DNA of 64,000 nt, from NCBI GenBank assembly GCA_963678705.1, contig OY783215.1, positions 310,001 through 374,000 on the forward strand, read 5' to 3'. Source of the DNA: Panorpa germanica. Taxonomy: Eukaryota > Arthropoda > Insecta > Mecoptera > Panorpidae. Shown in pieces: positions 1 through 64,000 of this stretch. A model generated the notes under the pieces. It was given only the letters and a program-made list of their open reading frames with translations. It was not told where the DNA came from and did not search any database. The stretch's first letter is position 1. The number at the start of each line of letters is the position of its first letter. A program made the translations under genes and the position numbers.

Positions 1-1775
1 CACTTTGAAGTGAAGTCTCTCCATTTACACTTGGATTTACATTTCCCAGTAATGGAGCTGCATATAGATGGGAAACAAGTATTCTCTGTTAACTACAGTA
101 TTTGATTATTTACCCAAACGTTGCTCTTTTGAATGCACAAACGCATTACGGCTTTGGTAGACGATTAGTGGTCATTAGAAGTGCATCGTTGCCATTGTTG
201 TTATTGTTATTTCCTTATTCTAGCAGTTTCACCAGAATAGCATTAACATTGGAATGCTACACAACACCAAGCAGAATATTTCACGCTATCTCAGAACATT
301 ATCTAACAGAAAGCTTCGAATGCTCTCGAAATTTATATATCTAATAAGGATGCTGAGGAGGAGAATAGGAGCATATGAGAAGAGAATCTGTGGATCGTTA
401 TAGGATGACGATACATGAGATGGGAAACGTTCCAACTCCAGCTCCTGTTCAAAACACATTATAATGAGCAAAAAATGTACTATATTTAAAGAAATAAAGG
501 TAGATACGAGAAGAACTGAGAATAAAATATCGTTGGAAATAAATGGCATGTGGAACGAATAATGATGGTACCTAAATTTCCATTTTGCTGCTTTTTTTTT
601 TGGTATACTCGTATAAATTTTTGTATATATCGCAGAAATAAATTTTAAATCTAACTGTGACATTTTAATAGTAAGTAAGATTAAAAAGAGAAGAGAAAAG
701 TTATGAAAACATCGTAAGTAGCGAACTGTCTTGCAGTGCACACTTGCTAGTTTACTATAAGCTAATTAAAATGCCTACAGAATTTTTAATTCACAGATTT
801 CATGGAAATAAATAATTTCTTTGATTTAATTACTATTTAATAACAAATATATCAGCTAACTTCACTAATGAAAGTTATGATATGTATTCCTCATTAATTA
901 AAAACAAACTCCATGCTTCATTAACACTTCGAATGCCTCATTAAAACTAAAATAAGTAATTAATGCAGGTACATATTTCTAACGAGTTATATTCGTGAGG
1001 AGTTATAGTTTTACTGGCTGATAATGATGGGTGGCCGTGGTCTACAAGACTGTGGAGGTTCCCGTTGGAATAACCACCCCTGTTTGGAATGCTGCTCGTA
1101 CTTCACTAAGCATCGACCATCGAAGAACTTTTACAAAGTGCCGACAGACGTGTGAATGTTTACGTTTGTAGAATTGTATTACATATGTTCAAATAAACTG
1201 TTTTTAATTAAAAAAGCAAATACACATAGAATGTATAACAGAGGATGGCCTTTGAATACCGCAAAGAGTGACACTGTAAGAGGGATGGTAAGACATGGAA
1301 TTTGCAATGAGACTAAGATAACAAAGATGCTTATTATATAACATTATTTAGCTTAATATAATATAAGGTTACATAACAAAAGTTATTTTTCGACATAAAT
1401 TAGACATTAGTAAAGCTTTTAATGTAATATGATGTAATGTTATATATCAGGGTTTTCCAATACAGTAAATGTATCTAAATGCTTAATGTATCTAAATACG
1501 TGAATGTGTGATAAGATGACATATGTACATATCACTTAGAATGTCTTCAAAATTTTCATGATCTCTACTTTGTTTTTGTCAGTTGCTCTTAAAGTGTTTG
1601 CTGCATCAACGGTGCCAGCACTAATACACTCAACTCAAAGAGCAGGGACTCCAACTTCAAAGATCACACATCAAGATAAATAGTTGCCGAACTGGAAGCT
1701 GTAACATCCAAGCTAGTATTGTAGTACACAAATATCTCCGCAGGTGGCAGCATGTCTATCCCAGGCATGTCAGCC
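1..1775. other. AT-rich non-coding stretch, no gene seen
   Basis: No convincing gene. Two open frames of 80 codons (102-344, +) and 151 codons (286-741, -) overlap on opposite strands, have AT-driven composition and show no family motif. A modestly GC-richer block at about 1015-1150 contains an open stretch on the - strand that ends in stops and matches no family I know. The nonamer ATACTCGTA occurs at 605-613. Confidence 0.6.
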
Positions 1776-2126
1776 CAGGGGTCCCTAAGCTTTAAGACTC
1801 TGTAGGATTCACTGAGGTTTAAAGTACTACGCGGGTTGAATTGAAACAATATGTAATGTAGTCATTTATACATATATAATTAGAACCATATTCCCCTGAA
1901 GCCACTGTACCTTTATTTATTTCTAATGAAAAGTGTCATCAAATGGAGGAGTTTGACAATTCATAATTTTGGTAGTGCATAAAAAAGCTCAAAACAGCAA
2001 TGGAAATAGAGTACCGACCAAAAAAGAAAGTACGTTGAAAAATATATTGAAATTATAAAATAACTTTTGAACTGACGATCCAAATCCATTTCTTTTTAAC
2101 GGTGGGTCGAAGTTTGAGGACCCCTG
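1776..2126. mobile_element. hAT-like non-autonomous element (MITE)
   Basis: The left end begins CAGGGGTCCCTAAGCTTT. The right end, read on the opposite strand, begins CAGGGGTCCTCAAACTTCG. These are matching hAT-type terminal inverted repeats with the usual CAG start and the CAGGGGTCC(C/T)(C/T)AA(A/G)CTT pattern. The 8-bp flanks (TGTCAGCC and GTAAAGCC) agree only at the last four positions, so any target duplication has decayed. Nothing inside is convincingly coding: a 61-codon frame at 1664-1849 (-) runs across the left end and is probably chance. Length is about 351 bp. Confidence 0.55.
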
Positions 2127-2500
2127 GTAAAGCCCAAACTTCATAGGAGCGTTTACCTAAACATTCATTGAAATTATAAGAGTACGAGTCGATGTAGAAT
2201 AATAATAAATGATCAACAAAGCTGAACTATTTGTCATGGTGGGATAAAGCACTGTAGTCTACTTTATTCTGTCAAGAGAGATAAAAAGCTTCATGGGGTG
2301 AGCTTAATTTAAGAGCAGTATTGATGCGTAGAACAAAGTGGCAACCACCACTTTAATATATAAGGAATAAAAAATAGGTACCTTTTTTTAGAATAAAAAT
2401 ATTTTAATTTTTAAGGTATACTCTTTAGAAAAACGGTTTGTTTATTATTTATATGCTAAAGAAAAACGTATTCGTTAAAATTAGGGATTTACCATCGTTG
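2127..2500. other. AT-rich non-coding stretch, nothing seen
   Basis: No open frame, structural RNA or repeat end recognised between the hAT-like element and the possible SINE head. Confidence 0.5.
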
Positions 2501-2502
2501 AA

Positions 2503-2580
2503 TATTACGTGAGTGCGTGAGAGGGTTGATGCTTAACCCTGACTGCTGTGTCTTCGTGTTCGATCCTGGACCAGGGTTAT
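2503..2580 (+). repeat. possible tRNA-derived SINE head (fragment)
   Basis: A B-box-like GTGTTCGATCC lies at 2556-2566, and a weak A-box-like GTGAGTGCGTGAGAGG starts near 2509, about 47 bp upstream. This spacing suits an internal RNA polymerase III promoter. No full cloverleaf forms by eye, so this is not called a tRNA. A chance match is possible. Confidence 0.22.
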
Positions 2581-2701
2581 ATTTTCTCAGTTAAATTGAT
2601 TATAAACTTATCAGGTAGCGGTGGTGTAACAGTACGTATATAAGAAGCATCGACATTACTAGTAAAATGAATAAGAACGACGACTATCGGATATTATTCT
2701 T

Positions 2702-3340
2702 AATGGGCTTGTGTCCTCATTTTTTAGTGGTCGATTTTTCAATTGTTGATTGAAATTGATGTTAATAAATGTGTATTGGCGTGTCTATTTTATTAAATAT
2801 CTAAATATTGACGGAGATATAGCAATTAAAAATTTGAATTGTAGTTTTAGCGCTAGAAATTGTTGGCCATATTTGTATGACATGGAATGCATTTTAACGT
2901 CAGTTATTTGTTGAGTAGGTCAGTGTTGTGGTAATGTTTTGTAGCTGTTGGTACTCAAACAATCCAGTCAAGTCAAAGAATAATAAGTTTTTACTTTATT
3001 TAACCCTGCTAAGGCAGACATAATATTGAAATTTTATTGTTCCTTGAAATAACTGTAAATAATATTTGATATTTTGATATATAAATACATATAGCAGAGA
3101 TTTATGATCTGTAAGGTTGGTAACCTTACACAAGGATTGTGATGTCACATGCATTTGGAGTTTGTACAACGTTGAATCCCTTTAATAATTAAAGAGACAA
3201 AATGACTTTTTTAATTGTTAATATCTCTTAACATATAAGGAGTTATTAAAAAATAATTGAACATTTGAGGTTCTAGTAACCAACTTTGTCAATATATAGT
3301 ACACTTTTATAGAAATTAAGACATAGGACACAAGCCCATT
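2702..3340 (+). mobile_element. MITE of the GGGCTTGTGTCCT family, copy 1
   Basis: The left end is AATGGGCTTGTGTCCT and the right end reads AGGACACAAGCCCATT, giving perfect 16-bp terminal inverted repeats. The ~640-bp interior is AT-rich, has no credible open frame, and matches the sequence at 22105-22722 in the opposite orientation along its full length with scattered substitutions and small indels. Two full-length copies in one 64-kb window identify it as a dispersed non-autonomous DNA transposon. No clean target duplication was found beside either copy, so the superfamily stays open. Confidence 0.75.
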
Positions 3341-3539
3341 TCACTTGAAATCTTTTGACTCAAGAGTTTCACTGATAATTCTATTTATAACAACAAACAA
3401 CTTGGTCATAATATTGTCAAGTATGTATTCGTAGTATCAGAAAGATTATCAGTTGATTGATTGAATCTGGAAAGTACCCATAATGCACCTTGCATACTCG
3501 ACTTATACGGTATGCACTTCTAAGGATTGTGTAATACAC
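3341..3539. other. short non-coding spacer
   Basis: AT-rich spacer between the MITE and the GC-richer promoter-like block. Nothing specific seen. Confidence 0.5.
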
Positions 3540-3800
3540 ATGGTAGACAGACTGTCTACAGGGCTACGAATAACGAAAAAGATTTCGTGTTCCGATCAAA
3601 ATTCAAAAAGAGCGAGTTGCCTAATGCTTAGACGCTAAACAGTGTAAGTATCCGTGAATGTTTACCGACGAGTTTGTTCGGCTGTCGTTGTTTGGTTGTC
3701 TTCTCCTGAACACTGTCCGACGCGTTCAGTTCGATCGGTAGTCACTACTCGCGCAAACTTCACGGCGTACGGTTGTGTTCCATTAGGCAGAAAGCTTGGA
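3540..3800 (+). promoter_or_regulatory. candidate promoter and 5' leader of the signal-peptide gene
   Basis: This block is clearly richer in G+C and CpG than its surroundings (CGACGAG, CGACGCG, CTCGCGC, CACGGCG). It holds a good insect Initiator match, TCAGTTC, at 3726-3732, with the start base expected at about 3728. It ends roughly 700 bp before the ATG of the signal-peptide exon on the same strand. An upstream GTAAGTA at 3644-3650 could be a leader-intron donor if transcription starts earlier. No TATA box or clear DPE is seen. Promoter identity is inferred from composition and position only. Confidence 0.4.
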
Positions 3801-4489
3801 ACAAAACTACGAAACGGTAGCCGAAATAAATGAAATACCACTAAATATATCCGAACAATTTATACAAATAAGAATACAAAAAGTAATTTCAAATATATTC
3901 TAATATATATTTTTATCTACCAAACAAATTATTACTGAATGAAATATATTTAAAAGTTGACGGTTAAAAGAGCGGTTTATTTAAAAAACTTTTTAAGTGT
4001 TTATTTAACAAAAAATTTAAATTATCGTGTTAATTAACACTAAATGTTAAGCAGTGTTTTGTATTAAGTGTAAATATTTTAAATAAATATTTATACATAA
4101 AAAGGTTAAATATTTAAAGTGAGTTTAATACTTTACATTCAAATTTTAGAAAATAAACTTATTGAACAATTAAAAATTTATAATAAACATAACAGTTAAA
4201 TGTTTTAAAATAATTTTAATTAAGAAACTGGTTTTTTATCTACAATATAGTTCTAAAGACCGTATTAAAACTGCATTTGAATTTTAAAATCATTTAACTT
4301 TTAACAGCAGCGTTAAATAACATTTAAATTGTTTATAATTAGCAGTGTATACATTAGAAGTCTTAATTAATTAATCGAACATTTAATAAACTTCAATGAT
4401 TGTGTAATATGTTTGTATCAAAGTGAATTTTATTCTTATTTAAAATATAGTGATTTTCGCGCGCTATTTTTAAATATTTACCTAAGAAA

Positions 4490-4547
4490 ATGTATCAAGC
4501 GACAGGATTACTTTCTAAAATCGTGTTATTTGCTTTATTTGCGATAG
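4490..4547 (+). CDS. first coding exon of an unidentified secreted or membrane protein (signal peptide)
   Basis: ATG at 4490 in a good insect context (AGAAAATG) opens 19 codons. The peptide has a short N-region (MYQATGLLSK, one lysine) followed by a hydrophobic core (IVLFALFAI), the layout of a cleavable signal peptide. The exon stops at a strong GTAAGT donor at 4548, with one base of the next codon left over (phase 1). Phase-1 junctions right after the signal peptide are common in genes for extracellular modules such as Ig or EGF domains. It lies ~760 bp downstream of a GC-rich promoter-like block, which fits a long AT-rich 5' leader. No downstream exon was recognised in the window, so the first intron may exceed 59 kb. 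The family cannot be told from this peptide. A chance ATG and donor is the alternative. Confidence 0.5.
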
Positions 4548-6102
4548 GTAAGTTCTGATAATGTTTTGAAATCTATTATAAATGATTTAACACGATATGT
4601 TTACGTTTGGTTTAATCGTTTTATCAATAAATTTGATTAACGTATAATTATCTTAGAATTCGTTGTGTGTTGAGTATAATCCAATTCATAAATTTTTATG
4701 TTTTTACATATCTGCAAATATTTGAAATAATTGTTTGTTTAAATAAATCTGGAATTGAACATCTGTGATGGGGGTTGAGGTTGGGGTTGTAAATGACAAT
4801 ACATAGTTAAATTGGCCATTAAAGCCATTCTACACTACAATGCTGACGCTGCATTAGGGGTGGTTTTATTAGCAATGCATTACTATTACTGGTTTATGAA
4901 GAATATTACGTACTAGCTAAACATGTAAATAAATAAACGTATTGTCTATATGTGATTTACGTTTTCAGTTTTGAACCCTAATAATTAACGTGATTTTTTA
5001 TGTTAAATAAACCTTAAATGCAATTTACTGTGCTTAGCTGGGTAAAACTTATAACAATAATAATTCAATTGAACATAGTCGCCATTAGTAATTTACAATT
5101 TCGTAATGACTTACCAAAAGATGTTTTTGTTCTATAGCATTTACATTTTGTAACCAAAGAGCAAAGCAGTCAAAATATAAGGGTTGAGTACATACCTGAA
5201 ACAAAATTATAGAGAAATTATTATGAGTTATTTACAGATTAATGCCTTATTCTAATATATACAAGCACCATTGCGGTGACATTTGGCAAACATTGTGTTT
5301 CATTATTAACCTCAGAGTTTTTACTTTGGATTAAAATAAAAGTAAAAGACCCTTTCTTAACTTTTTAAGGGCGCCCGTTGATATTAGACCAATTTGCCTA
5401 TAATTAACAAACTTAGGAATACTTAAAGTTGCTAAAGAAGTCCGATACCTTAGCCTATGAAAGTGTTAATAATGGCATATTATAATAAATACATAAATAA
5501 AGATTTCTATACAAATTTGATGCTAATTATAAGATGATAATTAAAGATATACACAGTATAAAATATTTATATAAATCCACGAGCACGAGTAAGCTGCTTT
5601 CAATGAAATTTGAAAATATTTTGCTTCAGCGGTGAATACTGCGGTGAACACAGTAAAAAGTTTGCATAATTTATACAATGTATAATAAATTACCTTATTT
5701 TAAATAAAGTTTATTTTATAATAACTTGTCATCTGTTGTATAACGATATTTATACGATATTGTTGACATAATGTATTCATGTATACGCCGTGTTCTCCTC
5801 CTACAATATATTTTCTTTTTAGAAGGTAAGCTAAGCTATATTAGTTAGAAACTTTTGCGGAACAGCAAAGTTATGTATACACCAATATTATATGTTTAAT
5901 ACATAAATATGAAATTACATTATCTATATTATCAGGCCCGGCGCACGAGGCCATTGTCTTGTTACTATCTAATATATTACCCAGTCTGTACAAATATATA
6001 AAACTATTTTATTTTGGCTTTAATTTTCAACCAGTGTTGGGATAAATGTTGCTTTGAACTACAAGCCTCTAAATCCTTATCTAATCTTTTGACAGGTATA
6101 CA
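4548..6102. other. start of the putative long first intron, nothing else seen
   Basis: AT-rich sequence directly after the GTAAGT donor. No reading frame, repeat end or RNA was recognised here. Confidence 0.45.
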
Positions 6103-6353
6103 CAGCGGCAGATTAAGGTCAGCTGAAGCTTCCGAAACAGAAGAAAATGTTACCCCTTCCCTCTTCTTTTATAATTTAATAGTTTGAATGATTAGAATAT
6201 TAGAAAAGAGATTTTTTAACGTAACCTCTTCAGTAAGAATTAATTTTATTTTAAAATAATAATAAGGGAAGAGAGTTTGGTCTGCAAAGTTGGCAAATGT
6301 AAAGTTAGTTAAAGTTTTTGCGGGGCTTCAGGTCTTTCAAAAATTCGCCACTG
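6103..6353. mobile_element. hAT-like MITE with 8-bp target duplication
   Basis: The left end is CAGCGGCAGATTAAGG and the right end on the opposite strand is CAGTGGCGAATTTTTG. Both continue into related sequence (AGCTGAAGCTTCCG and ACCTGAAGCCCCG). The element is flanked by GGTATACA (6095-6102) and GATATACA (6354-6361), which agree at 7 of 8 positions. An 8-bp duplication with CAG-starting inverted ends is diagnostic of the hAT superfamily. The 251-bp interior is non-coding, so it must have been moved by a transposase made elsewhere. Confidence 0.72.
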
Positions 6354-9300
6354 GATATACATGAGCTTCATTTTAATAAGAATGTCAGAAGTTGAAATTC
6401 ATAACAAGGCTCTAATACTAAAAAGTACATATTTTAAAATTCACTATTGTTGTGAAATCATAACATGTATTTATTATTTATAATGAAAAACTAAATTAAT
6501 AAAAAACATGTGTGACATCAATATGTCACCAAATTATCTATTATTCAGATTTAAATAGAAAAGCAATAAAACATATATCACTGTTAAACCTGATTTAAAT
6601 TTTAAATTAATTTAAAATTTGTTAGTGTTAGAAATAAACAAATATTTTACGATTTTTTAATATCTGATATAAATCAATTTCGATTGGAATCTGGGTTTAT
6701 TAAACATATTGCTAAATCTGAATATTTAATGTTTGATATTTAGCCAGATAATGTGTCTGTGTCGATGTGTCTGTGTCGATATGTCTGTTGATACGTCGTT
6801 TTAATCTATGAATCATAAATTACGTATTGGGTAAACCTGATGTCTGGGGAGTAGACTGCGCGGACAGCGCTGTTGGCGGGGAAATCAAGAAGTAAATTCT
6901 GACAACTTCGCCTATGCTCATGAAATCGTTAATATTTGACAGTGGAATAAATTTGTACAATTCCTTTAGTACTGTTAACCACACTGTATTGATAGATGAT
7001 TTGATATTTCTGGTTAGAAGGTAATAATGTGGAAATATCTAATAGGAAACTGGATGAACAACATTCTGCCATGCACTCAAATGAATTCAAAGAATGCAGA
7101 ATGTAAGCGCAAATGTATTCTCGTACTGATAGTGCCAGAGTCAAAACACAAAACATGGACGCCACTTTACATCATGTAATATTTAATCTAAAAAGATTGA
7201 TAAACATTAAAATTGGAAATTCATGATAAAGAGTACAACTCGATTGTTTTCCTTTTTTGAAGATAAGTAAGCTAAAATTGTAAGCAGCATTCTTCAGAAG
7301 TAAAAATAATTACTTATATTTTACTGTATTACGCAATGTAAAAGCAATAACCTATTTTAACCGGCATCCGTAATATAATCTGTGTATCAAATTGACCATT
7401 AAGCTCAAATTGAAATTCATAAATAACTTTTGTAATTAATTTTTTACACTACCTGTTTCTTCTGGAATGCAGTAAGCTTGTTCGAATTACTCTCATAAAA
7501 CTAAATCTAATTGAATATTACAAGTTAAAATTATGTTACAGTAAATTATATATTTCTTGCAACATCCGTACGCTGAGCAGTGGCGAAGTAGTCAGGGTTA
7601 CCTTTTCTTTGACCCAATCTGTCGTTGAATTCGAGTGCGAGAACTACATGAAAGATGTATGTGAGAACAATTCCAGTTTTACAGTATTTACAATGTGTGG
7701 CATAGGCGTGAGAGATACGTCTTAACTTTTATTGTAATCTCGCAAAGCAAATATTGTTCTTGTCACTTCAGAGACAATGTTATGTAAACAAATCTAAGAC
7801 AGTAACTAGTAAAGACTGGAGGAATGTCACAGCATCACAAAACCACAGATATGTATACAGTGAGTGCTGAATGACCTTTCAAACGGCGCCATATTAATAA
7901 CATTGTAATATATTCCACTCCGCTCTCCTCAACTCGTGAATTTTAACTTTATTATACAATATTTAGTTTTATTATCTATGTATGTAATAACAATTAGCAT
8001 ATTTTAGGACAAGGGCAACAGAGAAAAATACAACATGTTGAAATAAATAATTTGTTGTTTTTGTTTATTGATGTTTTTTGTTATTTATTGGTGTTGCATC
8101 CAAAATACACAGTACGAAAATTTAAGAACAAATTGAGAAATATTTGTATTTTTTCCTGTATTTATATATGTCTTTACTGGTTCATTTCCAGTAGGTTTGC
8201 CTTCCCTGAACGTCAAAGTCGTTGCAACGTTTTATATATTGTGTGGTGACTATTACTTTTGATTATATTTTCATGATTGTTTATATAGAGCCCATCATAT
8301 ATTACATTACACAGTTCGCACAGACTGCGATAATTACATCACGAGAATTATTATCTCAATTTTGTCATGTAAAGTTAGACAGGACAGAATTAAACACACA
8401 AACTTAAATGCCAGACGCTCGTAACTGAATTATCTTTAATAAAAAAAAAACATTAAGTATTAAAACTGTAAGTATACTCGTAGTTTGAATCAACTTTCTT
8501 TGAAATTGTTGCAGAACTTTAATACATGTTTTATTTGCATAAGAAAAAGTTATTTAGATGGTTGTTTCAAATAAATGAATGGTGCTGAAAATTTGACAAG
8601 GGTGAGGCGACAATTAATTGCATGCATACTTTGTAATTTATGATAATAAAATAGAATAGATATAATAGAATATTATTATTATTATTAATTAAATACATAA
8701 AAGGAAATATTCTCAGACAGTAAGTTATCTTTACAGAATATATATTCGTATGTCTATGATGCAATTCTTGAAATGCAAATGCAAATACAATCTGCAGTAT
8801 TTTAATTAAAATGCACCAGAATATTATAATTACAAAATAATGAATTGGGTGTGGTAAATGAGTTTTATAAACGATCCATTCATCAGTGACCCGATCAGCT
8901 TTTAAAATGCATTGCAGTAACTATGTATGTTGGTAGACATGTTATCATTAATAACGAATATCGGCCGTTTAGTAACAATCAATCCGTTAAGTTGGTACAC
9001 TGTAGTACAGAGTTCGTTTGTCATTGTCAGAGTTTTGATTCTGCGTTATTATCAATTATGTTTTTTCTAATGTTAAATATTGTTAATGTATTGGTAATTT
9101 TAAAGCAATAATATAATTGGACATTTTTAAAGGTGCTATCTACATAAATACACATACTAGAATTAATCCCAAAAAAGTATTTGAAATAAAAAATAAAGAT
9201 TTTTAATGAGAATCAAAATAACATCTTTGATGATGTTAATGATATAACCGAATGTTATTTGTTAATTAAACTTTTAATAAGAGATAACAAATATAAATAA

Positions 9301-12300
9301 AAATATCTAATTAAAAAGTTACTTAATGTCTAACAATTAGTTAACTGAAACTTTTTAAATACTTAAAAATGTAATCTTCATAAATTTAACTTGTTTTTGA
9401 AATTAAAGACAGCGTCAAAGTTTTTTACTTAGTTCATTCGATCCTTGGAATATATTTTGTAAAGAAGTTATGAATGCAAAATTGTTTTGTTCCAAGTTCG
9501 TTTATCTTTCTGTGGTTGGAGATTTTTAGGATTATGTTTTACCTTATAAGCAGTGGCGGATTGGACAAGTCCTTTTATGAACTATTGTAAGTTATTTGAA
9601 CTTATATTATATCAAACTTGCTGTTAAAAATCTACCTATACTTTTCAAATAAAAAAAATTCAATATATCTCTAAAACAGTTACAAAAGTTTGATCAATCG
9701 TACCATTACAACACAACCAGCAGTCCGGCATTGACCTTGCTACACCTGTTCAGGAATTTTTGATATAATCGTTTGACCTCCGACTGTTTTTTGACTTCTT
9801 TATATTTTATATAAAAAAAAACCACATATTTATTACCTGTATAGTAATTATCCTACCCACGAAATAAAATACTAGCAATATGCTTGTACACAGAAAATAT
9901 CATCTTTGAAAGACTTAGCACTCACGAAATTGATTTAAAGAATAAGATTCTCTTTTGTTTGCAGATAACAAACAACAAATATGAATATTTTTTACAAATT
10001 GAACATGTAAAGGCAGTAATTGTAATCGATCTTGAAGATCTTGATCAGCTTACATGTTTAGCCGTTTAAGTTCCTTTATGGAACATGTAGATATGTTTTG
10101 CTGCGCTGTCTTTCTCGGTAGACACTGATAAAAAAGCAAAATATATTCCGAGAAATCTGCAATTAAAATTCGTGATTTGAATATGAAAAGTTACTTTCAT
10201 AAAATAAATTATTGAAAATATAGAATAATATTGGGCTTAGCATGAAATAAGAGTCAGACGAAAATATTAAAGAGGCAGCCTTTTTTGTTTACAGTATTGT
10301 TCAACGGTTGTTTGTTTTCTCTTATTAAGTTAAAATTAACAAATAAATAAATGAAGATTTTTCGTGCTAAAAGATTTCTAAGAAACTCAACATGTTTGAA
10401 AGAAAGTAAGACATTAAATGGCACAAAAAATTACGACATGTAAAATGGAAAGTGGTAATAAATTACTGTGCCCTTATAATACTCGTATAATAGCAGTTAA
10501 TTCGAGCCTCTAGACAACTGCAATTAACCCTCACATTTTAACACTGAAGTCACAAGAATTCATACATTTAGCATAATTTCTAGCAATTAATAATACGCGT
10601 TACTTCCGGCTCTTTTAACAGTTGAGTAATGAGTGTTTCATTACTCTTGATTATGTTTAATTGGAAACTTTCATCTGATAAGTTTAGTTTGCATACGTCA
10701 AGTGTAGGAGTGTAATATTTACAATTTTGGATTTAGAATATGTTTTTAAAAGGAATTTATTAGAATACGTTAGTTCTTTTAATGTCCAAACATATGTACG
10801 TATGTATAGAAACTTCCTCTCTTGATAAAGTGTGCTTATGCTACAGTGTGAGATAGCCCTACGTGCTGATTTTATTTTCTAGGTAACTGAGGTTAATCTT
10901 AAACGCTGGTGCTAATTAATTATGTACGAAGTCACGCACTCATTCGATCTAGCTGGCGAGATTTATCAACACATTAACTCTCATGATAAATGCATGTAAA
11001 TGCGAAACAACTCTGACAATCAGCGGTTACACATCCATAAATAACCAAGCAATAAATTGCAATAAATTAATATAACACTTCATTTCAATAAATAGCGATT
11101 GTCAAGCGATAAAGCTTAATTTACATACCAGCTATAAAATAATTAGCATGTTTTCTGCTTTGCGTGGCTTGTCAGCGATGTTTAGTGGACAAGACCATAC
11201 CGGTCACGTGACAGCCTGTACTTCCGCTTTACATTTATGATATACACAAAGCCTTAAACGTCACGTGCATTGGTTAACTTAAATGTACATCCAAAGCGAT
11301 TCTTAACCGCATCTGTATATATTTTGTATATGGAACTAAAATGTTGTTGTTATGTATTTAAGGTAGTTGTATCGTGGAATGACTTTTCAAAGGATTTTAA
11401 TAAAACTTCATTTAATTGCTCTTTAATTAATTATAAGACATATTGACCTCAGGTCGATTAAAATTTACCACTCCATTATTGAGAAAAACGATATTAAAGT
11501 TTTGTTATTTTAACACAGGCTCTTATGGGAAATAGTAATTTCAATGTTATTTTTATCGAATAAAATAAAAACGATTCAAAGGAATTCAATAAAAATTTAA
11601 TATATTATAGAAACAGTAGTTATTAATCACATAAAAAAAATGGAAATTATTGTCCACGCCATTACAGAAATAAAATTTTGTAAACATTGAATTTTTTTAT
11701 AAAATCAAGAAATGACTGTGTATGTGTATGTACGTGTATGTATGTGTAGATACTATTTACATGTAGTGAGAACAGTGAGACTGTACTTTCACAAAAGTTT
11801 TTAACGAGACTATTTGACACTAACGTTTCAGCTACATTATAATTTTAGGTTGCTGAGTTATACTTTTGAGCATGACTATCACGATACAACTACCTTAATT
11901 ATCTTTTATTAATATAACAGCAGCCAGTACTACTTTACAGACGTATTTAATCTGATACGAAATATATACAAGCTTTTAAAGCACTTACTGTAGCACAAAG
12001 CTGTACTTACAGTTTATGAAAAGAGCTTATATTTAGCTTTTGATAGGGTGTTACTCAAATCAAAAGTTAACTGAGTTAACAGCTGGTAAAGTATGTTAAA
12101 TATATGTAACTAACGTTTACTTGTGAAATATTAGTTTTATTGTTTCTCGTGCAATTAATCATCATTATTCACTCACTTTATATCTGACAAACATAATGAT
12201 GAATATAATATAAAAATCATTAAATCTGACAGGTTTTCATCGGCAATATTTATAATGCACTTTTTAAATATTGCTTCTTTTTATCATTTGGTGATCTTTG

Positions 12301-14533
12301 AGGGATTCTTATTTACAAACAAATACCTTTAGACGTTTATCTGTTGCAATGATATTCATATTATCAATACTGAATTTTATGATAAGTCATTTTCAAGAAA
12401 TAGGTGCAGCATCTAAGAAATATACTGGTGTATACAACATGTATAACTTCACGATTTCTTACTAGGTTCTACTAGAGATACTTTTATATTTTATTAATAG
12501 ACTATTTCAACTAACCACTCCGTTAACTCAGCCTCTATTATTAATGAATAGTCGTATGTGCATGAACGAAAGAAATGTTATAGTACACTGTGGTAGTATA
12601 CTGTCTCAAACCAATTATGTTTTTGTCATAAAAAGATAAAGACAACAATATATGAACACATTGAATAAACAGAGACAACACTAATGATTTCGTCCTAGGA
12701 CAGACTTGTCAGAAGTGTGCGACGTCTCTAACACTTTAATAAAATGAATTACTTCTTGATGCTAAAGATGCTATATGCTATAATTAATTACTACTAATTA
12801 CTAAAATAACAAACGTATCATTATCCAGCGAACCCTTGTTAGCTCATGTAGGCTAATTAAATAAGACACCGATAGCAAACTGGGGTTTCTGCTTCAAGCG
12901 ACAACTTCAGTGGGCGGTATTCAAGTTTCAAGTGTAGCACACCGACAATAAATTTATTCAATTTATAGGAAATATTATAAAAATGTGAATTAATTAAGAA
13001 ATTATTTTATGTAATGACTGAACAAATATCAAAGCTTATAAAATAACCAAAAGGAATTATTAAATATAGTCGATATAATTTGATATCTTGCTGCTAATTT
13101 TTTATAACAATAACATTTCGCAATAATTAGAAAAAGAGTTCGGTTAACGTAAAAACTAAGAAAATATTATTACAGAATATTCATTTCTCGAAAGTTGTCT
13201 TACAATGAAACACACAACTTACACCTTAACACTCAGAAACATTTCAATATAATTCGTGTTACATTTTTCTTTTTTTTTCCTTTTGTTTCATTTATGTTTC
13301 TTATTAGAAAGTTATTTAAATTACATCATCTATAAAAACAACCAGATAGATATTGACGGCATATTGTATTACTGTATTAACAAAAACTATACTAGTTATA
13401 AAAAACATTGAATTATATAATTTGGCGGCTAATTTAACAACACTGACGCTCTGGTATTGACGTATTAAGTTGTTTAGTTTAATTACTCCAGTGTTTATCG
13501 GACATGAACATCTTTTTTCTGTTATAATTAAAAAAATAAATAAATATAACAATGTGCTCGCTAGACCATTTATACTCGTGTAAAAATAACGAACGCTATT
13601 CAGAACTTCTCCTACAACGGTTGGTCTGGTCAGAATAGACTATATGTCTATTATAAAACAAATGATGATATTATTTATAGCTGTATTATATTATAGCTTT
13701 GATTTTTATTAATAAATAGTGTATCAACACACGTAAGTCTTTGTCGCCTATGTCGATATATGCGTTGTGAAATTGAAATAACATCGTCATTTTGTTACTA
13801 ATATTACTAATTCAGAATAGGCCAATATTCTACTCTATACAAAAGTATTAAACGCATAAAATGAATTTTTAGATCCTGTACTAATCCGCGGGGGAGTAAT
13901 ATCCGGGGACAAAACTGTCAAACGAAATGGAACATGCAGACATACTCGTATGATTGTTTTGTTTATTTTTATTCTAACTGCATGCGATTATGGTAAATCA
14001 TACTAATCATCTATAAATCTAATTTGAACGAAGTACATTAAATTATCAATGATGACTACCATATAGTACTTGTATGTAATTGTTTTTAGCTGTAATTGAT
14101 TAGATTGGTATTAATTGTTTTATAACACCTACGTAAAAAACAATGCTTACTATTTCAACATGTAATTATGTTTTATCACAACATATAAATATATGATATA
14201 ATCAATGTTCATCATTTCAGTAAAATTAAAACAACATCAGCGATATTCCTTAGTTAAGGTTTGTTCCACAGATATTTAATGAAACCTATTTATATTTTGT
14301 GCAATTGGCTTAGTTATTTCAGTAATCATGCAGACTGATGGATTTATATATATTGTAGTACAATAACGTGAATTTATTAAATAGAGAAACTGAAACCGAC
14401 ATACAAATAATTAACAGATGCTATAACATTCACCCTTACCTACTCCCTATCCTAAATAGGAGTATCAGGAGTGGTTGGAGAGGATAAGGCGATTCCGGGT
14501 CATTTTGGGAAATATGGTTCAAATTTATCATCA
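6354..14533. other. 8-kb AT-rich non-coding stretch
   Basis: No gene recognised. A short GTGTCTGTGTCGAT-type tandem repeat lies near 6757-6790. Two unpaired hAT-like ends beginning CAGTGGCG start at 7578 and 9551, but no partner ends were found. The nonamer ATACTCGTA occurs at 8474, 10479 and 13942. Open frames of 60-80 codons (for example 6929-7165 -, 8052-8249 + and 13316-13552 -) are low-complexity and AT-driven. Confidence 0.5.
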
Positions 14534-14713
14534 TCATCTTAGCCTTAGAGATTTGGCCATTTCTTTTCTATTGGCCGTCTTTCTTTTCCAATTCGTAATG
14601 CCCATCTTTCTTCGTTGCTCCTTCCATCTCGCACTAGGTCCTCTCTCTCTCCCTTTCTTACATTCTCTGTGGTACCTATCCAAAAGTTTCTTAGCCGTTC
14701 TGTTTCGGTTCAT
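14534..14713 (-). pseudogene. LINE (non-LTR retrotransposon) C-terminal fragment
   Basis: Read on the - strand from 14713, an open frame of 59 codons ends at TGA (14536-14534). It contains MNRNRTAKKLLDRY near the start and GPSARWKEQRRKMGITNWKR in the middle. This resembles the last part of LINE ORF2 proteins after the reverse transcriptase (R-x-K-K-L ... G-R-P-x-x-R-W ... N-W-x-R-x-A-x-x-R-x-x-W). In place of the usual Gly-Arg-Pro it reads Gly-Pro-Ser, and the last W position is methionine. The stop is followed by a TGATGATGATAA run, like the short-repeat tails of RTE-type LINEs. No reverse transcriptase core was found further along, so this is a 5'-truncated fragment. The clade assignment is tentative. 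Confidence 0.45.
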
Positions 14714-16653
14714 TAGTTTTAATTTTTATTACAATAATTACTACTTCTTGATATCTTATTCTCCACTGTCCGTTTGCACATACAGCACCAAATATTTTTC
14801 GTAAAGTATTTCGTCCGAAATCTATAAGAAACCACAATCGCTTCCGATCCGAATTTTGAAAATATACAAAGAGGTTTTTCAAAAAGTTATAAATTATAAT
14901 ATGACAACATCGAAATAAATTCTTTGATTAAAAAATATAAATTACCGCGGCAAATTGATTTTAAAATAAAGCGAGCGAGATTATATAATATTTCGTTGAG
15001 TGTCATGGATGAGCTACAATACAATTCTTATTTAAATTTATTATCAGACGTATTCCCACAAACCAAACTACATTATTTATCTGAAATATGTTGTACACAT
15101 TACTTTATTTATACTTAAACGATAGAGAAATAAAAGTATGTTGATAAAAAAATATGTAATAAAAAACAGGTTATTGTTATTAGTAGGGAACAAGAAGAAG
15201 TATGAGTGTATCTTCACTGAGATCAGATGATTTGTGGCGATGCTATCTCAGGACGCGATGGAACTAGCAGGTAATGTAACGAATCTAAAGACATATCAGA
15301 TTGTAAAGGTTGGACTCTGGATTCGAAAACTCGTACCGCGATTAGAAATGTGTGTGTTATCAACATAGAAACATTGATAGTGTACGAGTACATCTTCAAA
15401 GATAATGAATGACAATAAAATAATTAGAGCTGATCAGTGAAGGTTATCAGAGTTTCAAGGTGTCACTGTTTTTATATGTCAGTAAAGGTCAGGTTGACAA
15501 TCCATGTTTTTTTTTATCTTTAATCACACAATTTTGATTATAAACTTCTATGCTTCTTAGTTCTTGAAAGACGAGATTTAATAAAAGTAGACCCATCAAG
15601 AGAAAGCACATGATTTTTTCTGACAGAACCTAACAGTTTGATTGGTCGAATTTAACATTTCTGTTGTCTACAATCAACGTTTATAGTATGGTTGTAAATC
15701 CCCTAAAAGATATATATTTATTTAGAGTTTTTTTTTCGTTTAAAGAAATACTCGTCAACTTATCTAAATTCCAAGCTATAAAAATAGATACTTTATGTTT
15801 TATTCAAAATACCCATCGTGACGCGAGCTAAAGAATCCAATAAAAAATAAATGCACTTTAAATAAATCGAACCAGCGTCGTGGACAGTAGGGGGACGCCA
15901 CAACCGATACCAACGCCGACGCCGACACCGAACAAACGACAATACTCCCGCTGGGTATGAAACTGAAAACACATGAAACCCATTTGAAAATAAAACAAAA
16001 ACCAATTTAATATTAACCATAGTCAAACAAACATTAGTTGCTCGCACCAGTTCCACTCAATCGACCACGATGGAGGGGGAGACGCAGGGAGACAGATAGC
16101 CGAATCGAGACGAGACAGACCATTGTCAATCGAACTACGAGTATAAAATAGTTATTGTCGAGGTATTGCTAAATAATTTTGCTGTTCTTAGGCAGATATG
16201 ATAGATTTAAAAACCAGAATAAGACAGATCGTAACAACGCCAGTGAATAGAACTTTTTTAATGCCGACAATTGACAACCAATAATTTGGGGCACAGTTGT
16301 TGCTATGCTCACATGTTAATTACTTTTTTGTTCATTTTATACTTTTAGTTCGGGATACCTTAGTTTATATTAAATGCTTATAAATTTATTACATAATAAA
16401 TCTTACTTTATGATTTATAAAATGGTAGGTAATGTGAACGGCATGAATGGAATGCTTTTACTACACTTTAACATAGCGATGCTTATTGAATGAGGACTAT
16501 AAGATGAAGGGAAGGGGAAAACGAGTACATTGCAGTAAAATCTACGCAATTAAAATATACAGGCGCGCGTAAGTGTAACGGGAATTTGCGCTAATGTACA
16601 AATTACTTTTTTAATGAATTATTATTTTAATAATATTTAGAATGGCTTCTCAG
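14714..16653. other. non-coding stretch with one GC-richer patch
   Basis: Mostly AT-rich. At about 15870-16130 the sequence becomes richer in G+C, with a CGACGCCGACGCCGACACCG run and a purine-rich GGAGGGGGAGACGCAGGGAG run. The - frame through it (16056-15793) reads arginine-rich and then hydrophobic without a recognisable domain. It could be a regulatory element or an old repeat; I cannot say which. TACGAGTAT, the reverse complement of the recurrent nonamer, occurs at 16136. Confidence 0.4.
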
Positions 16654-17022
16654 CAGAGGCGAGCTTTGGGGGTAGCAAGCAGGACAACGGCCCGAGGCTT
16701 CGCTCTTGTAGGGGCCTCGCATTCTCGCGCAACGACCCAAGTACATTACTATATATGTATTTGAATCTCGCGCCTCGCTCTTTAGAAATCTCACTAGAAT
16801 CACTACGTATATCTTTTAAGGCATTCATGTACCTTAGTTTAGCATCATTAATATTTGTCGTCTTTGTGCTTGTTAATTTTTATAAATGTTCCAATATTAA
16901 ATTTTATTTCTCGTCAATTATCATCAAAAATACTTACTTACAATTTACATAAATTATACAAAGAACAAGTGCCTCGCAAAGATCTGCTGCCCGGGGCTTC
17001 GCAATGGCTAAGGCCGCCGCTG
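16654..17022 (-). mobile_element. hAT-like non-autonomous element, family A, full copy
   Basis: The left end is CAGAGGCGAGC and the right end on the opposite strand is CAGCGGCGGCC. The flanks are CTTCTCAG (16646-16653) and CTTCTTAG (17023-17030), agreeing at 7 of 8 positions, as expected of a hAT 8-bp target duplication. The termini are GC-rich, while the middle (from about 16760) is AT-rich and shared with 37522-37809 and 63868-64000. The - strand of the shared part reads MNALKDIRSDSS and then KERGARFKYIYSN, but it has no known domain and no transposase motif. Length is 369 bp, too short to be autonomous. The strand is arbitrary. Confidence 0.7.
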
Positions 17023-17030
17023 CTTCTTAG

Positions 17031-18657
17031 AACCATAGTTCTTTTTTCGCCATTAAAGCTGAATTGTCACTCTCATAACTAAGTCTCCAATAATTTCATT
17101 TCAATCATTAGATCAAACCAAATCCTTACACTTGCCTACCACGTCCTTGTTTAAAAATATAACTTGTTTAAAAATCACTCGAATTGTGTGAATTAAATTT
17201 GACATCTGACGGACACTAACTGAAAGTGATCTTTGCAAATGGAACACGATTTCTATATTGGTTTCATGTAAACTTTTATCAGACTTTTTATATACTTCTT
17301 TCCATAAAAGTATAAGATGCTAATCGTATGAACAAAACATATGTAATGTGTAACATGCAGAACATCTTTAACATTGTTCTTGTGGGTGTTCCTGTCATTA
17401 CATGCGGCATGGCATGTTACAAGGCATTACAGATTTGTAGAAAAGAACAACAATGCGTTAAAAGAAAAGTAAGACAATAAAAAAGATTTATATGAGAGTA
17501 AAACACAAGATGAAGATAATGGAAGCTGTAAGTGTTTTAGAAGTACCGAATTATTTTTATGTATACATGATAAAAATACGATGTAGATTTTCATCAATTA
17601 ATATTAGAGCGGTACTTTAATCTACATACGTATGAATAGTATTATAAATACGGATGGATAATATATAGATTTCTTTGGTACACCACGTATTGATAATTTA
17701 GTCTCATGATAAAATATTTTTATGCGAAATAACTCGAACATATCCGTTGAGGATCTCTGGTCTGTGGATGCTTATATTCGATGCTCTTTGTTTTATAAAA
17801 CACTACATTTATGGGAATGTACTAACTAAATTGTAATTAGATTTTACGCCATTTCATAAGCAAATAATCACTGTTCTACATACTCGTATAAAAAGCAATG
17901 TAGTAACGAATACAGAAGCACAGTACTGTAATGCATTTGCTAAATTACTTTTCGGAATAAAGTGTTAGTATCGTATTTGTATCGTAGTTTCATACAAAAT
18001 ACAAACTAAAATAAATTGCTGTTATATACTTGCAGATCGCGTAAAAACTCCTAATAAAGTAAATCAATAATGTTTGAAGCTGATAAAATATGATACTGTT
18101 AGATAAATAACTCGTTACATTTGATTTTAACATGATCGCTCCTCTATTTATCTAAAAATTGAAAAAAACGAAACGTACCTGTAACTATAGATACAAATAA
18201 AAATAAAATGTAACTGTTATAACACTGAAAGAAAAAAAGATATATAAAATTAAATTTTGTTATAAGAACTCGTCGTAGTTAAACATAATTATAGCTCCAA
18301 GTTAACAAGATTCTTCTTTGGAAGAAACTAAAAGAAAATAAGCAATAAAAGAAAAAGAAAGAGAAAAAAACATCTTAAGATATTTCGAAGTGTATAAAAA
18401 ATACGCTGCATTCGTGCTGCGATGCTTCAGGCGATCTTGTATGTAAATTACTTTACCTGGGGACTTTATAAAATTGTTTTAAATGTACTTTGCTCAAAAC
18501 GTTATGTTGACATTAAAAGCCTGGTGAAAAATTCAAGTGGTACGGGAATATGTTGTCTATAGTAGCAGAGGCATTTTGCAGCTTGTTATGTAATTCTGCT
18601 AAAGCTGTACGTATAGGAGATGGATCTAGTTTGTTTAAGAGCTTGTAAAAATGTAAT
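17031..18657. other. AT-rich non-coding stretch
   Basis: No gene or complete repeat seen. ATACTCGTA occurs at 17880. A purine-rich low-complexity run of about 60 bp (AAAGAAAAAGAAAGAG type) lies near 18315-18370. Confidence 0.5.
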
Positions 18658-18832
18658 TATAGTTCGTATTACAAGAGTTCGGCAGCTTATAACAAGTTGA
18701 GCTGTGTAAACCTATGATATAATGGTAAAGCACTAATGTTTTTATTATTTATATAGACACAAATAAGATAAAATTAACTAAACACCTTGTTTAAGCATGA
18801 GTCACCGCCGAACTTTCATAATTTTAACTATA
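18658..18832. mobile_element. MITE with TATAGTTC ... GAGTTCGGC ends, copy 1
   Basis: The left end reads TATAGTTCGTATTACAAGAG followed by TTCGGCAGC. The right end on the opposite strand reads TATAGTTAAAATTATGAAAG followed by TTCGGCGGT. These imperfect inverted repeats of about 30 bp bracket 175 bp of non-coding DNA. The same end sequence recurs at 22969-23006 and twice, face to face, at 46221-46274. The TA at the tips may be the target site of a Tc1/mariner-type element; this is inference. Confidence 0.55.
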
Positions 18833-21800
18833 TATAACATTCCTAGTAGGAGAGGGATTAGCTAAGTGTGATAAATTAGATGTTGTGTGTAAAAAAGGTC
18901 AAAAACTTCTTTTTTTTTAATTATTTGAATACACCGTTGGTTGATATTTTAGTTTTCAGATAAGTGAGGTTTATTATGTTGAGTCGAACATAACTGTAGT
19001 AAAGTGTGACAAGACGTAACAATAGGAGAGTGGGGTGACATGTAAAAAGTCATGAAATTTATGTGTTCTAATTTATGGATGAGCTCTAAGACAATTTCCA
19101 GAATCAATATATTTGACTCAAAATGAACATTGTTGAGGAATTTCTCTGGAGAAGTACAGGATGCGAGAATTATGGAAGGGGAAACATGTAGTCCGTGAAC
19201 AGGATAACACCTACGGCTATCCAAATATATTAGACATTGTACAAATATTAATTGAATTAGTAGCGGTAGCGGCAGCGGTACTGTTTAAATATTCAAGTTC
19301 ATAATTAATTATATATTATTTATGTACATATGAAAATTGTTTTCCTATGAAATATTCACACTCGAATTACATCAATTACATCATTTATAATTCATATTTA
19401 GTATGTAGTTTCGTGTAGGTGTTGATAAAACAAAAATATGTGGTATTATGATACTAACATTAACCAAAAAATTGTTGTCTACCCAAAATCATGCTAATTC
19501 ATATTACTACATAGAAACAAATAGACTTATTCCTTATACGTTATTATGTTATAACGTGAACGACCTCAAAATGTCATAATAGAAAGAAAAATAAATTTGA
19601 AACTGAAATTAAAAAAGAAAACAAACTTTGTGTCAAAAGCTAACTAATCACGGCGTTCCGATGGTCAAACAAAAACTACAAGTCACCAAAATACAACAAA
19701 TACCTCTATTTAGCCTACAGGTATTCATGTGTAACGATATCAAGATCTGATTATCTTCGGAGATAAGAAAACGTGAATAAAACTGTTACCGCCTTCAAGA
19801 CAATCGGGCTCTCGTCTCTAGATAACGAATCTACACAAACACATAGCAATAAAACAAATAGGTACCGATGTTATGCTGATATAAATATAACTAAAGAGAC
19901 AAGAATATTAGATTGGATTAGGATGGGATGGGAATAGATTAATCTCGTTGAGTAGCTGAAATATTTAATAAACCAGAAATATTGACGTTAAGTTTTAATG
20001 AGAATATTTTTAGAACGAAATGTTACTATAATTAGATGGTTAACTGTGGGTTTAAAAATTAACTAACGATTTTAGAATTGATTGACGTTCCCTCCTTCTT
20101 TGCAAAGAGATAGTAACAGCTGAATTTAATTTTGTTTTTTGAAACAAGGACATGTGCAAGTAAAATATTGAGCTTTCGTTAATTTTACTGGGATGTGTAT
20201 AATTTTGATTGATGCTTCATTTGATTTATTTTTCATTTATCATTCTTCACAAACGACTCCTTTAAACTATTATTAGTCCTTTGGTTTAATTATTTGCAAC
20301 ACTGATCATGATGACAACGATATTGCCACACATGCGATGATTTATTTAGACGATGTATTACAATTGGTAACATTGTATTCTGCACCTAAGGTAGGTAGAA
20401 CTGTCTACAAATAAAACTTAAAATCTGAAATATATGTTCAATTCGTTTTAAATCTTTAAAACGTTTTCTGGCAAAAGTACAAAACAAATATTTCGTGTTG
20501 AGCGCTTTATGAATTTACAATTTTTGATACAAAAATTCTATTCTTATAATTTGTAACATAAAGTGTGCTTCAGTAAACAAAAACAACTGTAGTTTTTAAT
20601 TATTGAGATGATTTTGATGCGGAAGTTTTATCTATGTCGTAGAAAGATTTACTTTCTTTCTCGTTGTCTAATTTGACTAATTACAATAATCTTTGTTATA
20701 AAATCAACATGGTTTCACGTTGTGACGATATTCTACGGTATATTAACGTCAACAACCAGTTTTCATTTATGGAATTTTTGATTCGTGATTGACACATTCC
20801 CTGCGGTTGTTGTAATTTCCAATCAATCAATGCATTCAAGTATTAAACTTTGAAATTAATTTTCCGTTAACCCATATAAACAGTATTTGTTAACCAATAA
20901 ACAACTACTAATGAAATACACGTTTATATAGAATTGTTAAATGACTTAAGTTTGTAGTACTACTCAATAAACTACGGATATTACTAAACTTGTCTAGGGT
21001 TCATACTCAGACCCAACAACTCTGCGAAACTTTTTATTGTTATGATGGTTGTTTTATTGGAATGTAGTCCAAGAATGTAGGCAAAGCTTTGCCTCGTAAC
21101 GTTGGGTTAACTAAAACCTGGTCTGCAAACCATCTTTTGAATTAGTTTCGTTTATATGACTGGACTATTTCTTTTCGTAGTTGTTCATATGTGTCACAAA
21201 CACGTGCTTCAAATGTAATATACTTTCAACTAAGATTTTTACGAGTACAATGTTCATAAAACTTTTGAATTCTGGTTACCTTGTAAATTGGTTTGTACAA
21301 CTTTTCAAGCACCTCCATTATCGTTATAACATTTTACATAGTTACAAATGAAGTGAGCTGCCATTCGAGCAGCAGGCGTAGCGTTTATTATTTTAAGAGA
21401 AACAACATTTTATCGATACGACTCGTATAGCATTCACTGAATAAATGTACCAGGATAGTGAACTGATTGAACCGAACAGAATCCTCGCCTGGGGCACTTA
21501 GGAACTAAGAACTAGGAACTATGTAGTCTCTTAGATAAATTGCGATCGTTAAAGAAATCACTTGTTTTAGCTAAAGCGGAAATAAAAAACATAGGCGTTG
21601 AGTAAAATTTGCAGTGTTGCAAACGTTTCAATCTAATGCTATCGTTCTTAGGAGGAAAGTAATCTTGTTAATGTGTTGAAAGTGTGTAAAGGAACAAATT
21701 GATTCAGGATATACACTATTGTTTGTGTCGAAGTATCTTGACTCACACGCATCATCAATTTATGCTCCACGTTGCTTTTACTAGTTCATTAATAAGATGA

Positions 21801-22104
21801 TGTTTTGGATAGTTTAATATTCTGTTGGAAATGTTCATTCGGATTGTTTATGCCGCTTAAATTTGACCTTCGAAAAGTATAGCTATCAACGCCACATTAT
21901 ATGCTATTTGTACATTGTGTATATGTGTTGCTTTCTACATTTTATGGTTCACCTTCATTTTTACAACCTTCCTGCTTTTTATATTTGCGCACATTTCCGC
22001 GCTATAGAAGACGCTTTTAGATTCCATTGTATCAAACATACACTACATGTTTTATGCACTATAATAAAGCGCGTTTACTTAATAATAAAATCTCCCTTGA
22101 ATGA
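18833..22104. other. AT-rich non-coding stretch
   Basis: No gene recognised. Open frames exist on both strands around 18950-19300 (91 codons on -, about 54 on + ending near 19305), including a short GCGGTAGCGGCAGCGGTA run. They overlap each other and show no domain. A 14-bp palindrome, GGCAAAGCTTTGCC, lies near 21080. The frame at 21863-22129 (+) runs into the MITE and is not credible. Confidence 0.45.
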
Positions 22105-22722
22105 AATGGGCTTGTGTCCTGTGTTTTAATTTCTACAAAAGTGTACCACATATTGATAAAGTTGGTTACTAGAACCTCAAATGTTCAATTATTTGTTAAT
22201 AACTCCTTATATGTTAAGAGATATTATCATCTAAATTTTGTCTCTTAAATTATTAAAGGGATTCAACGTTGTACAACATTCCAAATGCATGTGACATCAT
22301 AACCGCTGCCAATCTTACAGCTCATAAATCTCTGATATATGTATCTATATATCAAAATATCAAATATTATTTACAGCTATTTCAAGGAATAATAAAATTT
22401 TAATATTATGTCTGCCTTAACAGGGTTAAATAAAATAAAAACTTATTATTCTTTGACTTGATTTGTTTATTTGACTACCAACAGCTACAAGACATTACCA
22501 CAGCACTGACCTACTCAACAAATAACTGATTAAAATGCATTTCACGTCATACAAATATGGCCTATCATTTCTAGCACTAAAACTACAATTCTAACTTTTA
22601 ATTGCTATATTTCCGTCAACATTTAGATATTTAATAAAATAGACACGCCAATACACATTTATTAACGTCAATTTCAATCAACAATTGAAAAATCGACCTA
22701 AAAATGAAGACACAAGCCTATT
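22105..22722 (-). mobile_element. MITE of the GGGCTTGTGTCCT family, copy 2
   Basis: It opens with AATGGGCTTGTGTCCT and closes with AGACACAAGCCTATT, an inverted repeat with a few changes. Its whole length corresponds to the reverse complement of 2702-3340, for example GACACGCCAATACACATTTA here against TAAATGTGTATTGGCGTGTC there. At 618 bp it is about 20 bp shorter than the other copy. The interior is non-coding. Confidence 0.75.
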
Positions 22723-25224
22723 GTTGTCCACTAATATACACAATACATATATTTGCATATGTATAAGATCAAATCACGATAGTTCGCCGGCGATTTATAA
22801 TTAAAAGAGGTTATAAGAGCGGTATAAATCTATAATACGATAATGATAAAATATCGATAATGATAATCTTATCTTATTCTTTTCTATATACATATGTACA
22901 TTATAGAAAAATACATGAGTCAGTGCTTTTTAGTTATATCGACAGTTTATACCCCACAACTTGTTTAAAGTATGAGTAGCTGCCGAACTCTCGTAACTTG
23001 AACTATACTTCTGTTTGTATCGTGCTACATTTTACTACAAAAATATCGACACAACGCACTCGCTCAATGTGTAACGAAAACTAGTACAAGAACCAAATTC
23101 ATTTAACCGCTCGTTGGTGCTGCTGCTAGTGATATTAAAGCTTTTCTGCCAATAACTCACGTAGCGAACATTTGTCTAACAATAAGTTGCCCCAACACTA
23201 TGAGCAACGAGCCAATGTTCTGTGCCGGTGCCGGTGCTAGTGCTAGTGGTGCCAAGATCTAGTCGATCCAGTACTCACATGAACTTTACGTTAGCCTCGT
23301 TATTTATGACAGCAGCTGTAGCCTCTCTATAATATATTCATGTAAATACACTATAGAGATTACTCCTTCTTTCTTCTTTCTTATGTTCTAAAAGCTAGAT
23401 TGATAGGAGAATATGAATTTGATAGATTCCTACAGAAACACAAGTTTTATTGATATAAAGTGTTTATTGACGTTTGAAATATCAGACCAGTAATTTAACA
23501 AAATTATTATATTTTTAAATTATATATAATTTGTTCTTGTTCTTTTGTGAGACTCCTTTGTTGAAATCAATTTAAAGAAAATAACATGAAGAACATGTTG
23601 TTTCGTGAGAAGATACTTAACGCTGTTTATTTTTAGTGTGATTTCACACTGGACCTGATGCTTCTACTTTAATATTTATCAATACACCACTGTATTAAAC
23701 TGTTTTAGCAACCCAACCACAGACAGTGTAAGATTTTTTTTTAAAAGTCGCTACATTCATGTGCAGTGTAAACGCAAAGTAACTGCACTTTATGTATGAG
23801 AAAACTCAAACCTGAGTCATTTTGAAAGTTGAATACATATGCTTACAAAAAGACTATTATTTTGTGTGCATGCTGTAATAGAGTTCATATATATTATATA
23901 CAAGTCTATGTGTATGTTTTTGTACATATAAACTTGCAATAAATCGCATGAAGTATTTTCAACTCATTAAAGTTCAATGTAGTTCTCATTCTCATATGTA
24001 TTGCTCATGGTACGACTAACACAGCAAACTTTCAGCAGCTTTAAACCAAACAGAAAAACTTTACACTTCACTACATTTTACCGTTTCTACTTTTTTGCAA
24101 CAAAGCAAAAATAATTTCAATATTCCTTAATAGTATATTTAAAAAAAAAATTAAATAACAGTGTAAACAAGAATAATTTATTATAAATTAAAATCTAAAA
24201 GTATTGTTAATTAAATGTATTTCAATTATTTATCTTTAAATATTTTAATCGTGCAACATTGTAAATTTATTTAAACATTACTTTAATTTTAATTATGTAA
24301 ATATGGCAACAGCGAATCGCTACTTTGTTTATATTTAAACACGTGTTCACTCAAGTTACATAAATTTTTTTGCAATGTTTATTTTTAGAGAAAAATTATT
24401 ACAATGTGTTAGAGGAGTGCATAGTTTTATTTAAGATTTTTATATGTAAAAGAAAGAGACAGCAATATTGTTTTAAAAACATTTATAAAGTAAATAATTG
24501 AATTTCATATTAGTATTATGCAGGTGGATGTGTTACAGATAAAGACGAGCTTGAGACACATTCCATTCTCCTGCGTAATGATTGTCAGTTGAAGAAAAGA
24601 GATGAATATAGTTTTCAGATGATGGGCTGAACCACTTCATATTGAATTGAACACATTGAACAACAGAAAAATGTTATCTAAATTTCGTTCAGCAATAAAC
24701 TTTATTAACAGTGAACAGTTCTAGATGCGTCTAGATTAGTGTATACAAAAAAGAACAAAACAGACAGTAAGTTTAAATGTTGTAAACTTCCTGACAACTT
24801 TCTTGTTAAACAAAGCCTGTGTATTTTGTATTATATTTACATACATATGTTATTAAAGATTTATTTTATTTTATATTTGTTTTTATTTTAAAATTGGCAT
24901 TTATCCAAATTATAAAATACTTACAGTTATTCTAATTTACATACATTTAATATTATGAAATCAAAATTTTATTATGTCTTCTGTTTTAAAATCCACTTAC
25001 GTGAACGGGGATGCGTTGATACACTTTATAAAAATAATCATTTTTGTTTATTATTTTATTTTGTTGAAACTATGGGCTTTGCTTGAACGATAGAGCCTAC
25101 GTTTGATTTAAATATAACCATATGGCAATATTTCACGAAATCGATATTAGCCAGTGTCGGTTCAATCAGAATGTATTTTAGAGAATCGTATTTAAGAGGG
25201 GGGCTAAGGTTTCAACTTTTTTTT
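22723..25224. other. non-coding stretch with a partial MITE end and a small tandem repeat
   Basis: At 22960-23006 the sequence ends GCCGAACTCTCGTAACTTGA then ACTATA, a right end of the TATAGTTC MITE family; no clear left partner was found. At 23221-23253 a short degenerate GTGCCG/GTGCTA hexamer repeat occurs. The segment near 23640-23700 (TTCACACTGGA ... TATCAATACACCACTGT) resembles 27405-27475, suggesting another degraded repeat family. No gene was recognised. Confidence 0.45.
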
Positions 25225-25625
25225 AATTTATTTATATTAATGTACAACATATGAAGTTTATTGTGTAAAAATTTGAAGTCGATTGAAGTAAAACTGTCAG
25301 AGATATAGAGTTTTAAGTCTTCACCTCTCTGGTCTGGTTTCTTACTTTAAAACTTTTAAACGCGTTTTCTCACACTTAGGTTTTTCAGAATCTGTGCCAT
25401 CTCAAACTCAAAATCTACTGGACCGATTCTTTTAAAATTTTGCGCACTCTTTCTTTACATAAATGCCGAGGTAACGCTGTCGAGTTTTTTTAAATTTTTT
25501 GATTTTAACGTATTTTAAAATAACAAAGTTTCTGATTTTTTTTCATGAAAAATCAATATTTTGACTTATAAGTGCTGTAAAAAATTGAAAAATCAATAAA
25601 AAAGAAAAAACTCGACAGCGTTACC
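25225..25625 (+). repeat. dispersed repeat B, longer copy, with a terminal hairpin
   Basis: Positions 25225-25473 match 57640-57886 in reverse complement over about 250 bp, including AATTTGAAGTCGATTG and CACTCTTTCTTTAC. The copy here continues into an inverted repeat: GGTAACGCTGTCGAGTTTTT at 25470-25489 is mirrored at 25606-25625, with about 115 bp between the arms. No reading frame is preserved between copies, so this looks like a non-coding element. The superfamily is unknown. Confidence 0.55.
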
Positions 25626-26100
25626 TGCAGAAACTTATCAACTAATGAAATCATTTTGGTTTTTCGATTTCAGAAAATCCAGTGATGCGGAAAATTCGCT
25701 GTCAATGCGAATGTGATATTTATTTATGAAAATTTCACAAAGTATTCTTCAAATGTTATTTTATCATATAGTAATTATAGAAATAATTATATATTAACTT
25801 GGTCGTCAAAAAACATTATCGAAAATCTGCTTTTTTTTTATCGTTTTGAGCCCTTAAGATTTAATTTACTTGTGTTGGAAATGTGAGCTTACCCATTTCA
25901 GTTCTGAGAAATACAATTAAAGTTTTACTGATCAGAGTAACACAAAGTAGTAGCCCAATAACTGCGCCGCCACTGCTCTAAAACATCTACCTCATCGTCA
26001 GTACATTCCTGTTTGCGTTGGATACTGATCTAATAACGTGTTTTATATGTACTTTTATCACATTGAACGAACATTTGTTTTTGTTTCTTTCCTTTATTTA
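25626..26100. other. non-coding stretch with an unpaired hAT-like end
   Basis: AT-rich. A hAT-like right end ends at 25975 (on the opposite strand it begins CAGTGGCGGCGCAG). No left partner was identified. No gene seen. Confidence 0.4.
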
Positions 26101-26290
26101 GCTCGCCGTCTCTCCACCGCTCTGTGAAGTTGGAGGAGGCGCGTGCATCGGAGTGCGAAACATCGCAACGTTCCGTTTTCAAATTCAATCAAGTATCGAT
26201 ACTCGCGATTCTTATCTCGCGTTGGTATTTGGCAAATTGTCGGATCGTGTATTTTATTTCGTACAGGATTTTAAGGATCTTCACACGTAT
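26101..26290 (+). promoter_or_regulatory. GC-rich patch with DRE motif: candidate alternative promoter or exon
   Basis: About 190 bp are much richer in G+C and CpG than the flanks (CGCCGTC, GGAGGCGCGTGC, ACTCGCG, ATCTCGCG). TATCGATA, the DREF-binding element of many insect promoters, is at 26194-26201. The patch starts right after a pyrimidine-rich TTTCCTTTATTTAG, which could be a splice acceptor. Two + frames stay open through it, one to a GGTAATTGA at 26303, but neither fits the phase-1 junction of the exon at 4490 without an early stop, and neither shows a known domain. A promoter is slightly more likely than a coding exon. Both are inference. Confidence 0.35.
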
Positions 26291-26461
26291 CGAACAGAGC
26301 TTGGTAATTGAAACATGATTTTGTTGAGTGGTTTTGTTTATAAAATAAAAACTCATTTTAAATAAGATCCTTTTCGTAGATTGAAATTGCATGAGTAAAA
26401 TGTTTTGCTGGATTCATTTATCTCATGGAAAAAACGTATGTTATATTATTTTACATTACTA

Positions 26462-26639
26462 CAGTGGTTTCCAAGTATCGGTCCATGAAAATAATAACTT
26501 AATAATATCTACGTATTGAGCTGTTTCGCATAACTACTTTAATGTTTATCAAATTAAAAACATAATGCTACATATTTTATCTCCGATCTCAAAGAATCAT
26601 AAACAGAGGATGCCCGTCTAAAAAGGTTGTAAACCACTG
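26462..26639. mobile_element. hAT-like MITE
   Basis: The left end CAGTGGTTTCCAAGTATCGG pairs with a right end that reads CAGTGGTTTACAACCTTTTT on the opposite strand. The flanks CATTACTA and CTTTAGTC agree at 5 of 8 positions, compatible with an old hAT 8-bp duplication. The 178 bp contain no coding sequence. Confidence 0.55.
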
Positions 26640-29600
26640 CTTTAGTCGTGTGTATATTGTTTAGAAGAAGGTAAAATTTAATAATAATAAAGTACGAATG
26701 AATATAAAGTTATATACCTACATAAAAAAATGTAAATTGGGTATATTCGTATATATAAATAAATTTGCGGAACTTGATTTGGTGAATAAAATAAAATTGA
26801 ACATAAAACTTTTTTTAATTTAATATATTTTGAAGGGGGAATCAAATTATAATTTTTAATAAAAAATATACTCTCTCTTTAAATAAACATCACTTCGTAG
26901 TTTTCACTTCAATAATTTGTATACATTACTAAAACAAATTCAATTTTTCAATATCTATACTAGTATATTAATCTAGATCGTTATTGCAGTCCATTTGGTT
27001 AAGGTTAAATATATGGTAAACAGCTTTAACGAACAAAATTCAATAATCTATTTATGCATTCGTTATTAGAAACAAGTAACTCAGTGCAGAAGTTTCTACT
27101 TAATTAAACATCACTATAATTATACAAACTTGTTCAATTACAAATGAACTAACTGGCTTTTTATAACATTGCTACTTAAAGCGAAACACATATTCAAAAG
27201 ATAGCACATTTTTTTAATTAGCAAGAAAACAGCATCCTAGCATACCATAAGCAAAGCATGCATGGTTTATTATAATTGTAATATTAAAATAAAATAAAAA
27301 ATAAATATGGAATAAGATAAAAACAGTTGAGGAGTAATTGCAATATAAACACTTTAGTTGATGATGCTCACATCGCATCGCTGCGTAACGTGTGGTAGTG
27401 TAAGGGTTCTTTCACACTGGAACATTGGATTTGTTTTTTTTATAAACACACACATTATCAATATACCACTGTGTCGAAGGAATCTGTGTTTATCTGTATT
27501 CATAATATGGTTCATACGTACTTAGATCAAAGTACCGCCTTACTTTCTATACGCGGTGGAAATCCGTACATAACGGAAGCAGTCTTTTTGTGTTTACATT
27601 TTTAAAAACAACGTATCATTGAAAGAGGTAAACGATATTGATATATTATTATCGATAAATACTAAAATAAAAGCTACATGTCACGATAAAGTGTCCTATC
27701 CCCTACTAAAAAGGTCAGAGTTCGCTAGTAATCGACTCCACTGTGAGAGCACCTAAGAGTTAATACGCAACGGTACAAACACGTTCGTTCCTGTAATGAC
27801 GGTTTATCTGCAAAACACTTTTAATTAGAATGTGACTTGTTCAGGTTACACAGTATACGTACGTTTACATTATAAACTGAATGAAAAATGTCGTGACGTC
27901 ACAGCGAGGAATATTTAAGTTGTAATTATTTGGAAGTGAACATCAAATAATTTTATAGCATCTAATAAAATAAAACGTGAATGGGGACATGAACATGTAG
28001 TTCTACCAGAACAGACGTTTGTTTCATTTTATGATACTCGTGTTTATTATTTTAATTATAAATGTAATTATATTTAAATAATGCAAAAAGTTAATATACT
28101 GTTCTATTCTAGGCTAGGTTTTATAAGATTGTGGTCGTGCCATGCGCCTCATTGGTAGAATGTGATACATTTTTGTACAATTTAAAAGAATATAATTATC
28201 CGATTATCCTGGTAATTTGAAGTAGAATGGTTTAGTAGAATGGTAGAATATACTTAAAATCAAAGAGTAAAAATGACTCATATTGTGAAAACACAAAGAA
28301 CGTATTTTTCCTGCGTAAATCAAGACATTCGAGATGATTCACTGATTCAGACAATTAGGGCTACGATCTTCGTCCTACAGTACGCGTGAAGATTTTTCAT
28401 GATTCATATGTAACTGATACTACACTCGCACCCTCCGACGGGTAATCCCGTCACAACGTAACGCAAGACATAAATTCCTTAATTCTATTTTTATAACAAA
28501 TCTATCCTAATAATAACTCACAAAGATCTTTTAGATGGTACAAAAGTCACATCAATTATTCTGATTACGTGGAATTAATGATGTCTCCTTTATTTATATA
28601 CAAACAGATCCGTAGTTTGTATTACGCATTAAAGGGCTCGGAACAGGTGCATGAATTTTTCTAATCGGTGTATAAAACTGTTTTAATTTATTGATTGAAA
28701 TATGCAAGAAATATTTTAAATGTAATGTTAAAATACAAAACAATAAAATACACACCAGATATATTTATATAAAGCTGAAGTATGATTGACGTATATTTTA
28801 AAATTAGTTTTGTTTATTTCTAGTCAAACATTATTCGGTATTTTTGTAGAACTATTTACAACTGTTGTTTATATTATGAAACGAATATAGCTTGTGAATT
28901 CTAGCGGTTTTTCTATTTAGTTATGTACCGATTGAGAATTACTGGTTTAGCTTAGAATATATTCAGGCGTCTATTACAAACTGTGGTTTCAATTCAAAGC
29001 AATCATGTTTATGTCAAAACAGTATTGTGATGAGGCATGTACAATCAAATTGGCCGTAAATCACAGCACATAACGAATGAATTATTATACTAAATTGTCA
29101 AATGTTGAACTATTCAATGCAATGTATTGGTTTAAAACGATCAAACGTACTGTCGACTGCTCCACATGTAATTAACAGTTCAGTTTGTACGCGAAATTAT
29201 AGGTTATGCAGTATCAGCTCCCACAGGGGTACAAGTAATGACAGAATTGTAATTATAGGAATCGATATATGATATTATGGGTATTATATAGAAATGCTAG
29301 CGTTTAGTTTTATGTATGATTTAAATCTAATAAAATAATTCATAATTTTATTTTTAAATTGAAATTTGACTTTCACTAAACTATTATTTTTACTTTAGAA
29401 TTTTTATCTAATCATTACAAATTATATTTTTTTATAAAATAGTTTCTTTCATTAGTATTTATATCATTCAAACATCGCGCGATTGTTCGTGGCATCTGAT
29501 TGGTAGAACTGAGCGCAGCCATTTTTAATTGTTTCATTTGACGTTTGCAAAAATATTTATTTGTACCAACAATATATCTAACAAAAACTAACTTATTCGG

Positions 29601-29873
29601 CTGCTTAGACATATTTTAAAGTACATACTAATGTAATGTTAAAATATTACGTACAGAAAAAGTATAAAAACCAAACACATTACTCTTATTCGAGTGAAAC
29701 CGACAAAGGGTACAATAACTCTGACAACAATGTATTGTATTTGAGACTGTTAGTGATTATTAAATTTCTTACCTTTTAATAAGATTCATAACAGCAAACA
29801 TGATAACCGAATCTAACTGCAATCTCCGACGATCTAGTAACATTATTTTATATGTGACAAGTGTTGAAATTAC
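26640..29873. other. AT-rich non-coding stretch
   Basis: No gene seen. Around 27405-27475 GGGTTCTTTCACACTGG followed by TATCAATATACCACTGTG resembles 23640-23700, a possible degraded repeat family. Slightly GC-richer DNA near 28425-28465 has no recognisable feature. Confidence 0.45.
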
Positions 29874-29919
29874 ACAATGGGCGCGTTCTGGACACTCAAC
29901 AGTTGTACAACAGTTGAGT
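29874..29919 (+). repeat. left terminal inverted repeat of the Harbinger element
   Basis: Matches the reverse complement of 33457-33502. It carries an imperfect palindrome, ACTCAACAGTTG then TACAACAGTTGAGT (about 29894-29919), with one base breaking the symmetry present in the right end. The start is accurate to a base or so. Confidence 0.85.
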
Positions 29920-30100
29920 AAACCAGGGACAACTTATCATAAAGCGCTAAGTGAGCGGTAAATTAAGATCCAGAATGCACTAATATAGCATGTTTGAGTT
30001 TGAAAAATATCGAAGCTGTCAAAACAAAATTATCATAATTAATATCATCTTTGATTAATATTATCTTTGATTGTTATCAATTGTTATTATCATAATTAAA

Positions 30101-31606
30101 ATGGATACGAATGATATGGATATCGTGTTAAGTGTAGCGTTAGACAGTGGCTTCGATATAAGTGTTCTTAGAGGAATAGTAGAAAATACGTGCATGCCTA
30201 AATATTTAGGTGAGGTAGGTATTGAAGAAAATGCAAAAACGGAAAACTTTTTCGAGAAAACAATACCAAGATTTACAAACGATATGTTTATTGAACATTT
30301 TCGAATGTCTCGAGAAAGTTTTGAAGTAAGTACAAAAAAAACAAATATATTTCAAGTAAAACACATTTGCTAGTGGTATTATAAACATAACCAATTAACC
30401 TAACCTATAAAAATACCTAATAAACCTTTTTTTTTAGATATTAACCAATATAATTGGAAATACAATAAGTGATAACAAACCTTATGAGGAAGTACCTTTG
30501 CCCAAGAAGATATTATTTGCAGTATGGGTGCTTGCAAAACAAGAAAGTTTCTTATCTACAGGAGACAGATTTGGATTTTCCAAAAGCACTGGGCATGGGA
30601 TTTTTGCATATATTATTAAAATACTCTCAAATCTCATGCCACAATTCATTAAATGGCCTGAATATAAAAATTATGAAACCATTTCTAAAGTATGTACAAA
30701 TCTGTCATACTTTGTTAAAAACACATAAATATGTTCCTCAACTTATCGTAAAATATTTTAACAGATTTTTCAAACAAAATCTTATGGGTTTCCTGGCGTA
30801 GTAGGAGCCATCGATGGGTGCCATATTCCCTGCAAGCAACCTATTGGTAACCCTACAGATTTTTATAATAGAAAAGGGTTTCATTCCATCATCCTTCAAG
30901 GTAATGATTGTAACTAATTAATTAACACAGTATACAGAGTTATCAGTTTATAACAATACTATTTCAAATATTTTTAATACAACACTAAGTTATCAACATA
31001 AACAATTAATTACTCTAATTTGCACAGTTAAGACATCAACTAACTCAAACTCTTTCACAATATATGAGAAATAATAACATTAAAATGTTTTCAGGAATAT
31101 GTGACCACAGAATGAAATTTACGGATGTATTTATTGGTATGCCTGGACGGATGCATGACGCCAGAGTTTTCCGGAAAAGCCCAATATTCAACCACCTTGA
31201 CATGTTATTGCCACAAAGTTATCATATTATAGGTGATACAGCGTATCCACTGATGCAACAAGTTCTTACGCCTTTTAGAGATAATGGACATTTGAGCAGA
31301 AAACAAGGTGCATACAATAAAAAACTGAGCAGCATAAGATCTACAATTGAGAGGGCTTTTGGACAACTGAAAGGAAAATTTAGGAGACTAAAATATCTTG
31401 ACATTTCAAATTTTGATTTGGGTCAAGAGATGATTTCTGCTGCATGCATGCTACATAATTTCATTATTGAGCATAATGAAACTGGTAGTGAAGAAGTAAT
31501 AGACGAAATTGAAAATATGGATGTACCAGATCACAATGAAAGCAATGTGGACGATAGAAATAATGAGGCTATTAGAAAAAGAAATAATATTAGTGATATG
31601 TTATGA
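30101..31606 (+). CDS. PIF/Harbinger DDE transposase (HARBI1-like), four exons
   Basis: Cuts and rejoins the element's ends. Exons are 30101-30325, 30438-30689, 30765-30900 and 31095-31606. All introns (112, 75 and 194 bp) are GT-AG, and phases join to 374 codons, close to human HARBI1 (349 aa). The start MDTNDMDIV was chosen over an upstream in-frame ATG (30071), which adds only a low-complexity MLSIVIIIIK. Residues ~95-130 look helix-turn-helix-like (FGFSKSTGHGIFAYIIKIL). The DDE nuclease domain shows D176 in GFPGVVGAIDGCHI, D252 in IIGDTAYPL and E290 in STIERAFGQLKGKFRRLK; NRKGFHSI and GMPGRMHDARVF are also family hallmarks. The C-terminus is acidic, then basic (IRKRNNISDML). AATAAA follows at 31668. 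All three catalytic residues are present and no disruption is seen. It is confined to the element, so it is not the domesticated host gene. Confidence 0.92.
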
Positions 31607-32023
31607 ATAGCTCTATATTACTTTTACGTGTATCTGTAAATAAGTTTTGATATAAACTGACTAAAAAAATAAATTTTTTTTTTACAAAATAAAAAATATT
31701 TTCAATTTATGCGATATTTGACCATCTTCTTTTCCAAATTTGGAATTTTGTTTTTTCGATTCGGAAATAAGTTACCAATATATACAAAATTTCAACTTTT
31801 TAGCACAATTTTTACTCTAGGCAAAAACTGACCCAGTGCCCAAAATAAAATTTTGAGAATTTGAATTTTCTTTTATTAATAATATACTTAATTATTCTAC
31901 AATCTCCCATATGAATCGCGTAAACGTATAAGAAAACAAGAATATAAACATACAACTGGGATATTATAAATAAGATGATATTTGGAAGGAAAAATTATTT
32001 TTATTTTATATAATACATAAAAT
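31607..32023. other. convergent intergenic region with polyadenylation signals
   Basis: AT-rich spacer between the two convergent Harbinger genes. AATAAA at 31668-31673 serves the transposase. On the - strand AATAAA at 32003-31998, about 20 bp past the stop, serves the Myb-like gene. Nothing else seen. Confidence 0.6.
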
Positions 32024-33008
32024 TTAGATTCCAGGATTATTCCTTTGTCTGATTAATTCTTTTAATAATTCGTTTCTTTCCTGCTGAATCTGGTTAGATA
32101 CTTTTATATCTTCCGAAATTACTTCCAAAATTTTGATGTGCTTTTTTTGAAGTTCTAGTTGTTCTTCTATAATTCTTTTACCACCTTTTTGTTTTATTCC
32201 CGATGATCCTGATGTAGATGGTAAAGTGGGAATTGGTTCTGGTGTCGGGGAATTGGAAAACAAATGGTTTGTGGATGTACTCGTCGATGGCCCCATTATA
32301 TCGAAAGTAGCTTGAGTAATTGGTAATTTAAATGACGATATTGTACGTCCAATGTTGACCGTACAATCAGTTTCAAAAATATTTTCGAACATGTCAAAAT
32401 GTTCCCATTTTACGCTTCCTTTACCTGTGGTGGATTTATTATCTTTTATAGTGCTGTACGTTTTTTTTAAATTTCTAAATTTTCGGTCCAGGATATCACA
32501 GGTGATGTTGTTATACCCTTCTTCTTCAAAAATTTTGCCGATTGTTGCCCACAGATTTTTCTTTTTTAGTTTTGGGTCTCTGAACTTAGCCTTCATACCC
32601 ATATAAGAACTTACTAATAATTTAGTTTTTTTTAAATCCCACGTAAAATTTTCTGTTTCTGCAAATAAAAATAATTCTTAGTCGAAAAGTATTAAAACTA
32701 ATATTCGCTTTGAAATATATCGCAATCTAACCTTGTGGACTGATTTCCGCGTCTGAAGTAGCCTGTGAAGTACTTCCTTCATCCTCAACATCGGGATTGG
32801 ATATTTCCAGGGAATTTAAATTTACTTCGAAATACCCTTTGAAATATTCTGGATCTATTTGAAGCAGTGCCATTAGTAATTTAAAAAATGTATTCATATC
32901 ATATTATTGCTACTTACCATTATGCAATTTTACGTGCACATCGTAAGTATCTGCAATAATATATTCCACACCATCCTTTATATAATTTGCAGAAAATATG
33001 TCACTCAT
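32024..33008 (-). CDS. Harbinger Myb/SANT-like DNA-binding protein, three exons
   Basis: Partner protein of the transposase. In studied Harbinger systems this protein binds the transposase, carries it into the nucleus and contacts the element ends. Exons on - are 33008-32918, 32854-32732 and 32658-32024, with GT-AG introns of 63 and 73 bp in consistent phase, giving 282 codons. Residues ~1-71 are a leader starting MSDIFSANYIKDGVEY and becoming acidic and Ser/Thr-rich (VEDEGSTSQATSDAE). Residues ~76-165 are a Myb/SANT-like (trihelix) domain: FTWDLKKTKLLVSSY, then LWATIGKIFEEEGYN, then LDRKFRNLKKTYSTIKDN and KWEHFDMF. A Pro/Ser/Thr-rich linker leads to a basic KQKGGKR and a charged C-terminal helix (EEQLELQKKHIKILEVI), probably a coiled coil. 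The upstream exons give the domain its first helix, which supports the model. No break is seen. Confidence 0.88.
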
Positions 33009-33091
33009 TTTTAAATAGATACGTTTTAAATAAAATCCCGGGTTTTCAGAAGCTCTACTTTCTGATCAGATCAGTAGCGACAATTTGTTTT

Positions 33092-33440
33092 GATGGATAA
33101 AATGGCGACCGCTCACATAATGTGCTTAGAGAGCAGAGACAGCTCTCATATTCAATTAACAAAAATGATGACCGATCACATAAAATGTTTAGAAAGCAGA
33201 GTCAGTTTTTAAACACTCTAGCGATATTCACCAAGTTTATCTGTATTTTTTTTTTAATTATTATTTTCTTTAATTTAATTTTTGAAATTCTGAGTATTGA
33301 ATTAAATAGAAGATAAAAATTGTACATATTGGAGATGAACTGGACAATTCAAATATACGCGCGCATACGAAAAATATTTTTGATGGAAAAAATGGCGTCC
33401 GCTCACTCAACATGTTTAGTGAGCGGACGTCTATAGCTCG
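33092..33440 (+). repeat. subterminal repeats of the Harbinger element (three degenerate copies)
   Basis: Three related units start at 33092, about 33163 and 33382. Each reads roughly GATGGA(T/A)AAAATGGCG, then (A/T)CCGCTCAC, then ATGTTTAG and GAGCGGA. The third is nearly a hairpin: CCGCTCACT at about 33398 mirrors AGTGAGCGG at about 33418. A related CTAAGTGAGCGG lies just inside the left end near 29948. Repeated motifs inside transposon ends are usually binding sites for the transposase or its Myb partner; the function here is inferred. Confidence 0.65.
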
Positions 33441-33456
33441 ATCGAGCGCTACATTT

Positions 33457-33502
33457 ACTCAACAGTTGTACAACTGTTGAGTGTCCAGAACGCGCCCATT
33501 GT
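33457..33502 (-). repeat. right terminal inverted repeat of the Harbinger element
   Basis: Mirrors 29874-29919. Its inner part, 33457-33482, is a perfect 26-bp palindrome made of ACTCAACAGTTGT and its reverse complement, so one TIR can itself form a cruciform or bind a symmetric dimer. Confidence 0.85.
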
Positions 33503-36500
33503 CACTTAGGTTAAGCAAATCAAAATTCACTTTAAACACAGTTATAAAAATTACACCACACATAACACCTATCACAAACGCAACACTTCATATTTAAGTT
33601 TAATATAAAAGCAAAATATAAGTCACAAATAAACTTATTACCCGGAAAAAACAATTAATTTTGGGAGAAATTTAATTAGCACCCACCTGTCACTGAGTAA
33701 ATAAACTGAACTGTCGCCATTTTGGATTTTGGTCACGTGATTTCTATGTAGCGAAATGGTAGCATTCAAATATATATCTTGTTGAATATTAATTTTAATA
33801 ATTATGAAACTGCAATTAGCGTTTAACCCGTCGCAAAGCGACGTCTGCTTATTGTGTGTGGTTTAAATTCAGTACTTTTTGCTGTGTGGCATTGTATGTA
33901 ATAATTCAAATTTTGTATTTATGCACTTTGGAAGAATATGAAGAAATTGCTGAGAGAAGAAAACTTGTAACTTCTAATAACAAATATTGTCTTTGTATTT
34001 AGGTATGAAATATTTTTTTGTAAAACCACTATAATAGACCAATACAAAAGACAAACAAATAAAGTCTTTCAAATTGATCTATCAAACCGCAATTTATAAT
34101 GGAATAAAAAACTGGTAATTTATATTAATAGTTCAATAAATATATCATTCATTGATTTTCAGTCTTAACCACATTTGCTTATAACTTAGAAAGAAGTAAA
34201 TAAGAAAATAATACACATCTTCTATTAAATTAGACGTTATAGCATTACCGCAAATTATGATCGCATACTTCCGCCGAGGTTACCGTAGGTTCTTCACTAC
34301 TCGTATAAATATGACAGTGCACAAATTAGGTCATGACTTTAATGAAGCTTAAAAAGGTCTTAATAATTTTTATTTATTTTATAATTCTACGAAAAATCGA
34401 TTCGATTTCGTCTGCGTTGTATAATGTATTAAGAAAATGATAAATATAAAAAATAGAAGTAGCTGATGACTGATAATTGAATTTCAAAATATCAGCCTCG
34501 GGCTGCAGAAATGATATGACACGTCATCATCTTGAAAGGAACCGAAAATGGAACGAACAGAACACGAGTCAAGAAATACGAGTGTGAAAATGTTTTGATT
34601 TGAAATTTATCAATACAATAAATTTCTATTTCTTACAATAACACATAAGTAATTGAATGAAGGTTTATTTAAGAATCTATAATGAAAATACAGTCCGCCA
34701 ATTATGAACGGCTTATACTTGTAAGCTGAATATTTAAGACGTATCATTCTGAAAGACAACTTATTATAGGTAAATGTTAGACAGGAGTAACAGCTGCGTT
34801 GTAGATGACAGATTTTTATTATTTCTAATGCATGTTCTTTAAATCAAATTATAATTGTGTGAGTAATAGCCGTCGCATCGGTGTCTTTGGATTACAACTA
34901 AATTATATTAGGTGGAATCACGTTGAAAATAAATTGGGTATATTACTCATTATATTTTATATAAAAATTTGAATCTACAATTAATTTATGATTAATTCAT
35001 GCCTTGTGTTGCCAGACTGTGTAACATATAGTCTGTAGTTTTCAAATCTTGGTCCTAAAATGTGTTTGTGATATTTGTCGCAGGACTTCTACTTACATTA
35101 CCATATTCTCACAATTTGTGGTGTTATTGTAAAAGAAATTGATCAACACATTTACTTAAAAGCTGCCAATAAAATCAGTGACCACTTTCACTGATTTTAT
35201 TGAAGACCATTTCCTGAAGTCCTTCGTGATTTAATGAATCAATATAAACTCGAGCTTTGCATAATGATGCATATTTATATAAATCTTGTTTTTTCTTGTC
35301 TGCAACATACTCCTATCCCTAGGAGATGTTTTTATGTCACAGTTAAGAATGTACTACCCCTTAAAGACCCTTTTCTCTTTCTCTTTCTCTTCACTCGCCA
35401 ATACGTCTGTGTGCAACATGGCGACGGTCGAATAGTTTCAGTCTCCCATCTATTCGAACCCAATCCCATCTCCAATCTCAATCTTTCTTGTATGTGTTAT
35501 GTAGTAGTTGTTATCTCGTATCGGAAATCCTTCTAGCCACTAAAGCAGCGGTTCCCAATATTTGGGGGTATCACCCTTAAAATCTACCCGGTTCTTTTGT
35601 GGAATTAGATTTTGTGTATCTAGGTAATCTGAGATAAAAAGTTACCTGTTAATATTAACAATATTATCAAATATACAACGTTTTTGCCCAATATACCCTT
35701 TTGCCCATTAATATAAGCATTAGACTTGTTAAGTATATCTTTATAATGATTGTCATGAATTCACCATGGTTTGTACCTAATAATATAATACATCGGGATC
35801 TGGATATACCTATAGTTAATGCTAAGAATCAAAGCATACAAAGAAAGAATACTTGAACATCCAAACAATTTGGCCAGCTGTCTAATGTCCAATAATTCGG
35901 TAGTACGCAGACTAAAAAAGAAAGTACTTCAGGACCTATTAACCAACTAAACAGAATCCAGGATCTATTGAAATTGAGGGATGAGTTGATGGGCACATCC
36001 CGCGTAAGACACTTTATTTACATAACTGTCACTGAATGTCCTCTAAGCAGGACAGATTGTAATAATCTTTAAAAGTAGATGCATTGCATCTACTGCATTT
36101 TTTTATATTTTAAAAAGGTTATACTCTTGTTTCATTTCGAAAATGAAGAACATATTTGTTTTTGCATACTTTGAAAATCTGCATTTTTGAGATTTTTAGA
36201 AGAAATCAAATAAAAAAGGCTTTTAAAATAACTATAATATAATAAGACTCTTTTAGATTAAGTATTACTAGATTTTGTAAGTATTCTAATTCTCTTTATT
36301 ACCCTATTCTATAATAATAAGAGTAGTCACAGATTGCGAACCATTCTCCTAATGGTATATGAAAACCAAACATTGTTAGATTCTAACATAGTAACATCTA
36401 ACGTTTCTTCTCATTCATTTTAAATAAAATGCATTCATCCGTGTAGTGTAGATATTCCTCGAGGGAGAAGGCGGCGACTTGTGAATGGTGAGGACTTGAA

Positions 36501-37521
36501 GTCCATATACTTGTACTCGGATGTTTTGAAGACGATTTCTATTATGGAAATATGAATCTCATGCATAAATTTTAATATTTTTCCTACTACCCCTTCAAAT
36601 AAAACATATACATATTGGTTTCTCTAATGATGGGGGTAGTTACAGCGTAAAGATTTTCATTCTTTGTTATTTTGTGATACGTTTCACATTATAGAGAAGA
36701 TATTTTACTTTTGTTCAATTCTAATTTTTAATTCTAGATATTAGACAACAGCGCAAGTAGTCTATTGTAGTTCGCATCAACTTATTCGTCTCTTAGGTGT
36801 TGAAAGGTGAAATGGTTTCGTCATTTGCAGAGACTGAATTCTGAACAAACTATTTCATACGAATAAATATGATCAAATTGTTTTCTGGAATATTTTGAAC
36901 CAGTGCAATTACAAGTTACATTAGCATTTGATATAATTGAAACTATATATTAAGTTTTCTGTATTCAATTTCTAAACCATGCTGCGTTGGTTGACGATCT
37001 CCCATGGTGTTACTACAGTTTCTAATTTTTATTTCCAACCATGATATCTATTGAACGTATACTACGTCTAATGCAGCTATTAAATATTCAGAACTACAGG
37101 TAAATAAACAATTAACATTATTTTTAATCCCATAAATTAAATTTCTCGTTTTAAATCAAAATTAGACAATAAACAATTACCGTTGGTATTAAAAGTAGAT
37201 GTCGTTGGTTCAGTCTCAAAAGCAATTAAACGACAGTAGTCATGTAATATGCTAATGAGATGTATTGGGTTTCTTCTGCTGTTGACTAGGATGAACAAAC
37301 AGATCGAGCTACCACGGTGCTATGGTAGGCACAATATGATTTAACACCTTCTGATAGGAATAAGAAATTTGGTAAATAAAATAAATTTGTCAGATACAGA
37401 AGATACTTACAATTGTGTTTTAAAAATCATCTTTTTCTTGCCAAAAACTTAATAGAAGAAAGTGAGGATTTAACCTCAAAATTACTTTCTCATCAAGCTC
37501 TTTCACTTTACCGAAAACAAG
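33503..37521. other. non-coding stretch with one strong hairpin
   Basis: No gene recognised. A perfect 15-bp-arm hairpin lies at 35167-35202, and an unpaired hAT-like end (CAGCGGTTCCCAATATTTGG) begins at 35546. The 100-codon frame at 35234-35536 (+) has a few cysteines but no domain and ends at the hAT-like end, so it is not called. Confidence 0.45.
35167..35202. repeat. perfect hairpin, 15-bp arms, 6-nt loop
   Basis: CAATAAAATCAGTGA, loop CCACTT, then the exact reverse complement TCACTGATTTTATTG. It could be the collapsed ends of a small MITE or an RNA hairpin. No function is assigned. Confidence 0.6.
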
Positions 37522-37809
37522 CAGGGTCTTGGGGTCTCGCATTCTCGCGCAATAACCCAAGTAGAAAAATTCATTACTATATATGTATTTGAATCTCGCG
37601 CCTCGCTCTTTAGAAATCCCACTAGAATCACTGCGTCTTCTTTTAAGGCATTCATGTACCTTAGTTTATCATCATTAATATTTGTCATGTTATTTGTAAT
37701 TTGTCATATCAAATTTTATTTCTCGTCAATTATCATCAAAAATATTTACTTACAATTTACATAATTTATACAAAGAACAAGTGCCTCGCAATGAGTAAGG
37801 CCGTCCCTG
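37522..37809 (-). mobile_element. hAT-like non-autonomous element, family A, second copy
   Basis: From GGTCTCGCATTCTCGCGCAA to AAGTGCCTCGCAATGAGTAA it matches 16730-17005. The right end on the opposite strand begins CAGGGACGGCCTTACTC. The left end is shorter (CAGGGTCTTGGGG) and lacks the ~70 bp of GC-rich terminus seen at 16654, so the copy is probably 5'-truncated or rearranged. No clear 8-bp duplication was found. Confidence 0.6.
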
Positions 37810-40658
37810 CCAGAACCTCAAACATTTAACCTAAAAAGACGGTTTTGCTTCTGTACTATTAGGAGTTCTTGTGAGCTTGCAGTCCGGATAATAAAATGCA
37901 CATAATATTCTCGTACGTGATGTAGATGAACAGGAAACTGCATTATCATTTTTCATGCATAATGTGGAAAGAATATACATTTTGCTATTACAAGCAAATT
38001 CGTTGTAGAATATAAGGAACATATTGTATTATTTTAATCTATTATACTTTTGATGGATTGTACACATCATGAGCTATTCGTACTTTCGTATCCAGAAGGC
38101 ACACCATCATCGTGAACAACAACCCTTTAGATAAAAAGATCATTGACTACAACGAAATAAATGAATCATCTGGAAAACTGGGATTTGTTCGGATAGCTAG
38201 CAACTGCACACATATACAGAACTCCCTTCCGCGTATTTAGGCCTCAAAACGTACATCAAATATTTACTTCCAGGAAATTAATTTCATTTATTTCAAAATC
38301 GTGCTGTTTTATTGCTAGATATATTTAGCGGAACTTTATCACTTTTTTATATTCCAAATTATTTTGATAGGTGTTTAATTTATTTGTCGATCTATTGTTT
38401 TGTTACATTTTCTCTTATTTCTACAATTTATTTTAATTTACTAAACTTTTTAATTAGAAAATACATTTTAAAGAATGTATGTTTATTAATTTATGTAAAT
38501 TTTGTCATGAAAGCCGCTAAATACAAACATAAACTTATGTACATATTATTTAAAGTAAAATGTGTTACTGCAAGACTTTATTAACTGCAAAAAACATATA
38601 TTAATGTCGTCAAACATAAATTTTCTTATGTAATCTTACATTATATTAACGAACATGTACGTAAAAGGTAAAAAAAACATCATATTAAATAAACCTTAAA
38701 TTTTGATATTCAAAAGAATTATTTACATGTTAGTAAATAAGAAAACTAAAGGATATTATAATTCTACAGACATTCCAAAGACTCAAGTGTGGAAGACACA
38801 TATATTATAGAATAGGAGAATAAATTACCTAATAATCTCAAAATAATAAATTAATTTACAGAAATTTAAAACATTTGACAAAAAAAAATGTTTGTATAAT
38901 ACAAACTCATTAAAGTGAATCGAAAGTTATTTTGTACAGCATGTTTAACAATAAATTATAAAGAAAACATTAGTTTTATTTGACCTTGAACACCTTTAAT
39001 TAATGATGCCATTCATAAACAGTACGTCCCGTTCTAATCTCTCGATGTCGCGATGCCACACACACACACACACCGCAGCATTCCAACGTTCCAGCAACTC
39101 ATCTCAGGATATACGAGCTGTATAATGAACCAGGCGCCATTTGTTACGTAGTTAACACTTTCTTCTGGATGGATTTAGACAATTCTTTTATTTATTTTAA
39201 ATTTATGATATATACGCAGTGTAACATTAACGCTCTTTGTTCAAATGAATCATATTTTACGTTGGTTTATTTAAAGAAATTAATAAATACATTTATTTGT
39301 AGATAAAGCCCAGTACACACCTTAACGCTTTTTACTATCTACTTGTTAATTTATAACGCAAAGCAGTAATTTAAGTAAGCCATATATTATCGTGAAGAAA
39401 TTCTTGAAAAAGTTTTCGTCCAATATTTATAAGTTTTTTCATAATTAATTCTCAAAGAAAATAGTCCACATTGTTTATAAACTAGAGTCATGCATTAATA
39501 ATCCAGTTCCATGGGAAATTGTTTAAAATCACATTTTTGTACAGCTTTTCCATGTTTTATATTTATATACGTACACGTACATGCACGTTTCATGCCAGCG
39601 TAACCTTCACCTACTAGTTCAACACACGTTTACTTTTTGTTTAAAACATTTAATGAAGTCCACAGGGAAATATTAAAAACGCAAGTCTTCGTGTACCGTC
39701 TTCGCACCTCTAGCCGAGGTATTAAATTCAATGCAGAAAAAGTTATCAAAGAATGTGTGATAAAAACAAAGCAACATTACTTTTTAAAACCCAGATGTTT
39801 ATGTTATTCTTGCTGTTTATATAGTCGTTATATTAAGATCTAAATTCCACCAGAGCCTAGTATTCCACAAGGCCCAATACAGTCTAAGTTACGATGATGA
39901 CGTGAACAAAATTAAAATTCTATTCGCTGGAGCAAAACAGCAAAATAAAAACAACTGCAAGAAGTACCAAGTTTCTTGGTATTATTTATTTATACGTATT
40001 CATTTTCTTGTTTCGTTGTTTGCTATGGGTTTGCAGGGATGGGCTAATATATGCTTTGGCGCGGTACAACTGTTTTATTCAGATCAATTTCATACAAATA
40101 TTTAAAAACAAAAATTCTCTAGCTTGAATAGTGAAGTAAATATTTTATAAACAAGTACTTGCGGATGGGTGAATAGAATGTATTAAGTTACATATTGCTT
40201 GAGTTTGGACGTGTTGCACAACCTCTCCCAACAAATGATTGATGTCACACTGATGTGGACGATGCATTATAAGCTACGCTGCAGTGAATGACATACTAAT
40301 CTGGCAACATTTTAAATAAAAACAAATAATTCCAGAGCGATTTATTTATAACTCAACTGCTATTAATCTTACAAATTTACAAACCAAGTGAAAGTATTAA
40401 GACAGTATTTAGCATGTAGCTCATATATTATTTGTAACAATACCTCTCCGTCCTACTTTTATTATTTGTTTACTGTTAATAATTGTGCGAAGATAATAAA
40501 CTAAGATTAAATTAAAATGATTGCACACATTAAACGCTTATAAAGTAAATAGTAGGTGGGCAAATTAATATTAATTTATAACCTAAAATAATCTGACATT
40601 TATGATTTAGTTAAAGTTATAAAATTATACATCAACAATATTTACATAAGCATCTTAC
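37810..40658. other. AT-rich non-coding stretch with a CA microsatellite
   Basis: No gene seen. A short (CA)n run lies at about 39058-39073. The 90-codon frame at 38312-38584 is Phe/Ile/Leu/Tyr-rich in the way AT-rich noise reads, and is not called. Confidence 0.5.
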
Positions 40659-40667
40659 ATGAAGAGG
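40659..40667 (+). repeat. 9-bp target duplication, left copy
   Basis: ATGAAGAGG, identical to 44772-44780 on the other side of the Foldback-like element. Confidence 0.85.
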
Positions 40668-41090
40668 ACGTCGGTGAAGTTAGCAGCGCGGTCTAGCAGC
40701 GCGATGGAAACTAGTGGTGTGAATAACATAGCTGTCTACAGTCTCATAGAGAATATTCGAAATTGCTATTATACAGTTCAAATGCAAACTTAACCGTCAT
40801 TATTGTTACTATTGACATAAATACAAAATGTAATAATAGAAAATAAACATTTGCAATCATATATTAGCACTAAGGAATAATAAACGTCTATACAAAAATA
40901 GAATTATTTTAACGAATATGCAAACATTAGAATAATTAACTTCTCATCTTTATTTTTATAAAATACTTAACACGTTAAGAGTGTTTACTTTAAATAACTA
41001 TATTTTAAATTCAAAACAATATAATAAATTCGGAATTACAGGTATTTGAATAGTGTTGTATTTCATACACTCAGGTAAATATGCTGATAT

Positions 41091-41785
41091 AAAAACTGAA
41101 AAAAAAGGAATTATACATCTTTATTTTTTAATAAAATTAAACGTGTGTATAGTATACACTATACATAACAATAATTTAAATTCAAAACCATGGAAAAATA
41201 AATTAGATTTGGAGGTACAGGTCTTTGAAAAGTGTTATATTTCATACGCACAGATATACTTGGTGATACAAAGCGCAAGTAATCAAAGATAGCAGCGCGA
41301 AGATAAACTCAAAAAAAAAGGAATTATACATATTTATTTTTTAATGAAATTAAACGTGTGTATAGTATACACTATACATAACAATAATTTAAATTCAAAA
41401 CCATGGGAAAATAAGTTAGATTCAGAGATACAGGTCTTTGAAAAGTGTTATATTTCATACGCACAGATATACATGGTGATATAAAAACTCAAAAAAAAGG
41501 AATTATACATATTTATTTTTTAATAAAATTAAACGTGTGTATAGTATACACTATACATAACAATAATTTAAATTCAAAACCATGGGAAAATAAGTTAGAT
41601 TCGGAGATACAGGTCTTTGAAAAGTGTTATATTTCATACGCACAGACATACATGGTGATATAAAAACTCAAAAAAAAGGAATTATACATATTTATTTTTT
41701 AATAAAATTAAACGTGTGTATAGTATACACTATACATAACAATAATTTAAATTCAAAACCATGGGAAAATAAGTTAGATTCGGAG
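41091..41785 (+). repeat. tandem array, + orientation, four monomers
   Basis: Monomers are marked by GTATAGTATACACTATAC at 41148, 41360, 41539 and 41718, with spacings of 212, 179 and 179 bp. The 212-bp type carries an extra ~33 bp containing TAGCAGCGCG (41290-41299). Copies are nearly identical, suggesting recent amplification or gene conversion. Confidence 0.85.
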
Positions 41786-41815
41786 AGTTGATTTTCTTTG
41801 AGAGTTAGATTTTTG

Positions 41816-44340
41816 AGTTTTTATATCACCATGTATATCTGTGCGTATGAAATATAACACTTTTCAAAGACCTGTATCTCTGAATCTAACTTATTTTCCC
41901 ATGGTTTTGAATTTAAATTATTGTTATGTATAGTGTATACTATACACACGTTTAATTTTATTAAAAAATAAATATGTATAATTCCTTTTTTTTGAGTTTA
42001 TCTTCGCGCTGCTATCTTTGATTACTTGCGCTTTATATCACCATGTATATCTGTGCGTATGAAATATAACACTTTTCAAAGACCTGTACCTCCGAATCTA
42101 ATTTATTTTCTCCTGGTTTTGAATTTAAATTATTGTTATGTATAGTGTATACTATACACACGTTTAATTTCATTAAAAAATAAATATGTATAATTCCTTT
42201 TTTTTGAGTTTATCTTCGCGCTGCTATCTTTGATTACTTGCGCTTTGTATCACCAAGTATATCTGTGCGTATGAAATATAACACTTTTCAAAGACCTGTA
42301 CCTCCAAATCTAATTTATTTTTCCATGGTTTTGAATTTAAATTATTGTTATGTATAGTGTATACTATACACACGTTTAATTTTATTAAAAAATAAAGATG
42401 TATAATTCCTTTTTTTTGAGTTTTTATATCACCATGTATATCTGTGCGTATGAAATATAACACTTTTCAAAGACCTGTATCTCCGAATCTAACTTATTTT
42501 CCCATGGTTTTGAATTTAAATTATTGTTATGTATAGTGTATACTATACACACGTTTAATTTTATTAAAAAATAAATATGTATAATTCCTTTTTTTTGAGT
42601 TTTTATATCACCATGTATGTCTGTGCGTATGAAATATAACACTTTTCAAAGACCTGTATCTCCGAATCTACCTTATTTTCCCATGGTTTTGAATTTAAAT
42701 TATTGTTATGTATAGTGTATACTATACACACGTTTAATTTTATTAAAAAATAAATATGTATAATTCCTTTTTTTTTGAGTTTTTATATCACCATGTATAT
42801 CTGTGCGTATGAAATATAACACTTTTCAAAGACCTGTATCTCTGAATCTAACTTATTTTCCCATGGTTTTGAATTTAAATTATTGTTATGTATAGTGTAT
42901 ACTATACACACGTTTAATTTTATTAAAAAATAAATATGTATAATTCCTTTTTTTTGAGTTTATCTTCGCGCTGCTATCTTTGATTACTTGCGCTTTATAT
43001 CACCATGTATATCTGTGCGTATGAAATATAACACTTTTCAAAGACCTGTACCTCCGAATCTAATTTATTTTCTCCTGGTTTTGAATTTAAATTATTGTTA
43101 TGTATAGTGTATACTATACACACGTTTAATTTCATTAAAAAATAAATATGTATAATTCCTTTTTTTTGAGTTTATCTTCGCGCTGCTATCTTTGATTACT
43201 TGCGCTTTGTATCACCAAGTATATCTGTGCGTATGAAATATAACATTTTTCAAAGACCTGTACCTCCAAATCTAATTTATTTTTCCATGGTTTTGAATTT
43301 AAATTATTGTTATGTATAGTGTATACTATACACACGTTTAATTTTATTAAAAAATAAAGATGTATAATTCCTTTTTTTTGAGTTTTTATATCACCATGTA
43401 TATCTGTGCGTATGAAATATAACACTTTTCAAAGACCTGTATCTCCGAATCTAACTTATTTTCCCATGGTTTTGAATTTAAATTATTGTTATGTATAGTG
43501 TATACTATACACACGTTTAATTTTATTAAAAAATAAATATGTATAATTCCTTTTTTTTGAGTTTTTATATCACCATGTATGTCTGTGCGTATGAAATATA
43601 ACACTTTTCAAAGACCTGTATCTCCGAATCTAACTTATTTTCCCATGGTTTTGAATTTAAATTATTGTTATGTATAGTGTATACTATACACACGTTTAAT
43701 TTTATTAAAAAATAAATATGTATAATTCCTTTTTTTTGAGTTTTTATATCACCATGTATATCTGTGCGTATGAAATATAACACTTTTCAAAGACCTGTAT
43801 CTCTGAATCTAACTTATTTTCCCATGGTTTTGAATTTAAATTATTGTTATGTATAGTGTATACTATACACACGTTTAATTTTATTAAAAAATAAATATGT
43901 ATAATTCCTTTTTTTTGAGTTTATCTTCGCGCTGCTATCTTTGATTACTTGCGCTTTATATCACCATGTATATCTGTGCGTATGAAATATAACACTTTTC
44001 AAAGACCTGTACCTCCGAATCTAATTTATTTTCTCCTGGTTTTGAATTTAAATTATTGTTATGTATAGTGTATACTATACACACGTTTAATTTCATTAAA
44101 AAATAAATATGTATAATTCCTTTTTTTTGAGTTTATCTTCGCGCTGCTATCTTTGATTACTTGCGCTTTATATCACCATGTATATCTGTGCGTATGAAAT
44201 ATAACACTTTTCAAAGACCTGTACCTCCAAATCTAATTTATTTTTCCATGGTTTTGAATTTAAATTATTGTTATGTATAGTGTATACTATACACACGTTT
44301 AATTTTATTAAAAAATAAAGATGTATAATTCCTTTTTTTT
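41816..44340 (-). repeat. tandem array, - orientation, thirteen monomers with higher-order repeat
   Basis: The marker GTATAGTGTATACTATAC occurs at 41928, 42140, 42352, 42531, 42710, 42890, 43102, 43314, 43493, 43672, 43851, 44063 and 44275. Spacings run 212, 212, 179, 179, 180 and then repeat, giving a five-monomer higher-order unit of about 961 bp present about two and a half times. The long monomers carry CGCGCTGCTA (42005, 42217, 42967, 43179, 43928 and 44140). Confidence 0.85.
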
Positions 44341-44771
44341 CAGTTTTTATATCAGCATATTTACCTGAGTGTATGAAATACAACACTATTCAAATACCTG
44401 TAATTCCGAATTTATTATATTGTTTTGAATTTAAAATATAGTTATTTAAAGTAAACACTCTTAACGTGTTAAGTATTTTATAAAAATAAAGATGAGAAGT
44501 TACTTATTCTAATGTTTGCATATTCGTTAAAATAATTCTATTTTTGTATAGACGTTTATTATTCCTTAGTGCTAATATATGATTGCAAATGTTTATTTTC
44601 TATTATTACATTTTGTATTTATGTCAATAGTAACAATAATGACGGTTAAGTTTGCATTTGAACTGTATAATAGCAATTTCGAATATTCTCTATGAGACTG
44701 TAGACAGCTATGTTATTCACACCACTAGTTTCCATCGCGCTGCTAGACCGCGCTGCGAACTTCACCGACGT

Positions 44772-44780
44772 ATGAAGAGG
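44772..44780 (+). repeat. 9-bp target duplication, right copy
   Basis: ATGAAGAGG, directly repeated from 40659-40667. Confidence 0.85.
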
Positions 44781-46220
44781 AGCTTACGAAATGTTAATAA
44801 GATAACTACAAAAAATATGTTTGGAAGATTTACGGATGTTGCTGAATATAAAAAACATTTCGTAATTGCTTCTAAAGTGATTGATTACTTTTTAAGGCAT
44901 TTATAAAGTGCTGGATAATTGTTACATTGTCCTGGTTCATGAAATATGTTTGCTTAGACTCCAACGTGACCTTAGACGCATTGTACAGGAGTCTTAAAAC
45001 GATAGTACCATTTATATATTATTGCACCAGATGTTAAAATATATTATTTAAATATTATGATGGCATATTTTTTATTTGCGTTTCAAACCCTCTGCGTCTG
45101 ACTCTTTTTGTTTAACCCTTCTACCGGCCATGTGATCCACACAAGAAGAACCTCGTACCGTAGCACTGAACAGTTAGCACTGAATGTTAATTTTCAGATG
45201 TTTTACGATCTTGTTAAGCATTTACTGAAACAGATGTTATGTATTTTATTGTTCTAGCGGTATTTTTTCTAACTAATATATGGTTTTTGAACATGAATAT
45301 TTTTATTACTATATCACATTTCAAATTTCTTTTGTTAAACCTCGTGTTGCAGCAAGCTGCATTTAATTTGTGTGGACGCACACACACACTCGCTAGTAGA
45401 AGTGGCTAATCTGAGAACCATGTTGTAGTTGGGATAGGGTATTGTATTATGAACTCATTAAGACCGGTCGCGTCAAGTGTGGTCGTTTTTTATAAACTGA
45501 AAAGATAGTTAGTAGTAGTACTGCTTGCTCGTGTAATACGCAGTATCTTGTCCTTTTTAGATGATCAGATCAGACGAAATGTTCGCTTATTATATGTGTA
45601 AACATGTAAATACGTGAAACCTTATTCCTGACATTCACTCAAAGTAATATTATGGAAACCTCTTCTTCTTTTCTCTAAATCCTCTACGATTTTTTGAAAA
45701 GAAAGAAGAGGTTATAATGTAGAAAGACTACTCTTAGATTTTTGATAATAAAATGTCCGATCTGGTCGTGCAAAACGCCCTTGAGGTTCTATTATATATC
45801 ATGCAATATTATTAATATCCTAATCGCTTATTTAATTTAATGCAGCAGCATTTTCGCGTGCATTTCAGTTCTCCACGGGCAACGCACGACAAGAATCATT
45901 AATGTGTTTGTATTTCAAAAACTCGACATTTTTTTGTTATAATTAATAATTACAGTTAGAATGAAGTCTACAGCACTTTCTAACTAGTTTGTTCTTTTGG
46001 TTATTTTGCAGTAACGGGAGTAGTCAAGTATAAATCTGATTTTGATAACGAAACATTTTCTAATTAACTGTTTCCTGTGATAAGAGCATAAAATGTATAA
46101 AACGGTTTTAAGAATTTTATGTGACCTAACCTCCAATTATACATTTTATAGTAGTAATAAATGGAATATGTTAAATGAACTAAAGTTTCAATATTAAACT
46201 ACTTTATCTTATGCTTTATA
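44781..46220. other. AT-rich non-coding stretch
   Basis: No gene or complete repeat recognised after the Foldback-like element. An 84-codon frame at 44652-44906 (+) runs out of the element into the flank and is chance. Confidence 0.5.
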
Positions 46221-46274
46221 TATAGTTCCAAATGCGAGAGTAATTCACGCCGAACTCTCGTAATTTGAACTATA
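46221..46274. repeat. TATAGTTC-family ends fused face to face (54-bp hairpin)
   Basis: TATAGTTCCAAATGCGAGAG is followed after a short loop (TAATTCACGCCGA) by ACTCTCGTAATTTGAACTAT. These are the two terminal repeats of the family seen at 18658-18832 with nearly all of the interior missing. It may be an internally deleted copy or a minimal MITE. Confidence 0.55.
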
Positions 46275-49200
46275 ATACCATATAATATTAATATAAATAT
46301 TGATATAGTAAAGTAAATTATTAACCAAAAAAGTTATAACCCATTGTACTGATATACTCGTATAGTTCAAAATTGTTTTTAAATGCAGTCAGTAGCCGGC
46401 AGCTGTTATATTGATCATTGATTGGTTTTATAAAATATTCACAATGCAATCTACAATAACTAATTAAAAAGTTAATTATGAAAATTGCTTACAGCCATTA
46501 CAATAGAGTGAATAACTTCATTGACATAAGCTACATGAAAAAATATATTTATCGTTCAAATATCCGTATCCGTAACTCAAAAATAATGAGAGCTAATAAA
46601 ATTAAAATGATTCAATTTCACTATGAGTCATCTTCAAACAAGCAGACAATTTATTTAAAAACTTAAGGCATCTATTCGCTGCAAAAACAATTTTTTAACG
46701 TAATACATTAAAGTGTGTGGACTTTAGAGAATTGTGTTGTATTTCCAAGAAGCCCAACATCCCTAGACGGTATAAAAGTAATCTATCTAGAAACCAGCGA
46801 ACAAATGCGTAATAAAACACAACTCACTCGATTTAATAAAGGTTGCCTGCCACTCGGTTCGTGTTGATGGGGTGGAAGCGGGAAGGTAGTGAATGTCATG
46901 TGTTTATGCTAACAGTGTCAACCCTTATATACAGAAGGAAAATGTCATTGGAATGATGCATATACTTGCAAAAGAATTATCCATCCACAAAAATGTAGAA
47001 AGAAATTCTGATGACTGTTACGGTTTTCAAATTCTCGTGATCGTCTATCACACTTGATTGTAATTCAATATCTTAATCAATCATTGGTTTTACCTAAAAT
47101 ATGATTTCTGAACACCTGCTATATAATTCTATGCACGCCTCTGTCATTATATTGTCAAAATGTAGCAAGATAGTTCAATCCTCCACGTAAATATGTAAAA
47201 TGATATCTCTGTATTCCCCAATGTAGAAAAATAACCGACACAAAAATTGAGGCGCACCGCGCAGTACTAAATTATTCTGTGGTGGATCGTGGATTTAAAT
47301 TGTCTCTTTACAACGTTCATATATAAAAAAGAATAAAACCAAAATAATTTAAACGATTCAAACTACATTTAAAAAAAAATACGTTTTTTATGGTAATAAA
47401 ACTATATATAAAAACCGATACTTATATAATGTATAGTCTGTATGTTTCGAGCATATATTTTCATAATACAGATACGTAACTGTGAAGGTTTTCCTACTTT
47501 TAATCCCTGCCAATTGTGTACGTGTACCACAGGTTCACCATTCCTGTAATATACTATAAGTATACTTATATTAAGTGGTTTTTACTTTATTACTTTAGCA
47601 TGTGGTTCAAATATCATACAAAAATTATTAGCTGAAGAAAAGTTTTCAAAAATTGTTTTACATATACTCGTAATTTATTTTGACAAGATGGTTCGTTCAT
47701 TAACTCGACAACTTTGCGAGTGAATTCTTAATTTATTAACATTTCTTAATTATGTAGCGATTAATTTAAATAATCTTGAATATTCTCTTTATTAATTAAG
47801 AAGAGTTGTTAGCTAAATGACAACAGTTAACGACTGGTTAAATTTATTTACAAACATACATATGTGTGTTAGAAAATTCTAAACTTACGGCTTAGATTAA
47901 TTAATTTACTTCGAGATGTTAAATTATAACAATCTGTTAAAAATTATAGAGAATTACCAAATAGTAATTGCGTTAGGTTATTAGTTAAACTGAATTTAAC
48001 AGGCAGTTACTAATTTTAAATACGAAATTATAAAACATTATTTTAATTAATTAGTATAGATTAACCTTTAACACTAGCTGGAAGTTTTTGACTTGTAATC
48101 ATTTGTGATTTTACGACTTATATATGAGTTGGTTGCCGATACAAAAAAAAATCAGAAATATTTGAAAAATTGTGGTCATGGTAGTTAAAAACATCTTAAG
48201 GTGTTTCAATTTTCGAAAAAAAACCTAGAATTCCTAAACAAAATGAGATAAATTCTTTTTTTCTTTTTTTCTTGTGTAGTAATGAGCAGGACCATCTTCT
48301 GGTGCCGGCTTATCGTTGAATTTTGGGACACCCTGTATCTACAAGTGTCCTTCCTATCTGATTCAATACGCAGATAACTCATAAATGCAATGAAACAAAA
48401 TTATAATACAGATAAACTTGTCGAACACGGTTGGAATACTTGTAACTCGAATATTGTTTTGTCGTTATCTCGAAACGTAGATTCGGACGATCGATATGTT
48501 CTTACTCATACGTTTCTTATTACACTTTCTTCATCTTCCGTGAGAAGAGAATATAATTTCAGTAAACTGATATAACCTTCAACTTTAAAGCAAGTAAATA
48601 GAAGTTATTATTTATTTAATATCTTCCAAACTGCTTTTAAATCTGTCGCTAACAATGTACTAGAGTTTGTCTCATTTATGAATCATTAGGCGGTCCCCCC
48701 CCCATCTCTAGCCCCCTCTCATACACTTAAATCAGACGGAGCGGTTTGTTGACAGACGCTGTGGTGTAAATTGAAATAAACGATTACTTTTTGTGTTACA
48801 TTTAAATAAATCTGTTGACGCATTACGACATAAGCCGCGGTTGTCAGCGGAGGTTTTTTCTGATTTTAATAAATTATGTTCCCGAGTCTAAATGACGCGA
48901 AGGATAGACGAAACATGTTGGGAAACAGTTCTACATTACAAAAAAAATTATAATCTTTATTATATGTGCTTTATATTTTAACTTTATGTTCCTTCTAATA
49001 GTTGGGGCAATTACTAAGACATAATGTGTAATAATACATGAAATAAAGACTAATTAAGGATGATAATCGTCTAATTGTAAATAGCTTTAATTGTTATTAA
49101 TTTAATTTAATAATTCAAGTACTTAGTAATTCAATTCAATGTATATTATTTGTTCCTTATTGTTACAACAACAAATGTTTAACATCTGGGAATCATTACT

Positions 49201-52200
49201 AGTTTTACCAATTAATATTCACAAGTTGCCTCATTTTTAATTGTATCATAAACTATGTTATTTTTAACCTGTCGCAAGATGCCAGCAACAACCCCCCTCC
49301 CCTTCCCTGCCCCGTGTAGGTCATCGGTGACAGAAACAGATTCATAATATTAGCCAATACGATTGTAAAGTTTATTTTAAAATGGACGTCATCCTTCTTA
49401 CCATATTGTAGACAATTTCAAAACTTTGACAATTTAGTGATTATCTAAATATTCATCTGCCTACGTTATTTGTCAATTCTGTCAAAGATAAATTGTCTTA
49501 AATTTGTTATTAGTACCATTTATCTAATGTTGTGAAAGATCTAAACAATATATTTTCCGGTTAATTAAATAGTTGCTTAGATGAAAAGAGAATTAAAGAC
49601 TATAACGATCAATATTATTTAATTAAGAATTAAATTTCAAGAATTCTGTATACTGATTGTGTTAATTATGTATTATATACACAGCCAGTTAAACTACAGT
49701 TATGAAACCTTAACCTTTTAAATGCTAGTTGTGTTACCCGAGATAAATCGGGGTTCGACCAGGCTCTGGACATGGAGTACCTTATCAGAACTTACCCGAC
49801 GGGGCCCTAATTAGGTTCTTGTAAGGTTAGTCATGATATTAAGAACTTCAAGGAAGAACAAATGATGGTTGGCTATCCTAATCGTACTATTTAAGTCGTC
49901 TGAGATCAACTCCTTTCTCCAATAACGATTAGAGCATTTAATTTTCCAACTACAAAACAAAAACAAAAGAATCTTTCTACGAACTATCTCAAAATAATAT
50001 CTAGCGTTCGTGATAGCAGATAATTTCGAATGATCGATAATAGTTAAATCGATATTAAATGGACCTACATTTATCGGTTTTTATAATACCATTATTGATT
50101 GGATTTTTATTCAAATGATATTAGTGCAGCACGTGCTGCGTCAACATTTTACTGGAACCAGCGTTGGGTCAAAGATTGGAACTAATAACTGTAGCATGAG
50201 ATAAATAATAATTAGACACGGCATGACATTAACACCTCTGGGTTAAAAATGACCAAGTTTTTATTGAATTAGCATAAGAAACGTATTTCTGTAATAAAAT
50301 AATTTTTATATTAATTTGACCTAAAATTTAGTTAACAGTTAGTTTTACATATATTAAGTAAATTGTGACTTTTTGATGAATTTATTTATTACTAAACTTT
50401 TCTCTTTTCTTTTTAGGTAAGATGCTGTTGATTTGATTGACTTTTATTAACAATAACTACAATTGAAAATGAATACATCTCTTAGAATCAACAATCTGGT
50501 ATGTTAGAATTTATTTGTACATTCCAACTTGCTTTGCTTTTTTCCATAGCGAAGTATAGTTACAGAAATATTTTGTTGAACAATATTCCTGTGAAGAAAT
50601 TTTCTTTAATCTTTGCTTGACCTTTAACCTAACTCCATACCATACCATCCATACCATAATCTAAACACATGATGAAATAGGTGACGCTAATTGGTAATCA
50701 ACGAATGGAACTTGCTTAAATATTTATAAACCCAATTAAAATGTATTCTGGATAACATAACTTGAAGAAATCATCAAAATAAAATCAATTAATGATGTAA
50801 AGAACTGTCAAAAAGTTATGTAAACAAATCCCACACGAATCCGTAGTGTGCAACCGTTAAATATGAACCTAACCTCAAAATGAACTTAACGAAATAAATC
50901 CCATTGAGGTAAAATTACCAAAGATGAGATGAAATGATTGAAGAAGTCGGCGTTGCAAATAGTCAGTTGCAGTGTGAAATCTCTAACTGTTGCAAATTAG
51001 CTTAAAGTATCAAATTATTACGGTTAAAACCACCTTATTTAAACGTTGCCTTATTTCCAATGCTGAGTTATAATAGCGAGGTTCTGTAGGATAGAAAGTA
51101 ATTCCAAACACTAATAAATATAAAAACCGCCCAATTAACATTTATTACATTGTAAGATCTATGATAAAGATAATTATATTGGAATATATATACATATATA
51201 AAATTATTAATCTATAAATATATGTTTCAATCATAGCAATTAAATTGTTAATTAATGATTGGTGATTGAACTATATCTATAAATTACGAAACTATGTAAA
51301 AGGTGCTACTTCTAATGAACCGGTATTTTTAATTGGTTTTTAATAGGATAATCGAAGATATGCTCTACTCTTGCATAGTATCGGAACATAATAATTGACA
51401 TATAATTATAAAATATCATAATTTCTTTATAGTTTAAATCTTTTCTAGTTGGTCATTTATTTTAAATATATCTTACTCTTGAAGGAATGACTCGCTACAT
51501 GTTTTGGGACTGTCTTCATGATTATTACGTTAGAACATTTTATGTGTGTTAGCAAACCCTATTACCGATACGTAAGTACGAGTTAGAATAATGGGGATCA
51601 AATTTTCAAATAAGTTTTCTAACAACCATTAACAAGCATGAGATCAGATCAGAACGTATTGACAAGATGCTGTATTATATTTCAAACATGTACCAGCTCC
51701 CTACATCACTACTACTCTTACATCATTACTAGCTTTTTACTCCGGTGAAAGACAACGTAAGTTCAATATGTCTCAATATATTATTATATCTCAAATTACA
51801 TATTTTATATTTTCCAAAAGATGTATGAACTCCATGAGAGATTCATGAAGAAAGTTCAGTTTTAGTATTATTATCTCAATTCAATTCAAACGAACAATAT
51901 TTCTGGTGAGTAAATGGAATAATAAAAGTTTTACTTTATTTTACATTTTAAATTACAAACTAATTAGTTTTAAATCCCGGTAAATTTATAAAACAAAATA
52001 ATTGAAAAGTTTTATCAGATTAAATTGAAAATAACATAAGGTAAAGCTCTGGAAACTTTTCTAAATACAAAATGTATGAGTTACTACTAATACTCAGAGC
52101 CGGCTGGCGTGAGTATATACTCAACGCAAAAAGCCATTAATGATATGAATGAAAGGACTGTACATTAGAAAAAAGTAACTTTTGCTTTTGAAAAGGGTTT

Positions 52201-53691
52201 GTTTGGGATATTAAAGTCCGAGTAAAGTTACTTAGTAGTCAGAACGCAGAGTAGTCTCGCTCTAAAAAGTGATATTGTTTAGTAAAAGCGATGTTGCTAG
52301 TGCAACGTTGCCAGATATACTACAAGGTATTACATTATATTAAACAAAGGCGGATTGATTATAGGGAACGTGTAAAATAATAATCGAGGCACAGAGCTTC
52401 CGAGAGCTTTTTTATTGTACGAACTTGACTAACGCATAATGTCTAAGAACTCATCTCGAGTGTAAATTTAAAATTAAGTTTTATGTCGAAGAAATTTTAA
52501 ACATAATGAAAACTAAATTAGTATTATTTCATTAGTAGGGGCTCCTCAAACCTCAGGGGGTGCTTTGCAACTGACACACCCCTTACGCCGACTCTGTTAA
52601 GACTCATCGTGAAGACTAAACAAACAAACTGAGCACAATTTCGTAATGTAAACGTAGACCACCGTTTCCGTACAATAAACGGTTTATAAATGAACTAAGC
52701 ACCAGCAAATCACCGTTTTTGTATATTATTCCTATAATCCTATACCACAACCATATGGCACCACAATATAATATAATAAAAAATTTAATATGAATAAAAA
52801 TCTATTACATATTATGTTAACCAAAAAAACCAACAGTTGTGTACAACGTTATATAGAAACATTCTAAAAGCATGCAGCCAGTATGTGCATGCGTGTTGTA
52901 TTGTATGGAAATAAAAGAAGGTACTAAAATGATTCCAAACAAATTTGAGCGTTGAATACTATGTAAACACACATGTGGGGACCTGTTCATTAATCATCAT
53001 ACAATTCTCTCTAAATATTTAAACAATCAAATGATTGACATATGATTACTCTTTGAATAATTTAAATATCAACTGATTACAATACGTCAAACAATCCATC
53101 AAATTTTAATCCGGTTATTTTCTGTATTCAGACAGGAGTATTACTACATTGCCTACATACACCTAAAAGAGCGATTGTTCATAACACAAGATAATCTCAT
53201 TATAAACTGAAGGATGTTGGTGACACAATTCTATCTATAGTGTTAATATCCCGCCAAATTAAAAATGAAATTAATTATTCTGTTTTTACATCCTTCAATC
53301 TTAGAACAATCACCCTGTACAAATACTAATAGAACAATAAACATGAAGAACACTACTTTAGACTTCTTCCTTCATCTCTACAATTCTCACATGTTTTGCT
53401 GAGTTGTGTAATAATAGATGCGAGTGTTTTACAACATGAAAATATTAAATTATTTTGTAAGACCATATAAAAGCTTCTTACCTTACAAGACATTCACAGA
53501 TATCAGAGTTTCTTAACTATGGAATATATAATTGAAGAAGCACTTACCTAAAAAGAAAAAGAAGGGTTTATTAAAATTATTATTCAGAAAATGTTTTCAA
53601 CATGTGCAAGAAATAAACTAATAATATACAAACTATAATATGTTAAGAGCTCTTGTTATTCCTGAAATTTATATGTATATTTTATAAGTAA
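46275..53691. other. 7.4-kb AT-rich non-coding stretch
   Basis: No gene recognised. ATACTCGTA occurs at 46354 and 47664. Small GC-rich patches near 48690-48715 (poly-C run), 49285-49325 (C-rich) and 49740-49815 have no recognisable feature. A TTTTGGGACACCCTGTAT string at about 48325-48342 resembles the end of a common insect repeat, but no partner end was found. Confidence 0.45.
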
Positions 53692-54132
53692 AGGTGAAAC
53701 GATACTTGGCCATTTTTGATTCTGGAAATATAGATGGCGATACTATACAGCAGGTTAAATATTATCAAAAGAACCATGTTTTTTATGTTTAAATCGTTTT
53801 ATGTAAGTAACTATAAACGCGAATCAAAATCTAAAGCTGCAATTAGTTAGATGAATAACGTATCTACATCTTTAGCTTTCTTCCACTGACTTTTAATGAG
53901 CTGGAACCGCAAAAATAAGTTATGAAAATGAATATTGCTATATTTTCTAGTTGAATTCCAATTTTTATATGACTGATAACATTTTTAAGGGTTTGTCATT
54001 AATTTTATAACCTTTATTTATGACAAACCCTTAGAACATAAAGAAATATGGTTTTTTTGATAATATTTAAGCTGCTGTATAGTATTGCCATCTATATTTC
54101 TTGAGAAAAAATGGCTAAGTATGGTTTCACCT
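53692..54132. mobile_element. Harbinger-type MITE with TAA duplication and ~90-bp inverted repeats
   Basis: The left end begins AGGTGAAACGATACTTGGCC and the right end on the opposite strand AGGTGAAACCATACTTAGCC. Similarity continues about 90 bp inward (AATATAGATGGC, ATACTATACAGCAG, AAATATTATCAAAA). TAA flanks both sides (53689-53691 and 54133-54135), the target duplication typical of PIF/Harbinger elements. Its ends differ from the autonomous element at 29874, so that transposase is probably not its mover. The interior is non-coding and contains a nested hairpin. Confidence 0.75.
53986..54033. repeat. nested hairpin inside the TAA MITE
   Basis: TAAGGGTTTGTCAT at 53986-53999 is mirrored exactly by ATGACAAACCCTTA at 54020-54033, with a 20-nt AT-rich loop. 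It may be a tiny second MITE inserted in the loop of the larger one, or an RNA hairpin. Confidence 0.6.
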
Positions 54133-54135
54133 TAA

Positions 54136-56635
54136 ACCTCTTTTATATATGAATGTACCAGATTTGTTGAACTTTTCTGGTTCAAATCAATGCAACATAC
54201 ATATAGATATATGATATCTCCGTGCTAAAATTCTAGTTAAACGTGTGATATTTAAAACGCTTACCCGTAAACAATTTATGAAAGTGTTCTAAAAGTAGAA
54301 AGTAATATAATGGATTGTATACATACACATATAATATCATAAAATATTTAATTTGCTATATATGTATTATTGGATAGTTCATATTTTATCTACTAGTCAA
54401 TTTAATCTAAAATGAAATCTGTGAACCATTTTTACTTATTTCTAAGTGGCATAAACTACAAAGCTCAAGATCAAATAATAAAGCACACTTGAAACAGAGG
54501 GCCCTTGTTACAGACCGTAGCTCTTACGATGGGAACAATGAGAAGTGTGTCAAACTAAGAGTTTCCATCCTCATTCCTCACTCGTCACTTCATTATTCCA
54601 CGCTTGAAATCTTCGTTCTGCTTCGAATATTCAGATGTTACACTTAGAAATAGCTTATTAGTTGTAAGTGAATTTCGAGAAATGTTTCGTATTTCTTCTC
54701 TAAATAAATCTAAGTTGAATTCCGAAGCTTTTACCAAACCCAATAATTTAATTACGTATAGAAATGAATGGTTATCAACTTTATCGGCTTTCTATGCACG
54801 AAGCATTCTGTGAAGATAACAACATCCTTTTACAAAATATTAATAATATTTCTTGCGTGAACGTGACTTGTATAACTTGATTCGAATTCATTTGTAATGT
54901 TGAACCAACAGCCGAACCGTCTGCATCTTAAATACGGCCAATACTCCAATAATAATGAAAGATATTATTTAACAGAAAAAGAAACCGGTGATTGGAAAGA
55001 AATGGCCTCAAAAGCAAAATTGAGAACAGCGCGGTACCACCAATAGGGGCGCCAAAATATCGCGGGTTGTGCATGCGCAATAGTTCCAACAAAATCATAA
55101 AATGTCACTTTTAATTCAAAATTAAAATCCACTAAAGTTTAGCTTACACCCCTAAATATTCTGGGCATGAGACGCACCTGACACGATACGGTTCTCATAT
55201 GTCTAGGCTAAAAATTGATTTCATCAAACTGTTTTTTATTCTTTTAACGTTTTATTGTTGGTATTAGTTTTATATTTACTATTTTATTGTTTATTCACAA
55301 CTTCAGACCCTAAGGTTAAGTTGAATGGTATTGCTTTTAGATGTTTATTCTCTAAAATAAAGTCTGATTCACAGTAGAGAACTGCATTTAACTTGGATTA
55401 GTACACCGCCTATAAAAATATAACTTTGAGTATGTTTCCTGGTCTATAAAAATTTTACACATTTTTAAATGCAAATCAAAATAATGCCCTCCTTAGCATA
55501 AATGTGTACGTTTGACACCACTGGTGCAAATCCTACTAATTAGAACCTAATTAATAACTAATTTTAGGCTTAAGCAAATAAAACATTTTTTTAATTCTTG
55601 AACATTTTGCTTCTTATACAAAAAAAATAATACGCAGCATCATCACTAATTAAAAATACCCCTACCCAACTTATATTACAGTATTTTTAATAAAGTACTG
55701 CAAATATACACAGATCTGTTATTAAAAGAACATTGTAAGAAATAAAGAAGGGTGGAAAATGTGAAAAAAGGTTTTAAGCCAACAAATGAAAGCCATTTAA
55801 CTCGCTCGAGTTCAAAACAATGTGTACTGGAATTTGCTGGCACAGGAACAATGAACATTGTTTTTTAAGCAGCATTGTACAATTATTATACAGCATAGTG
55901 ATACAGCTAGATTAAATTCAGGAAATTTATATAACATACGAGGATCATTGTGAAAGTTACGGACTGTACATAAAGATGCTGCTACTATATTAAAAATGTT
56001 AATGATGTTGCACGGTTTGAACACGCATGCGATCACGTTTTTTGTGTGGTTTGAAATAGTGTGGAGAATAATAAGGGGGAAACCGATATCAGCGTATGCT
56101 GCGAATAAATCGAACATTTAATGAGTCTGTTTTGTACTTTCCTGTATTAGATTAGTATGAATGTTATTTTTTACTTATATTTTGGCTCACTAGCCCACTT
56201 ACATTGTCTACAGGCTTTACATTTAATCTAAAATGTGCGCCACAATAATTATAATGCGTAAAACCAGCTCTTACAAAAACATATACAGTTTTTTAAATGT
56301 TTCTTTAGTAAAATAAACAGTAAAACTAACAGAATATTTATTTCTGTATTCGTACAACAAAACCCCATACGGTAGCGCTATGGTTGCACACTTGCACGTT
56401 GGGTTTAGTTTCAGATGTTGTATTTACTACCCCATGATGGTCTTGTTTACACAAGAAGGAACAAACACACACCAGCCAGCGTACTCCAGCATCCTACATC
56501 TGGCAATACTAATAAAATATCAAACAAACACATTGTTTCCATTAAAATAATAATTCAAGCAATTAGTTTTTTGCAATTTCTGTGTAAACTAACATAGTGC
56601 TTTGCTTTATATGCAGAAATGAGTATTCTATATCA
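54136..56635. other. AT-rich non-coding stretch with one CpG patch
   Basis: No gene recognised. At 55030-55080 a GC-rich patch contains GGGGCGCC, ATCGCGGG and GCATGCGCA (55071-55079, an NRF-1/Ewg-like motif), so a small regulatory element is conceivable. The 101-codon frame at 56117-55812 (-) is hydrophobic and Cys-rich but has no recognisable domain and is left uncalled. Confidence 0.4.
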
Positions 56636-56718
56636 CAGTGGTTCTAAAACTTTTTAAAGTAACAAAACAAAAATGTACTTTCATAACAAGTGCACGAAGC
56701 ACAGGTTAAGAAACGCTG
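56636..56718. mobile_element. very short hAT-like MITE
   Basis: The left end CAGTGGTTCTAAAACTTTTT pairs with a right end reading CAGCGTTTCTTAACCTGTGC on the opposite strand, the familiar hAT end pattern CAG(T/C)G(T/G)TT(T/C)T(T/A)AA. It is only 83 bp long. No clear 8-bp duplication remains. Confidence 0.45.
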
Positions 56719-57639
56719 TTCTGTTGGGTTTTTGTTATCCATTGAATTTAATATCGATAATGTAAATGGTTTTTGTGCAATGTTTTATAATTTACAAACG
56801 TTTCTATTTTTTTTTATTTCTCATTATGCGATTGTGAGTTTCCCATTGTGAGTATTGGAGCGTATAATTAAATGCCGTGATTATGTTTGCTAAATTGCGT
56901 GACAAATTATTTATTACTAAAACCTATTAGCTTGCTAGCTTTTGTTAATTACCATTGTTACGTTCTGTATATTTTAAACAAATAACAATATGGAAAACTT
57001 CAAAATAGAGAAACTCTTAAAATTTAGTTCTCTTTTAGTCCAAAGAGTTAATACGACTCTGGATAAAATAATCGAAGCAACAAATAAATATAAACTCATA
57101 TCCACGAATCAGTAGGAATTATTCTTCTAACGAAAAATAAATGATCACAAGTTATTTACTGGCAACAAATTGAAATTTTACTTGTAGAGGAAATGGAAGC
57201 TTTTGTTGAATGTATCTTTCATATAATATTAATAATGTTAACATTTAATTAAATCGCCAACAGCGCTGAAAATATTCTTTTTGGAAGTCTGGTTTTATTT
57301 TTAAAGGTATACTTGTATTCGTACATGAGGCATAAATATATAAATGTATAAATCATTTTAATTAAAATCGTGTATTATTTGTTACTACGTAGAAATTTTC
57401 ACAAAGAATAACGCTTCCTTCATTGTAATCCTTATATAGCTAAAATATTTCCATGAATTAAAGATTAAATTAAAAATATAGTTTAATAAATAAATTTTTA
57501 TGATAAAATAAATTAAATAGTTTAAAATATGTAAGAGACAAAAGACATTAAAATTATTGGCATAAAAAGTAATTGACAGTACAAGAAATGTACTTCAGTG
57601 TTCTAATATCAATTCTTTTGATAATAATGTTATCGAACA
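56719..57639. other. AT-rich non-coding stretch, nothing seen
   Basis: No open frame with coding character, no paired ends and no structured RNA recognised. Confidence 0.5.
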
Positions 57640-57886
57640 TTACCTTGGCATTTATCGGTAAAGAAAGAGTGTACAAAATTTCAAAAGAATCGGTCCAGCA
57701 GATTTTGAGCTAGAGAGGGCACCGACTCTGAAAAAGCTATGTGTGAGAAACCGCATTTAAAAGTTTCAAAGTAACACGAAAGCAGGTGAAGACTTAAAAC
57801 TGTATATCTTCGACAGTTTTACTCCAATCGACTTCAAATTTTTACACAATAAACTTAATATGTTGTAGAATAATATAAATAAATAA
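57640..57886 (-). repeat. dispersed repeat B, shorter copy
   Basis: Reverse complement of 25225-25473, with scattered substitutions and no shared reading frame. It stops at TTACC (57640-57644), exactly where the other copy enters its hairpin arm, so this copy lacks the hairpin part. Confidence 0.55.
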
Positions 57887-60800
57887 AAAAGTACCTAAGG
57901 GTACTTAAGTACTGGTTAAAGTAGAAATGGAAGCAAAGGAATTGTTGACGAACGGCACGGAAGGAATGACGTGGTCTGCGAAAGTAGAAAAACGAAGGAA
58001 GAAGGCAGATTAGGAGCGAAAGAAGAACAAAGAAAAACACATTCCCGTCGTGAGACTGTCTGGACTCGCCTTCGCTGCATTCAGATGATATGTTATCAAC
58101 GGTATTAAATCGTTTTATAAGTTATCAGCTAGCGTCCAGTTCCTGACATAAATACAGTTATTCTTTGGAACACTTTATAAATATAAATAAAAATAACATA
58201 CCACATAAAAATAATATACAAAAAGGAAACCTTTCGCCTAAAACCCTAAGGAAAAATGATTCGTGCTTATCGCAGAATTATCATTTATTAATAAGAATGT
58301 TGGTACAAAGGGTAATGCTGCATTATTTATTTATTTATGTACAAAAAAGTAAATGTCTTATCTACGAGTATATGATACAATATATAGCATGTATATAAAT
58401 AAACGGAACAAAAAACTTCGTGTGTCTACCTCATAACTTTAAAGCAATTTATTTTCATTCATATTTCTTCCTTAGTTCTTCTTACCACATAACTTATCCC
58501 TCTTCATCTTTTGCTACTCACCTCACCACGCAGTGCTCCTGGCGCTAGTAAGGTATTATATCTCAGAAATGTTGTAAGACGATTAGAGTGGTGGGACTAA
58601 ATTCACCATTTATTAAGTCATTATTCCTCTGAATTCAGAAGCGATCCAAACAAAATCAGCACCCAAAAATCATAATTGGAAAAACAGTTATTTAGTTCGC
58701 CAGTACTGTATCAGGATATACCTCGAAGGGTTTAAAGGTTTCTTTTCAGCTGTCTGGACCAGCACAGAACACGTCCCCCTGCGTCCCACTGCGTCCTACT
58801 TCGCCAGAGGCTTATAAACTCTAAGTTATAGTGCACTAAATTGTGGAACTATGGATGTTACATATAACCATAACATTCACAATGATGAAATAAGTTCCAT
58901 GAGCTCCAGCTCCAAAGAGGAGCAAACAATAATTCATGCATTGTAACTACTTCAGAACATTTCACTATTTCTTGTAAGCTCACTTTACTACTCTCTTAAT
59001 AAATAAATATCTTTCAAAGTTCCTCCCTTTTATAAAAAGATAATACTAACTTTATACTGGTCGTACCTTAGATAAGAAACTATTTTGGTAATATCTGAAG
59101 ACCTTATTGCAAATCAATCGTTTTTTTATATGTATTTAATTTGTTATTAAGATCACTTTTATGGTGTCAAAGCCTCATAGAAAGCCACAGTATCGTCGAT
59201 TTGTATCTGTATCAGAAGACAGTTTCTATAAAATGCACCCCTATCATAAAATACTCATGTATTACAAGGGTTGTTTCAACATCATTCACAACACCCCTTA
59301 TTGTTTTATTTCTTTGTTTTGACATAGTTTTTCTGTATTAATACATAAAAATAAATAGCTTTTCTTTAAGAGGAAATTTTTGATATATCAATGACATAAA
59401 TATGGAAAAGAATAACATTAATCTTTGTACAGTCAATTCAAAAATTTAACAAAAATGTGCTTATTAAATTTAATGCGGTTCGTACTTTAAGAAACCCTGG
59501 GCATTGTTCTAAACCCGAATATTTCTATATAATTCAAAGTACCAGATGAAGTATCTGCTTTCCTAGCTTTAGTATTTATCACTACTTGAAAACAATAAAC
59601 AAAGCTGAACATAAATACTTCAGTGAATATAGAGATCAACAAACATTCATTTATCCCAACGATCAGGTAAAGTAGCTTCAATATAAGCAGCTTTTCCTCA
59701 AAAAGATTATTTATTAGTATCTTTTTAAAATGGTAATCGTACAATTTAAAAATACAGTAAAATGATTTTTCTTTTGACTGTTTTTCTTCCGTTTCCGTTT
59801 CAATGCTTCCAAGTTGCGAATAAATTTGGAAGGGCAACATTTAATGGTTCACAATTCACCTCCTGGACAACGTCAGTTATGTTTAAATATAAATCATAAT
59901 ATTATGATAATTTTTACAATCTATTCACTACTATGGTATACTCGTATAGCAGGCTTTCCGTTTCCTTTAATTCAGAAGTTTTACAAGGAATAGATTTATC
60001 ATAACAAAACTTTACAAAAGGTCTTTCAACTATATGAGTCTATGTTTGTTTTGTGGGGTTCAAATAGACTGGGAGGACCCTAACCCCAATCTTGTTAATG
60101 GGCCACACTAACACTACAACACCATTCATATGTACATGTTCACACAATGAGTAAACATTACAGTTTCTTCTATATTTTAATTTATAAACTTACTAAGATT
60201 ATGTTTTTTATATTTCCAACGTGTAAATTGATACATCATCGTATGCTTATTTGTCTTCTTTTTAGATGCCGATGGCACCAAATCCTACGCCTAAAACTAA
60301 TACATAAACAGAAGTTCTTAAATTGAGAAATGATCTCCTAATGATCGATGCATTCATTATGCGTATATCATTCCACATCAAAGATAATGACAATAGTTTT
60401 TCGAATCCACATTCAGCTGTGATTGTTATTGTTATCTCACTCATGCATAATGCATCTCCATCGCACCAATGAAACCGTCCTTGTGTCTGAATCGTCCAAA
60501 TAACAAATGGAGTTGTCCTTCAAATTCAGTAGCCAGCGGATCTCGGTGCCATGGAGCATGGATGTTGACGTGGCAGTCATAATTCAAATGGCCTAAGTGG
60601 ACATACACTAGATACACATATGGAAGAGGGGGAATACCGAATGAGGGTTTACCCTGGCGGAAATGATGTCAAATAAACTACCGAGAGTGCAATTTACAAT
60701 GTTCGGTATAAACAGACAACAGTTAACTTCCTATTTGACAATTGTACAACATCTCGTTGAGTATTATCTAACAATTACTTTAACTGATAATGATATCTTA

Positions 60801-63800
60801 ACAAACAAGTTTAAACGAGTTTAATGGAGGCATCTATTTTCATTTGGCGAAGAAGAATGTCGCCTCAAACTGCAAACTACGGAGTTCCAACTTGGAGAAG
60901 CAAACTTATTGTTAGTTGAAGAAGTTTGGATTTATTTTGGTACAGATTATATCTCTGAGATAATTGATTAAATTGCTGGAACCTGTCAACTAGCACATGG
61001 CATATATTTTGCATTCGTATCTGTGTCTTGTCCCTGTACATAATAACGCGGACTTAGTATTCAATAACTCACGCGGTTTTGTGTGGCGCCTTTCCACTAT
61101 CGATACATTTATCTCATGTTCTATGTTCCCGAATTTCCGCAACGTAATCTTCTATTTGTTCCCGTTCCACGTTTCCGGTTTCCCTTTTTCTTCTAAATCT
61201 CTTTTATGACTATTGTACCCCTTCCTCTCATCCCATTCCTTATAAATATTATACGTATGTACAAGATACACTTTTCTGGTGTGTTCGCCCTAATCAGGTG
61301 ATAGTATTCTAGAGAAAAATCAATATTTTAAATCTCCGAGCCTGGGTCCCTGTTTATTTTACATTGTCCGTTGGAATTTGTTATTATTAGTGTAATCAGT
61401 TGAGCCAAGACGTGATGTGATGCAAGATAATTTGAGCAAAAAGAGAGAGATGCCTGCCTAAGGTGAATAACAAGAAAATCCTATATACACAGAATTACGA
61501 AAACAAAATCACGATCACATAAACAATGAGATAAAATTACTTCCACTTCATATTCTTTATCTGTTTATTTTAAATTATGAAAATAAATTGAGGGCCGACT
61601 CCCGAATTACTGAAAGCGAATAGCGAAGAGTTGAATTTACAAATGTTCAAATTGTTTACTTTAGAATAAGTTTCTGCGTAAACGTAACAGTATATGTAAT
61701 TTCATTTCGTTCTACATCAATAAATATTCATGTATTTTATGTTTATTTGAATTGGCATTAAAATCAATAAACAATGCTACTCGTACTAAGTTTTATTTGC
61801 GCTTTCGATGTAAGATTGATTGGTCGTTTTATCCGGTCTTACTCTCTTGTTGTTCAAAAAGACTTTATTTATTTTCTTCATCAATTTATATTTAGATTCA
61901 TGAACCTATTATTATCACCAAAGGCGTACTGAGATACCCAACATAGGGCCCCAAAAACTCGCTACAAGAGTGGCATTGTTTGGTTTTTTCTTGCCTACCA
62001 CTGATAAAGTATGTAGAGATTGAAGACCCTTTTGAAAACGAGGCTTAAAAACAAACAAAACCAAAATACAAATATATAACCGTCAACTGTGAACCACTTC
62101 ACATTAATAATGCCATAAATACTCGAACACATCGCTATTATCGCATTAAATCTACATTACTCTGTTTGCCCCTATCAGGCTTCGTCTGATAATCTGGTTC
62201 GCATTGCGCAGTGTGTAGATGTAATATGTTAGCTTTATGTACCCTTGACGTTTTCAAATATTATCAAGAACTTCGAGCTTTGCATCTAATGCGTACAAAT
62301 AAGTAGTTAAGCATGGCTCTACAAAACACGGAACACAGATGTTCGTTCGAACTGTGTTATTAGTCAAAGGAAAGCCACCAATAAGATTGCACGATAAGAA
62401 ACTTGTAATCAGTAATTATATTAACACAAAGTCATTGTCAGCTAGTAGATACTGGGAGTTTCAAACCTCAGCGGGTGCGGGTAAAGGAAACCAGAGTTAT
62501 CCACTTCTACTGCAAATTATAATATAACAAAGGACACACCACAAATAAGAAGAGCTATAAAATTATACACGAATAATTAATTATTATAACAAATATTTTG
62601 TTTATTAAAAATAATCATAAACAAGCAATAATAAACATTCTCTGACTACAAAGACCCGTAATAATTTATATGCAAATGTCTAGTCACTTCACGCTCTATG
62701 GTGTCCATTGTGTGACTATATTTGCGCCATTTTAGGTTTCGTTATTCAAAAGTCACTCAGGCTATAAGTTATTCTGTTATTTAGCTATTTCTCTATGCTA
62801 AGCTCAGAGCCGCATTGGTCTGAAAACGTGGTCTGTGGACCAGGGGCTTCGAGAAACAAACAGTAAACACGGATTTCGTATGCTTCTCTGTTGTATAAAA
62901 GAGATGGCAAATTATCGGACGTGACGACTTTGAATAATTGGACATTTGACGTTCTGCTAGCTTAGATAACTCGAATACGGCACTGACATAGTATGAGCCA
63001 TCAGCTACGGGGATCTATGGTTCTATGATACGGAATTCACTTGTTTATTTGTTTGTCTCACGCGTTAATGTCCGCCTCATCGGATTTCTGAGAACCTTAA
63101 TGACCTGTCGTCATACAGTGTTATAACAAGCTGTTAAATATGACACACCATCATCACTAACACAAATCCCACACACAATTTATTTGATTGAATGGGCTCT
63201 AAACGTCCATCTGACGATGACGATGTCCATGGTCCATGCTGTATTGTATTACAATATTTGCACATACGGGAATTGTCATAAAAAGTATTTAAAATGATCA
63301 CTCTATGTACGAACATGTTCATGAATAACTTTCAGGGTTAATTAGATATTCATTTTTTGGTTTTGAATAAATGATGGTATATTATACAAGATGTATTTCC
63401 AAGTAAATTCATTTACGTAGCTGATATATTGAAACGTAAATATGTACGTGCTTACACACATGGCATTTTAGAAGTAATGAAACTATTATGAAATTCACAC
63501 TAAAACTAATTTGATTTAATACTGAATTCGTCATGTACTTGGAAGATCCTCAGAGCAACTCAGTTGTAAGGTCGCTTTGTTATCAGTACCAAACAATAAT
63601 AACAAATAAATGTATAAATTAAAAACAAAACTGTGTATTGAAAAGTTATCTATAAGTATGCCTGTTATGTAAACAATTTTACCTATAGTATAAAACGTTT
63701 TGAAACATATTTAATTGCTAGAAAAATAAATCTATCCTTTTGTATACTCATATAACTTCTTAAGAATATCCTTTTCAAGATTATAAAATCTCAAGACTTT

Positions 63801-63867
63801 CTCTGAAACATCTGCGTGATATTGTATAGCAACAATATTTACAAATGAATACGTAACTTCAGAGACT
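57887..63867. other. 6-kb AT-rich non-coding stretch
   Basis: No gene supported. The longest frames (117 codons at 59840-59487 -, 77 at 58165-58398 +) have no recognisable domain. A 60-codon frame at 60444-60262 (-) ends in a Gly/Val-rich hydrophobic segment (VYVLVLGVGFGAIGI) and could be a tiny membrane peptide, but nothing else supports it. The recurrent nonamer occurs at 58363 (reverse complement) and 59938. Confidence 0.45.
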
Positions 63868-64000
63868 AGCATTCTCGCGCAACAACCCAAGTATAAAAAT
63901 TCATTACTATATATGTATTTGAATCTCGCGCCTCGCTCTTTAGAAATCCCACTAGAATCACTGCGTATATCTTTTAAGGCATTCATGTACCTTAGTTTAT
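63868..64000 (-). mobile_element. hAT-like family A, third copy, cut by the window edge
   Basis: From GCATTCTCGCGCAACAACCC to the last base this matches 37540-37666 almost exactly, with a slightly looser match to 16718-16840. The left boundary is abrupt at about 63868, without the GC-rich terminus of the full copy. The right end lies beyond the window. Confidence 0.65.

Follow-up and report, generated by a model that had tools for sequence, protein, structure and literature searches.

The present study suggests that a 4,104-bp element on chromosome 12 of Panorpa germanica is, with high probability, a foldback transposon of the cut-and-paste type that is non-autonomous and relies for its movement, in trans, on a Ulp1-bearing protein encoded by its longer siblings. 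The element lies in a stretch of 64,000 nucleotides, referred to here as the window, within a genome of 464,208,970 bases in 249 contigs. The published assembly report, in its summary figures, gives 464.2 Mb in 254 scaffolds with 20 autosomes plus X, built on 52x HiFi reads (PMC11464959). An earlier note on this DNA had described a 4.1-kb structure of inverted and tandem repeats with a perfect 9-bp target duplication, and its coordinates proved exact to the base. The features of the element are as follows.

40659 to 40667, plus strand: left copy of the target-site duplication, ATGAAGAGG, directly adjoining 40668
44772 to 44780, plus strand: right copy of the target-site duplication, ATGAAGAGG, directly adjoining 44771
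40668 to 44771, strand not applicable: probable non-autonomous foldback-type transposon, 4,104 bp, without the core
40668 to 41318, plus strand: left inverted arm, 651 nt
44121 to 44771, minus strand: right inverted arm, 651 nt, pairing with the left arm at 99% complementarity, with the TTCGCAGC variant as its end
40945 to 41786, minus strand: left tandem array of 5 units, spaced 179 or 213 bp, the outermost degenerate
41787 to 41809, strand not applicable: centre, the junction of both arrays
41810 to 44508, plus strand: right tandem array of 14 units (179 and 212 bp), the outermost degenerate
40681 to 40703, plus strand: TAGCAGCGCG motif in two copies, which lie 14 and 27 bp in from the left end and are candidate binding sites
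44736 to 44745, minus strand: TAGCAGCGCG motif near the right end, at the mirror position
41290 (plus strand) and 42005, 42217, 42967, 43179, 43928 and 44140 (minus strand): the seven remaining TAGCAGCGCG motifs

The duplicated 9-mer ATGAAGAGG occurs three times in the window, and a count of three or more was reached in 0 of 100 shuffles. Between the two copies that adjoin the element, units of 179 and 212 bp form two opposed arrays flanked by outer domains, the left array counting 5 units and the right one 14. The 20-bp terminus ACGTCGGTGAAGTTAGCAGC was found in the window at the two element ends only, with 0 and 1 mismatch, and it did not appear in the shuffled window sequence. The ends differ from each other, the left being TTAGCAGC and the right TTCGCAGC; the same mixture of ends is present at C1:782220, C11:1126950, and C14:9213485. 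The outer 278 bp of the left arm are common to the siblings at 99 to 100% identity (40 matches scored). A higher-order period of about 961 bp runs through the right array, and the 300-nt stretches starting at 41810, 42772, and 43733 match one another at 100% (rounded). The motif TAGCAGCGCG has 10 copies in the window, every one of them inside the element, against an expected 0.01; two copies fall in the outermost 36 bp on the left and one in the mirrored position on the right, the rest lying in the arrays at the 212-bp units. Rfam and tRNA scans of the window gave no matches.

The element belongs to a family whose termini could be traced throughout the genome. A search with a 22-base terminus pattern found 89 termini (67 exact and 22 with one mismatch), whereas the reversed pattern, used as a control, found 0. 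When each plus end was joined to the next minus end of its contig, 70 ends could be combined into 35 pairs. Of the remainder, 17 were left unpaired, and 2 were extra ends in the C9 cluster, which was scored as one pair. The paired elements range from 761 bp (C6:18986560) to 26,951 bp (C1:20186964). The earlier note had staked its reading on 9-bp duplications at the other copies. Exact 9-bp duplications flank 27 of the 35 pairs, against a chance expectation of about 0.0005, and two further pairs, the C21 and C4 elements, carry exact 8-bp duplications. The six pairs that have none are C8:959843, C7:4651760, C5:8128959, the C9 cluster, C11:1126950, and C6:24142563. Since the flanks of C8:959843 mirror each other in a palindrome, a target duplication is unreadable at that element. 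The 9-bp duplication of C8:2527882, TATATATAT, sits in a TA repeat and is weaker evidence. Taken together, the 27 exact 9-bp duplications are 72% A+T and have no clear consensus.

A related empty site was also recovered. The joined flanks of eight elements were run together against the genome, and 40 of 2,185 candidates were scored; all 40 are copies of the repeat that hosts the C21 element, the one element of the eight to which the empty-site evidence applies, and they cross the junction uninterrupted at 97 to 99% identity. Four of these copies, aligned across the junction, are gap-free with a single AATTTTTC, and three of the four show an identity of 230/232. Because the related copies are empty at this junction, the C21 element must have inserted itself into a copy of a different repeat, duplicating 8 bp. 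The duplications and this empty site demonstrate transposition of the family, and the earlier claim that the structure is a transposed unit rather than a rearranged satellite is borne out by the siblings' own duplications and by the related empty site.

Sixteen elements were analysed over their full length. Opposed arrays are present in all of them, so the Foldback design proposed in the earlier note holds as architecture, and unit number varies among the copies as well as between both arrays of a single element. The ends within an element diverge by 0.36% on average versus 0.92% between elements, the C179 element being an outlier with its own ends 2.7% apart. Given how small this divergence is, the comparison of ends indicates that the family is either young or has had its ends homogenised by conversion.

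Furthermore, one common core is kept in part by 12 of the 16 elements, while the other four, the window element included, are without it. Core length starts at about 0.8 kb (C3 and C4) and rises from there, and core identity is mostly 97 to 99.9%, with some stretches of 91 to 96% in C6a and C10. Shared ends and a deletion series are established for the family. At the centre of the window element, no core remnant was detected beyond a 12-nt match (E 0.096).

The earlier note had suggested a search for a longer copy encoding a Mutator-type transposase. A longer copy with a candidate transposase does exist: an intact ORF of 1,111 codons, with its first ATG at codon 20, lies inside C8:959843-975775 and is the sole intact ORF found in its subfamily. 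The Mutator-type part of that expectation did not find support, as the protein gave no Pfam transposase match, and hhalign, run on a shallow alignment, detected no resemblance to the one PF10551 gene of the genome (probability 0.2%). A broken copy of the ORF, 96% identical, lies in C179:256405-270386, an element with a 9-bp duplication; it has 6 stops across residues 1-899, with the remainder in an overlapping stretch. Between the paired ends of C1:782220-798575, protein residues 1-190 are followed by 993-1111, and protein matches also lie between the paired ends of C6:24142563-24154027 and C7:4651760-4671438. Thus, five elements have protein matches inside their paired ends, and a sixth, C1:20186964, has a truncated start. 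Searching the genome with the protein gave at least 45 matches, diverged relatives included, with a lowest identity of 42%; these match counts are lower bounds, 41 of 307 candidates having been scored.

Several of the loci concerned show further features. A palindrome of about 26 kb at C8:954.9-980.8 kb surrounds C8:959843-975775, with the ORF in its unpaired middle. The mirror symmetry of the flanks covers 4.99 kb per side at 99.8%, and it is absent from 1-kb windows that end at distances of 10, 30, and 100 kb; this palindrome could be a genuine inverted duplication or could stem from an error in assembly. In C1:20186964-20213914, the right array holds a 13.8-kb insert with 325-bp inverted ends, whose ORFs look Maverick/Polinton-like by eye; one of these ORFs gave a match to rve, the integrase core domain (E 2.6e-11). 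A LINE-like insert in C7:6898368-6911566 carries two ORFs, of 486 and 1,248 codons; the larger encodes an endonuclease domain together with reverse transcriptase and RNase H domains. Among the diverged relatives, a second subfamily of the candidate transposase, 45% identical overall and open across 1,170 codons, was observed at C8:3733339-3736260; two close copies of it lie at C1:7402117 and C147:139553.

The 1,111-residue protein is probably the transposase of the family. At its C-terminal end, a Pfam Peptidase_C48 match covers residues 911-1054 (E 6e-10); the same domain was matched in 4 of 6 aligned members, two being truncated before the end, and a profile search matched SENP1 (E 1.4e-12). 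His936, Asp953, Gln1000, and Cys1016 are at what we take to be the positions of the Ulp1 catalytic residues. Upstream, D443, D517, C565-x-x-H568, and E745 are invariant in all six alignment rows. In a second alignment of eight rows (the same six relatives plus two), D517, C565, H568, and E745 do not vary in any of the eight, and two rows stop short of D443. In transposases of the Mutator-like (MULE) superfamily, the second D and the E of the DDE triad have a CxxH between them, and the order D, D, CxxH, E is presumably that of Mutator-like and related transposases. Compared with its two nearest long open relatives, the protein has dN/dS values of 0.29 (81% identity) and 0.24 (87% identity), and values across seven comparisons range from 0.24 to 0.49, with synonymous change near saturation in one; by this codon-level measure, the protein is under constraint. 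AlphaFold gave no usable structure (mean pLDDT 31 for the full protein with 6 rows and 36 for residues 200-860 with 8 rows). A search of IMG/VR viral contigs for relatives of the protein gave 422 pattern matches, of which 0 were confirmed.

These observations are best explained by the following course of events. Long copies with the same ends encode the protein of about 1,100 residues, bearing the D, D, CxxH, E set and the C-terminal Ulp1-like SUMO-protease domain. This protein probably binds the shared ends and perhaps also the TAGCAGCGCG repeated in the arrays. It would then cut the element out and join it to a staggered target cut, leaving duplications of 9 bp or, in some cases, 8 bp. Core-less derivatives such as the window element, which would move in trans, would arise as the core is lost and the number of units changes. 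The motif TAGCAGCGCG may be a transposase-binding site, by analogy with Galileo, because the tandem repeats in the Galileo arms contain such sites, according to the published summary of that element (PMC3688188). A Mutator/Rehavkus descent of the protein and a role of its protease in transposition are both conceivable. A bolder version, which we regard as possible though rather doubtful, would make the family a separate DNA transposon lineage in which the foldback architecture is served by one large divergent DDE transposase-SUMO protease fusion, with the arms acting as many-site loading platforms and the protease stripping SUMO off host factors at the transposition complex.

It is unlikely that the Ulp1-bearing protein is a passenger in a family moved by a transposase encoded elsewhere, e.g., by the PF10551 MULE gene at C12:4779183. 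That gene is the sole PF10551 match found in the genome and was confirmed on the protein, and the foldback protein itself is without a Pfam transposase domain (none was matched in any of the six members, even with the threshold relaxed to E 10) and neither it nor its six members match PF10551. However, the C12:4779183 gene is not close to any of the 89 termini, while the Ulp1-bearing protein sits inside elements bearing the family termini and has kept its D, D, CxxH, and E. The PF10551 match itself (C12:4779183-4779455) lies in an open frame of 342 codons with upstream exons that look gustatory receptor-like by eye only, and the gene is possibly a domesticated transposase.

Movement by the family's own Ulp1-bearing protein, the reading preferred here, can be set beside other foldback systems. 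Like the Panorpa elements, Drosophila Foldback (FB, FB-NOF) has long inverted ends built from tandem repeats, and it makes 9-bp duplications; FB-NOF is said, in the title of a 2013 paper by Badal, to be non-autonomous. Rehavkus is the group listed as MULE-NOF in Dfam. When compared by description, Rehavkus-1_TC of Tribolium castaneum comes nearest among the described elements; it is given as 9.5 kb long with 164-bp tandem units in its inverted termini (PMC10218199). The group as a whole is summarised as having a 9-bp duplication, one ORF, a minisatellite, and a PHD finger (PMC6446971). The 9-bp duplication and the terminal minisatellite are both present in the Panorpa family. In contrast, the PHD finger of Rehavkus was not matched in any of the six members of the Panorpa protein at E up to 10, the Ulp1 domain of the Panorpa protein is not part of that summary description of Rehavkus, and the Panorpa arms and arrays far exceed the 26 to 400 bp listed there. 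Since the PHD finger was not found, we did not file the Panorpa family under Rehavkus, although it may work like Rehavkus. We therefore call the Panorpa elements a presumably new family of the foldback kind, with a probable enzyme of unsettled descent, set apart from Rehavkus by the descriptions.

Tetris of Drosophila virilis, as outlined in its report, has units of about 220 bp inside its inverted ends, a variable middle, and 8-10 bp duplications; where its authors state that they found no transposase copy (PMC4079207), the Panorpa family has a candidate. Tm1 of root-knot nematodes (Phantom subclass) is described as having foldback-like ends with 8-10 bp duplications, mostly 9, in 45 of 53 complete elements, but its 496-residue transposase combines FLYWCH and MULE domains (PMC3169594), neither of which was found in the Panorpa protein. 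As neither domain was matched in the six members, membership in Phantom was rejected. Ulp1 domains have been reported in Mutator elements of hydra, lancelet, and plants, and the Panorpa family resembles these and Ginger1 in that a DNA transposon encodes a Ulp1 protease domain; foldback arms are not part of the description given there (PMC2836005). Ginger1 differs further in having an integrase-type enzyme, such as was not recognised among the six members of the Panorpa protein. In a 2026 MULE survey of 4,268 arthropod genomes, complete transposases measure 313-1,136 residues, and the words Mecoptera, Panorpa, Foldback, and Ulp1 do not occur in its main text (PMC13359780).

Very improbable is a P-type foldback element like Galileo of Drosophila, with the foldback form reached by convergence. 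The ends of Galileo are likewise long, inverted, and internally repeated (PMC3688188, PMC3573991), and its unit number changes independently at each end (PMC3573991). However, Galileo is described as having 7-bp duplications (PMC3573991), in contrast to the 9 or 8 bp observed here, and a P-type transposase with a THAP domain, which was not found in the foldback protein or its six members. No P-type transposase was recognised between the family ends among the element ORFs listed, and P-type membership was rejected, as no THAP domain was matched and the duplications are not 7 bp.

Least credible of all is a rearranged satellite or an assembly artefact mimicking a transposon: the window element is almost wholly made of repeats, C8:959843 lies within a palindrome, and the unit 29-mer (up to 2 mismatches) is unbalanced across the genome at 1,358 forward versus 497 reverse copies, so that a free array may exist, but the exact 9-bp duplications, far in excess of the chance expectation, and the empty sites speak against it, and for the family it was ruled out by the duplications of the siblings and the empty site. 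Within the 16 elements, the unit 29-mer is nearly balanced (210 forward versus 183 reverse). About 860 forward unit copies are unaccounted for and may belong to a free satellite array of the kind reported for Tetris; two further genome searches for such an array did not locate the excess forward copies. The cluster at C9:10544926-10582601 was rejected as a giant array, with 0 of 4 samples matching the element.

Foldback elements rearrange chromosomes and can give rise to satellite DNA, yet the enzyme responsible for their movement is often missing, as Tetris, in its authors' account, exemplifies (PMC4079207). Here, the ends and a deletion series come together with an empty site and a probable, constrained transposase in one apparently young family. 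With these in one family, what moves foldbacks, and what purpose their repeated arms serve, become directly testable.

Two minor observations concern the genome and the window. The insect telomere repeat looks rare in this genome, with exact (TTAGG)5 occurring twice in 464 Mb versus once for the reversed control, in a search that may skip simple repeats. In the window, a DDE_Tnp_4 transposase fragment (31019-31606, plus strand, E 1.2e-27) lies beside a Myb/SANT-like ORF (32024-32677, minus strand, E 2.3e-12), a pair that we take to be typical of Harbinger transposons.
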